44,945 bases of DNA. It comes from an uncultured Alistipes sp. GTDB lineage: Bacteria > Bacteroidota > Bacteroidia > Bacteroidales > Rikenellaceae. Under the pieces are notes generated by a model, which ran no database searches, was not told the origin of the DNA, and saw nothing but the letters and a program-made list of their open reading frames with translations. Position numbers and translations under genes: made by a program. Location of the stretch: positions 1-44,945 of the forward strand of contig CALUKH010000015.1 of the NCBI GenBank assembly GCA_944321185.1, given 5' to 3'. Below, piece by piece: positions 1 through 44,945 of the stretch; position 1 is the first letter of the stretch; each line of letters opens with the position of its first letter.

Positions 1-265
1 AGGGCGGGAAGGGGACGCCGTCGGCCACCGAGAAGCAGAGCCCGTTGGCCTGTCCCGGACCGTGATAGGGGTCCTGGCCGATGATGACGACCTTCAGCCG
101 CTCGAACGGGCATTTGTCGAAGGCCCGGAAGATGTTGCTTCCGCGCGGGTAGACGCGATGTGTGGCGTACTCCTGGCGGACGAAATCGGTCAATTGCGCG
201 AAATAGGGCTTTTCGAACTCCGGGGCCAGAATCTCCTTCCAGTCCGGGGCGATCTTTACATCCAT
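1..265 (-). CDS. ung: Uracil-DNA glycosylase, family 1 (partial)
   Basis: This is the N-terminal 88 residues of a uracil-DNA glycosylase; the rest lies beyond the left edge. The enzyme removes uracil from DNA as the first step of base excision repair. The translation starts [13 protein letters not shown] and contains the family 1 active-site motif [11 protein letters not shown], with the catalytic Asp and the Pro-Tyr-His turn, followed by GLCFSV. The N-terminal pattern (W..iL..EF..PYF..L..FV..E) is typical of the family. The start is the ATG at 263-265. A TACTTTTA element lies 24 bases upstream. The gene is divergent from the alkaline phosphatase gene. Identification is secure; completeness cannot be judged. 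Confidence 0.95.
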
Positions 266-288
266 GTTGCAAGGTGGTTAAAGTGGTG

Positions 289-296
289 TAAAAGTA
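289..296 (-). promoter_or_regulatory. Putative -7 element of ung
   Basis: Read on the minus strand this is TACTTTTA, one base off the Bacteroidota -7 consensus TAnnTTTG, about 24 bases before the ung start. No clear -33 element is visible, so this is a weak to moderate call. Confidence 0.4.
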
Positions 297-348
297 GCAA
301 AAAGTTCGGGAAAAGCACTTATCTTCGCATTGAAATTGGACATGAAAC

Positions 349-1443
349 ATGAAAAAGAGGATTTTGATGTGGGTGGCCGTGATCTGTACGGTGGTACGGG
401 TTGCGGCGGCAGACGGCGGCGAGGTCCGCAGTCTGATTTTTCTGATCGGTGACGGAATGGGGCTGGCCCAGGTGTCGATGTTGCAGACGGAGCGTGGCGA
501 TACGCTGACGGCTTTCGATCGGGCACAGCAGGTGGCGTTGATCCGCACGCGTTCGGCCAACAGCCGGGTGACCGATTCGGCGGCGGCCGGCACGGCATTG
601 TCGTCGGCCGCGAAGACCGGCAACGGTCGTCTGGGAGTTGACATGGACGATCATCCGTTGCGGTCGATGATGACGCGGGCCCATGAGAAGGGCATGCCGA
701 CGGGCATTGCCGTGACCTGCTACCTGCAACATGCCACTCCGGCAGCCTTCTACGCCCACGAAGCCAATCGCAACGATACGGAGTTGATTACCCGGGATCT
801 GCTGGCGAGTGGCGTCGACGTGCTGTTCGGGGGCGGCCGCAAGTGGCTTGCGGAGGAGTGTCCCGAGGGCGGCAGCGGACTGGACGCTCTTCGCCGCAGC
901 GGGTACTTTGTTACGGACCGGCTTGAGGCGACCGATACGCTGACGCGTGGACGCGTGGCGTGTGTGGTGGCCGAGAAGCACCTCGAACCGGCGCCGCGTC
1001 GCGGTGACTACCTGCCCCGGGCCACGCGCAAGGCCCTCGAGATGCTGGAAAACGATGCTGCCGCCCGCGGAACGGGTTTCATGCTGATGGTCGAGGGTTC
1101 GCAGATCGATCTGGCGGGGCACGCCAATGATGTCGAATGGATGCAGGCCGAGATGCGCGATTTTGACCGGGCGGTCGAGGTGGCGATGGATTATGCCGAC
1201 CGCACGCCGGGCGTGCTGGTGGTGGTGACGGCCGATCACGAGACGGGCGGGCTGTCGATCCCGGGTCAGGAGGCCGACTTCACGCGGGCCCATTCGGAGA
1301 TTGGTTACAACTTCTCGACCCGCAACCATTCGGCCACGATGGTCCCCGTCTATCTCTACGGTGCGGGAGCCGACCGCATCGGCGGTGTCATGGAGAACTC
1401 GGAGCTTGCCCGCCGTATCATGGAGCTGCTCGATCTGCGATAG
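349..1443 (+). CDS. Exported alkaline phosphatase
   Basis: A 364-residue alkaline phosphatase (PhoA-type superfamily) that hydrolyses phosphate monoesters, probably in the periplasm. It starts with a signal peptide (MKKRILMWVAVICTVVRVAAA). It then shows the metal-binding IGDGMG motif at about residue 34, the nucleophile serine in VTDSAAAGTA at about residue 77, and the C-terminal metal ligands in TADHETGG at about residue 296. A further histidine, in NHSATMVPVYLYG, matches the family. The length is at the short end for the family but all catalytic motifs are present. It stands alone, divergent from ung and convergent with trmB, and ends at a strong terminator hairpin (1509-1537). Substrate and regulation cannot be told from the sequence; no Pho box was recognised. 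Confidence 0.92.
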   Translation: MKKRILMWVAVICTVVRVAAADGGEVRSLIFLIGDGMGLAQVSMLQTERGDTLTAFDRAQQVALIRTRSANSRVTDSAAAGTALSSAAKTGNGRLGVDMDDHPLRSMMTRAHEKGMPTGIAVTCYLQHATPAAFYAHEANRNDTELITRDLLASGVDVLFGGGRKWLAEECPEGGSGLDALRRSGYFVTDRLEATDTLTRGRVACVVAEKHLEPAPRRGDYLPRATRKALEMLENDAAARGTGFMLMVEGSQIDLAGHANDVEWMQAEMRDFDRAVEVAMDYADRTPGVLVVVTADHETGGLSIPGQEADFTRAHSEIGYNFSTRNHSATMVPVYLYGAGADRIGGVMENSELARRIMELLDLR

Positions 1444-1508
1444 AAGTTCCTGCGCAGGGCCTTTGGGCTCGGCCGTGAGGCGTTGCGGGCGCCCGAAGCG
1501 TGACAAAC

Positions 1509-1537
1509 GAAAGACCGGACTTAATGTCCGGTCTTTC
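1509..1537. terminator. Bidirectional terminator between alkaline phosphatase and trmB
   Basis: A perfect 12-bp inverted repeat (GAAAGACCGGAC at 1509-1520, GTCCGGTCTTTC at 1526-1537) with loop TTAAT, followed on the plus strand by a T-rich stretch. The trmB stop codon (1521-1523, minus strand) lies in the loop, so the last trmB codons form one arm of the hairpin. Confidence 0.8.
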
Positions 1538-2273
1538 TTGCTTCTTCGGCGTCCTTTTCGAGTTTTTCGTCCTCCTCCCAGTCGAACCAGGGGAAGTCGC
1601 GGCGTCCGTCGAGGCGGAAGCGCGTGTAGGTGATCGGGAGCCCCATTTCGAGGAATCGCTGCTCGTAGGCGGTCTTTACCGAGAGCACCTCGTCGGCGAA
1701 TCCCGATCCGTAGATGTCGGGCTCGGAGACCTCGCACGGAAGCCCGAAACGGCGGATCACCTCGTTCGTATAGGCATAGAGGTGTTTCGAATCGGTCTTG
1801 AGGTTGATGGCGCCGTCGGGTCGCAGCATCCGGGCGTAATATTCGAGGAAGAGCGGCGAGGTGAGGCGTTTCTTGGCCCGGCGGGTCTTGAGCTGCGGAT
1901 CGGGGAAGGTGATCCAGAGTTCCGAGACCTCGTTTTCGGCGAAAAGCCCGTTGATGAATTCGATGCGCGTGCGCAGGAACCCCACGTTCGACAGACCGCG
2001 TTCGGTGGCGGTCTTTGCACCGCGCCACATGCGGGCCCCCTTGATGTCGATGCCGATGTAGTTGCGGTCGGGGTCGCGTTCGGCCAGTGCCACGGTGTAT
2101 TCGCCCTTTCCGCATCCGAGTTCGAGGACAATCGGGTGGTCGTTGTGGAAGAAATCGGAATTCCAATGCCCTTTGAGCGGATGGTCGTGGCGGAAAACCT
2201 CCTCGAATTCGGGTTGTACGAAGCAGGCGAAGGTGAGGTTTTCGCGGAAGCGGCGGAGTTTGTCTTTTCCCAT
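1521..2273 (-). CDS. trmB: tRNA (guanosine(46)-N7)-methyltransferase
   Basis: A 250-residue SAM-dependent enzyme that makes m7G46 in the variable loop of tRNAs. The glycine-rich SAM motif is ELGCGKGEYT, then IGIDIKGARMW, and the family-specific catalytic segment ELWITFPDPQLKTRRAKKRL. I chose the ATG at 2271-2273 (MGKDKLRRF), which matches the usual N-terminus of Bacteroidota TrmB. An open frame extends 18 codons further upstream (MSRPGRSTT) but lacks family support. The gene follows gldH by 93 bases on the same strand and probably belongs to the ricT-gldH-trmB transcript, ending at the 1509-1537 terminator. Confidence 0.95.
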   Translation of the reverse strand: MGKDKLRRFRENLTFACFVQPEFEEVFRHDHPLKGHWNSDFFHNDHPIVLELGCGKGEYTVALAERDPDRNYIGIDIKGARMWRGAKTATERGLSNVGFLRTRIEFINGLFAENEVSELWITFPDPQLKTRRAKKRLTSPLFLEYYARMLRPDGAINLKTDSKHLYAYTNEVIRRFGLPCEVSEPDIYGSGFADEVLSVKTAYEQRFLEMGLPITYTRFRLDGRRDFPWFDWEEDEKLEKDAEEARKTGH

Positions 2274-2366
2274 GCGGTTGTTAAGCTCTGTGAGTGTTTG
2301 TGTTGTGGAGCGCCCGGGGCGGCTCATGTTGTGTCATGCTCGTCCGGTTGGGCGGCTCGTGCGGGG

Positions 2367-2786
2367 TCAGTTGCTCTTGGAGAGGCGGATTCCGACGGCC
2401 TCAATCCCGCGTACGGGGCGTGTCGGAGTGATCTGGATGCGGTATTCGCCCGTACGGCCGAGGCAGATCCTGCGGCGGTAGGGGACAAGGAATTCGCGCA
2501 TCAGGGCTGCCGGACCTCCCGTGCGGCTGATGGCCAGCAGGAACGGCTCCTCGAAGCGGAGCGAATCGGGCGAGAGTGTTGCGATGCGGACCGTGAGGGT
2601 GTCTTCGGCAAAGCGGTCGTCGCATCGCAGAAAGAGATCCGCATCGCGCAGCGTGGTCGAATCGCCATTCTCCAGCCGGATTTCGGCCGTCGTGTACCAC
2701 TTGCGGGGCGGAACATCGGTGACGGCACTCTGGTAGGGAGAGGTGCATCCGACGCATCCGATCAGGAGCAATCCGACCCGCATCAT
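2367..2786 (-). CDS. gldH: Gliding motility lipoprotein GldH
   Basis: A 139-residue lipoprotein. It has a short signal peptide ending in a lipobox-like CVGC (MMRVGLLLIGCVGCTS), a middle part with alternating short beta segments (WYTTAEIRLENGDST, DLFLRCDD), and a C-terminus VRGIEAVGIRLSKS that matches the GldH family ending. GldH was defined in gliding Flavobacteriia, but homologues are kept in non-gliding Bacteroidales, where the gene commonly follows ricT; that order is seen here. The role in a non-glider is unknown. The longer open frame upstream runs through a tandem repeat and would put residues before the signal peptide, so I reject it. Divergence is high; the call rests on lipoprotein form, C-terminal motif and neighbours. 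Confidence 0.75.
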   Translation of the reverse strand: MMRVGLLLIGCVGCTSPYQSAVTDVPPRKWYTTAEIRLENGDSTTLRDADLFLRCDDRFAEDTLTVRIATLSPDSLRFEEPFLLAISRTGGPAALMREFLVPYRRRICLGRTGEYRIQITPTRPVRGIEAVGIRLSKSN

Positions 2787-2807
2787 CCGCCGTACGCGTT
2801 GTATCCC

Positions 2808-2896
2808 CGGTCCGTTACCCGTCCGTCGTGTCTTGTCACCCGGTTCGTTACCCGTCCGTCGTGTCTTGTCATCCGGTCCGTTACCCGTCCGCCGTG
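2808..2896. repeat. 33-bp tandem repeat between ricT and gldH
   Basis: Two full units (2808-2840, 2841-2873) and one partial unit (from 2874) beginning CGGTCCGTTACCCGTCC. The full units differ by two bases. The unit is a multiple of three, so it stays open as an 11-residue peptide repeat on the minus strand (RRTGNGPDDKT), but it lies outside both genes. It occupies most of the 157-base ricT-gldH gap. Confidence 0.85.
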
Positions 2897-2943
2897 GCCA
2901 GCCGGCCGGTCCTTGAAGCATCCTTTCCAACATTCGGTTTCCA

Positions 2944-4626
2944 TTATTCGCCGTTCTTGGACGGAGCGGTGCCGGCCGTCGGGGTTGAGCCGTTCGACTC
3001 GCTGCCGTTTCCGTTCGGACGGTTGCTGCCATTCTGCCCGCTGCGGCGGTGGTTGCGATGGTTGCGGTTGCGTCCTCCCTCGCGATTACCGCTTTCGGCG
3101 CTGCCGTTCTGGTTGTTGTTCTGGCTGTTGTTCGGCTTGTCGGCCGGGGTGTTCTGGGGTTTCTGTCCGTTTTGACCCTGTGCCTCCCGATTGCTGCCGT
3201 TCTGCGGTCGCGGCTCCCGGTTGTTGCCGTTTTCCGCCCGGGCCTCGCGGTTGTTGTCACGCCGCTTCCCGTTGCCGTTTTCCGGACGCGGTTTTTCGCC
3301 GTTGCCGCCATTGGCTCCGTTGGAGGGGTTGGCATTGGCTCCCTTGGCTTTGCGGTTGTTGCGGTTCTGGGCGTTGCGCTGCGGGGCCTCACCGCCGTTC
3401 TCGCGCGGTGCTTCGCCGTTCTGATCGGCGGATGCGGCCGGCTGTTGAGCGCGGGCCTGCTGCCCGTTCTGTCCGTTCTGATTGTTGCGGTTCTTGTTCT
3501 TGCCGCCCCGTTTGCGGCGTTTGGCCTGATCGAAGCGCGTGATGCTGTCCTCCTCCGAACGATAGGTCGGCTCTTCCACCGTCGGCTGCATCTCGTCGGC
3601 ATGCTGCAGCTGTTCGGCCTTTTTGCCCTGACGGTTCAGCGCCAGGATCTCCTTCACGCGGGCGACGGGCAGCGTGACGAGGTTCGACATCGACTCCTTC
3701 GACGACGAGAAGGTCATCGTCCCGGCCAGCACGTCGCTCTTGACGAGGAACCATTGTCCCTCTTCGGTTTCGAGCGGTTCGCGCAGCCGCGGGAAATCCT
3801 TGCGCGCATCGACGTAGGCGTCGTACTCGTACATCATGCAGCACTTGAGTTTCGAACACTGTCCGGCCAGTTTCTGCGGGTTGAGCGAGATGTCCTGCAC
3901 GCGGGCGGCACCGGTCGTCACGCTCGAGAAGGTCGACATCCACGAGGCGCAGCACAACTCGCGTCCGCAGGCTCCCAGACCGCCGATGCGGCCGGCCTCC
4001 TGACGGGCGCCGATCTGTTTCATCTCGATGCGGATGTGGAAGCGTTCGGCGAAGACCTTGATCAGTTCGCGGAAGTCGACGCGTTCGTCGGCGATGTAGT
4101 AGAAGATGGCCTTGATCTTGTCGCCCTGATACTCGACGTCGCCGATCTTCATGTTCAGACCCATGTCGGCGGCGATCTGGCGCGAGGCGATCATCGTTTC
4201 GTGTTCGAGGGCGATGGCCTCCTGCCAGCGTTCGATGTCGTAGGGTTTGGCCTTGCGGTAGATCTTCTTGTACTCGCCGTTGTAGGGGTTGAATCCGATG
4301 CGGCGCATCTGCCGGGCCACCAGATCGCCCGTGAGCGAGACGATGCCGATGTCGTGGCCGGGCGAGGCCTCGACGGCGACGATATCACCGCGTTTGAGGT
4401 CGAGGTGGTTGACGTTCTGGTAGAACGAGCGGCGGGTATTCTTGAAGCGTACTTCGACGATATCGGTCGGTTCGTTGACGGGATATTCGTCAAGCCAGGC
4501 GGTTTCGTGCAGTTTGAAGCAACCGTCGCAGAGACGGGCTTCGGGTTCGGCGCCGCAGTTGCAGAAGGCGCAGCCGCGACCCACTTCGGGTTTGAAGGCG
4601 TCGTTATGTGGTTTTTCGATCTCCAT
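2944..4626 (-). CDS. ricT: RicT/YaaT family PSP1-domain protein with long low-complexity tail
   Basis: A 560-residue protein. Residues 1 to about 370 are the conserved PSP1-type body. It has an N-terminal cysteine cluster (CAFCNCG...CDGC) and the diagnostic cysteine-rich segments GRIGGLGACGRELCC and CSKLKCCMMYEYD. In Bacillus, RicT forms an iron-sulfur complex with RicA and RicF that affects mRNA maturation; the Bacteroidota role is not established. Residues about 375 to 560 are an extended tail very rich in Asn, Gly, Gln, Arg and Glu (NGQNGQQ and NNRE patterns), probably disordered and possibly RNA-binding by inference. Start ATG at 4624-4626. It precedes gldH and trmB on the same strand. 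Confidence 0.88.
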   Translation of the reverse strand: MEIEKPHNDAFKPEVGRGCAFCNCGAEPEARLCDGCFKLHETAWLDEYPVNEPTDIVEVRFKNTRRSFYQNVNHLDLKRGDIVAVEASPGHDIGIVSLTGDLVARQMRRIGFNPYNGEYKKIYRKAKPYDIERWQEAIALEHETMIASRQIAADMGLNMKIGDVEYQGDKIKAIFYYIADERVDFRELIKVFAERFHIRIEMKQIGARQEAGRIGGLGACGRELCCASWMSTFSSVTTGAARVQDISLNPQKLAGQCSKLKCCMMYEYDAYVDARKDFPRLREPLETEEGQWFLVKSDVLAGTMTFSSSKESMSNLVTLPVARVKEILALNRQGKKAEQLQHADEMQPTVEEPTYRSEEDSITRFDQAKRRKRGGKNKNRNNQNGQNGQQARAQQPAASADQNGEAPRENGGEAPQRNAQNRNNRKAKGANANPSNGANGGNGEKPRPENGNGKRRDNNREARAENGNNREPRPQNGSNREAQGQNGQKPQNTPADKPNNSQNNNQNGSAESGNREGGRNRNHRNHRRSGQNGSNRPNGNGSESNGSTPTAGTAPSKNGE

Positions 4627-4643
4627 TTCGGGTATAATTTGCG

Positions 4644-4651
4644 TAAAGATA
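4644..4651 (-). promoter_or_regulatory. Putative -7 element of ricT
   Basis: Minus-strand TATCTTTA, one base from TAnnTTTG, 17 bases upstream of the ricT start, in an AT-rich gap between the MATE gene stop and ricT. No convincing -33 element. Confidence 0.45.
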
Positions 4652-4673
4652 CGAAAAATTTTTGAATCGCCGA

Positions 4674-6032
4674 CTATTTCGCCTCACGCAGGCGCCGTAC
4701 GCTGTGGCGGATGCGGAGGATGAGCAGCACGGCGGCGCACGAAAGTCCGAAGGTGAAGCCCAGGAACAGCCCCGCGGGGCCCATCCCCAGCGTGAAGCCC
4801 AGCAGATAGCCCACCGGCAGGTTGAGCAGCCAGTACGACACGAAGGCGATCGGCATGATGATCCGCACGTCCTGAATGCCGCGCAGGATGCCTACCGAGA
4901 CATTCTGGATGCCGTCCGAGAGTTGGTAGAGGGCGGCCAGCACGAGCAGTTGCGAGGCGATGGCGATGACCTCGGCATTCGAGGTGAAGAGCGTCGGGAT
5001 GAGGTGCCGCAGCGTGATGAAGATCAGCGCGGCGAAGGCGTTCCAGGCCACCACGAGATGGAACGAGGCCCGGGCCGCCAGCGACAGTTCGCCGATGTTG
5101 CGGGCGCCGTAGCAGTGGGAGATGCGGATGGTCGCGGCGGCGCCGATCGACATGACGATCATGAAGGCGCAGTTGCCGATGGTCAGGGCGATCTGATGGG
5201 CGCTCAGGGCCTGCTTGCCGAACCATCCCATCATGAGGCCCGTGCCGACGAAGGCCGACGATTCGAGGAACATCTGCAGCGAGATGGGGCCGCCCATGCG
5301 GAAGAGCTGGCGGACGGTCCCCAGCGAGAATCCCCGCATCGAGAACTCCCGGAAGTAGCTCCGGTAACGGCTCTTGCAGCAGAAATATCCGACGATGATC
5401 AGCATGCCGATCACGCGGGCCAGCAGGGTTCCCAGACCGGCTCCTTCGGCACCCATTTCGGGGGCGCCGGCGTGGCCGTAGATGAAGAACCAGTTGAAGA
5501 TGACGTTGGCCACGTTGGCCACGATCGTGGCGTACATCTCGGCGCGGGTGTTCCCGACCCCTTCGAGGAACTGCTTGAAGGCGAAGAAGATCATGACGGC
5601 CGGCATGCTCCAGACGAGCATCTTGTAGTAGGGGATGGCCATGTCGACCACATCGACCGGTTGTCGCATGTGGTAGAGCAGCGGGATGGCCGCATACTGG
5701 ACGACGGCCATGACCACGCCCAGCACGCCGTAGAAGAGGATTCCGTTCTGCAGGAGGCGGGCCGAACGGGTGCGGTCGCCCTGCACGAAGCGTTCGCCCA
5801 CCAGCGGGGTCATGCCCAGGGCGATGCCGATGGCGGCGATGAAGAGAATGAAGAAGACCGAACCGCCGAACGAGACGGCAGCCAGCGGCGTAGGATCGTC
5901 CCCGCCGTAGCGGCCGACCATCAGGTTGTCGGCAAACTGCGTGAGGATCTGCCCCAGCTGGGTCAGCACGACGGGCAGGGCCAGACGCAGATTCTGCCGG
6001 TATTGATCCTTATAGATTGAAAAGCGGTACAT
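4674..6032 (-). CDS. MATE family efflux transporter (NorM-like)
   Basis: A 452-residue inner-membrane protein with about 12 hydrophobic segments in two homologous halves, the MATE fold that exports cationic drugs or metabolites using Na+ or H+ gradients. Family signatures include LTQLGQILTQFADNLMVGRYG near the N-terminus, the LVGERFVQGDRTRSARLLQNG loop at about residues 78-97, and the second-half FLESSAFVGTGLMMGWFG. The start ATG at 6030-6032 (MYRFSIYKDQY) lies 20 bases after a consensus -7 box. Substrate cannot be predicted. It is distinct from the second MATE gene at 26134, which belongs to another subgroup. Confidence 0.92.
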   Translation of the reverse strand: MYRFSIYKDQYRQNLRLALPVVLTQLGQILTQFADNLMVGRYGGDDPTPLAAVSFGGSVFFILFIAAIGIALGMTPLVGERFVQGDRTRSARLLQNGILFYGVLGVVMAVVQYAAIPLLYHMRQPVDVVDMAIPYYKMLVWSMPAVMIFFAFKQFLEGVGNTRAEMYATIVANVANVIFNWFFIYGHAGAPEMGAEGAGLGTLLARVIGMLIIVGYFCCKSRYRSYFREFSMRGFSLGTVRQLFRMGGPISLQMFLESSAFVGTGLMMGWFGKQALSAHQIALTIGNCAFMIVMSIGAAATIRISHCYGARNIGELSLAARASFHLVVAWNAFAALIFITLRHLIPTLFTSNAEVIAIASQLLVLAALYQLSDGIQNVSVGILRGIQDVRIIMPIAFVSYWLLNLPVGYLLGFTLGMGPAGLFLGFTFGLSCAAVLLILRIRHSVRRLREAK

Positions 6033-6052
6033 GTCGATTCGTTTTTGGCCCG

Positions 6053-6060
6053 CAAAGGTA
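6053..6060 (-). promoter_or_regulatory. -7 element of the MATE gene
   Basis: Minus-strand TACCTTTG, an exact match to TAnnTTTG, 20 bases upstream of the start codon, implying a very short leader. It lies in the 143-base gap between clpC and the MATE gene; I see no gene in that gap. Confidence 0.6.
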
Positions 6061-6175
6061 CGAAATTCCTGCCGAAAACGAAAATGCCCGCTGCCGAGGC
6101 GCGGATCGTGCTGCCTGGCGGGGGCGTGCAGAGAGGTCCGTTGCCTGTGCGGCGGGCGTTTCGTCGGTGCGGGGG

Positions 6176-8626
6176 TCAGGCCACGCGCAGGCGGATGCCG
6201 CGCATCTTGTCCGATTCGATGACGACGGTGTCGCCTTCGTGGAGCTTTCCGTCGACGATCAGCAGCGAGAGCGGCTCCTCGACCTGATCGGTGAGCGTGC
6301 GTTTCAGGGCCCGGGCTCCGTAACGGGCCTCGTAGCCCATGCGGGCCAGGCGGCGTTTGGCACCGTCGGTGATGCGGATCTTGTAGCCGAGCCGTTGCGT
6401 GCGGTCGAACAGATGGCGGAGCTCCAGTTCGACGATGCGCTCCACGTCGGGGATCTCCAGCCGGCGGAAGAAGATGATGTCGTCGATGCGGTTCAGGAAC
6501 TCCGGCGTGAAGGTCTGTTCCAGAGCCTTGCGGTAGGCCGTCCGGGGGGCGTCGGTGGCGAGGCTGTGTTGCGAGGGGGTGGCGTAGCCCACCTGCACGG
6601 CCCGCTCGGCCGCCGCCCGCGAACCGACGTTCGAGGTCATGATGAGGATCGTGTTGCGGAAGTCGACACGGCGTCCGGCACCGTCGGTGAGATGGCCCTC
6701 GTCGAAGATCTGCAACAGGGCGTTGAAGACCTCCGGATGGGCCTTCTCGATCTCGTCGAACAGCACCACGGCATAGGGCTGTCGACGCACGGCTTCGGTG
6801 AGCTGTCCGCCCTCGCCGTAACCGACATAGCCCGGAGGGGCGCCGATCAGCCGTGCGACGTTGTGTTTTTCGGCATATTCGCTCATGTCGATGCGGATCA
6901 GACCGCGGCGTTCGTCGAAGAGCCAGCGTGAGATCTCCTTGGCCAGCAGCGTCTTGCCTACGCCCGTGGGCCCCACGAAGAGGAACACGCCGATCGGACG
7001 CCGTTCGTCCTTCAGCCCGGCCCGTGCGCGGAGGATCGTGCGCGAGATACGCTCGACGGCCTCCGGCTGCCCGACGACCTGACGGGCGAGGTAGCCGCCG
7101 AGTTGTTGCAGACGGCTCTGCTCACCGTCGGAGAGCCGCTCGACGGGGATGCCCGTCATGGCGGTGACAACCTCGCGGATCTGCTCTTCGCCGATGGAGG
7201 CGGGATGCTCCTCGAGCTGGCGGCGCCAGGCCGTACGGCTTTCGTCGATCTTCGTGCGCAGGGCGATCTCGCGGACCCGTGCCGTGGCAGCCTTCTCGTA
7301 GACCAGAGCCGCGACCGCCTCCCGGCATTCCCGGCGGGTCTGCGTGAGGGCCTCCTCCAGATGTCGCAATTCGTCGGGTTCGCGCGCCGTGTTCAGATGG
7401 GCGCGTGAGCCGGCCTCGTCCAGCAGATCGATGGCCTTGTCCGGGAAGTGGCGGTCCGTGATGTAACGCCCGGCCAGCGAGACACACGCCCGCAGGGCCT
7501 CCTCCGTGTAACGGACATGGTGGTGTCGCTCGTAGTGGGGGGCGATGTTGTGCAGAATGCGCAGCGTCTGTTCGGGGGTCGTCGGCTCGACCACAACACG
7601 CTGGAAGCGCCGCTCGAGTGCCGAATCGCTCTCGATGTCGGTGCGGTATTCGTCGAGTGTCGTGGCGCCGATGACGCGGATTTCACCCCGCGCCAGGGCC
7701 GGTTTGAGGATGTTGGCCGTATCGAGACTTCCTTGGGTGGCGCCGGCCCCGACGATGGTGTGGATTTCGTCGATGAAGAGGATCGTGTCGCGGGCGCTGC
7801 GCAGCTCTTCGAGGAGCTGTTGCAGACGCTCCTCGAATTCGCCGCGGAACTTCGTTCCGGCGACCAGCGCGGCGAGGTCCAGCGCAAAGATCCGTTTGTC
7901 GGCAATCGTGTAGGGGACCTCGCCGCGCGAGATGCGCAGCGCCAGCCCCTCGACGATGGCACTCTTGCCCACGCCGGCCTCGCCGATCAGGATCGGATTG
8001 TTCTTCTTGCGCCGCGAGAGGATCTGGACCACGCGTTCGATCTCCGCGTCGCGTCCCACGACCTCGTCGATCGCCCCTTCGCGGGCCTGACGCGTGAGGT
8101 CGGTGCCGAACCGGTCGAGCAGCCGGCTCTTGTCGGCGGGACGGTTCTCCTCCTGGAAATCGAGCAGGTTGGCCGTCGGGATTTCGAGATGCAGTTCGCC
8201 CTCCGTGGTGAAACGGCGGAGTCCCTCGGCGATGGTCTCGGCGTGGACGCCGTACATCTCCAGCACGCGCGCGGTGATCGTCGAACGGTCGTCGACGATT
8301 CGTTGCAGGGCATGGGCCGTGGAGATACTCTTCACGGCGGGGAAGCGTTCGGTCAGTTCGTCGGTAAAACGGCGGTAGAATATTTCGGGCGAAGCCTCTT
8401 CCGGGGCTCCCGGCTCGGCGATTTCGCGTTCGATGCGCAGCCGGATCTGGTAGAGTTCCCAGTCCTTGAGCCGTGCGGAAAGAAGTTGGTAGGCCAGAGA
8501 ACCCTCCTCGCGCAACAGTTCGAGTGCAAGGCAGTCCTTGAGCGCGTGGGTCACTCCGTCCCGGGTGGTGTCGAATGCCGCTCGGGCGATGAGGCCCTCC
8601 AGCGTCTTTGAGATTTTCGGTTGCAT
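6176..8626 (-). CDS. clpC: ClpC/ClpA-type AAA+ unfoldase (Clp protease ATP-binding subunit)
   Basis: An 816-residue Hsp100 protein that unfolds substrates for ClpP. It has a divergent N-domain (about 1-150), then AAA domain 1 with Walker A GEAGVGKS (about 215-222) and Walker [16 protein letters not shown] short middle segment with a UVR-like motif ([22 protein letters not shown]) is typical of ClpC rather than the long ClpB coiled coil. AAA domain 2 has Walker A GPTGVGKT and Walker [15 protein letters not shown]. After MTSNVGSR, where ClpP-binding partners usually carry an IGF/VGF/LGF tripeptide, this protein reads VGY. The gene follows the phosphodiesterase by 69 bases and rarA on the same strand. 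Confidence 0.9.
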
Positions 8627-8695
8627 GATGCGTCGTCGTTTGAATTCGACGAACGAACGGACGGACGCTTCTGTTTATTATGTGGACGAAATCGT

Positions 8696-9217
8696 CTATT
8701 TGGACACCTCGTCGCTATCTGTCTGACGGCGGGGCCATTCGCCCACCTCCATGTCGTGCATTTCGCCGTGATCGATCCTCAGGCGGATGGCCGTTCGGAC
8801 CCGGTGGAAGCCACTCTGACCGGCGGCGCCGGGGTTGACGGCCAGCAGTTCGTAGAACGGATCGTACATCACCTTGAGGATGTGCGAATGGCCGGCGATG
8901 AAGAGTTTCGGACGCAGGGCCTGGATCCGGGCGACGGCCCGCGGGTCGTAATGGCGCGGATAGCCCCCGATGTGGGTCATCAGCACGCGCACCCCCTCGC
9001 ATTCGAACGACTGGAAGAGCGGATAGACCCGACGGGTCATGCCGCCGTCGATGTTTCCGCTGACGGCCCTGAGCGGTTTGAAGGCGGCGATGCGGTCGGC
9101 CAGCTCGAGCGAGCCGATGTCGCCGGCGTGCCAGATTTCGTCGACATCCTTCAGGAATTCGCGGAGCGGTTCGTCGAAGCATCCGTGCGTATCGGAGATG
9201 ATGCCTATCTTTTTCAT
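8696..9217 (-). CDS. YfcE/MJ0936-type metallophosphoesterase
   Basis: A 173-residue single-domain calcineurin-like phosphoesterase. It shows all five motifs in order: IGIISDTHGC, HAGDIGS, SGNIDG, MTHIGGYP and IAGHSHILK, which bind two metal ions. Proteins of this small family hydrolyse phosphodiesters in vitro, but the natural substrate is generally unknown. I chose the ATG at 9215-9217 (MKKIGIISDTHG) since motif I normally sits within the first ten residues; the open frame continues far upstream without homology. The gene lies 55 bases after rarA and 69 before clpC, all on the same strand, so the three are probably co-transcribed. Confidence 0.9.
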   Translation of the reverse strand: MKKIGIISDTHGCFDEPLREFLKDVDEIWHAGDIGSLELADRIAAFKPLRAVSGNIDGGMTRRVYPLFQSFECEGVRVLMTHIGGYPRHYDPRAVARIQALRPKLFIAGHSHILKVMYDPFYELLAVNPGAAGQSGFHRVRTAIRLRIDHGEMHDMEVGEWPRRQTDSDEVSK

Positions 9218-9272
9218 GTCGTGGAGTGGGTGTCGGAGTGCGCGACCGCAGCGGGGGCGGGCGTATGACGTG

Positions 9273-10550
9273 TTATTTGTACTTGTCTTTCCAGAGATGC
9301 GCGATGCGTTCGGCGATCTTGGCCTCGGCGGCATTCTGCGTGTCGGGTTCATAGAATTTCGTTCCGGCGAGCGATTCGGGCAGGAACTCCATCTCGGCGA
9401 AGTGGCCCTCGTAGTCGTGGGCATACTTGTATCCCCGGGCATAGCCGGCCTGTTTCATCAGGCGGGTCGGGGCATTGCGCAGGTGGAGCGGTATGGGACG
9501 GTTCGTCGTGTCGTGTTCGACCAGCGCGAGGGCCTTGTTGATGGCCATGTAGGCCGAATTGCTCTTGGGCGAGGTGGCCAGGTAGATCGTCGTTTCGGAG
9601 AGGGTGATGCGGGCTTCGGGCATGCCGATCTTGTGCACCGTGTCGAAGCAGGCGTTGGCCAGCAGCAGGGCATTGGGGTTGGCCAGTCCGATGTCCTCCG
9701 AGGCGAGGATCACCAGCCGCCGGGCGATGAAGCGCGGCTCCTCGCCACCGGCCAGCATCCGTGCCAGGTAGTAGACCGCGGCATTGGGGTCGCTGCCCCG
9801 GACGGACTTGATGAAGGCCGAGATGACGTCGTAATGCTGCTCGCCGTTCTTGTCGTAGAGGGCGATATTTTTCTGGAGGCAGTCCTGTACGTATTGGTCG
9901 GTGATCGTCACCTTGCCGTCGGTGGCGCCGACCAGGATTTCGAGAATGTTGAGCAGCTTGCGGGCGTCGCCCCCCGCGAAGCGGAACAGCGCTCCGGTTT
10001 CGCGGACTTCGATGTCGCGTTCGTGCAGCTCGGGGTCCTTCTCCAGCGCACGTTCCAGCAGTTTCTGCAGATCGCTGTCCTCCAGCGCCCGGAGGATATA
10101 GACCTGGCAGCGGCTCAGCAGCGGGGAGATGACCTCGAACGAGGGGTTCTCGGTCGTGGCGCCGATCAGCGTGACGATGCCCTGCTCGACGGCTCCGAGC
10201 AGCGAATCCTGCTGCGACTTGTTGAAGCGGTGGATTTCGTCGATGAACAGGAACGGCGGGCGCTGGTCGAAGAAGCGCTGCTTGCGGGCCGACTCGATCA
10301 CCTCGCGTACCTCCTTTACCCCCGAAGTGACGGCCGAAAGGGTGAAGAACGGACGTTCGAGCTGCGTGGCGACGATGCGTGCGAGGGTGGTCTTCCCGAC
10401 TCCGGGCGGGCCCCAGAGGATGAACGAAGGGACGTTGCCCGTCTCGAAGAATTTGCGGAAGACGCCCTTCGGACCCACCAGATGCTCCTGCCCGATGTAG
10501 TCATCGAGGGTCTTGGGACGCAGGCGTTCGGCTAATGGAATGTTCGGCAT
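9273..10550 (-). CDS. rarA: Replication-associated recombination protein A
   Basis: A 425-residue AAA+ ATPase of the RarA/MgsA/WRNIP1 family, acting at stalled replication forks. It begins PLAERLRPKTLDDYIGQEHL, followed by Walker A WGPPGVGKTT, Walker B FLFIDEIHRFNKSQQD, sensor 1 GATTENPSFEV, and the C-terminal tetramerisation part (SVRGSDPNAAVYYLARML, ASEDIGLANP). The start ATG at 10548-10550 (MPNIPLAERL) is preferred over a TTG 21 codons upstream because the extra residues (MNKYTFFFEIAYL) come from the AT-rich promoter region. An exact -7 box lies 22 bases upstream. First gene of the probable rarA-phosphodiesterase-clpC unit. Confidence 0.95.
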   Translation of the reverse strand: MPNIPLAERLRPKTLDDYIGQEHLVGPKGVFRKFFETGNVPSFILWGPPGVGKTTLARIVATQLERPFFTLSAVTSGVKEVREVIESARKQRFFDQRPPFLFIDEIHRFNKSQQDSLLGAVEQGIVTLIGATTENPSFEVISPLLSRCQVYILRALEDSDLQKLLERALEKDPELHERDIEVRETGALFRFAGGDARKLLNILEILVGATDGKVTITDQYVQDCLQKNIALYDKNGEQHYDVISAFIKSVRGSDPNAAVYYLARMLAGGEEPRFIARRLVILASEDIGLANPNALLLANACFDTVHKIGMPEARITLSETTIYLATSPKSNSAYMAINKALALVEHDTTNRPIPLHLRNAPTRLMKQAGYARGYKYAHDYEGHFAEMEFLPESLAGTKFYEPDTQNAAEAKIAERIAHLWKDKYK

Positions 10551-10572
10551 GTTTCGGCGCGTTTTGGTGGTC

Positions 10573-10580
10573 CAAAGATA
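10573..10580 (-). promoter_or_regulatory. -7 element of rarA
   Basis: Minus-strand TATCTTTG, exact match to TAnnTTTG, 22 bases before the rarA start. It is divergent from the plus-strand element at 10601-10608. Confidence 0.6.
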
Positions 10581-10600
10581 CGCAATTTCGAAAAAAAACG

Positions 10601-10608
10601 TATATTTG
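10601..10608 (+). promoter_or_regulatory. -7 element of the CD225-like gene
   Basis: TATATTTG, exact match to TAnnTTTG, 29 bases before the ATG at 10638. No clear -33 element. Confidence 0.55.
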
Positions 10609-10637
10609 TTCAATTGAAACCCAATTTACCCCGAACG

Positions 10638-11003
10638 ATGGAAATTATCGATCCCAAGCCGGCCGGTGATCCGACCGCACAGACGTCGGCCCCTCGGCCC
10701 GAAGGCGCCGGCAACCCGTCACAGCCCGATCAGCAGAAACCCGACAACTTCCTGCCGTGGGCCATTCTCAGTACGATCTTCTGCTGCCTGCCTTTCGGTA
10801 TCGTGGCCATCGTCTATTCGACCCAGGTCGACTCCTACTGGTATGCGGGCAATTACGAGGGTTCGCGTCTGGCGGCCAAGCGTGCCCGGACCTGGACGTG
10901 GGTTTCGGTCGGTGTGGCCGTGGCCTGCTGGGTGATCTATCTGTTGCTGGCCGTTGTGCTGGGGGTGCTCTCCTATTCGTCGATGAGTCTGATCGACCTT
11001 TGA
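10638..11003 (+). CDS. CD225/dispanin-family small membrane protein
   Basis: A 121-residue protein. The first 40 residues are polar and Pro-rich (a short cytoplasmic tail). Then come two hydrophobic segments separated by a loop with the CD225 features: FLPWAILSTIFCCLPFGIVA, then STQVDSYWYAGNYEGSRLAAKRA, then a second membrane segment. The Cys pair before the Pro and the alanine-rich AAKRA after the loop are typical of the family, which includes eukaryotic IFITM proteins; the bacterial function is unknown. The ATG at 10638 is preferred over the in-frame TTG at 10614, which overlaps the expected transcription start. The DUF2752 gene follows after 13 bases, a pairing that suggests a joint role. 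Confidence 0.82.
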   Translation: MEIIDPKPAGDPTAQTSAPRPEGAGNPSQPDQQKPDNFLPWAILSTIFCCLPFGIVAIVYSTQVDSYWYAGNYEGSRLAAKRARTWTWVSVGVAVACWVIYLLLAVVLGVLSYSSMSLIDL

Positions 11004-11016
11004 TCCCGCAGACGGC

Positions 11017-11400
11017 GTGTCCCGAAAGCTGCTGTGGATCGGGGTGCCGGTCCTGATGGTGGGGGCGGTGCTGCTCTACCGGGCGGTCGATCCGTCGCAG
11101 ACGGCGTGGCTGCCGCAGTGTCCGTTCCATGCGCTCACGGGCTGGCAATGTCCGGCCTGCGGCGGGCAGCGTGCCCTGCACAGCCTCTTGTGCGGACGCG
11201 TGGGCGAGGCCGTCGGATACAACCTTTTTCTGGTGGTGGCCGTTCCCTACTTTCTGGCCGTGGCGTGGACGTCGCTCGATCACGGACGGCGGGCCCGGCG
11301 CTGGCGTCGCGTGGCGCAGCACCGGTGGCTTGCGTGGGCCTATTGCCTGCTGTTTGTCGTCTGGTGGGTGGTGCGCAACCTGCCGGAGGTCAATCTGTAG
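11017..11400 (+). CDS. DUF2752 membrane protein
   Basis: A 127-residue protein with three hydrophobic segments. The diagnostic segment CPFHALTGWQCPACGGQRAL (residues about 36-55) has three cysteines in a CP..CPxCG pattern plus a conserved Arg, which is the signature of DUF2752. Function is unknown; the cysteine pattern could bind metal or form disulfides, but nothing here decides. The start is a GTG at 11017; no closer ATG preserves the first membrane helix. It is co-directional with the CD225-like gene (13-base gap) and ends just before a strong terminator. Confidence 0.85.
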   Translation: MSRKLLWIGVPVLMVGAVLLYRAVDPSQTAWLPQCPFHALTGWQCPACGGQRALHSLLCGRVGEAVGYNLFLVVAVPYFLAVAWTSLDHGRRARRWRRVAQHRWLAWAYCLLFVVWWVVRNLPEVNL

Positions 11401-11453
11401 ACCGTGTCGTCCGGTGGGGTACACAATCGGTCGGCGGTCAATCGGTAACCCAT

Positions 11454-11485
11454 AAAAAATGGCCCGGAATTCCGGGCCGTTTTTC
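11454..11485. terminator. Bidirectional terminator between DUF2752 gene and aspS
   Basis: A perfect 18-base palindrome GGCCCGGAATTCCGGGCC (11461-11478), preceded by an A-run and followed by GTTTTT, so it can terminate both the DUF2752 gene and the convergent aspS. Confidence 0.85.
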
Positions 11486-11506
11486 TTGTATGGCGCGCGA
11501 GATCGG

Positions 11507-13270
11507 CTACTTGCCGGCCTCGGGCTTGCGCAGATCGAGGTAGAGTTCGTCGAGCTGCGACTGATCGATGAAGTTCGGCGCATCGAGCATCATGTCGCGG
11601 CCGGCGTTGTTCTTCGGGAAGGCGATGTAGTCGCGGATCGAATCCGAACCGCCGAACAGGGCGCACAGACGGTCGAAACCGAAGGCCAGACCTCCGTGAG
11701 GGGGTGCGCCGTACTTGAAGGCGTTCATCAGGAAGCCGAAGCGGGCCTGAGCCTGTTCGGGGGTGAATCCCAGCAGTTCGAACATCTTCTCCTGGAGTTT
11801 CGAATCGTGGATACGGATCGAGCCGCCGCCGATTTCGGTACCGTTGCAGACGAAGTCGTAGGCGTTGGCCCGCACGCGACCCGGATCGCTGTCAAGGAAC
11901 TCGATGTCCTCGGGTTTGGGCGAGGTGAAGGGGTGGTGTACGGCGTAGAAGCGCTGCGTCTCGTCGTCCCACTCGAACAGCGGGAAGTCGACCACCCACA
12001 GCGGCGCGAACTTCTTCGGATCGCGCAGTCCCAGCTGCTGGGCCACCTCCAGACGCAGGGCGCAGAGTTGCGTCAGCACCTTGAACTTCTTGCCGCAGAG
12101 GATGAAGACCATGTCTCCGGCCTTGGCGCCGCAGCGCTCGGCCATGGCGCGCACCTCGTCGGGCGAGTAGAACTTGTCGACGGACGACTTCACGCCGCCC
12201 TCCTGCTCCATGCGGATCCAGATGAGCCCCTTGGCGCCGATCTGCTGCCGTTTGACGAACTCCGTCAGGGCATCGATCTGCTTGCGGGTGTAGGTTGCGC
12301 AGCCCGGGGCGGCGAATCCGGTGATGTATTCCGCATCGTCGAAGACCGCGAATCCGTGGCCCTTGGCCAGGTCGGTCAGGTCGGCGAACTCCATGCCGAA
12401 GCGCAGGTCGGGCTTGTCCGAGCCGTACTTCTCCATGGCCTCGATCCAGGGCATGCGGCGCAGCGGCTCGGTGAATTCGATGCCCAGCACGGTTTTGAAC
12501 ATGTGCTTGGCCCAGCGCTCGAAGACCTCCAGTACGTCCTCCTGCTCGACGAACGACATCTCGCAGTCGATCTGCGTGAATTCGGGCTGACGGTCGGCGC
12601 GCAGGTCCTCGTCGCGGAAGCAGCGCACGATCTGGAAATACTTGTCGTAGCCGGCCACCATCAGCAGCTGCTTGAGGATCTGCGGCGACTGCGGCAGGGC
12701 GTAGAACTGGTTGGGCGACATGCGGCTCGGGACGACGAAGTCGCGGGCGCCTTCGGGGGTCGAGGCGACCAGATAGGGGGTTTCGATCTCGAGGAATCCC
12801 TCGTCGGAGAGGAACCGGCGGATCTCCTGGGCCATCTTGTGGCGCAGGATCAGGTTGCGCTGCAGGGGCGGGCGGCGCAGGTCGAGGTAGCGGTACTTCA
12901 TGCGCAGGTCGTCGCCGCCGTCCGAGACCTCCTCGATGGTGAAGGGCGGCACTTCGGCCTCATGCAGGACGTTGATGCGGCGGGCCGAGACTTCGATGTC
13001 GCCGGTGGCCATCTTGGGGTTTTTCGACTGACGCTCGACGACTTCGCCCTCGACCTGGATGACCCATTCGCGGCCGATGCGCGAGGCTGTTTGGCGGGCT
13101 TCGGCCGGCGAGTGTTCCTCGACGACGATCTGCGTCAGGCCGTAGCGGTCGCGCAGGTCGATGAAGGTCATGGCGCCGAGGTTTCTGACTTTCTGCACCC
13201 ACCCGGCCAGGGTGACGGTTTCGTGGACGTTGCAGGCCCGGAGGCACCCGCAGGTATGAGTTCTGTACAT
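11507..13270 (-). CDS. aspS: Aspartyl-tRNA synthetase
   Basis: A 587-residue class II aminoacyl-tRNA synthetase that charges tRNA-Asp. It has the N-terminal OB-fold anticodon domain ([21 protein letters not shown]), class II motif 1 ([19 protein letters not shown]), motif 2 ([18 protein letters not shown]), the bacterial insertion domain (GIB1-type, about 290-420), and motif 3 ([14 protein letters not shown]). Length is normal for bacterial AspRS. The start ATG at 13268-13270 ([10 protein letters not shown]) fits the family N-terminus; the open frame extends upstream through the promoter and is not counted. It ends before the shared terminator at 11454-11485. Confidence 0.96.
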
Positions 13271-13312
13271 TGACGTATAGGTTTGTTTGTCCGTGTTAGT
13301 CCGAGATGTCCG

Positions 13313-13320
13313 TATCTTTG
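13313..13320 (+). promoter_or_regulatory. Putative -7 element directed toward tadA
   Basis: TATCTTTG, exact match to TAnnTTTG, with TTTG 23 bases upstream (13286-13289). The tadA start is 146 bases downstream. It lies inside the expected aspS leader, so its use is uncertain. Confidence 0.4.
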
Positions 13321-13330
13321 AACGAACCCA

Positions 13331-13338
13331 CAAAGGTA
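13331..13338 (-). promoter_or_regulatory. -7 element of aspS
   Basis: Minus-strand TACCTTTG, exact match to TAnnTTTG, 60 bases before the aspS start. It almost abuts the opposite-strand element at 13313-13320, so the two start sites would fall within a few bases of each other. Confidence 0.55.
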
Positions 13339-13466
13339 ATAACTTTTGCGGATAAAAAGTCGGGCAGCCCGAAAAAAAGGAATCCTTGGCTGCGGAACGG
13401 CGATGCGGGTGGAGGTGAAAATTTGCAAATGCGGGAAAAAATCGCGTCTTTTGTAGAAAAATCGAC

Positions 13467-13913
13467 ATGGAGCAGCGACAGATCGACGAAAAATTCATGC
13501 GCCTTGCACTAAACGAGGCCCGCAAAGCGTTGGATGAACAGGAGGTCCCCATCGGGGCGGTTGTCGTGAGCCAGGGAGCGGTGGTTGGCCGCGGGCACAA
13601 TCTGGTCGAGGCGCTCTCCGATCCGACGGCTCATGCCGAGATGCAGGCCCTGACGGCTGCGGCTTCGACGCTCGGGGGGAAGTATCTGAACAAGTGTACG
13701 CTGTATGTGACCGTCGAGCCGTGCATCATGTGTGCCGGGGCGATCGGTTGGGCGCAGATCGGGCGGGTCGTATGGGGTGCCGACGATCCGAAGCGGGGAT
13801 TTCGCCGTTACAGCGAACGGGTATTTCATCCCAAGACGGAGGTAACGAGCGGCATTTTGGCGGAGGAGTGTGAGGCATTGATGACCTCTTTTTTCGCATC
13901 ATTGCGGCATTAG
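13467..13913 (+). CDS. tadA: tRNA-specific adenosine deaminase
   Basis: A 148-residue cytidine-deaminase-fold enzyme, most likely TadA, which converts A34 to inosine in tRNA-Arg(ACG). The zinc site is complete: HAEMQAL (His and catalytic Glu, about residue 54) and PCIMCAGA (two Cys, about 88-91). The N-terminus ([25 protein letters not shown]) and GADDPKRGF match TadA closely. Length is normal. It is divergent from aspS. Right after its stop lies the strong promoter of the TPR gene. A guanine-deaminase-like relative is possible but less likely given the C-terminal pattern. Confidence 0.9.
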
Positions 13914-13914
13914 A

Positions 13915-13947
13915 TTTGGCAAAAGAGGAATTTTTTTCGTATTTTTG
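13915..13947 (+). promoter_or_regulatory. Strong promoter of the exported TPR gene
   Basis: TTTG (13915-13918), 21 bases, then TATTTTTG (13940-13947): a full match to the Bacteroidota TTTG-N19-21-TAnnTTTG form. It overlaps the tadA stop codon and would start a transcript near 13953, leaving a leader of about 210 bases that contains the 23-bp repeats. Confidence 0.75.
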
Positions 13948-13967
13948 TCCCAACGGCTCTTCTGGGT

Positions 13968-14031
13968 GGGTGCCGCAAGAGGGCAAGCCTGGGTGCTGCA
14001 AGAGGGCAGACCGGGGTGCCGCAAGAGGCGC
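13968..14031. repeat. 23-bp tandem repeat in the TPR gene leader
   Basis: Three copies of the core [15 protein letters not shown] start at 13968, 13991 and 14014, so the period is 23 bases. Copies 1 and 2 share an 18-base block with one difference. They lie between the promoter and the start codon. The core resembles the repeat downstream of the same gene (15219-15254). Confidence 0.8.
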
Positions 14032-14164
14032 AGGTCGAGTTGTCCGGGGGGCTGAATACCCCTGGTTGCCAATTAGGATCCGTTCTCTCCGAGGGCTTGG
14101 ACGACGGAAGGATTGTGTGATGAAAATTCAGAAAAACTCAACAAACATAAAACGACAGAAAACC

Positions 14165-15103
14165 ATGAAAAAGATTTTTGTTTCAGCCCTTGCGCTGATG
14201 GCGGCCTTTTCGCTGTCGGCTCAGGATGTGAAGGTTCTCTACAACGAGGCAGGCGCGGCATTCAATGCCAAGGATTTTGCCGGTGCTGCCGCCAAATTCG
14301 AGCAGGTGATCGATCTGGGAATCGACAACGAAGAGGTTGCTACGCAGGTTGCCACGGCAAAATCGACGCTTCCCAAATGCTACTACTATCTGGGTGGTGC
14401 CGCCATCAAGGGCAAGAACTATGACGAAGCGCTGAAAAACTTCACGAAGTCGGCCGAACTGGCCGAGCTCTACGGCGACATGTCGCAGATGGCCAAGGCC
14501 AACGGCTGGGTAGCCAAGATTTACCAGCTGCAGGGTGGCGATGCCTTCAATAACAAGGACTACGTGACGGCTGCCGGTATCTTCGAGAAGGGTTACAAGG
14601 CCGACCCCGACAATACGGCCATGGCACTGAACCTGGCCATGAGCTACTGCGAGATGGGCGAGTATGAGAAGGGTATGGACATCTATGAGGCCATTGCCGC
14701 CAAGACCCACCCGAAATATGCCGAAGACGTGGCTACGGCCAAGAAGATGATGGCTCTCTATACGAACAACAAGGTGGCCGAGATGCAGACGGCCGGTGAT
14801 TTCGACGGCATCATCACGCTGGCCGACGCTCAGTTGGCGAAGAATCCGACGAGCGCTCTGTTCCAGAAGGTTCGTCTGCAGGCCTACACCGGCAAGAAGG
14901 ACTACGACAAGGTGATCGAACTGGGTCAGGCCGCAGCCGATGCTCAGACCGATGAGGAGGACCGCAGCCTGATGTACTACCAGCTGGGTGCCGCCTACAA
15001 CGCCAAGGAGATGAAGCCGCAGGCCATTGCCGCCTTCCAGAAGGTGACCACCGGTGAGGCAGCCGAGAATGCCAAGGCCGCTCTTGCCGAGCTTCAGAAA
15101 TAA
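14165..15103 (+). CDS. Exported tetratricopeptide-repeat protein
   Basis: A 312-residue protein with a clear signal peptide (MKKIFVSALALMAAFSLSAQ, cleavage after SAQ) and at least five TPR-like helical pairs, such as YNEAGAAFNAKDFAGAAAKF, YYYLGGAAIKGKNYDEALKN, NLAMSYCEMGEYEKGMDIYE and YYQLGAAYNAKEMKPQAIAA. TPR arrays bind other proteins, so a periplasmic scaffold role is likely; the partner is unknown. The gene is less GC-rich than its neighbours, with regular codon choice (AAG, GCC, CTG), and has a consensus promoter, which suggests high expression. I chose ATG 14165 because it begins the signal peptide; the frame stays open upstream through the repeat leader. It ends before a shared terminator. 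Confidence 0.85.
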   Translation: MKKIFVSALALMAAFSLSAQDVKVLYNEAGAAFNAKDFAGAAAKFEQVIDLGIDNEEVATQVATAKSTLPKCYYYLGGAAIKGKNYDEALKNFTKSAELAELYGDMSQMAKANGWVAKIYQLQGGDAFNNKDYVTAAGIFEKGYKADPDNTAMALNLAMSYCEMGEYEKGMDIYEAIAAKTHPKYAEDVATAKKMMALYTNNKVAEMQTAGDFDGIITLADAQLAKNPTSALFQKVRLQAYTGKKDYDKVIELGQAAADAQTDEEDRSLMYYQLGAAYNAKEMKPQAIAAFQKVTTGEAAENAKAALAELQK

Positions 15104-15218
15104 TCCCGGGCCCGGGGGCCATAGCAGGGAAGGGCAATAGATAGAAAGCTCCAAAGTGCGTAAACCTTGGGCTGCATGGGGCGTGGATCTCGGACCGCAG
15201 CGCGAGATTTCGAGGAAG

Positions 15219-15281
15219 CCCCGGGTTGCAAGAGGACCCCGGGTTGCAAGAGGAAAAGTCCCGGGCCGCAGAGGGGGGGGG
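15219..15281. repeat. 18-bp tandem repeat and G9 tract downstream of the TPR gene
   Basis: Two perfect copies of an 18-base unit beginning CCCCGGGTTGCAAGAGG (15219-15236, 15237-15254), a decayed third copy (CCCGGGCCGCAGAGG), then nine consecutive G (15273-15281). This sits in a 360-base gap (15104-15463) that otherwise holds only the terminator. Confidence 0.8.
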
Positions 15282-15327
15282 AGAAGCCGAAGGGCGAGAA
15301 ACAGAAGACCTTCCCGATGTGAACATG

Positions 15328-15364
15328 AAAAAGGCTCCTGCCGTGACAACGGCAGGAGCCTTTT
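15328..15364. terminator. Bidirectional terminator between TPR gene and queG
   Basis: A 12-bp perfect stem (GGCTCCTGCCGT at 15333-15344, ACGGCAGGAGCC at 15349-15360) with loop GACA, flanked by AAAAA on the left and TTTT on the right. It can serve the TPR gene and the convergent queG. Confidence 0.88.
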
Positions 15365-15463
15365 CTTGCGGAATGACCCCGTGAAAACAACCTGCTTGAT
15401 GGGTCGGAGCGGATCTTTGCAACTGAAACGCCCCGGAGCGTGCATCGCTCGTACAGCCGGCAA

Positions 15464-16396
15464 TCACGACTGACTGCCGGAATGCGACGTGCCGGAGACA
15501 ATGTTGCTTCGAATGCGCTCCAACCCGCTGCGGGTGAGGGGTGTACGCCCGCATAGCCGCTCAAATCCAGCCTCGTCGAGCGCCTGCCACGCTGCGGCAT
15601 CCATCCCGCGCGGATCGAAGCGCGGATCGAATGCCCGGTTGCGATGCTGCGGGGCGCGACGGTTCCATGGACAGCAACTCTGACAGGCGTCGCATCCGAA
15701 AATCCAACCGTCGAGATCGATCCGCTGCGAGGGTTCCCGCTCAATGGTGTGACACGAGATGCAACGCGACGTGTCAATTCCCCGCCCTGACATCACGGCT
15801 CCCGTGGGACAACTCTCCACACAGGCCCGGCACGTGCCGCAACGCGACTCGCCGAAGGGCGTGTCGTAACGGTCGGCCTCCTCGGTGAGGATCAGTTCGC
15901 CCAGCACCACGTAACTCCCCAACCGAGGGGTCACCAGCAGCGACTGCCGTCCGATCCATCCCAGCCCGGCCTCACGGGCCAGCAGCTTCTCGGTCAGTGG
16001 CGCCGTATCGACAAAGGCCCGTCCCCGCAGCGTGGGATACTCGCCGCGCAATGCGTCGAGCATGCGTTGCAGCATGCCGCGCAGCAGCGTGTGGTAATCC
16101 TCTGAACAGGCATACGAAGCCACCTTCGTGCGATGCCCGGCCGGGTATCCGTCGCTCACCGGGTTCTTGTATCCCACGGCGCAGACAACGGCCGTACGGG
16201 CCCCCTCGACCAGCAGCCGCGGATCGAAACGCTTCTCCGTGTGGCGTTCGAGATAGGCCAGCGACGACTGATAGCCGCGGGCAATCCATTCGCGGAACCG
16301 AACCTCCGCATCCTCCAGATGAAGACACGGCGCCAGACCGCAAAGATCAAATCCGACCTCTTCGGCGAGCTTTTTGATGTATGAATGGTCGAGCAT
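15464..16396 (-). CDS. queG: Epoxyqueuosine reductase
   Basis: A 310-residue cobalamin- and iron-sulfur-dependent enzyme that makes queuosine from epoxyqueuosine in tRNA anticodons. It shows the QueG N-terminal domain with YHTLLRGML and the proton-donor Asp in FVDTAPLTEKLLAREAGLGW. Two ferredoxin-like cysteine sets follow: CGTCRACVESCPTGAV and CISCHTIE...CDACQSCCPWN. Length is slightly short because the usual C-terminal HEAT segment is reduced. Start ATG at 16394-16396 (MLDHSYIKKLAEE) chosen over an upstream in-frame start in the AT-rich promoter region. It is divergent from the acyl-CoA ligase. Confidence 0.94.
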   Translation of the reverse strand: MLDHSYIKKLAEEVGFDLCGLAPCLHLEDAEVRFREWIARGYQSSLAYLERHTEKRFDPRLLVEGARTAVVCAVGYKNPVSDGYPAGHRTKVASYACSEDYHTLLRGMLQRMLDALRGEYPTLRGRAFVDTAPLTEKLLAREAGLGWIGRQSLLVTPRLGSYVVLGELILTEEADRYDTPFGESRCGTCRACVESCPTGAVMSGRGIDTSRCISCHTIEREPSQRIDLDGWIFGCDACQSCCPWNRRAPQHRNRAFDPRFDPRGMDAAAWQALDEAGFERLCGRTPLTRSGLERIRSNIVSGTSHSGSQS

Positions 16397-16411
16397 GTTG
16401 ATATTTTCGGT

Positions 16412-16419
16412 CAAAAATA
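16412..16419 (-). promoter_or_regulatory. -7 element of queG
   Basis: Minus-strand TATTTTTG, exact match to TAnnTTTG, 15 bases before the queG start, implying a very short leader. Confidence 0.55.
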
Positions 16420-16491
16420 GTGTTTTTTGGCTGAAAATTCGTAATTTAGTCCCGTAATATTGCGTTCCTTTAACGGATAACAAAATACACC

Positions 16492-18162
16492 ATGATTATC
16501 AACACTCTGTACGAACTGGTCCGCCACGGCGTGGAAAAGTTCGCCTCGCGGATCGCTTACTCGATGTTCGACGGTGAGGATGTAACTTATGCCGAAGTGG
16601 GTCGTCGTATTACCCGCGTGCAGGAGATCCTCACCACGTCGGGACTCCGGCCCGGTGACAAGGTCGCCCTCCTGAGCAGCAACATGCCCAACTGGGGAAT
16701 CTGCTACCTGGCCGTCACGTCGGCCGGTATGGTCGCCGTACCGATCCTCCCCGACTTCTCGGGCGAGGAGCTCGACATGATCATCGAACACGCCGAGGCC
16801 AAGGCCCTGCTGGTTTCCGACCGCCTCTTCACGAAACTCTCACGTAAGACCATCGATCGGCTGAATGTCGTGGTGCGTACGAAGAACCTCGGCGTCATCG
16901 CCCAGCATGTCCGAGAAGAGGGGGCGACCCGAATCCCCGGTCCCGACGATCTGGCTGTCATTATCTATACCTCGGGCACGACCTCCAAACCCAAGGGGGT
17001 CATGCTGACCCACAAGGCTCTCTGCAAGCAGATCGATCTCTCGGCGGCCATCTTTCCCGTCCAGAGCGACGATACGTTCCTTTCGGTACTGCCCCTGTCG
17101 CACACCTACGAATGTTCGATCGGCATGATCTACCCCTTCTCCGAGGGGGCACGGGTGGTCTACCTCGATCGTCCGCCCACGGCTTCGGCCCTGATGCCGG
17201 CGCTGCGGAGCGTCCGTCCGACGGTGATGCTCATCGTGCCGCTGGTCATCGAGAAGATCTATCGCCATCAGGTCCTCGCCAAGTTCAATTCAAACGGCTT
17301 CTGGCGTACCCTCTACCGGGTGGGATTCCTGCGGCGGCGCCTCAATCGCATGGCCGGAAAGAAGCTGATGAAGGTCTTCGGCGGACGGCTGCGTTTCCTC
17401 GGAATCGGCGGCTCGAAGCTCGATGGCGGGGCTGAACGTTTCCTGCTCGAGGCCCGCATCCCCTATGCCATCGGGTATGGTCTGACCGAAACGGCCCCGC
17501 TGCTGGCCGGAGCGGCACCTTCGCAGGTGCGTCTGGGATCCACCGGTCCGCAGGCTCCGGGTGTGCAGCTGCGCCTCGAAAATGTCAACCCCGAAACCCG
17601 TCAGGGCGAGATCGTGGCCCTGACGCCGAGCATCATGCTGGGTTATTATAAGAATCCGGAGGCGACGCGCGAAGTCTTCACGGCTGACGGATGGTTCCGT
17701 ACGGGCGACCTCGGCGAGTTCGACAAGGACGGATGGCTCTATATCAAGGGGCGTCTCAAGAACATGATTGTCGGTCCGGGCGGCGAGAACATCTATCCCG
17801 AAGATATCGAGAGTGTGTTGAATTCGCACGTCTGCATTGCCGATTCGATCGTCACCGAACACGAGGGGCGCCTGATTGCGCTGGTTCATTTCAACCGCGA
17901 GGAGATCGATGCGATGCTCGACGACTGGCGTGAGGAGTGGGCAACCCGCAAGGAGGCCCTCGAGGCAAAGACCGAACAGCTCAAGAAGGAGATCATGGAC
18001 TTCGTAAATGCGAAGGTGAATCGTTTTTCGCGCATTTCGGAGGTGGTCGAGGAGAAGGACGAGTTCGTCAAAACCCCTACGCAGAAGATCAAGCGTTTCC
18101 TGTACAACAAGCACTCCTCGAACGGGAAAGCGTCGGACCATCCTACCCCCGAAAAATCCTGA
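16492..18162 (+). CDS. Long-chain acyl-CoA synthetase (AMP-binding)
   Basis: A 556-residue member of the ANL superfamily that activates a fatty acid with ATP and joins it to CoA. Motifs seen in order: P-loop IYTSGTTSKPKGVMLTH (about 158-174), LPLSHTYE, the A5-type GYGLTETAP (about 328-336), GWFRTGDLG (about 402-410), and the hinge region KGRLKNMIVGPGGENIYPEDIE (first part only is diagnostic). The catalytic lysine of the A10 motif is probably in TPTQKIKRF near the C-terminus. A charged insertion at about 467-505 (EEWATRKEALEAKTEQLKKE) predicts a coiled coil typical of the Bacteroidota long-chain type. Probable role: fatty acid activation for phospholipids or uptake. It shares a terminator with the convergent DUF2723 gene. 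Confidence 0.9.
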   Translation: MIINTLYELVRHGVEKFASRIAYSMFDGEDVTYAEVGRRITRVQEILTTSGLRPGDKVALLSSNMPNWGICYLAVTSAGMVAVPILPDFSGEELDMIIEHAEAKALLVSDRLFTKLSRKTIDRLNVVVRTKNLGVIAQHVREEGATRIPGPDDLAVIIYTSGTTSKPKGVMLTHKALCKQIDLSAAIFPVQSDDTFLSVLPLSHTYECSIGMIYPFSEGARVVYLDRPPTASALMPALRSVRPTVMLIVPLVIEKIYRHQVLAKFNSNGFWRTLYRVGFLRRRLNRMAGKKLMKVFGGRLRFLGIGGSKLDGGAERFLLEARIPYAIGYGLTETAPLLAGAAPSQVRLGSTGPQAPGVQLRLENVNPETRQGEIVALTPSIMLGYYKNPEATREVFTADGWFRTGDLGEFDKDGWLYIKGRLKNMIVGPGGENIYPEDIESVLNSHVCIADSIVTEHEGRLIALVHFNREEIDAMLDDWREEWATRKEALEAKTEQLKKEIMDFVNAKVNRFSRISEVVEEKDEFVKTPTQKIKRFLYNKHSSNGKASDHPTPEKS

Positions 18163-18336
18163 TCCGGGGACCTGGAGCGGCCGCGTGTTTGAGGGCCCGG
18201 GAGCCGGGAGTCTGAGGAGCTTAAAGGAGCCAGGGGCCAGAAGTCAAGGACCAAAGACCAGAACCAGGGGGCAGAGATATTAAGGCCAAGAACCGGGGCA
18301 CCGGTGTCAAAGGTGTCAACGAAAGAGAGACTGAAA
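18163..18336. other. Purine-rich low-complexity intergenic stretch
   Basis: About 170 bases after the acyl-CoA ligase stop are strongly purine-biased on the plus strand, with repeated short words such as GGAGCC, CCAGG, CAAGGACCAAAGACC and GGTGTCAA. No open frame with recognisable content and no RNA gene is visible. It resembles the other degraded repeat regions at gene borders in this window. Confidence 0.6.
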
Positions 18337-18370
18337 GAAAAACCCGCACGGAATTCCGTGCGGGTTTTTC
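18337..18370. terminator. Bidirectional terminator between acyl-CoA ligase and DUF2723 genes
   Basis: A perfect 34-base palindrome with arms of 17 bases (core CCCGCACGGAATTCCGTGCG), an A-run on the left and TTTTTC on the right. It is symmetrical, so it fits both convergent genes. Confidence 0.9.
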
Positions 18371-18454
18371 TTGCGTGGCGGTGTTCGATTCAATGGACTG
18401 AAGCCGGTTTTGAATCCATCGATTGAGGGGCAGATGCCGGCCCCCCGCCGGAGC

Positions 18455-21400
18455 CTATTGGGCGTCGCTTCCCGAGGCCTGGGCCGTATCGACCGTGGCG
18501 GCTGTATCGGCCGGCTGGGTCGGATCACCTACCTGAATGAGGTTCTCCTCCGAAACACCCAGCGAGCGGTAGTAGTTGTTCAGTTCGGCCACCACGTCGC
18601 GGCGTCCGGCATAGCTGGCCAGGTAGTAGACATCGCCCAGCTGATCGAGCTTCTCGTCGATCACGTCCGAAACCATGTCGCCCTGGGCGCCGTCGAAACG
18701 CAGGTAATACTCAATGTATTCGATCAGCGTCTGTGCATATTCACGCAGCAGGGCGTCGCCCTTTTCGGCGGCACCTTCAGCCCCCATGGCCGAGGCGGCG
18801 TAATAGGCCTCGAGGAAGGGGTAGGTGTTCGAATCCGTGAATCGGATCTGCGAGGTAGGCAGCTTCTCCAGCCCCAGATCGAGCAGTTCGACCGCCTCGT
18901 CGACCTTCCCTTCGCGCAGCAACTCCTTGGCCACGCGGGCGAAGGCATCCCGTGCATGCGAAGCCGAGAGGTTGTACTGAATGAAGTAGTCGACATAGAC
19001 CCGCGGATCGTTGAGGTTGCCGTAGCGGAAGGTGTCGCGGAGCAGCGGTGCGGCGTAATCCGTATCGATGCGGCCGATCTCGTAGGGGTTCTCCACCGGC
19101 GTGCGGATCGGCACGAAACGGTAGGCATAACCGTCAAACTGGAGGTAGTCCATCAGTCCGAGATCCTGCATGATGTAGACCTGCGTGAGATAGATCGGGC
19201 GTTTCCAGTCGAAGTGGGCCAGCATGTCGAGGATCATCAACTGGCTCTTGTCGAGCGAGTTGCGTCGCAGGTTGAGGTAGACCGTATCGACCATCTTGTC
19301 GCGGTCCTTTTCGGCCACGATCCCCGAGGCGATGGCATTCTCCTTGTTCACGGGCAGGGCGATGCGCTTGGTGGGGATGTAGTCGGTCATCGTGCCGTCG
19401 GTCAGCCGGACCTGACTGCGCGGGTCGTCGCTGCGCACGAAGTCGATCACCTGACTGATCTCGGCGCCCTGTTCGATCTTGTCCAGCACCGGAATCAGGT
19501 CATTGGTATAGGTATACTTGCGTTTGGGCAGCGTGAAGGGGACCGGATCGGCCTCGTTGGCCTTGGTCTTCATCTCGTCGATATACCATTCGCCGCCCAG
19601 ATACGACGTGTTGACAATCCGCACGTCGGGCCGCACGCCGTAGACCTCCTGGTTGTTCCACAGCGGGAAGGTGTCGTTGTCGCCGTAGTTGAGGATGATC
19701 GAGTTGGGGAGCGTCGACTGGAGGTAGTTCCAGCCGATGTCGCGGGCCATGGTGCGGTGCGAACGGTCGTGGTCGTCCCAGTTCTGGGCGGCGAGGATCG
19801 CCGGCACGCTCAGCGACACGACCGTAGCGGCGGCTGCCGTAGCGACGGTGCGGCGTTTGGCGATCCACTCGATCAATTCGCGCAGGGCCAGCACCCCGAA
19901 TCCGATCCAGATCGAGAAGGCGTAGAACGATCCGGCATAGACGTAGTCGCGTTCACGCGGTTCGCCGGGCGAGGTGTTGAAGTAGAAGACCAGTGCCACA
20001 CCCATCATGATGAAGAGCCACATGACGATCGTGAAGTTGCGCGAATCGCGGTTCAACTGGTAGATCAGACCGATCAATCCCAGCAGGAAGGGGAGGAAAT
20101 AGTAGGTATTCCGGCCCTTGTTTTCGGCGATTTCGCGGGGCAGGTTGTCCTGCGGGCCGAGGTACATTTCGTCGATCCACTTCACGCCCGAGAGCCAGTT
20201 TCCGTCGGTGAGCGTCGTGCGCGAGGGCTGGATGTCGCTCTGGCGTCCGACGAAGTTCCACAGGAAGTAGCGCCAGTACATGTACGAGAGCTGGTAGTTG
20301 AAGAAGAAGTGGAGATTTTCGCCGAACGTGGGTTCGACGATGCTGTGCGTATCGCCGTACGAGTCGGTGTAGACGTGCTTGCGGCCGTAGTCGAGCACTT
20401 CGCCGCGGATCGGGCGGCCCGAGGGGTCGCGCTGGATTTCGCCGTTTTCGTCACGCAGCGTTTCGGTCTTGGTGCGGTAGGCGGCCCACTGTTTGTACTC
20501 CTTTTCGCCCTTTGCGGGGTTCCACATCCGCGGGAAGAGGGTCATGAACTCCGGGGCATGGGTGTAGCCCGTCAGCACGGAGGCACGCTTGTACTTGCCG
20601 TCCTCGTCAAGATACCAGACGTTCTTGCTCTTCACGTCCTCGGGGGGAGCCGAGTACTGGGCGCCGTACAGCAGCGGGCGGCTGCCGTACTGGTCGCGGT
20701 TGAGCACCGAGAGCAGGGCGTGGGGGTTGTTCGGGTTGTTGGAGTTCATCGGCGGGTTGACCGCGGCGCGAATGGTCATCGAGGCATAGGAGGAGAAGCC
20801 GACGAGGACCATCGTCGTGGAGATCAGGAAGAGATTCAGCACGACGCGACCCTTCTGATGAGCCTTCCAGGCGGCCCATCCCAGCCCGAGGATCAGCGCC
20901 AGGGCGAAGACTACCATGCCGGAGTTGACGGGCAGTCCGAACGTGTTGACGAAGAGCGTGTCGACCTGGGCGCCGAACCAGACCGTATAGGGGATGATGA
21001 TGTTGTTCAGGAAGATGATCAGCGCACCGGCCAGTACGGTGGTGCCGACGACGCCCTTCCAGGTGACGTGATCCGTTTTGCGGAAGTAGTAGATGAAGAC
21101 CAGCGCCGGGATGCAGAGCAGGTTGAGGATATGGACGCCGATCGAGAGGCCCATCAGGTAGGCGATCAGCACGATCCAGCGCGAGGCGTGGGGCTGGTCG
21201 GCCTGTTCTTCCCACTTGAGCATGAGCCACACCACGAGAGCTGTGAACATCGACGAGAGGGCGTAGACCTCACCCTCGATGGCCGAGAACCAGAAGGTGT
21301 CGGTGAAGGTGTAGGCCAGGGCTCCGACGACGCCGGCACCGAGGATGGCGACCGTCGAGGCGGGGGTCAGTTCGGCACCGCCGCGCGTGGCCAGACGGCG

Positions 21401-21706
21401 GGCCAGATGGGTGATCGTCCAGAAGAGGAAGAGGATGCAGAAGGCGCTGGCCAGCGAGTTCATGGCATTGACGGCCATGCCGACATAGTCCGGGTTGCCG
21501 AAGGCGAAGAGGGTGGCCAGACGGGCGAGCATCATGAACAGCGGGGCTCCGGGCGGGTGACCCACTTCGAGTTTGTAGGAGGTGGCGATGAACTCCGAGC
21601 AGTCCCAGAGACTCGACACGGGTTCCATGGTCATCAGGTAGACGATCGCCGCAATGGCGAAGACGCCCCATCCGACGAGGTTGTTCCAGCGTTTGAAGAA
21701 GTGCAT
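18455..21706 (-). CDS. DUF2723 membrane protein, GT-C-like glycosyltransferase
   Basis: A 1083-residue protein. The N-terminal 650 residues hold about 12 membrane segments. The conserved DUF2723 motifs are WDCSEF at about 34-39 and HPPGAP at about 50-55, an arrangement like the acidic catalytic site in the first loop of protein O-mannosyltransferases and other GT-C enzymes. The C-terminal 430 residues are soluble and helical with TPR-like parts (ELLREGKVDEAVELLDLGLE), probably periplasmic. The likely role is transfer of a lipid-linked sugar to protein or glycan, by family analogy only. The start is the ATG at 21706; an in-frame TTG three codons upstream is possible. A consensus -7 box lies inside the 3' end of the helicase gene. 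Confidence 0.85.
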   Translation of the reverse strand: MHFFKRWNNLVGWGVFAIAAIVYLMTMEPVSSLWDCSEFIATSYKLEVGHPPGAPLFMMLARLATLFAFGNPDYVGMAVNAMNSLASAFCILFLFWTITHLARRLATRGGAELTPASTVAILGAGVVGALAYTFTDTFWFSAIEGEVYALSSMFTALVVWLMLKWEEQADQPHASRWIVLIAYLMGLSIGVHILNLLCIPALVFIYYFRKTDHVTWKGVVGTTVLAGALIIFLNNIIIPYTVWFGAQVDTLFVNTFGLPVNSGMVVFALALILGLGWAAWKAHQKGRVVLNLFLISTTMVLVGFSSYASMTIRAAVNPPMNSNNPNNPHALLSVLNRDQYGSRPLLYGAQYSAPPEDVKSKNVWYLDEDGKYKRASVLTGYTHAPEFMTLFPRMWNPAKGEKEYKQWAAYRTKTETLRDENGEIQRDPSGRPIRGEVLDYGRKHVYTDSYGDTHSIVEPTFGENLHFFFNYQLSYMYWRYFLWNFVGRQSDIQPSRTTLTDGNWLSGVKWIDEMYLGPQDNLPREIAENKGRNTYYFLPFLLGLIGLIYQLNRDSRNFTIVMWLFIMMGVALVFYFNTSPGEPRERDYVYAGSFYAFSIWIGFGVLALRELIEWIAKRRTVATAAAATVVSLSVPAILAAQNWDDHDRSHRTMARDIGWNYLQSTLPNSIILNYGDNDTFPLWNNQEVYGVRPDVRIVNTSYLGGEWYIDEMKTKANEADPVPFTLPKRKYTYTNDLIPVLDKIEQGAEISQVIDFVRSDDPRSQVRLTDGTMTDYIPTKRIALPVNKENAIASGIVAEKDRDKMVDTVYLNLRRNSLDKSQLMILDMLAHFDWKRPIYLTQVYIMQDLGLMDYLQFDGYAYRFVPIRTPVENPYEIGRIDTDYAAPLLRDTFRYGNLNDPRVYVDYFIQYNLSASHARDAFARVAKELLREGKVDEAVELLDLGLEKLPTSQIRFTDSNTYPFLEAYYAASAMGAEGAAEKGDALLREYAQTLIEYIEYYLRFDGAQGDMVSDVIDEKLDQLGDVYYLASYAGRRDVVAELNNYYRSLGVSEENLIQVGDPTQPADTAATVDTAQASGSDAQ

Positions 21707-21756
21707 ATGGTTCAAGTTCCTAAAAGCGGTTTGTTGCCTGATTCGCGGTGTGGAGG

Positions 21757-23799
<2,043 letters not shown>

Positions 23800-23810
23800 A
23801 ATAATCGCGG

Positions 23811-23818
23811 TAAAGGTA
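23811..23818 (-). promoter_or_regulatory. Putative -7 element of the helicase gene
   Basis: Minus-strand TACCTTTA, one base from consensus, 11 bases before the helicase start, in the divergent helicase-cysS gap. Confidence 0.45.
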
Positions 23819-23850
23819 CGATAAATTTTCGGGATAACGCATAAAATTCG

Positions 23851-23858
23851 TATCTTTA
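23851..23858 (+). promoter_or_regulatory. Putative -7 element of cysS
   Basis: TATCTTTA, one base from TAnnTTTG, with TTTTCG about 19 bases upstream as a possible -33 element; 31 bases before the cysS start. Confidence 0.5.
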
Positions 23859-23889
23859 CCCGTTCAAAACGTCGATAAACCGAAATATT

Positions 23890-25365
23890 ATGGAATCCAA
23901 ACTCGTGCTTTACAATACGCTGACGCGCCGCAAGGAGGAGTTCGAACCCCTGGTCGAGGGCCGGGTCGGCATGTATGTCTGCGGACCGACGGTCTACGGG
24001 GATCCGCATCTGGGCCACGCCCGTCCGGCGGTGACCTTCGACCTGCTGTTCCGCTACCTGAAGGCCTCGGGATACAAGGTGCGCTACGTGCGCAACATCA
24101 CCGACGTCGGCCATCTCGAACACGATGCCGACGAGGGCGAGGACAAGATCGCCAAAAAGGCCCGTCTCGAACAGCTCGAACCCATGGAGGTGGCCCATTA
24201 CTATACGGAACGTTACCACCGGGCGATGGATGCGCTGAACGTCGAGAGCCCTTCGATCGAACCCTATGCCTCGGGACACATCATCGAGCAGATCGAGTTT
24301 GTGAAGCGGATCCTCGAGGCTGGTTTTGCCTACGAATCGAACGGTTCGGTCTACTTTGACGTCGAGAAATACAACCACAAATACCACTACGGATGCCTCT
24401 CGGGCCGCAACCTCGAGGACATCGTCACCAATACGCGCGAGCTGGACGGCCAGTCGGACAAGCATCACTCCTATGATTTCGCCCTCTGGAAGAAGGCTTC
24501 GCCCGAACACATCATGCGCTGGCCTTCGCCCTGGAGCGATGGTTTCCCCGGCTGGCACATGGAGTGCTCGGCCATGTCGACGCGTTACCTGGGCGAACGG
24601 TTCGACATCCACGGCGGCGGCATGGACCTGATGTTCCCGCATCACGAGTGCGAAATCGCCCAGTCGACCGCTGCGCTGGGGCACGATTCGGCCCGCTACT
24701 GGGTGCACAACAACATGATTACGATCAACGGCCAGAAGATGGGCAAGTCGCTCGGCAACTTCATCACCCTCGAGGAGCTCTTCACGGGCAACCACCGGCT
24801 GCTGGCCCAGGCCTATTCGCCGATGACGATCCGCTTCTTCGTGCTGCAGGCCCACTACCGCTCGACGCTCGACTTCTCGAACGAGGCGCTGCAGGCCGCT
24901 GAAAAGGGGCTCGACCGTCTGATGAAGGGCATCGAGACGCTGGGCAAGATTCAGCCCGCGGCCGAGTCGACCGTTGCGCCCGCCGAACTGGAGGAGCGCT
25001 GCCGCACGGCCATGGACGACGATCTGAACTCGCCGATGGTCATCTCGGCCCTCTTCGACTGGGTGCGCACGATCAACCAGCTCGCCGACGGCACGCAGAC
25101 CATCACGGCCGAAGATCTCGAGACGCTGCGCCGGACGTTCCGCCTTTACGCCTTCGACATCCTCGGACTGCGCGACGAAAAGGCAGCCGGTTCGACCTCG
25201 GGCCACGACTACGTGACGCCGCTCGTGGAGATGCTGCTCGACATCCGTCAGGGGGCCAAGGCTGCGAAGGACTGGGCCACGTCGGACCGTATCCGCGACG
25301 GACTGACGGCCGCCGGCATCCGCGTCAAGGACCGCAAGGATGGTTCGGACTGGGAGCTGGAGTAG
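23890..25365 (+). CDS. cysS: Cysteinyl-tRNA synthetase
   Basis: A 491-residue class I synthetase that charges tRNA-Cys. It shows the HIGH-type motif with the preceding zinc ligand Cys ([17 protein letters not shown], about 31-47), further zinc-site residues ([10 protein letters not shown] and HHECEIAQS), and the KMSKS-type loop written as [11 protein letters not shown]. The C-terminal DALR-type domain and final helix are present, so the protein is full length. Start ATG 23890 ([13 protein letters not shown]) matches the family N-terminus. It is divergent from the helicase gene and followed after 52 bases by a short tandem repeat and a putative lipoprotein gene. Confidence 0.96.
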
Positions 25366-25379
25366 CCGCCGGCATGCTG

Positions 25380-25413
25380 CGGGCAGGGGTGCAGAGCGGG
25401 CAGGGGTACAGAG
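25380..25413. repeat. 17-bp tandem repeat downstream of cysS
   Basis: Two adjacent copies of CGGGCAGGGGTRCAGAG (25380-25396, 25397-25413), one difference. They fill the gap between cysS and the next gene. The core GGGGTGCAGAG resembles repeats near the TPR gene. Confidence 0.7.
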
Positions 25414-25417
25414 CTAA

Positions 25418-25960
25418 ATGGTCATTGCGGGTATGAACGGGAAATTCCGACCGAGGAAAGTTTTGCTGCGGAGGCTGATGGCGCTTGTTGCAGCCGTTGG
25501 TGCGATGCTGCCGGCCGGTTGCGCCTCGAATGCCTGCCTCCAGGCCCGCAAACAGACGTCGGTCGTCCAGGGAATGCCCGATCCGCAGCAGCTCGATTCG
25601 CTGACCCGCCATCGGATGACGGTCGGCGCCGAAGAGTGTTACGACCTGCTGTTCGATCTGCTGCAGCGCGAGGGGTGTCTGATCGTGAGTGCCGACCGGG
25701 CTTCGGGGCTTGTCGTGGCGCGGCAGGTGCTGCCCGCCAAACCGACGGCCCTGGTGCCGATGGCCGGGGAGATCCGGCAGCTGAGCTTTGTCGTGCAGCC
25801 GCATCAGCTGGTGAGCGAAGTACGGCTGACGGTCTACATCCTGCGCCAATGGTATTCGGGCGATGCGTCGGCCTTCATGACCGAGGAGCTCGGCTTGTCG
25901 ACCGATCCGGAGATCTACCGCGGCTGGTTCGACCGGCTCGATTGCGCCGTGCCCCGCTAA
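25418..25960 (+). CDS. Putative lipoprotein of unknown function
   Basis: A 180-residue protein. The N-terminus has basic residues then a hydrophobic stretch ending in a possible lipobox (ALVAAVGAMLPAGCASNAC), which suggests an exported lipoprotein, although the -3 position is Pro rather than Leu. The mature part has a conserved-looking body (AEECYDLLFDLLQREGCLIVSADRASGLVVARQ) that reads as alternating helix and strand, with no catalytic motif. I do not recognise a family. The start may be ATG 25418 or ATG 25433; both keep the signal peptide. It stands between cysS and a MATE exporter on the same strand, with G-rich repeats on both sides. Confidence 0.65.
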   Translation: MVIAGMNGKFRPRKVLLRRLMALVAAVGAMLPAGCASNACLQARKQTSVVQGMPDPQQLDSLTRHRMTVGAEECYDLLFDLLQREGCLIVSADRASGLVVARQVLPAKPTALVPMAGEIRQLSFVVQPHQLVSEVRLTVYILRQWYSGDASAFMTEELGLSTDPEIYRGWFDRLDCAVPR

Positions 25961-25972
25961 TGGCACCGCTGT

Positions 25973-26060
25973 GGGGGGGGGAGAAACTCGGGCGACGGAA
26001 AACTCTGGGGGGAAAGGAACACCTCGGGGGGGGACGGAAAACCTCGGCCCGGGGCGCCAG
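25973..26060. repeat. Intergenic G-tract repeat region
   Basis: G-runs of 9 (25973-25981), 6 (26007-26012) and 8 (26026-26033), linked by similar words (GACGGAAAACTC, GACGGAAAACCTC, ACCTCGG), form a degraded tandem repeat after the lipoprotein gene and before the MATE gene. The rest of the 173-base gap shows no gene. Confidence 0.7.
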
Positions 26061-26133
26061 CCACTCGAACGAGGCGGCAGAATGAACGAAGCGTCGGAAT
26101 GTTTCAATGAAGAATCTGTAAATAAGAAAAAGA

Positions 26134-27528
26134 ATGGCTGAACTCAAAGTGGCGGCTCTGGAACTTGGAACCGAACGGATCCGCAAACTGCTGGTGCAGT
26201 ATGCCGTGCCGGCGATCATCGCCATGACGGCATCCTCGCTCTACAACATGGTCGACAGCATCTTCATCGGCCACGGTGTCGGTCCGCTGGCCATCTCGGG
26301 TCTGGCGCTGACCTTCCCGCTGATGAACCTGGCGGCGGCTTTCGGATCGCTCGTCGGGGTGGGTGCCGCGACGCTCGTCTCGATGCGCCTTGGGCAGCGC
26401 GATTACGAAACGGCCCAGCGTGTGCTGGGTAACGTCGTGATGCTCAACATCATCATTGGCGTGGCCTTCGGCATCGTGGCGCTGATCTTCCTCGACCCGA
26501 TCCTCTATTTCTTCGGGGCCAGCGAGGCGACGATCGGCTATGCCCGCGAGTACATGGTCATCATCCTGCTGGGCAACGTCGTCACACACCTCTACCTGGG
26601 TCTGAACTCCATCCTGCGGGCCGCGGGTCACCCCCGCAAGTCGATGTACGCCACGATCAACACGGTGGTCATCAACGCCATCCTCGACCCGATTTTCATC
26701 TTCTGGTTCGACTGGGGCATCCGCGGGGCGGCCATTGCCACGGTGCTGGCGCAGATCATCTCGCTGATGTGGCAGTTCCGGCTGCTGTCGGACCGTCAGG
26801 AGCTGCTCCACTTCCGGAGGGGCATCTACCGTCTGCGGCGCAAGATCGTCCGCGACATCCTCTCGATCGGCATGTCGCCCTTCCTGATGAACCTGGCCGC
26901 GTGCTTCATCGTCATCCTTATCAACAAGGGGCTGAAGGAGTTCGGCGGCGACCTGATGATCGGCGCCTACGGCATCGTCAACCGCCTGGGCTTCTTCTTC
27001 GTGATGATCGTCATGGGTCTGAACCAGGGCATGCAGCCCATCGCCGGCTACAACTACGGCGCGCGGCAGTTTGACCGCGTCATGCGGGTGCTGAAACTGA
27101 CGATGATCGGCGCCACGTGCATCACCGTGACCGGATTCCTGATCGGCGAACTTTTCCCGCGGGTGGCCGTCAGCCTCTTCACGACGGACGAGGAGCTGAT
27201 CCGCCTCTCGGTCGAGGGGATGCGCATCACCTTCATCTGCTACCCGATCATCGGCTTCCAGATGGTCTCCACGAACTTCTTCATGAGCATCGGCATGGCC
27301 GGCAAGGCCATTTTCCTGTCGCTGTCGCGTCAGCTGCTGTTCCTGATGCCGTGCCTGATCTTCCTGCCGCACCTGTTTGCCGACTTCACGCCGTGGGACG
27401 GCAGTTGGGGCGTCTGGGCCTCGATGCCGCTGTCGGACCTGCTGGCGTCGATCGTGGCCTTCTTCATGCTGACCTGGCAGCTGCGGAAATTCCGCGCCAT
27501 GCCGACCCTGGAACCGGATAAAAAATAA
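26134..27528 (+). CDS. MATE family efflux transporter (MepA/DinF-like)
   Basis: A 464-residue inner-membrane exporter with about 12 membrane segments. Signatures are VPAIIAMTASSLYNMVDSIF near the N-terminus, the GVGAATLVSMRLGQRDYETA loop, LRAAGHPRKSMYATINTVV, and in the second half GLNQGMQPIAGYNYGARQF. These match the MepA-like MATE group rather than the NorM-like protein at 4674. Substrate unknown. It is the first gene of a close plus-strand series: the kinase-like gene starts 8 bases after it, then prfB after 12 bases and namZ overlapping. A joint transcript is likely, but a functional link is not obvious. Confidence 0.92.
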   Translation: MAELKVAALELGTERIRKLLVQYAVPAIIAMTASSLYNMVDSIFIGHGVGPLAISGLALTFPLMNLAAAFGSLVGVGAATLVSMRLGQRDYETAQRVLGNVVMLNIIIGVAFGIVALIFLDPILYFFGASEATIGYAREYMVIILLGNVVTHLYLGLNSILRAAGHPRKSMYATINTVVINAILDPIFIFWFDWGIRGAAIATVLAQIISLMWQFRLLSDRQELLHFRRGIYRLRRKIVRDILSIGMSPFLMNLAACFIVILINKGLKEFGGDLMIGAYGIVNRLGFFFVMIVMGLNQGMQPIAGYNYGARQFDRVMRVLKLTMIGATCITVTGFLIGELFPRVAVSLFTTDEELIRLSVEGMRITFICYPIIGFQMVSTNFFMSIGMAGKAIFLSLSRQLLFLMPCLIFLPHLFADFTPWDGSWGVWASMPLSDLLASIVAFFMLTWQLRKFRAMPTLEPDKK

Positions 27529-27536
27529 CCCCTGTT

Positions 27537-28172
27537 ATGGACAAATTCGTAATCAATATCGGCCGTCAGCTGGGCAGCGGCGGCAAGACCGTCGGCGAGA
27601 TCATCGCCCGGCGTCTGGGAATCCGCCTTTACGACAAGGAGCTGATCAACCTGGCGGCCCGCGAGAGCGGCCTGAGTACCGAGTGCTTCGAGCGTGCCGA
27701 CGAACGCGAGGCCAAGGGAATGTTCGCTACACTGCTCGGCTATATCCGCGCCCCGTTCACGGGCTACGAGGGGGGCAATACGAACAACATCCTGGCCAAC
27801 GAATCGCTGTTCCGCATCCAGAGCGACGTGATCCGGCAGATCGCCGCACGCGAATCGGCCATCTTTGTGGGGCGCTGTGCCGACTACATCCTGCGCGACT
27901 GTCCGCGGTGCGTCAACGTCTTCATCACGGCCGACGAGGCCGATCGCGTCGAACGGCTCTGCAAGCGTCACAACTGTACGGCTGACGAGGCCCGCGCGAT
28001 GATGGAGCGCATCGATGCCCAGCGTGCATCGTTCTACAACTACTACAGCCTGCGAACCTGGGGACAGGCCGCCACCTACCATCTGTGTGTCAACTCCTCG
28101 AAGCTGGGCGAGGAGCAGACGGCGGACTTTATCCTGGACTTTGCCGGGCGCAAACTGCACGAGAAATTTTAG
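27537..28172 (+). CDS. Cytidylate kinase-like protein
   Basis: A 211-residue P-loop NTPase of the cytidylate-kinase-like family (PF13189). The N-terminal VINIGRQLGSGGKTVGEIIA is a modified P-loop (GRQLGSGGKT) and is followed by LYDKELINLAA. The middle carries a conserved ESAIFVGRCADYILRD and later Arg/Lys-rich lid residues (RVERLCKRH). It differs from the true Cmk in lacking the full CMP-binding domain, so the nucleotide substrate is uncertain. Such genes are common in Bacteroidales and Firmicutes. It starts 8 bases after the MATE gene and ends 12 bases before prfB. Confidence 0.82.
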   Translation: MDKFVINIGRQLGSGGKTVGEIIARRLGIRLYDKELINLAARESGLSTECFERADEREAKGMFATLLGYIRAPFTGYEGGNTNNILANESLFRIQSDVIRQIAARESAIFVGRCADYILRDCPRCVNVFITADEADRVERLCKRHNCTADEARAMMERIDAQRASFYNYYSLRTWGQAATYHLCVNSSKLGEEQTADFILDFAGRKLHEKF

Positions 28173-28184
28173 AGACAACGAAAT

Positions 28185-29297
28185 ATGGTATTATCCGATC
28201 AGATCAAGGAGCTCGGACAGCGGCGCGAGGCATTGGAACGCTGCCTGGACATCGAGCAGAAGCGCATCGACCTGCGCAACGAGGAGGAGAAGACCCAGGA
28301 ACCCAACTTCTGGGACGATCCCGACCGTGCGCGCGAACAGCTGCGCAAGGTGGCCGGAATCAAGGCGTGGGTCGAGGATTACGACGCGATCCGCAAGGAT
28401 GTCGAGGATCTGGAGCTGATGCCCGACTTCGTCAAGGAGGGGGTCATGACCGAGGCCGAACTGGATGCCCACTATGCCGCGACGCTCGAGAAGATCGAAA
28501 AGCTCGAGATGCGCAACATGCTGCGCCGCGACGAGGACAAGCTGGGCGCCATCATGGATATCAACGCCGGTGCGGGCGGTACGGAGGCGCTGGACTGGGC
28601 CTCGATGCTCCTGCGCATGTACACGCGCTGGGGCGAGGCACACGGCTACAAGGTCAAGGTGCTCGACTATCAGGCCGGTGACGAGGTGGGTGTGAAGTCC
28701 TGCACGCTGGAGTTCGAGGGCGAATATGCCTACGGCTATCTCAAGAGTGAAAACGGCGTCCACCGCATGGTGCGTCTGTCGCCGTTCAATGCCAACAACA
28801 AACGGCAGACGACCTTTGCGTCGGTCTTCGTGTCGCCGGCCGTCGACGACACGATCGAGATCACGATCAACCCCGCCGACATCGAGTGGGATACGTTCCG
28901 TTCGTCGGGCGCCGGCGGTCAGAACGTCAACAAGGTCGAGACGGCCGTGCGGCTGCGCTACCACGGCAAGGATCCCGATACGGGCGAACCGGTCGAGTAT
29001 CTGATCGAGAACATGGAGACGCGTTCGCAGCTGATGAACCGCGAGAATGCCATGCGCATCCTGCGGTCGAAACTCTACCAGCGCGAACTGGACAAGCGCA
29101 TGGCCACGCAGCAGGCCCTCGAGGCTTCGAAGAAGAAGATCGAATGGGGATCGCAGATCCGTTCGTACGTCTTCGACGACCGCCGCGTGAAGGACCACCG
29201 CACGGGCGTGCAGACCTCGAACGTCGAGGCGGTGATGGACGGCGATCTGGATGCCTTCATCAAGGCCTATCTCATGGAGTTCGGCGCCAATGCGTAG
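28185..29297 (+). CDS. prfB: Peptide chain release factor 2 (no programmed frameshift)
   Basis: A 370-residue class I release factor that ends translation at UGA and UAA. It has the RF2 stop-codon recognition motif SPF (RLSPFNANNKRQTTF), and the peptidyl-hydrolysis motif GGQ (SSGAGGQNVNKVET). The residue just before SGAGGQ is Ser, where E. coli K-12 has Thr. The N-terminal coiled coil and the WDDP helix are typical. The reading frame is continuous from ATG 28185. At the place where many bacterial prfB genes have the autoregulatory CUUUGAC frameshift site (near codon 25), the sequence reads TGCCTGGACATC in frame. The last 8 bases overlap namZ. Confidence 0.96.
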   Translation: MVLSDQIKELGQRREALERCLDIEQKRIDLRNEEEKTQEPNFWDDPDRAREQLRKVAGIKAWVEDYDAIRKDVEDLELMPDFVKEGVMTEAELDAHYAATLEKIEKLEMRNMLRRDEDKLGAIMDINAGAGGTEALDWASMLLRMYTRWGEAHGYKVKVLDYQAGDEVGVKSCTLEFEGEYAYGYLKSENGVHRMVRLSPFNANNKRQTTFASVFVSPAVDDTIEITINPADIEWDTFRSSGAGGQNVNKVETAVRLRYHGKDPDTGEPVEYLIENMETRSQLMNRENAMRILRSKLYQRELDKRMATQQALEASKKKIEWGSQIRSYVFDDRRVKDHRTGVQTSNVEAVMDGDLDAFIKAYLMEFGANA

Positions 29298-30609
29298 GGG
29301 GCTTCTTCGCCGGGGCGGGGGATGGATCCTCCTGTTGGCCGGACTGTTTGCGGGGGGCGTGACGGATGCGGCAGGGGTGGTGATTGTGTCGGGTGGTATG
29401 GACGTTTCGGCCGGGACCGGGAGTGTTCGGATAGCCTCGACGGCACAGAATCCGGCTGCGGAATCCGCTGTGCGGGTCGGCATGACCGATACGGCCGCCT
29501 ACTTCCCGCTGTTGAGAGGACGTCGCGTGGCTGTGCTGGCCAACCAGACCTCGGTGGCCCGGATGCCGGGTGTTGTCGGCACGACGGGGCGCCTGGTGAC
29601 CGTCGATGAGGCCGGACGGGTCCATCTGGTCGATCTGCTCCACGAGTGCGGATTCGACGTCGAGGCCATCTTCTCGCCCGAACACGGATTCCGCGGAACG
29701 GCCGATGCCGGCGAGAAGGTCTCCAGTTCGACCGATCCCCGCACGGGAATCCCGATCCGCTCGCTCTACGACGGGCGGACGCTGCGTCCCTCGGACGAGG
29801 CGATGCGTGCGTTCGACGTGCTGGTGGTCGATATGCAGGACGTCGGGCTGCGTTTCTATACCTATTATATCTCGATGCTGCGGATGATGGATGCCTGTGC
29901 CGAATTCGGACGGGCGGTGATCGTCCTCGACCGCCCGAACCCCAATGGCGACAAGGTCGAGGGGCCGCTGCTTGACATGCGTTACAAATCGGGGGTCGGG
30001 GCACTGCCGATCCCGGTGCTGCACGGCCTGACGATGGGCGAGATCGCTCGCATGGCCGTGGGCGAAGGGTGGGCCCGCGCGTGCGATCTGCGGATCGTCC
30101 CCTGTCGCAACTATACCCATGCGACCGAATACCAGCTGCCCGTGGCGCCGTCGCCCAATTTGCCGACCCAGCGGTCGATCTATCTCTATGCCGCGCTGTG
30201 TCCCTTCGAGGGGACGGTCGTGAGCGTCGGGCGCGGAACCGACCGCCCGTTCGAAATCTACGGCCATCCCGATCTGACGGACCGGCGGTTCTCCTTCACG
30301 CCGCATCCGACGCCCGGGGCGAAGCATCCTCCGCTGGAGGGGCGCCTGTGCCGGGGCGAGGATCTGAGCAGCATGCCCCTCGATGAGGCCCGTGCGGTGG
30401 GTTTTTCCCTGCAATATGTCATTGATGCCTGCCGCGATCTGGGTCTGGGCGAGGCCTTCTTCACGCCGATGTTCGAGAAGCTGGTCGGCGTGGGGTGGGT
30501 GCGCGAGATGATTCTCGACGGGGCCTCGGACGAGGAGATCCGGGCCCGCTGGCTGCCCGAGACCGAGGCTTTCCGGAAGCTCCGGGCAAAATACCTGCTC
30601 TACGAATAG
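29290..30609 (+). CDS. namZ: Exo-beta-N-acetylmuramidase NamZ (DUF1343)
   Basis: A 439-residue exported protein of family DUF1343, which includes NamZ of Bacillus subtilis and a Tannerella homologue, enzymes that release MurNAc from the end of peptidoglycan fragments during cell-wall recycling. It shows a signal peptide (RRGGGWILLLAGLFAGGVTD), then VLANQTSV, the likely catalytic-acid segment IFSPEHGFRGTADAGEKV, LYDGRTLRP, VVDMQDVGLRFYTY, VLDRPNPNG, and VSVGRGTDRPFEIYG. The start ATG 29290 overlaps the prfB stop by 8 bases, suggesting translational coupling. It ends at a hairpin at 30629. The family assignment is firm; the exact substrate range is inferred. Confidence 0.9.
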   Translation: MRRGLLRRGGGWILLLAGLFAGGVTDAAGVVIVSGGMDVSAGTGSVRIASTAQNPAAESAVRVGMTDTAAYFPLLRGRRVAVLANQTSVARMPGVVGTTGRLVTVDEAGRVHLVDLLHECGFDVEAIFSPEHGFRGTADAGEKVSSSTDPRTGIPIRSLYDGRTLRPSDEAMRAFDVLVVDMQDVGLRFYTYYISMLRMMDACAEFGRAVIVLDRPNPNGDKVEGPLLDMRYKSGVGALPIPVLHGLTMGEIARMAVGEGWARACDLRIVPCRNYTHATEYQLPVAPSPNLPTQRSIYLYAALCPFEGTVVSVGRGTDRPFEIYGHPDLTDRRFSFTPHPTPGAKHPPLEGRLCRGEDLSSMPLDEARAVGFSLQYVIDACRDLGLGEAFFTPMFEKLVGVGWVREMILDGASDEEIRARWLPETEAFRKLRAKYLLYE

Positions 30610-30628
30610 CCGAGCCTTGCAACGAATA

Positions 30629-30667
30629 ACGGCGGTACACGCGATTCAGGGTGTGCCGCCGTTTTTC
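30629..30667 (+). terminator. Terminator after namZ
   Basis: A 12-bp stem with one G-U pair (ACGGCGGTACAC at 30629-30640, GTGTGCCGCCGT at 30651-30662) and a 10-base loop, followed by TTTTTC. Confidence 0.8.
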
Positions 30668-30687
30668 GTCCGCATCCGAGAGCCGGC

Positions 30688-31269
30688 TTAATCCACCTTC
30701 GGCACGCGGTCGGCTTCGGTGATGGGGCGCAGTACGCGGCAGGGGTTTCCGGCTGCCACGACCTGCGGCGGAATGTCGTGCGTCACGACACTCCCGGCGC
30801 CGATCACCGCCCCCTGGCCGATCGTCACCCCGGGAAGCAGCGTTGCGTGGCCGCCGATCCAGACGTTGTCGTGGATCGTGACCGGGAGCGACTGCATGAT
30901 CCCGGCGTTGCGCTGATCGGGGAGCAGAGCGTGGCGCACGGTGTAGATCCCCACGTCGGGACCGATGAAGACGTGGTTGCCGATGGTGACGGGCGCCTCG
31001 TCGAGGATCGTCAGGTTGAAATTCCCCACGAAGTGGTCGCCCACCGTGATCTGCTCCCCGAAGTCGCAGTGGAACGGGCTGTGGAGCGTGATCTCCTTCC
31101 CGACGTGTCCGAAGAGCTGTCGGATGATCGCTTCGCGCTCGTCGCGTCGGGAGGGCGGCAACTGGTTGAGCCGGAAGCACAACTCCTCGGCCCGGTGCAG
31201 GGCTTCGCCGATGCGGGGTGTCACGGCGTGGAGCCACCGCCCCGCGCGCATCATTTCGTAATCGTCCAT
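30688..31269 (-). CDS. Maltose/galactoside O-acetyltransferase family protein
   Basis: A 193-residue left-handed beta-helix acetyltransferase of the Maa/LacA type, which moves acetyl from acetyl-CoA to a sugar or thiogalactoside. The N-terminal helical Mac domain is present (MRAGRWLHAVTPRIGEALHR). Hexapeptide repeats run from about residue 75 to 175 (VTIGNHVFIGPDVGIYTVRH, VTIHDNVWIGGHATLLPGV). The catalytic His is in YTVRHALLPDQRNAG. The C-terminal PPQVVAAGNPCRVLRPI is typical. The natural acceptor is unknown. It lies downstream of the ferredoxin gene on the same strand, separated by a terminator-like hairpin, and converges with namZ. Confidence 0.9.
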   Translation of the reverse strand: MDDYEMMRAGRWLHAVTPRIGEALHRAEELCFRLNQLPPSRRDEREAIIRQLFGHVGKEITLHSPFHCDFGEQITVGDHFVGNFNLTILDEAPVTIGNHVFIGPDVGIYTVRHALLPDQRNAGIMQSLPVTIHDNVWIGGHATLLPGVTIGQGAVIGAGSVVTHDIPPQVVAAGNPCRVLRPITEADRVPKVD

Positions 31270-31289
31270 TTCGATGTTGTCTGTTGGAA

Positions 31290-31325
31290 AGAATACGCCC
31301 CGGAACCACGGGTCCCGGGGCGTAT
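31290..31325 (-). terminator. Hairpin between ferredoxin and acetyltransferase genes
   Basis: An 11-bp stem (ATACGCCCCGG at 31293-31303, CCGGGGCGTAT at 31315-31325) with an 11-base loop. On the minus strand it is followed by TCTTTCC. It probably ends the ferredoxin transcript, or partly separates it from the acetyltransferase gene. Confidence 0.65.
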
Positions 31326-31347
31326 CTTGCGTTGATTTCCTGCGGAA

Positions 31348-31515
31348 TTACTCCGAAACGATAGCCTCGTTCGGGCAAACGCCTGCGCAGGTGCCGCAGT
31401 CGATGCACTTGTCGGGATCGATGACATAGATGTCGCCGGCCGAGATAGCCTCTACCGGGCATTCGCCGATGCAGGTCCCGCATGCTACGCAGGAATCAGT
31501 GATTTTGTAAGCCAT
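31348..31515 (-). CDS. 2[4Fe-4S] ferredoxin
   Basis: A 55-residue bacterial-type ferredoxin, too short for most ORF cut-offs. The translation begins MAYKITDSC and contains two full cysteine sets, CVACGTCIGECP and CIDCGTCAGVCP, each giving three ligands to one cluster and the fourth to the other. Such clostridial-type ferredoxins carry low-potential electrons between oxidoreductases such as pyruvate:ferredoxin oxidoreductase. ATG at 31513-31515, stop at 31348-31350. It has its own consensus promoter 34 bases upstream and a downstream hairpin, so it is probably a single-gene transcript. It could be an electron donor for other enzymes, but no partner gene adjoins it. Confidence 0.95.
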   Translation of the reverse strand: MAYKITDSCVACGTCIGECPVEAISAGDIYVIDPDKCIDCGTCAGVCPNEAIVSE

Positions 31516-31548
31516 TTTTTTGCGTGTTTATGGTTAATGTGTGTAGTG

Positions 31549-31579
31549 CAAATATAGAAACTTATTTGATAATATCAAA
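31549..31579 (-). promoter_or_regulatory. Textbook promoter of the ferredoxin gene
   Basis: On the minus strand: TTTG (complement of 31576-31579), 19 bases, TATATTTG (complement of 31549-31556). This is a full match to the Bacteroidota vegetative promoter. The -33 element forms one arm of a palindrome and abuts the serS stop codon. Confidence 0.8.
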
Positions 31580-31597
31580 CTATTTGATCATATCAAA
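31565..31597. repeat. Two tandem TTTGAT-N3-ATCAAA palindromes
   Basis: TTTGATAATATCAAA (31565-31579) and TTTGATCATATCAAA (31583-31597) are near-identical palindromes whose centres are 18 bases apart. The first covers the ferredoxin -33 element; the second encodes the last residues of serS. They look like FNR/CRP half-sites (TTGAT...ATCAA) but with 3 rather than 4 central bases. Confidence 0.7.
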
Positions 31598-32851
31598 GCC
31601 CGTATAGGGAACCAATACCTCCGGGATGCGGATGCCTTCGGGGGTCTGGAAATCCTCGAGCAGTGCGGCGACGATGCGCGGCAGGGCGAGCGACGAACCG
31701 TTGAGCGTATGGGCCAGGTGGATCTTCTTCTCGGCGTCGCGGTAGCGCAGTTTGAGGCGGTTGGCCTGGAACGACTCGAAATTCGAAACCGACGAAACCT
31801 CCAGCCAGCGTTTCTGGGCCTCGGAGTAGACCTCGAAGTCGTAGGTCAGCGCCGAGGTGAAGGACATGTCACCGCCGCACAGACGCAGGATACGGTACGG
31901 CAGGCCGAGCGACTTGACCAGCGTCTCGACGTGGGCCACCATGCCGTCCAGCGCCTCGTACGAGACGTCGGGCAGCGACAGCTGGACGATCTCCACCTTG
32001 TCGAACTGGTGCAGACGGTTCAGACCGCGCACATCTTTGCCGTAGGAACCGGCCTCGCGGCGGAAGCAGGGCGTATAGGCGGTCATCTTCACCGGGAAAT
32101 CCTTTTCGTCGAGGATCATGTCGCGGTAGATGTTCGTCACGGGGACTTCGGCCGTCGGCACGAGGTAGTAGTTGTCGACCGTGGCGTGGTACATCTGTCC
32201 CTCTTTGTCGGGCAGCTGTCCGGTGCCGAATCCCGAGGCCTCGTTGACCATCACGGGCGGCTCGACCTCCAGATACCCGGCGCGGGTGTTGCAGTCGAGG
32301 AAGTAGTTGATCAGCGCACGCTGCAGACGGGCACCCTTGCCCTTGTAGACGGGGAATCCGGCTCCGGTGAGCTTGACACCCAGGTCGAAGTCGATGATGT
32401 CGTATTTCTTGGCCAGCTCCCAGTGGGGCAGCGGGTTTTCGGGCAGTTTGGTGTAGCTCTCGACGAGTTTCACGACCAGGTTGTCGGCTGCCGTCTTGCC
32501 TTCGGGGACGATGTCGGCCGGGAAGTTCGGCAACGAGACCAGCGCAGCCTGCAGCTCCTGCTGCACGTCGTTCGACTCGGCCTGCAGACGGGCCGACTTC
32601 TCCTTGAGGTCCGTGACGAAATGTTTGCGCTCCTCGGCCTCGTCGCGGCGGCCCTGGCCCATCAGGGCACCGATCTCCTTGGCGGCTTTGTTCTGGATGG
32701 CGAGCGTGTTGTCGAGCTCCTGCTGGATGGCCTTGCGGCGATCGTCGAGCGTCAGGATCTTGTCGATGACGGGGGCGGCGTCGACGCCTTTCTTGGCGAG
32801 TTTGCGGACGGCGGCATCCCGATCGTCCCGAATTTGCTTGATCGTAAGCAT
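31580..32851 (-). CDS. serS: Seryl-tRNA synthetase
   Basis: A 423-residue class II synthetase that charges tRNA-Ser and tRNA-Sec. It shows the N-terminal tRNA-binding coiled coil (about 30-105, RRKAIQQELDNTLAIQNKAA), motif 1 (GYLEVEPPVMVNEASGFGTG), motif 2 (FRREAGSYGKDVRGLNRLHQF), and motif 3 (HTLNGSSLALPRIVAALLE). Length is normal. Start ATG at 32849-32851 (MLTIKQIRDDRDA), the usual family N-terminus; the open frame extends 30 codons upstream through the promoter. It is divergent from the U32 gene. Its last codons contain one of the two palindromes at 31565-31597. Confidence 0.96.
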   Translation of the reverse strand: MLTIKQIRDDRDAAVRKLAKKGVDAAPVIDKILTLDDRRKAIQQELDNTLAIQNKAAKEIGALMGQGRRDEAEERKHFVTDLKEKSARLQAESNDVQQELQAALVSLPNFPADIVPEGKTAADNLVVKLVESYTKLPENPLPHWELAKKYDIIDFDLGVKLTGAGFPVYKGKGARLQRALINYFLDCNTRAGYLEVEPPVMVNEASGFGTGQLPDKEGQMYHATVDNYYLVPTAEVPVTNIYRDMILDEKDFPVKMTAYTPCFRREAGSYGKDVRGLNRLHQFDKVEIVQLSLPDVSYEALDGMVAHVETLVKSLGLPYRILRLCGGDMSFTSALTYDFEVYSEAQKRWLEVSSVSNFESFQANRLKLRYRDAEKKIHLAHTLNGSSLALPRIVAALLEDFQTPEGIRIPEVLVPYTGFDMIK

Positions 32852-32889
32852 GATATCTGTCGTTTTGTGTGTTTTCGCGTTACGAAGGG

Positions 32890-32897
32890 CAAAATTA
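32890..32897 (-). promoter_or_regulatory. -7 element of serS
   Basis: Minus-strand TAATTTTG, exact match to TAnnTTTG, 38 bases before the serS start. Confidence 0.55.
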
Positions 32898-32920
32898 CAA
32901 AACAATTCCCAAATTTGTCT

Positions 32921-32928
32921 TATTTTTG
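32921..32928 (+). promoter_or_regulatory. -7 element of the U32 gene
   Basis: TATTTTTG, exact match to TAnnTTTG, 17 bases before the proposed TTG start at 32946, implying a very short leader. Confidence 0.5.
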
Positions 32929-32945
32929 TGCAAAATTCCATCGCT

Positions 32946-34784
32946 TTGAAAACCGTCGAACTGCTGGCTCCGGCCCGGGATTATGCATCGGCCGTCGTGG
33001 CTGTCGATGCCGGAGCCGATGCCGTCTATATCGGGGGAGCCCGTTTCGGGGCCCGTCAGGCTGCCGGCAATTCCGCCGAAGAGATTGCCCGCGTGGTCGA
33101 ATATGCCCATCGCTACGGCGTACGGGTCCATGCCACGCTCAACACGCTGCTCTGGGACGACGAACTGCGCGAGGCCGAACGCACGGCCCGCGAATTGATC
33201 GACGCCGGGGTCGATGCCCTCATCGTGCAGGACATGGCCCTGCGGCGGATGAACCTGCCGGTCGAACTGCACGCCTCGACCCAGGTTTCGAACCGCACGC
33301 CCGAAGAGGCGCGTTTCCTGGCCGAGGCGGGTTTTGCGCGGGTCATTCTCGAACGGGCGCTGTCGCTCGACGAGATCCGCGCCATCTGTGCCGCGACGCC
33401 GGCCGAGATCGAGGTCTTTGTCCACGGGGCGATCTGCGTCGGTTACAGCGGGCGCTGTTTCCTGTCGCGGGCGATGTCCGGGCGCAGCGGCAACCGCGGT
33501 GCCTGCAGCCAGCCCTGCCGTCTGGCTTGGGACTTGGTTGACGGCCGCGGACGGAGGCTCATTGCGGGCAAACACCTTCTTTCGGTGCGCGACATGAACC
33601 TTTCGCACCGCCTCGGCGAGCTGGTCGATGCCGGTGTCACGTCGTTCAAGATCGAGGGGCGGCTGAAGGATGCCGGCTACATCCGCAATGTGGTGGCGTG
33701 GTATCGCCGGGCTCTGGACGAGGTGCTGGCCGCGCGTCCGGCACTGCGTCGTTCGTCGGTGGGCGAGAGCGTGCCGGATTTCACGCCCGATCCGGCGAAG
33801 AGCTTTACGCGCGGCGAGTCGGAGTACTTCTTCGACGGCAAACGCCCGGGCGTGGCATCGTTCGATACGCCGAAGGCCGTCGGCGAACGGATCGGCCGTG
33901 TGGCGAAGGTGGCGGGCGGCAGCTTCTGGCTGGACGGCGATTCCGATCTGTCGGCCGGTGACGGCCTCTGTTTCATCTCGGCGCGCGGGGCGGTGGGGAC
34001 GTACGTCAATACGGTCGACGGGCGTCGCATCACCCCCAACCGCATCGAGGGAATCACCCCCGGTGCGGAGGTCTTCCGCAATTACGACCGGCGCTTCTCG
34101 CTGGCCCTCGAACGCAGCCGCATGCGACGGGTCATTCCGGCGCGGGCCCGCATCGAGGTCTCCGGAACGGGTGTCGCGATGACCTGTACCGACTGCGAGG
34201 GTTTCGAGGCCACGGCCCGGCGTGACGTCGGCCTCGAGCGGGCCAAAAACCCCGCGGCCAATGCCGAGATGCTGCGCACGCAGGCCCGCAAGTCGGGCGA
34301 TACGATCTTCGCGGTGCGTGAGGTCGAGGTGCAGGGCGGAGAGTGGTTCGTGCCGGCCTCGCTGGCGGCCGAAGTGCGGCGCGAGGCATTGGAGGGGTTG
34401 TTGCGGCGGCGTTCCGAACGGCCGTTCACGCACTGGATTCTGAAGGAAAATCCCGAGGCGCGTTATCCGTCGCAGCGGCTCGGGGCCGAAGCGAATGTGA
34501 CCAATCATCTGGCCGAGGCCTTCTACCGCGACCACGGCGTGCGCGAAATCGAACGTCCGCTGGAGCTGGCCTCCTCGTTCGAGGGGCGTACGGTGATGCG
34601 CTCGGCCTACTGCATCCGCCGCGAGATCGGCGAGTGCCTGCGCGAGGGCTCACGCCTGCGGGGCGACCTCTATCTGGAACACGGCACGGATCGCTTCCGG
34701 CTGGAGTTCGACTGTGCGGCGTGCGAAATGGCGCTGGTGGAGTGCCCGCGGCGGCGGATCGACAGGACGAAAAACATGAAATAG
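32946..34784 (+). CDS. U32 family protein (RlhA/TrhP-like)
   Basis: A 612-residue member of the peptidase U32 family, whose studied members RlhA and TrhP hydroxylate cytidine in 23S rRNA or uridine in tRNA rather than cleaving protein. It has the N-terminal ELLAPARDYASAVVAVDAGADAVYIGG, the cysteine-bearing core FVHGAICVGYSGRCFLSRAM and GACSQPCR, then VTSFKIEGRLKDAGYIRNV. The C-terminal half resembles the extra DUF3656-type region of RlhA. The start is probably TTG 32946 (KTVELLAPAR), since U32 proteins begin just before the ELLAPA motif and no ATG is near. A methyltransferase gene follows after 2 bases, so RNA modification is a plausible shared role. Confidence 0.87.
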   Translation: MKTVELLAPARDYASAVVAVDAGADAVYIGGARFGARQAAGNSAEEIARVVEYAHRYGVRVHATLNTLLWDDELREAERTARELIDAGVDALIVQDMALRRMNLPVELHASTQVSNRTPEEARFLAEAGFARVILERALSLDEIRAICAATPAEIEVFVHGAICVGYSGRCFLSRAMSGRSGNRGACSQPCRLAWDLVDGRGRRLIAGKHLLSVRDMNLSHRLGELVDAGVTSFKIEGRLKDAGYIRNVVAWYRRALDEVLAARPALRRSSVGESVPDFTPDPAKSFTRGESEYFFDGKRPGVASFDTPKAVGERIGRVAKVAGGSFWLDGDSDLSAGDGLCFISARGAVGTYVNTVDGRRITPNRIEGITPGAEVFRNYDRRFSLALERSRMRRVIPARARIEVSGTGVAMTCTDCEGFEATARRDVGLERAKNPAANAEMLRTQARKSGDTIFAVREVEVQGGEWFVPASLAAEVRREALEGLLRRRSERPFTHWILKENPEARYPSQRLGAEANVTNHLAEAFYRDHGVREIERPLELASSFEGRTVMRSAYCIRREIGECLREGSRLRGDLYLEHGTDRFRLEFDCAACEMALVECPRRRIDRTKNMK

Positions 34785-34786
34785 AT

Positions 34787-35719
34787 ATGCAGCAGCAACT
34801 GACCCCCGATTTTGCGGATTACGAACTCATCGATACGGGCGATTTCGAGAAGCTCGAACGCTTCGGACGCTACGTGACGCGTCGTCCCGAACCGCAGGCC
34901 ATCTGGCGCCGGACGCTTCCCGAAGAGGAGTGGCGGCGGGCCGATGCCTCGTTTCTGCGCGACGCACGCAACGACGAACGCGGCGAGTGGCGTCTGGCCC
35001 CGAAGATGCCCGACCGCTGGACGGTCGCCTATGCCTACCGCGGCATGCGGCTGCGCATGCGGCTGGCCCTGACGTCGTTCAAGCACGTCGGGATCTTCCC
35101 CGAGCAGGCCGCCAACTGGAATTTTATCTACGACAACGTGAAGCGCCTGGGCGGATCGGCCGCCGCGGATCCGGCTCTCCGGAATGCACCGTCCGGCGGA
35201 TTCGTCCCGACGGCCGCACCCCGCGTGCTGAATCTCTTTGCCTACACGGGCGGAGCGACGCTTGCGGCTCGGGCCGCCGGTGCCGAGGTGACGCACGTCG
35301 ATTCGGTGCGGCCTGTGGTGACGTGGGCCCGCGAGAACATGGAGCTGAGCGGACTGGACGGTGTGCGCTGGATCGTCGAGGATGCCCTGAAGTTCGTGCG
35401 CCGCGAGGTGCGTCGCGGCAACCGCTATGCCGGAATCATCCTCGATCCCCCGGCCTACGGTCGCGGTGCCAACGGCGAAAAGTGGGTCCTCGAGGAGAAC
35501 ATCGGCGAGATGCTCGACTGTTGCGCCCGGCTGCTCGAACCGCGCGGGGCGTTTCTCGTGCTGAATCTCTATTCGATGGGTTTGTCGTCGACGCTGGCCC
35601 GGACGGCCGTGCGACAGGCCTTCGGCGCTCCGGCCGAGGAGCAGTGGGGCGAGTTGTGCTTCACGGACCGTGCCGGCAAGGAGCTGCCTCTGGGAACCTA
35701 TTACCGCTTTGTCCGTTAA
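34787..35719 (+). CDS. Class I SAM-dependent RNA methyltransferase (COG1092-like)
   Basis: A 310-residue Rossmann-fold methyltransferase. SAM motif I is VLNLFAYTGGATLAARAAGA (about 143-162), followed by the acidic THVDS, WIVEDALKF, and motif IV ILDPPAYGRG, a DPPxxG form found in rRNA base methyltransferases of the RlmI group. There is no PUA domain. It starts 2 bases after the U32 stop, so it is almost surely co-transcribed with it. The target is likely rRNA but unproved. ATG 34787 (MQQQLTPDFADYELID) is chosen because the preceding open frame is the overlap with the U32 gene in another frame. Confidence 0.85.
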   Translation: MQQQLTPDFADYELIDTGDFEKLERFGRYVTRRPEPQAIWRRTLPEEEWRRADASFLRDARNDERGEWRLAPKMPDRWTVAYAYRGMRLRMRLALTSFKHVGIFPEQAANWNFIYDNVKRLGGSAAADPALRNAPSGGFVPTAAPRVLNLFAYTGGATLAARAAGAEVTHVDSVRPVVTWARENMELSGLDGVRWIVEDALKFVRREVRRGNRYAGIILDPPAYGRGANGEKWVLEENIGEMLDCCARLLEPRGAFLVLNLYSMGLSSTLARTAVRQAFGAPAEEQWGELCFTDRAGKELPLGTYYRFVR

Positions 35720-35778
35720 CCGGAAGTCGTGCCGGTGCGAGGCGCTTCCGGCGACGACCTTCTGAAAAACTGTTTCGT

Positions 35779-36069
35779 ATGGGAATTTCGGTTTTGCTAT
35801 TCGGCCTGTTGAGCGGCTCGCTGCTCGCGGTGCTGGTGGGAATCATCGGCAGCCGGCGCCGCATCGGCTTCGGTTGGGCCTTTTTGTTGAGTCTGATCTT
35901 CACGCCGCTTGTGGGGCTGATCGTGGCGCTGCTGACCGATCCGCTGCCCGATTGCGAACGGCGCTGGGGATGTATCGGGACCGTTGTGGCCGTGCTCGGA
36001 ATCCTTTGTCTGATTGTCTTTCTGATGCTGCTTCTGACCGGCGGCGCCATGCTGATGGCAGCCCTGTAG
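35779..36069 (+). CDS. Small membrane protein with two or three helices
   Basis: A 96-residue hydrophobic protein. It has a first helix (VLLFGLLSGSLLAVLVGIIG), a short basic loop (SRRRIGFGW), a second helix (LLSLIFTPLVGLIVALL) ending in DPLPDCERRWGC, and a final helix rich in Leu and Val. The loop-helix part resembles a small uncharacterised membrane family common in Bacteroidales. Function unknown. It lies 59 bases after the methyltransferase and 32 before the AraC regulator, on the same strand. Confidence 0.7.
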   Translation: MGISVLLFGLLSGSLLAVLVGIIGSRRRIGFGWAFLLSLIFTPLVGLIVALLTDPLPDCERRWGCIGTVVAVLGILCLIVFLMLLLTGGAMLMAAL

Positions 36070-36101
36070 AGGTTGTTGCACCGCATCTTGTCCTGTGTCA
36101 A

Positions 36102-36968
36102 ATGAACCGCCCAATCCGGAAATCGCTGCCCCTGCATCGGGCCGTGCGGATGACCGAATCCGGCATCTTCCTGAAAAGAATCGGACCCGGAATCGTCGTT
36201 CAGCCGATCCGTTACGCCCATCGCGACGACTATTACCTTTTCGGATTCGTCGAGGAGGGCAGCTGTCGTATCGGGCTTGATTTTGAGGAGTATGACCTTC
36301 ATGCGGGGGAGATGTTCTGCGTTCGGCCCGGGCAGGTCCACTGCTTGGTCGATGAACAGACGGTGCGGGGTGCGGTACTTTTTGTCGATGCCGCATGCAT
36401 TGATGCCGGAGACAGACACGTGCTCACCGAATTCGCCTTCCAACCCCATCCAATGCCTCTTGAACCGTCGTTGAGGCATGAGCTCGGGGAGCTGTTTGCC
36501 ATGATCGACCGTCGTGTCGGGGCACGGCAAACTTCCGATGCGGAGGAGACCGGACGGTTGATCCGGCTGCTGGCCAGTGCGGCCGTGGGAATGATTGCCG
36601 GAGCCGTGCGGCAGAGCCTCCGGGGCCGTTCGGCGACGGGTCGTCAGGTCGATATGACCCTCGCGTTCCGCGAATTGCTCGACCGCTCCCCGCTTCTCGA
36701 AGGCGGTCCGGCCCGCTATGCCGCAGAGTTGCATGTCTCGACGGGTTATCTTAACGAGGCGGTGCGGGCCGTGGCGGGTACGAGTGTCGGCCGTTGCATC
36801 CACGAGGAACTGATGCTGAGAGCCCGGCGTCTCCTGATCCATACGTCGATGAACGTCCGTGAGATCGCCTTCGAACTGGGTTTCGGCGACGCGGCCTACT
36901 TCACGCGCCTCTTCACGAAGGTGGTCGGAATCAGCCCCTCCTCCTTCCGCCGCCAATACCTCGGATAG
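36102..36968 (+). CDS. AraC family transcriptional regulator
   Basis: A 288-residue regulator. The N-terminal cupin-like sensor domain (about 10-120) has GSCRIGLDFEEYDLHAGEMF and VRPGQVHCL, typical of ligand-binding AraC proteins. The C-terminal double helix-turn-helix (about 190-288) includes AAELHVSTGYLNEAVRAVAG and the second-HTH signature VREIAFELGFGDAAYFTRLF followed by GISPSSFRRQYL. The ligand is unknown. It could control the DUF4405 gene that follows 80 bases downstream behind a probable promoter, or the upstream small membrane protein, but neither is shown. Start ATG 36102 fits the domain boundary; the frame is open further upstream. Confidence 0.9.
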   Translation: MNRPIRKSLPLHRAVRMTESGIFLKRIGPGIVVQPIRYAHRDDYYLFGFVEEGSCRIGLDFEEYDLHAGEMFCVRPGQVHCLVDEQTVRGAVLFVDAACIDAGDRHVLTEFAFQPHPMPLEPSLRHELGELFAMIDRRVGARQTSDAEETGRLIRLLASAAVGMIAGAVRQSLRGRSATGRQVDMTLAFRELLDRSPLLEGGPARYAAELHVSTGYLNEAVRAVAGTSVGRCIHEELMLRARRLLIHTSMNVREIAFELGFGDAAYFTRLFTKVVGISPSSFRRQYLG

Positions 36969-36993
36969 TCCAACAATCGCCCGGGTTTGTCCA

Positions 36994-37024
36994 TTGTCCC
37001 GAAGTCGGAAAGTCGGTTACTTTG
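36994..37024 (+). promoter_or_regulatory. Putative promoter of the DUF4405 gene
   Basis: TTG (36994-36996), 20 bases, TTACTTTG (37017-37024), one base from TAnnTTTG. The repeated GTCGGAAAGTCGG just upstream of the -7 element could be a regulator site. Confidence 0.45.
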
Positions 37025-37048
37025 CATCGACAAAAATCGAAGTGAAAA

Positions 37049-37504
37049 ATGGACAAACGCAAACTCAATCTTTGGATCGACCGGGCGCTGGTTCCGGTCT
37101 TCGTCGGGGTGATCTGGACGGGGCTCGAACTGCATGCCGCCAGACACGTCGCTGATCCCCTTTTCGGGCATCGCTGGTCCGTGTCGCATACGGTCGTCTC
37201 GCTCTTGTTCCTGCTCCTGGCGGGAACCCATGTCTATGGACATTGGGGCTGGTATCGTGCGCTGACGACCGTGGGCTGCAAGGATCGGCACCGCCGGATG
37301 GTGCTGTTGTTCAGCCTTGTTTTTCTGCTTGCGGCGGTTACGGGTCTCCTCCTGTTGCTGTGCGGTGCCGGGTGTGCCCTTTATCTGGGCAAGTTCCATT
37401 ACCTTCTGGGTCTGATCTTCGGCATAATGGGGCTGCTGCACCTCCTCAAACGGCTGCGCATTCTTTTCGGTATCGCGAAACCGCGAGCCGCGAAGAACCG
37501 CTGA
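37049..37504 (+). CDS. DUF4405 membrane protein, cytochrome b-like
   Basis: A 151-residue protein with four hydrophobic segments. DUF4405 proteins resemble the cytochrome b / FeS-cytochrome membrane core with conserved histidines in helices. Candidate haem ligands here are the His residues in WSVSHTVVSLLF, GTHVYGHWGWY and KFHYLLGLIFG, with LLHLLKRL near the end. The role is inferred to be electron transfer in the membrane, without a known partner. It follows the AraC gene and ends 32 bases before a hairpin; the next genes are convergent. Confidence 0.8.
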   Translation: MDKRKLNLWIDRALVPVFVGVIWTGLELHAARHVADPLFGHRWSVSHTVVSLLFLLLAGTHVYGHWGWYRALTTVGCKDRHRRMVLLFSLVFLLAAVTGLLLLLCGAGCALYLGKFHYLLGLIFGIMGLLHLLKRLRILFGIAKPRAAKNR

Positions 37505-37536
37505 CATCCGGCATGCGCAGACAGCCGTCGGGACGG

Positions 37537-37560
37537 GTGCATAGGTGAAAACCTATGCAC
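37537..37560. terminator. Hairpin between DUF4405 and chromate-transporter genes
   Basis: A perfect 10-bp stem (GTGCATAGGT at 37537-37546, ACCTATGCAC at 37551-37560) with loop GAAA, a GNRA-type tetraloop, between convergent genes. No T-run follows, so it may act as an RNA-stabilising or imperfect terminator hairpin. Confidence 0.5.
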
Positions 37561-37590
37561 CTGCTGTTTGTATGGCTTTCCTGGCGGGAA

Positions 37591-38172
37591 CTAAAGTCCG
37601 AAGACGTGGTAGATCAGGATGCCGGCTGCAGCCGAGAGGACGATCAGCAGGATGGGATTCACCTTGCGCCACGAGCCGATGAAGACCCCGCCGAAGAGCA
37701 CCCAGCTCCAGGCATCGATGAAGTTCTGCTCGTCGGGCTCCGTGCTGTGGGGGAAGATCAGCAGCAGGGCCGCGGCGGCGATCATGCCGATCACCACGGG
37801 ACGCATGCCCCGCATGGCACCCTCGACCAGCCGGTTGTTCTTGAGCTTCAGGAAGAATTGCGCCACGAGGATCATGAGCGTGAGCGACGGCAGGCAGACG
37901 GCCAGCGTTGCGATGGCCGATCCCAGCACGCCGCACCACGCGTAGCCGGTCTCCAGACCGACGGTGTAGCCGACATAGGTGGCCGAGTTGATGGCGATGG
38001 GGCCGGGGGTGATCTGCGAGATGGCGACGATGTCGGCGAACTGCGCATTGGTGAGCCACTGGTGCTGTACGACCACCTCGTTCTGGATGAGCGACAGCAT
38101 GGCATAGCCGCCGCCGAATCCGAAGAATCCGATCTTGAGATACGAAACGAAGAGTTGCCAGAGGAGAATCAT
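37591..38172 (-). CDS. Chromate transporter family protein (short CHR), first of pair
   Basis: A 193-residue CHR-domain membrane protein with about six helices. The signature FGFGGGYAMLSLIQNEVV near the N-terminus and PGPIAINSATYVGYTVG are typical. Short CHR proteins often occur in pairs with opposite membrane orientation that act together, exporting chromate in studied cases. Where chromate is unlikely, as in the gut, the natural substrate may be another anion. It lies 13 bases after the second CHR gene, which lies 3 bases after hyfI, so these three form one operon in the order hyfI-chr-chr. Confidence 0.88.
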   Translation of the reverse strand: MILLWQLFVSYLKIGFFGFGGGYAMLSLIQNEVVVQHQWLTNAQFADIVAISQITPGPIAINSATYVGYTVGLETGYAWCGVLGSAIATLAVCLPSLTLMILVAQFFLKLKNNRLVEGAMRGMRPVVIGMIAAAALLLIFPHSTEPDEQNFIDAWSWVLFGGVFIGSWRKVNPILLIVLSAAAGILIYHVFGL

Positions 38173-38185
38173 GGTCGGAGCGAAT

Positions 38186-38752
38186 TTATGCCTTGGGTGA
38201 GTTTTTGTGTTTTCCGATCCGCGGGGCGACGGCCAGCTCCCAGGCGATGCCTCCGGCGGCGCCGGCCACCAGCACCCAGATCGGTGACCAGCCAAGTCCC
38301 CAGACGGCCAGAGCCGCGGCGGCGATGATGAAGAACATCGACCAGTGCATGCCGCGCGCCAGCGAGATCACCGGTCCGATGATCAGCGCCACGACGGCCG
38401 GACGCATCCCCTTGAAGGCGGCGTCGACCACCGGATTGTGGCGGATGTCGGCGAAGAAGAGGGCGATGATGAGGATGATGACGAACGACGGCACGACGAT
38501 ACCCAGCAGGGCTGCTGCCGCACCGCGCAGTCCGCGCATCTTGTAACCGACGAAGACCGACGTGTTGAGTGAAATGGGCCCCGGAACCGACTGGGCCAGG
38601 GTCAGCAGGTCGAGGAATTCCCGCCGTTCGATCCAGTGGCGGTTGTCGATCACCTCGCGTTCGATCAGGGGGATCATGGCGTATCCGCCGCCGAAGGTGA
38701 AGAGGCCGATCTTGAAGAACGACAGAAAGATCGTACGCAGACGTTCCATCAT
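38186..38752 (-). CDS. Chromate transporter family protein (short CHR), second of pair
   Basis: A 188-residue CHR-domain protein paralogous to the one at 37591. Signature TFGGGYAMIPLIEREVI followed by PGPISLNTSVFVGYKM. The two are the two halves of a heteromeric transporter by family analogy. The start is the first of two adjacent ATG codons at 38750-38752. The hyfI stop lies just 3 bases upstream, so it is co-transcribed with hyfI. Confidence 0.88.
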   Translation of the reverse strand: MMERLRTIFLSFFKIGLFTFGGGYAMIPLIEREVIDNRHWIERREFLDLLTLAQSVPGPISLNTSVFVGYKMRGLRGAAAALLGIVVPSFVIILIIALFFADIRHNPVVDAAFKGMRPAVVALIIGPVISLARGMHWSMFFIIAAAALAVWGLGWSPIWVLVAGAAGGIAWELAVAPRIGKHKNSPKA

Positions 38753-38755
38753 GAA

Positions 38756-39520
38756 TCAGAGGCGTTTTTTGTGGCCCAGCAGCGTGCGCAGACCATCGAT
38801 GTAGATCATTGGGTGGGTCGGAGCTCCGGGGAGCCAGAGGTCGGGCGTGTGCGAATCGAGGAAACTGCGGTCCAGGGCGCGGCTCTCGGCAAAGAGTCCT
38901 CCCGAGCAGGCCTCCGTGCCGCACATGACGAGGATTTTCGGTTCGGCGACCGCGTCGTAACAGATTTCGAGCGCCTCGGCCATGTTGGCCGTGATCGGGC
39001 CCGAGACGACCACGCCGTCGGCATGGCGCGGCGAGGCGGTGAAGCCGATGCCGAAGCGACCGAGATCGAAGTTGACGTTTCCCGTGGCATTGAGTTCCAT
39101 TTCGACCGAGGCGTCGCCGCCGGCCGAGACTTCGCGCAGTTGCAGCGCACGGCCGAAGCAGCGGCGGATTTCGGGCCGTACCTGTTCGGGATCGAACGCC
39201 ACGCGGGTGTCGCCGGCATGGAGAACAAGCCCTTCGCGGGTAGGTGAACCGATGCGGTAGTCGTTCGTGAAGCGCACGTTGCGCGGCGCCACCCGGGCAC
39301 ACGCTCCGCAGAAGAGGCAGCGCCCCAGATCGAGCGTCAGCGGATCGGCCGTGAAGGCGCCCGTCGGGCAGATGGCCTGGGCGTATTCGGCCTCGGTGGT
39401 ATCTTCGGTGAAGGTCAGCTCGGGGCGGCCCCGGAACTCCTCGGTCAGCTGGACGGCATCGAGATCCTCGATGGCCTGACGGCCGTGGCTGCGCAGAACC
39501 CGTATTTTCGGTAGAATCAT
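38756..39520 (-). CDS. hyfI: HyfI/NuoB-like subunit fused to a half-ferredoxin, all proximal-cluster cysteines lost
   Basis: A 254-residue protein homologous to HycG/HyfI and NuoB, fused to an N-terminal HyfH-like ferredoxin remnant. The core FTASPRHADGVVVSGPITANM and the following segment are clearly HyfI-type. The four proximal [4Fe-4S] ligands of the family are missing: by alignment Ala145 and Asn148 (family CxxC), Glu203 (in GTEACSGG, family GxCAxSGG) and Ala233 (LPGAPT, family PGCP). In the ferredoxin part Cys68, Cys71 and Cys74 plus Cys51 remain, exactly one cluster's ligands, while those of the other cluster are gone. It has its own promoter and is followed by two CHR genes. The homology is sound; the function is unknown. 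Confidence 0.85.
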   Translation of the reverse strand: MILPKIRVLRSHGRQAIEDLDAVQLTEEFRGRPELTFTEDTTEAEYAQAICPTGAFTADPLTLDLGRCLFCGACARVAPRNVRFTNDYRIGSPTREGLVLHAGDTRVAFDPEQVRPEIRRCFGRALQLREVSAGGDASVEMELNATGNVNFDLGRFGIGFTASPRHADGVVVSGPITANMAEALEICYDAVAEPKILVMCGTEACSGGLFAESRALDRSFLDSHTPDLWLPGAPTHPMIYIDGLRTLLGHKKRL

Positions 39521-39540
39521 GGTCGCAATCTTTATGCCCG

Positions 39541-39571
39541 CAAAAATACGGAAATCCCCCGGAACCTACAA
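39541..39571 (-). promoter_or_regulatory. Promoter of hyfI-chr-chr
   Basis: On the minus strand: TTG (complement of 39569-39571), 20 bases, TATTTTTG (complement of 39541-39548), close to the full Bacteroidota promoter form, 21 bases before the hyfI start. Confidence 0.7.
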
Positions 39572-39593
39572 GCGCTTTTCGGGCTTTTGCACG

Positions 39594-39635
39594 AAAACAC
39601 GAACCGGGGTTCCGTGTCGGGAACTCCGGTCCGTG
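39594..39635 (-). terminator. Terminator after the pectinesterase-like gene
   Basis: A 16-bp stem with one G-U pair and one mismatch (arms 39598-39613 and 39620-39635), followed on the minus strand by TTTTCG. It lies between the pectinesterase stop and the hyfI promoter. Confidence 0.8.
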
Positions 39636-39714
39636 GGAGAAAAGGAAAATTGAATGATGGGAGAGTCTCTGTAAGAAGCGTGTGAAAGCGCTTGTCGGCC
39701 TCCATTCGCGCGGA

Positions 39715-40833
39715 TTATCGACCGGCGGGGTCGGTGAACGCCTCGGCCGGGAGCCAGTCGGAACCGTTCTCCGGAGCCGCCTCCCGGGCGAAAATCGTTG
39801 CCACGGTATATTCGGCGGCCTCCTCGTCGGTGAGCTGACGGCCTCCGTTGGCCCGCTGTGCGAGACGGTCGGCCGCAGCGCCCTCGCCCGTACACCGGTA
39901 TTCGGCGAAGAGGGCCGGCGAAGCCGACATCGTGGTCCAGCCTTCGGCCCGCAGGGCGGCCGGCTCCTCGCAGCGCACGAAGACCGCACGCGGCGCATTC
40001 TGCCACGGACGTCCCAGGTGGAAGTACGAGAATTTCGAGCCGTTGAAGTCCACCTCGCCCGTCGCCGGACAGGTGATCGTGCAGTCGAGGCAGACGATGC
40101 CGAAACGGTGATCCTCCGGGGTCGAGGGGGCGGTCAGCACACTGTTGTTGCGGTTGACGTGGAGCGTGCAGCGGTCCAGCAGGATCGTCGACGAGCCGAA
40201 GATGAAGTCGACGTTGCCCTCGACGTAGCAGTCGCGCAGGTAGACGCGTCCCGTACCGCGGCCGAAGAAGGTGTCCTGATAGCCCGTGATGCGGCAGTCG
40301 TAGAAGGCCGCGCGGTCGCTTTCGATCCGTACGGCGACGGCCTGCGTGTTGTTGCCGTCGGACGAGATGTTCTCCTGGCTGTTGGCGTAGCTGTTGGCGA
40401 TGGTGACGCCGCAGGCCGTGAAGTCGTCGGCATCGATCAGCAGCGTCTGGCTCTGCCACGTGCCGAGCGTGCCGCCCTGGCCGTCGTCGTGGCCCGCATA
40501 GTCGTCGTAGGTGAGGATGCACGTGGCGGCGTCGTCGCCGATGAGCGTGACGTGGGGGTGTTTCGACGTCAGCGAGACCTTTTCATAATAGGTCCCCGGG
40601 CGCAGGCGTACGATGTGGGGTTTGCCGTCGACGGGCAGGGCGTCGAAGGCCTCCTGGAGCGACGCATAGTCGCCCGAACCGTCCCGGGCGACGGTGACGG
40701 TATGGATCTGCTCCTGCGACGAGCCGTCTCCGTGGTCGGGGTCCGGCGTCTCGGAGTCCGATCCGCAGGCCGTCATTGCGGTCAGGGCGAGCAGCGCCGC
40801 GCCGAGGTTAAGCATCTGTTGAGGCAGTTTCAT
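39715..40833 (-). CDS. Pectinesterase-like exported lipoprotein (CE8)
   Basis: A 372-residue carbohydrate esterase of family CE8. It starts with a lipoprotein signal (LLALTAMTACGSDSE) and a short linker (TPDPDHGDGSSQ). The body has the right-handed beta-helix entry motif VARDGSGDYASLQEAFDALP and all catalytic landmarks: GYQDTFF, GNVDFIFGSS (the two Asp) and LGRPW (substrate Arg). It should demethylate pectin at the cell surface or periplasm. The start is the ATG at 40831-40833. It lies between hyfG and hyfI on the same strand, bounded by a terminator on each side, and no other carbohydrate genes are near, which is unusual since Bacteroidota group them in PULs. Confidence 0.92.
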   Translation of the reverse strand: MKLPQQMLNLGAALLALTAMTACGSDSETPDPDHGDGSSQEQIHTVTVARDGSGDYASLQEAFDALPVDGKPHIVRLRPGTYYEKVSLTSKHPHVTLIGDDAATCILTYDDYAGHDDGQGGTLGTWQSQTLLIDADDFTACGVTIANSYANSQENISSDGNNTQAVAVRIESDRAAFYDCRITGYQDTFFGRGTGRVYLRDCYVEGNVDFIFGSSTILLDRCTLHVNRNNSVLTAPSTPEDHRFGIVCLDCTITCPATGEVDFNGSKFSYFHLGRPWQNAPRAVFVRCEEPAALRAEGWTTMSASPALFAEYRCTGEGAAADRLAQRANGGRQLTDEEAAEYTVATIFAREAAPENGSDWLPAEAFTDPAGR

Positions 40834-41003
40834 GATTCGTGGTTTTCGTTTCGGTTTTGCAACGACAAAGTTCGTCTTTTTCACCCGTCGGGGCGGGGAT
40901 TTTTTTGCGGAAAACAGGGATTTTTTGTCGTTCCTACCCTTCGCAGGCCTCCGGTCAGCCTATCACCGCACCCTTTGGGAGGCCGTGTCGTTGCCGGTGG
41001 ACG

Positions 41004-41033
41004 AAAAAGCCCCCGCCGTTTCGGGCGGAGGCT
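41004..41033 (-). terminator. Terminator after hyfG
   Basis: A 10-bp stem with one mismatch (AGCCCCCGCC at 41008-41017, GGCGGAGGCT at 41024-41033), which on the minus strand ends in GGGGCTTTTTCG. It lies 22 bases after the hyfG stop. The rest of the 222-base gap (40834-41055) holds T-rich sequence upstream of the pectinesterase gene and no recognised gene. Confidence 0.82.
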
Positions 41034-41055
41034 GAGTGTCGTGACCGACGGCTTT

Positions 41056-42585
41056 TCAGAGGTCGTGGCCGCAGTACGAAAGGTTGAAGCTCTTGTTGCA
41101 GATCGGGAAGTCGGAGATCCCCTCGCCGCGCACGGCCAGTGCCAGCGCCAGCCAGTTGTGCAGGCTCGGATCCTTGATGCGGCACGCCTCGATGTGCCCT
41201 TCGGCGTCGGTCACCACCACGTGGCACGTCTCGCCGCGCCACCCCTCGACCACGCCGAACGAAAGCGACGACGGCGTGAGCGAAGTCGTGTAGTCGGGTT
41301 CGTCACAGGGGTTCTCCACCGCGCCGTATTTTCGTTCGTAGATCTCCAGCAGATGGTCGATGTAGCGGGCCGACTGCAGCACCTCGCGGCAGCGCACCTC
41401 GAGGCGGGCCATCACGTCGCCCGTCTGTTCGACGACCGGCGTGTGGTGCAGACACTTCCCGTACGAACCCCACGGATGTGTCGTGCGGATGTCGCGAGCC
41501 AGACCGCTGGCACGGGCCGCCTGACCGACGCCTCCGATCCGTCGCATCTCCTCGCGTGGCACCACGCCGCACTGCTCGAAACGGGCCAGCAGCGAGGGTG
41601 ACGATTCGATATCGCGGCGCACCTCGTCGTAACGGCGGGCGATCCGGGCGACGTTCGTGCGGATCATCTCCGACTTGGCCGGCGTCATCGGATGGTCCGT
41701 GCCGTGGGGGCGGATCAATCCCTTGCCGAAGCGGTTGCCGCACCACGCCTGCGTGGTGTTGATCGTCATCGTGCGCAGCGCCTCGCAGGCCACCTGCCCC
41801 AACTGGTAGCCCGTATCCATCGACAGGGCGCCCGTATCGGCAATCTGCATGGCCATGCGCTCGAGTTCGAGGGCCACGGCCCGTTCGCGGTCGAGCTGTG
41901 CGGGGCGTTCGCGGTCGGTGAGCTTCTCGATCGCTTCGGCGAAGGCCGTGGCGTGGGCTACGGCGCTGTCGCCCGCAACGGCCTCGGCCAGGCACATCTG
42001 CCGCAGCCGGTTGTCCGTCGCCTGGAAGGCCGCCTCGACCCCGCGGTGCTGGTAACCCAGCGCAATTTCGAGGTGGAGCACCTGCTCGCCGTTGCAGATG
42101 AAGCGGAAGGCCCCCGGCTCGATGATCCCGGCATGGATCGGTCCCACGTTGACTTCGTGCAGCGAGTGGCCGGCCATCGTGTAGAAGGGGTAGTTCTCGA
42201 TCGAGCTCTGGCGGTTGTAGCGGTCGAAGGGGAAGCGCAGCGGCTTGGGCCACGGCTGACCGTCGAAGCGGATGCCGTAGCGTTCGGTGATGTCGCGTTC
42301 GAAGGGGTGCATCTGCGGGTGCAGGGCCGTGAGCGACGGCAGGGCCGTATCGTCGTAGTAGCCCGTGGCGTGGGAGGTGATCAGCACGCGCCCTTCGGCG
42401 TCGTCCAGCACCAGGGCGTAGAAGCGCATGCGGTCGCCGGACGGCAGGGCGAAATAGTGGCCCACGTGGTAGCGTTCGTCCGCCAGCCACGTGCGCATCA
42501 GTTCGTAGAACGAGGCGTAGGAGATCTCGGGGATCTCCTCCAGGCGCACGGCGCCCGAGGTATTGTCGGTTACGAGATAGTTCAT
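41056..42585 (-). CDS. hyfG: HyfG/HycE-like large subunit lacking the NiFe cysteines
   Basis: A 509-residue protein equivalent to fused NuoC and NuoD, as in HycE/HyfG. The NuoC-like part is at about 1-130 (HPFERDITERYGIRFDG) and the catalytic-subunit-like part follows (LGYQHRGVEAAF, LDRERAVALELERMA). In NiFe hydrogenases the L1 motif is RxCGxCG and the L2 motif DPCxSC. Here they read EAVAGDSAVAH (Cys replaced by Ala204 and Ser207) and FNLSYCGHDL at the very end (Cys replaced by Ser503 and Gly506; Cys505 is off position). No C-terminal tail for protease maturation follows. So it cannot bind a NiFe site in the known way. The start overlaps hyfF by 4 bases. Confidence 0.88.
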   Translation of the reverse strand: MNYLVTDNTSGAVRLEEIPEISYASFYELMRTWLADERYHVGHYFALPSGDRMRFYALVLDDAEGRVLITSHATGYYDDTALPSLTALHPQMHPFERDITERYGIRFDGQPWPKPLRFPFDRYNRQSSIENYPFYTMAGHSLHEVNVGPIHAGIIEPGAFRFICNGEQVLHLEIALGYQHRGVEAAFQATDNRLRQMCLAEAVAGDSAVAHATAFAEAIEKLTDRERPAQLDRERAVALELERMAMQIADTGALSMDTGYQLGQVACEALRTMTINTTQAWCGNRFGKGLIRPHGTDHPMTPAKSEMIRTNVARIARRYDEVRRDIESSPSLLARFEQCGVVPREEMRRIGGVGQAARASGLARDIRTTHPWGSYGKCLHHTPVVEQTGDVMARLEVRCREVLQSARYIDHLLEIYERKYGAVENPCDEPDYTTSLTPSSLSFGVVEGWRGETCHVVVTDAEGHIEACRIKDPSLHNWLALALAVRGEGISDFPICNKSFNLSYCGHDL

Positions 42586-43982
42586 GACAGGGCGATTTGA
42601 TCGATCAGTTCACGCAGCAGCTCCGGTTGCCAGAGCCCCAGCACCATGGCCACGACCAGCAGCGAGAGGGCCGACCACGACAGCGCCCGGTCGACCTTCG
42701 AGGGGTGGAGCTCATCCTGGTTGGGCTGGTAGCAGAGGCGGATCATGCGCGAGCAGAACGAGTAGATGACGATGCAGAGCAGGAGCAGCATCCCGGCGAC
42801 GAGCCACCAGCGTCCGCCGGCGATCGTCTCGCGCAGGATCATCAGCTCCGAGAGGAAGAGCGGCGAGGGCGGGAAGGCTACCAGAACGACCATGCCCGTG
42901 AGCAGGCCGACGGCTCCGACGCGGTTGATGTGGATGTAGTCGCCGATGCGGTTGATGCGGTATCCGTTGTAGACCTGCCGCACGACGGCCATCTGCAGGA
43001 AGAGGCTGCTCTTGATGAAGGTGTGGCAGACGACGTGGAACACGGCGGCCCAGGCTCCGAGGCCGCCCACTCCCAGACCGATGGCGGCGATGCCCATGTT
43101 CTCGACGGTCGAGTAGGAGAGGAAGCGCTTGTAGTTGTTCGTTCGGCGCAGGAACAGCGCGCCGATGACGAGCGACAGCACCCCGACGATCAGCAGCACC
43201 GAACGCACCCAGGCGAAGACCTCCGTCGGGGCCAGCAGGCGGTAGACGCGGAAGATGGCCAGGAATCCGGCATTGACCAGTCCGGTGGAGATCAGGGCCG
43301 AGGCGGGTGACGGCGCCGCGAAGTTGGCGTCGATGCCGACCGTATGCAGCGGGAAGAGCTCCACCTTGCAGCTGTAGCCGCAGAGGATCAGCAGGAAGGC
43401 GATCTTCAGGTAGAGGGCGTTGCCGCGCGGGGCGGCTTCGGCCACGGCCAGGTAGTCGAGCGATTCGCAGTCGGTGGCGGCGGCCAGCAGCAGGATGCCC
43501 AGGTAGGCCATGGCGATGCCCGTCGAGCAGACGAAGACGTATTTCCACGCCGCCTCGAGCGTCTGGGCCGTGCGGCGGTGGTAGATGATGCCGGCCGAGC
43601 AGAGCGTCGTGGCCTCGAGGAAGATCCACGTCACGGCCAGGTTGGCCGCGAAGTACGATCCGGCGATGGCCGTCGTCAGCAGCATGACCAGCCCCGAATA
43701 GGCGCGGGTCTGCTGCAGGTCGTTGTCGCGCAGGTAGGCCTCGGAGTGGAAGTAGGCGAAGGCCGAGACCACGCACAGCAGCACGTAGAAGAGTGTTCCC
43801 GGCGCATCGAACCGGAACCAGGCGGTCGATTCCTGCCCGTAGAGTCCGCCGAAGAGGATGACACAGGCGAAGGCCGCCTGTACGGCGTAGAAGAGTACGC
43901 CCGTGAGGAAGAGCTGCCGTTCGCGGCGTACGAGAAAGGCCGCCGAAGCGATCAGAATGCTTGCGATGAGGTAGGCGATCAT
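42582..43982 (-). CDS. hyfF: HyfF/NuoN-like proton-channel subunit
   Basis: A 466-residue protein with about 14 membrane helices, of the NuoL/M/N and Mrp antiporter family. The residues of the proton path are kept: Glu123 in IFLEATTLCSAG, Lys147 in AAWKYVFVCS, Lys206 in SCKVELFPLH with His213, Lys285 in NNYKRFLSYS, and His316/His320/Lys324 in HVVCHTFIKSSLFL. An intact channel points to real ion pumping or ion-gradient use by the complex. It begins 4 bases after the hyfE stop and its stop overlaps hyfG, so translation is likely coupled. Confidence 0.9.
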   Translation of the reverse strand: MIAYLIASILIASAAFLVRRERQLFLTGVLFYAVQAAFACVILFGGLYGQESTAWFRFDAPGTLFYVLLCVVSAFAYFHSEAYLRDNDLQQTRAYSGLVMLLTTAIAGSYFAANLAVTWIFLEATTLCSAGIIYHRRTAQTLEAAWKYVFVCSTGIAMAYLGILLLAAATDCESLDYLAVAEAAPRGNALYLKIAFLLILCGYSCKVELFPLHTVGIDANFAAPSPASALISTGLVNAGFLAIFRVYRLLAPTEVFAWVRSVLLIVGVLSLVIGALFLRRTNNYKRFLSYSTVENMGIAAIGLGVGGLGAWAAVFHVVCHTFIKSSLFLQMAVVRQVYNGYRINRIGDYIHINRVGAVGLLTGMVVLVAFPPSPLFLSELMILRETIAGGRWWLVAGMLLLLCIVIYSFCSRMIRLCYQPNQDELHPSKVDRALSWSALSLLVVAMVLGLWQPELLRELIDQIALS

Positions 43983-43986
43983 GGCG

Positions 43987-44616
43987 TCAGTCCTTAACGT
44001 TGGTCAGTGAATCGGCGTCGTCGGCGTGGAGTTTGTCGTCGATCTTGGTGAAGAAGATGCCCAGCATCAGCACCGAGATGAGGATGTCGAGCAGGATGGC
44101 GAAGTTGATCAGCAGGGGCATCTCCACGCCGATGGCCGTCGAGAAGAGGAACACGCCGTTCTCGATGACCAGAAAACCGATCATGTGGGAGAAGATCCGC
44201 TGCCGCATCACGATGAGGATCAGTCCGCTGAGCAGCGAGTAGAGGGCCACGCCGAAGAAGATCAGGTCGATCGTCGAGTCGGCGATGTAGTAGGTCAGCG
44301 AGGCGCTCACGGCCAGGGCCACGAGCGACAGCAGCAGCGATCCCGACTGCGACGATCCCGAACGCCGGACGCGGTTGATGCGCGTGCGGCGGATCACGGC
44401 GAAGAGCAGCCACGGAACCAGAATGCCCTTGAACAGGAGGGTTTCGAGGGCCACGAAGGCCAGCTCGGCGGGGTTGGCGGCGTGCAGCCGAACCAGGGCG
44501 ATGCCGAAGAGCAGCCACCCCTGCAGTCCGATCAGCGAGGCGAAGTTGCGGAAACGCTCGGTGATCGACAGATAGACGAGCGTCACGACATAGAGCAGAA
44601 TCAGCGGCAGAATCAT
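43987..44616 (-). CDS. hyfE: HyfE/NuoK-like membrane subunit
   Basis: A 209-residue membrane protein with six or seven helices, combining a NuoK-like part (IGFLVIENGVFLFS, with the conserved Glu) and extra helices as in HyfE. The sequence PLLINFAILLDILISVLMLG near the C-terminus is also typical. It forms the link between the channel subunits and the HyfC arm. The start ATG overlaps the hyfC stop by 4 bases. Confidence 0.88.
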   Translation of the reverse strand: MILPLILLYVVTLVYLSITERFRNFASLIGLQGWLLFGIALVRLHAANPAELAFVALETLLFKGILVPWLLFAVIRRTRINRVRRSGSSQSGSLLLSLVALAVSASLTYYIADSTIDLIFFGVALYSLLSGLILIVMRQRIFSHMIGFLVIENGVFLFSTAIGVEMPLLINFAILLDILISVLMLGIFFTKIDDKLHADDADSLTNVKD

Positions 44617-44945
44617 TGGATACCGATGTTAAGTTGCAGCAGGTAGCCCGTGAAGAAGACCAGGGCGGCCAGTGCCGTGATGGTGAGGATGAAGGTGGTG
44701 TTGCGGACGAGCTTGTTGCGGGCCTGGGTCGATTCGACGATGCCGACCGAGAGCCCCGTGAGCAGCACGGCCAGCGGTGCGGCGAACCACCACCGCGGGC
44801 AGACGGCCGCCGCCACGGCATCGGCCGCCAGCATCGACAGCGCGGCGCTCTTGAGCCACGTCGAGATCTTGATGTAGGCCAGATCGACGCCGCAGTAGTC
44901 GAGACACATCACCTCGTGGATCATCGTCAGTTCGAGGTGCGTGCG
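44613..44945 (-). CDS. hyfC: HyfC/NuoH-like membrane subunit (partial, N-terminus beyond window)
   Basis: The C-terminal 110 residues of a NuoH-like protein, HyfC or HycD. The window edge cuts it within the conserved loop THLELTMIHEVMCLDYCG, which in NuoH faces the quinone or catalytic domain; the Glu pair is conserved. Three more helices follow and it ends at NIGIQ. Upstream genes, presumably hyfB and perhaps others, lie outside the window. Confidence 0.88.
   Translation of the reverse strand, partial: RTHLELTMIHEVMCLDYCGVDLAYIKISTWLKSAALSMLAADAVAAAVCPRWWFAAPLAVLLTGLSVGIVESTQARNKLVRNTTFILTITALAALVFFTGYLLQLNIGIQ

What the first reader, a model, noticed from the sequence alone, without database searches (positions are those of the whole stretch)
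38756..44945. Complex I / hydrogenase-4-like membrane complex in which every known metal ligand of the catalytic pair has been lost
Seen in the sequence: HyfG lacks all four cysteines that hold NiFe in group 4 hydrogenases (positions read Ala204, Ser207, Ser503, Gly506), and HyfI lacks all four ligands of the proximal [4Fe-4S] cluster (Ala145, Asn148, Glu203, Ala233). The membrane arm is intact, with Glu123, Lys147, Lys206 and Lys324 of the proton path in HyfF. Established: complexes of this type are grouped as energy-converting hydrogenase-related (Ehr); they lack the NiFe motifs and their reaction is unknown. Inference: this is a maintained ion-translocating machine whose driving reaction is not hydrogen chemistry. 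Loss of the proximal cluster as well would block the usual electron route and suggests an even more altered mechanism.
Basis: partly seen in the sequence, partly recalled or inferred. Interest (0 to 1): 0.85.

Follow-up and report, generated by a model that had tools for sequence, protein, structure and literature searches.

The report
Energy complex missing its electron wire
Gut bacteria of the Alistipes group keep a relative of respiratory complex I and hydrogenase-4 that has lost both its nickel-iron site and the iron-sulphur cluster that normally feeds it electrons, yet the machine is kept intact by selection, so it probably moves ions in some way other than the textbook one.

Summary
The observation largely holds. 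HyfG lacks all four NiFe cysteines (80 of 80 distinct sequences).

NiFe loss is ordinary: it defines the known Ehr complexes. N2 loss is not: 19 of 21 Ehr-type loci outside the family keep all four cysteines. It happened at least twice. In the family, two of the four columns are always acidic (93 of 93) and one sometimes keeps a lone Cys (10 of 93). The same genome keeps a normal complex I.

This is not decay: median dN/dS is 0.19-0.27, membrane proton-path residues are conserved, and HyfG and HyfI occur together in 62 of 150 genomes and part in 2. No HypD was found in 150 genomes.

Best reading: a new variant of Ehr, an ion-translocating machine with its usual electron route cut and its headpiece acting as a gate. 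The variant is well supported; the mechanism is inference.

The parts
44613..44924 (-). C-terminal third of HyfC (NuoH-like); the frame runs off the contig end at 44945, and HyfB and the rest of HyfC are missing only because the contig stops
   Evidence: 98% identical to the end of the 304-aa HyfC of L026
43987..44616 (-). HyfE membrane subunit (209 aa)
   Evidence: NCBIfam hydrogenase 4 membrane subunit, E 1.2e-12, below its curated cut-off; 100% in L026
42582..43982 (-). HyfF antiporter-like subunit (466 aa) with Glu123, Lys147, Lys206, Lys285, His316, His320, Lys324
   Evidence: PF00361 E 7.9e-39; these residues invariant in 77 of 77 sequences
41056..42585 (-). HyfG large subunit (NuoC+NuoD fused, 509 aa) without NiFe cysteines
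   Evidence: PF00346 E 3.4e-30 and PF00329; aligned with HycE, HyfG, NuoCD
41965..41976 (-). Ala204-Gly-Asp-Ser207, where HycE has its first NiFe CxxC
   Evidence: coordinates from the frame
41068..41079 (-). Ser503-Tyr-Cys-Gly506, where HycE has Cys531-Tyr-Ser-Cys534
   Evidence: coordinates from the frame
38756..39520 (-). HyfI small subunit (254 aa): N-terminal HyfH/NuoI-like ferredoxin domain fused to a NuoB/HycG-like domain
   Evidence: PF01058 E 3.3e-15 on residues 140-246; NCBIfam ferredoxin-subunit matches within residues 21-112, below their cut-offs
39299..39370 (-). Cys51 ... Cys68-x2-Cys71-x2-Cys74, the one four-cysteine [4Fe-4S] site that is kept
   Evidence: 77 of 77 distinct sequences; also in L131-L148, the 18 HyfI with this domain outside the family
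39104..39115 (-). Asp136-x-Ser138-Val139, where N2/proximal-cluster cysteines stand in HycG and NuoB
38912..38914 (-). Glu203 at the third N2 ligand column
   Evidence: E 69 / D 24 of 93
38822..38824 (-). Ala233 at the fourth N2 ligand column
   Evidence: A 68, N 15, T 9, S 1 of 93
39715..40884 (-). pectinesterase-family lipoprotein gene standing between HyfG and HyfI; not judged part of the complex
   Evidence: PF01095 E 2.7e-48; a match in 8 of 110 loci, one of them the window itself
38186..38752 (-). ChrA-type transporter half 1, directly downstream; association is only suggestive
   Evidence: PF02417 E 1.4e-54; adjacency counts
37591..38172 (-). ChrA-type transporter half 2 (start chosen by comparison with relatives)
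   Evidence: PF02417 E 1.1e-51

Best explanation
It is an Ehr-type complex (HyfB-C-E-F-G-I) of Rikenellaceae that has lost, beyond the NiFe site, the N2/proximal cluster and one of the two clusters of its ferredoxin domain. One [4Fe-4S] site remains. Shown: gene content, the losses, their phylogenetic pattern, conservation of the membrane arm and of a carboxylate pair at two of the four N2 ligand columns, purifying selection. Inferred: with N2 gone, electrons from the remaining cluster cannot reach the HyfG pocket at useful rates by the usual hops, so the machine is no longer an electron-driven pump of the complex I kind. The HyfG-HyfI headpiece would be kept as a conformational gate and structural cap on an H+ (or Na+) translocating membrane arm. 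Asp136 and Asp/Glu203 would stand in for the cluster's negative charge or form a protonatable switch, and the remaining cluster would stabilise the head or sense redox state. It would then work like the redox-free relatives of complex I (Mrp antiporters; the DAB2 carbon pump), though it is not a member of those families.
For: No Cys at columns 136, 203 and 233 in 93 of 93 family sequences; column 139 is Cys in 10 of 93 and other residues in the rest; columns 136 and 203 are carboxylate in 93 of 93. The 15 basal members have only 0-3 Cys in the whole NuoB-like domain, so that domain cannot supply a Cys4 cluster there. The four Cys of the one remaining site are invariant. Membrane-arm residues are invariant in 76-77 sequences. 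Median dN/dS 0.19-0.27 for all six subunits. HyfI type in 62 of 150 genomes, each with HyfG; HyfG in 64. In one single-contig genome HyfG, HyfC, HyfI and HyfF lie apart, all open. HypD in 0 of 150 family genomes. Flanking genes checked are housekeeping types, none a recurrent oxidoreductase partner. Precedent for a complex I-type proton subunit coupled to non-redox chemistry: DAB2, PMC13144422 (abstract read).
Against: Ion transport without redox was not shown by anything here. The invariant four-Cys site would be odd baggage if no electron were ever handled. The HyfG pocket keeps hydrogenase-like proton residues (Glu156 = HycE Glu193, Arg450 = HycE Arg478), which suggests that some chemistry may persist there. 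No complex model could be built, so distances are inferred from relatives. An electron might enter HyfG from an unknown partner that bypasses HyfI; partners encoded away from the operon were not searched for.
Confidence: 0.42

Rival explanations
1. Still a redox pump with a rebuilt wire: the ferredoxin-domain cluster takes electrons, and a different metal or cofactor held by Asp136, Asp/Glu203 and neighbours (or a bound flavin, quinone or soluble substrate) replaces N2 as the last step to the HyfG pocket.
For: Carboxylates at columns 136 and 203 in 93 of 93; in 7 of 15 basal members and in L131 the set reads Asp, Cys, Asp, Asn (read by eye), which could bind a single metal ion; Cys51/68/71/74 invariant; the pocket keeps Glu156 and Arg450.
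Against: In the 78 Alistipes-type sequences Cys at column 139 remains in 1 (L037) and Asn at 233 in 1, so no ligand set of more than two of the four columns is conserved; no cofactor subunit was recognised among the flanking genes checked; the loop with Asp136 is modelled with pLDDT under 50.
Confidence: 0.3
2. Redox-gated rather than redox-driven: the single cluster is a sensor that switches ion flow through the membrane arm on or off with ferredoxin or cell redox state.
For: One cluster site kept in the same position in every HyfI with this domain that I examined, while the sites on either side were lost more than once.
Against: No direct evidence; a purely structural role of the cluster explains the same conservation.
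Confidence: 0.15
3. Ordinary Ehr complex misread: the N2 cysteines are merely shifted and a cluster still forms from other cysteines.
For: Alistipes-type HyfI has 2-5 Cys in the NuoB-like domain, e.g. Cys187 and Cys200; Cys at column 139 in 10 of 93.
Against: Basal members of the same clade have 0-3 (L175 none; L165, L168, L169, L174, L176, L181 one each); Cys200 is not Cys in 15 of 93; the alignment block is gap-free.
Confidence: 0.05
4. Relict: a decaying hydrogenase-like operon with no current function.
For: Patchy presence: HyfG above 100 bits in 64 of 150 family genomes; single in-frame stops in HyfG of G026 and HyfI of G106.
Against: Median dN/dS 0.19-0.27 over six subunits; HyfG and HyfI together in 62 genomes, parted in 2; dispersed copies open.
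Confidence: 0.03

Closest known systems
[quoted passage not shown] the defining 2013 paper was not available)
   Same: Same kind of subunits, no NiFe cysteines, HyfG nested among other NiFe-less large subunits
   Different: N2/proximal cluster lost and replaced in part by carboxylates; one ferredoxin-domain cluster lost; 19 of 21 Ehr-type loci outside the family keep N2
E. coli hydrogenase-4 / formate hydrogenlyase (HyfABCDEFGHI, HycBCDEFG)
   Same: Homologous HyfB, C, E, F, G, I; HyfG model matches 7z0s_E (HycE) best among solved structures
   Different: No NiFe site, no G1 cluster; none of the genes from HyfB to HyfI is HyfD or HyfA; HyfH is fused to HyfI and reduced to one cluster site
Respiratory complex I
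   Same: Membrane arm and headpiece homologous; E-channel and antiporter residues kept
   Different: No NADH-module gene seen in the operon, no N2; the quinone-site Tyr column is Gly205 (alignment; role of the Tyr recalled)
Mrp antiporters (recalled) and DAB2 (PMC13144422, abstract read)
   Same: Complex I-type proton-conducting subunits working without a redox chain
   Different: They lack the HyfC/HyfG/HyfI core (recalled); DabA2 is carbonic-anhydrase-like (abstract)

Membership tests
Ehr complexes | Large subunit homologous to group 4 hydrogenases but without the NiFe cysteines | tested here: met
   80 of 80 distinct sequences without Cys at the four columns
Ehr complexes | Set of antiporter-like, NuoH-like, NuoB-like and NuoC/D-like subunits | tested here: met
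   HyfB-C-E-F-G-I order in relatives; HyfB and most of HyfC lie beyond the contig end in the window itself
Ehr complexes | Phylogenetic placement among Ehr large subunits | tested here: met
   ML tree of 50 HyfG sequences, NiFe-less relatives against two E. coli hydrogenase outgroups; no reference Ehr from the literature was in it
Ehr complexes | Conserved N2/proximal cluster (usual in the loci read; not known to me to be part of the definition) | tested here: not met
   0 of 93 family sequences keep more than one of the four cysteines and 10 keep one, against all four in 19 of 21 loci outside the family
Group 4 [NiFe] hydrogenase | Four NiFe cysteines in the large subunit | tested here: not met
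Group 4 [NiFe] hydrogenase | hyp maturation genes in the genome | tested here: not met
   HypD 0 of 150 family genomes, own included; controls ring in 4 of 14. Other hyp genes were not searched; the own genome is 79% complete
Respiratory complex I | N2 cluster in the NuoB-like subunit | tested here: not met
   the same genome's own NuoB keeps it
Mrp antiporter / DAB (works like) | Ion movement without electron transfer | not testable with these tools
   needs vesicle or flux assays

The most novel reading that the evidence does not exclude
A complex I-family machine that evolution has disconnected from its electron wire: the N2 cluster is replaced by a fixed Asp and Asp/Glu pair that mimics or switches its charge, and the quinone/NiFe head is reused as a gate for redox-free ion transport, with a parallel loss in a Deinococcota plasmid lineage.
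Probability: 0.4. Interest if true: 0.85.

Novelty: new variant of a known kind. Interest (0 to 1): 0.64.

Why it matters
How electron arrival at N2 and the quinone pocket drives distant proton channels is the central open question of complex I. A natural relative that keeps the coupling head and the proton channels but has no N2 offers a direct test of whether that coupling element can work without an electron. It also narrows the possible functions of Ehr complexes, which the papers seen call unknown or only suspected, and it concerns a gut genus. In 52 of 150 family genomes it is the only NuoB-like protein found, although some of those genomes are incomplete.

Tried and rejected
ChrA link: the ChrA pair lies within 400 bases after HyfI in 25 of 77 loci (those of L001-L080 with HyfI), 5-7 kb away in 8, not seen in 29 with at least 5 kb of sequence, undecided in 15. 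HyfI-ChrA-ChrA stand together, away from the rest, in A. muris and a near relative (L155, L157). But ChrA occurs in 128 of 150 family genomes, in 57-59 of 64 with Ehr and 69-71 of 86 without (two negatives were not listed), so I do not use it as evidence of function.

Mutual exclusion with complex I: 10 both, 52 Ehr only, 24 complex I only, 64 neither; Fisher p 0.12, no phylogenetic correction. Rejected.

Partner enzyme beside the operon: flanking ORFs of L001-L080 were clustered; many clusters are false reverse-frame ORFs. Ten flanking genes, most of them representatives from that list, were searched in Pfam: an RNA methyltransferase, a sodium:alanine symporter, thymidylate synthase, a metallophosphoesterase, DUF4290, a thioredoxin-like protein (9 loci), dihydrofolate reductase (8 loci), a sigma-54 activator, one without a match and seryl-tRNA synthetase. 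No flavin, quinone or molybdenum enzyme recurs among them, but not every neighbour was searched.

Missing HyfI in L007, L008, L018: first looked like a HyfI-free complex; HyfI was found elsewhere in two of these genomes; the third (1.0 Mb held) has none.

Structure: HyfI model mean pLDDT 82.2, residues 136-150 under 50; HyfG 73.5, residues 129-142, 144-160, 167-180, 349-363 and 474-509 under 50, so part of the ligand regions is poorly modelled. No coordinates are given out and no complex could be modelled, so distances between sites were not measured. Foldseek finds NuoB/HycG-type and HycE/NuoCD-type matches.

Literature: the listings show no title or abstract on an N2-less Ehr; passages of five papers were read. 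The 2013 defining paper (Marreiros et al.) was not read, nor were supplements.

Rows dropped and mixed: HyfI uses 77 of 80 loci (three without HyfI in the stretch); its 77 and HyfG's 80 are distinct sequences, window included. The 93 are the window, 77 loci and 15 basal members. One search counts 13 N2-plus loci; L138 was left out as a near copy of L137, and L145, L146, L148-L151 were not counted with them (four of these six printed per column). In one search the reference for HyfB and HyfC is L026, which is thereby counted twice. One search uses 50 chosen sequences; over-long ORF starts of L147-L151 were trimmed to the last 430-500 residues. HyfG of L167 enters as one of its two pieces. medians use pairs with dS 0.2-1.5 only; the pairs are not independent.
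Full report
What was given and what is there. The window is placed at C15:1-44945 of a 1.97-Mb, 79%-complete genome, and HyfC is cut at its end. Its nearest named relatives are Alistipes (L026, HyfG 97% identical); Alistipes belongs to Rikenellaceae. On the minus strand lie the end of HyfC, HyfE, HyfF, HyfG, a pectinesterase gene, HyfI and two ChrA-type genes. Relatives give the order HyfB-HyfC-HyfE-HyfF-HyfG-HyfI, with no room for HyfD between HyfC and HyfE.

Checking the ligands. HyfG aligned with E. coli HycE, HyfG and NuoCD has Ala204, Ser207, Ser503 and Gly506 where the hydrogenases have their four NiFe cysteines. Across 80 distinct sequences none is Cys. The segment Val131-Arg155 aligns without a gap to HycG/HyfI, so the columns are Asp136 and Val139 (NuoB's consecutive pair falls on Ser138-Val139). 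In one search itself the E. coli rows slipped at columns 145 and 148; the register rests. Of the 77 loci with HyfI, one (L037) has Cys at column 139; none has Cys at 136, 203 or 233.

HyfI residues 1-110 are a HyfH/HycF/NuoI-like ferredoxin domain. A full domain of this kind has eight cysteines for two clusters. Here Cys51, Cys68, Cys71 and Cys74 are invariant in 77 of 77, and the other four columns (41, 44, 47, 78) are not Cys in the window. By the usual pairing rule (recalled) those four form one cluster, the one nearer N2 (N6b-like, recalled). The wire has thus been trimmed on both sides of a single remaining site.

How unusual the N2 loss is. Of 395 genomes sampled from the phylum, 16 besides the own genome hold a HyfG at E <= 1e-60. 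I read the HyfI of those 16 and of five plasmid-borne loci from Variovorax, Allomeiothermus, Bradyrhizobium, Azospirillum and Paraburkholderia. Nineteen of the 21 keep all four N2 cysteines. The two exceptions are L131 (Asp, Cys, Asp, Asn) and L148, Allomeiothermus (Thr, Asp, Glu, Ser). None of the 21 HyfG has a Cys at the four NiFe columns (ligand segments). In an ML tree of 50 HyfG sequences the Rikenellaceae form one clade (SH-aLRT 99.7 / bootstrap 100). L131 pairs weakly (33/70) with an N2-keeping relative beside them, and Allomeiothermus branches far off (95.5/98). N2 was thus lost at least twice, if it cannot be regained. L133-L135 keep N2 but lack the motif of the first ferredoxin-domain cluster, so sites were lost in steps; the middle one stayed in all 18 HyfI with this domain outside the family.

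The replacement is not random. In 93 Rikenellaceae sequences column 136 is Asp 92 / Glu 1 and column 203 is Glu 69 / Asp 24, while columns 139 and 233 show six and four residue types. Asp136 uses both codons (41 GAC, 36 GAT of 77), so it was held while silent sites changed. Four further sequences (L184-L187) and two from A. muris and its near relative (L155, L157) agree, read by eye. Seven of 15 basal members read Asp, Cys, Asp, Asn (by eye), so a single Cys outlived the others in part of the clade. Basal members have 0-3 Cys in the whole NuoB-like domain, so that domain cannot supply a Cys4 cluster there. The control is internal: the same genome's complex I keeps N2 motifs in NuoB and both four-Cys motifs in NuoI (L183).

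Maintained, not decaying. Median pairwise dN/dS is 0.22 for HyfG, 0.19 HyfI, 0.26 HyfF, 0.21 HyfE, 0.19 HyfC and 0.27 HyfB (the highest HyfB pair is 1.08). Glu123, Lys147, Lys206, Lys285 and Lys324 of HyfF, Glu140, Lys219, Lys298 and Lys349 of HyfB, and Glu134 and Glu199 of HyfC (L026 numbering for HyfB and HyfC) are invariant in 76-77 sequences; Asp192 of HyfC is D 74, E 3. Of 150 family genomes 64 have HyfG above 100 bits (counted by hand) and 62 have the HyfI type. All 62 are among the 64, and the two misses are fragmented genomes; one of them holds a piece of HyfI. A. muris (L007) has HyfI on another contig, 82% identical. In G013, one contig of 3.1 Mb, HyfG, HyfC, HyfI and HyfF lie at 1.22, 1.58, 1.61 and 2.08 Mb, all open; HyfE and HyfB were not sought there. 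Against: single in-frame stops in HyfG of G026 and HyfI of G106, an N-terminally short HyfG match in G033, and absence from more than half of the genomes.

Not a hydrogenase. HypD is found in 0 of 150 family genomes while the controls ring; PF00374 has no match in the own genome.

How it may work. In formate hydrogenlyase the relay hops are under 14 A, G1 in HycG sits at the N2 position, and HycE Glu193, Arg478 and Asp529 are assigned to proton handling at the active site (PMC9474812, passages). Here Glu193 and Arg478 correspond to invariant Glu156 and Arg450, whereas Asp529, called strictly conserved there, is Asn501. Without N2 the remaining cluster should be more than one hop from the HyfG pocket (inference from recalled complex I geometry; no complex was modelled). 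I therefore favour a machine no longer driven by electrons reaching the pocket: an ion translocator whose head acts as a gate, the acid pair standing in for the cluster's charge or acting as a protonatable switch. DAB2 shows that a complex I-type proton subunit can be coupled to non-redox chemistry (PMC13144422, abstract). The main rival is a rebuilt redox path using another metal or cofactor; the data do not exclude it.

Relation to the known. Ehr complexes are described as lacking the NiFe ligands, with function unknown or suspected (PMC6349859, PMC10284858, PMC7304191, passages). This is a member by subunits, NiFe loss and tree, and a new variant by N2 loss. The searches listed nothing on an N2-less form; the defining 2013 paper could not be read, so priority is not certain.

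Verdict. The NiFe loss is expected; the N2 loss with a fixed carboxylate pair in a maintained machine is the real finding. Interest 0.64; new variant of a known kind.

Noticed in passing
window 39715-40884: A pectinesterase-family lipoprotein gene (PF01095) stands between HyfG and HyfI; a match in 8 of 110 loci, one of them the window itself. In A. muris (L007 9952-11799, - strand) another beta-helix, pectinesterase-like ORF follows HyfG (by eye).
   Followed up: partly
window 37591-38752: A pair of half-size ChrA-type transporters directly follows HyfI; HyfI-ChrA-ChrA stand together away from the rest in A. muris, but ChrA is common in the family without the complex.
   Followed up: partly
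L148 8686-11135 (Allomeiothermus silvanus plasmid pMESIL01): Separate Ehr lineage whose HyfI has also lost N2 (Thr, Asp, Glu, Ser at the four columns) and keeps only the single ferredoxin-domain site; the plasmid holds a second, 99.6% identical copy over residues 1-271 of this protein.
   Followed up: partly
L147 3836-19359 (Variovorax sp. PBL-E5 plasmid): Two hydrogenase-4-like gene clusters about 3.4 kb apart on one plasmid; only the first was examined.
   Followed up: no
L007 9500-9859: Where HyfI is expected in A. muris, HyfG is followed by a short ORF that looks like a PAS domain (by eye).
   Followed up: no
HyfG Glu268, window 41784-41782: Glu268 is Gly in 13 of 13 N2-plus relatives and in L131 but Glu in 95 of 96 Rikenellaceae sequences (one X), a change tied to the family clade whose role is unknown.
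   Followed up: no
window 35874-36968 and 37049-37504: AraC-type regulator with a cupin domain and a DUF4405-like membrane protein (below its cut-off), on the + strand beyond the operon's downstream end.
   Followed up: no
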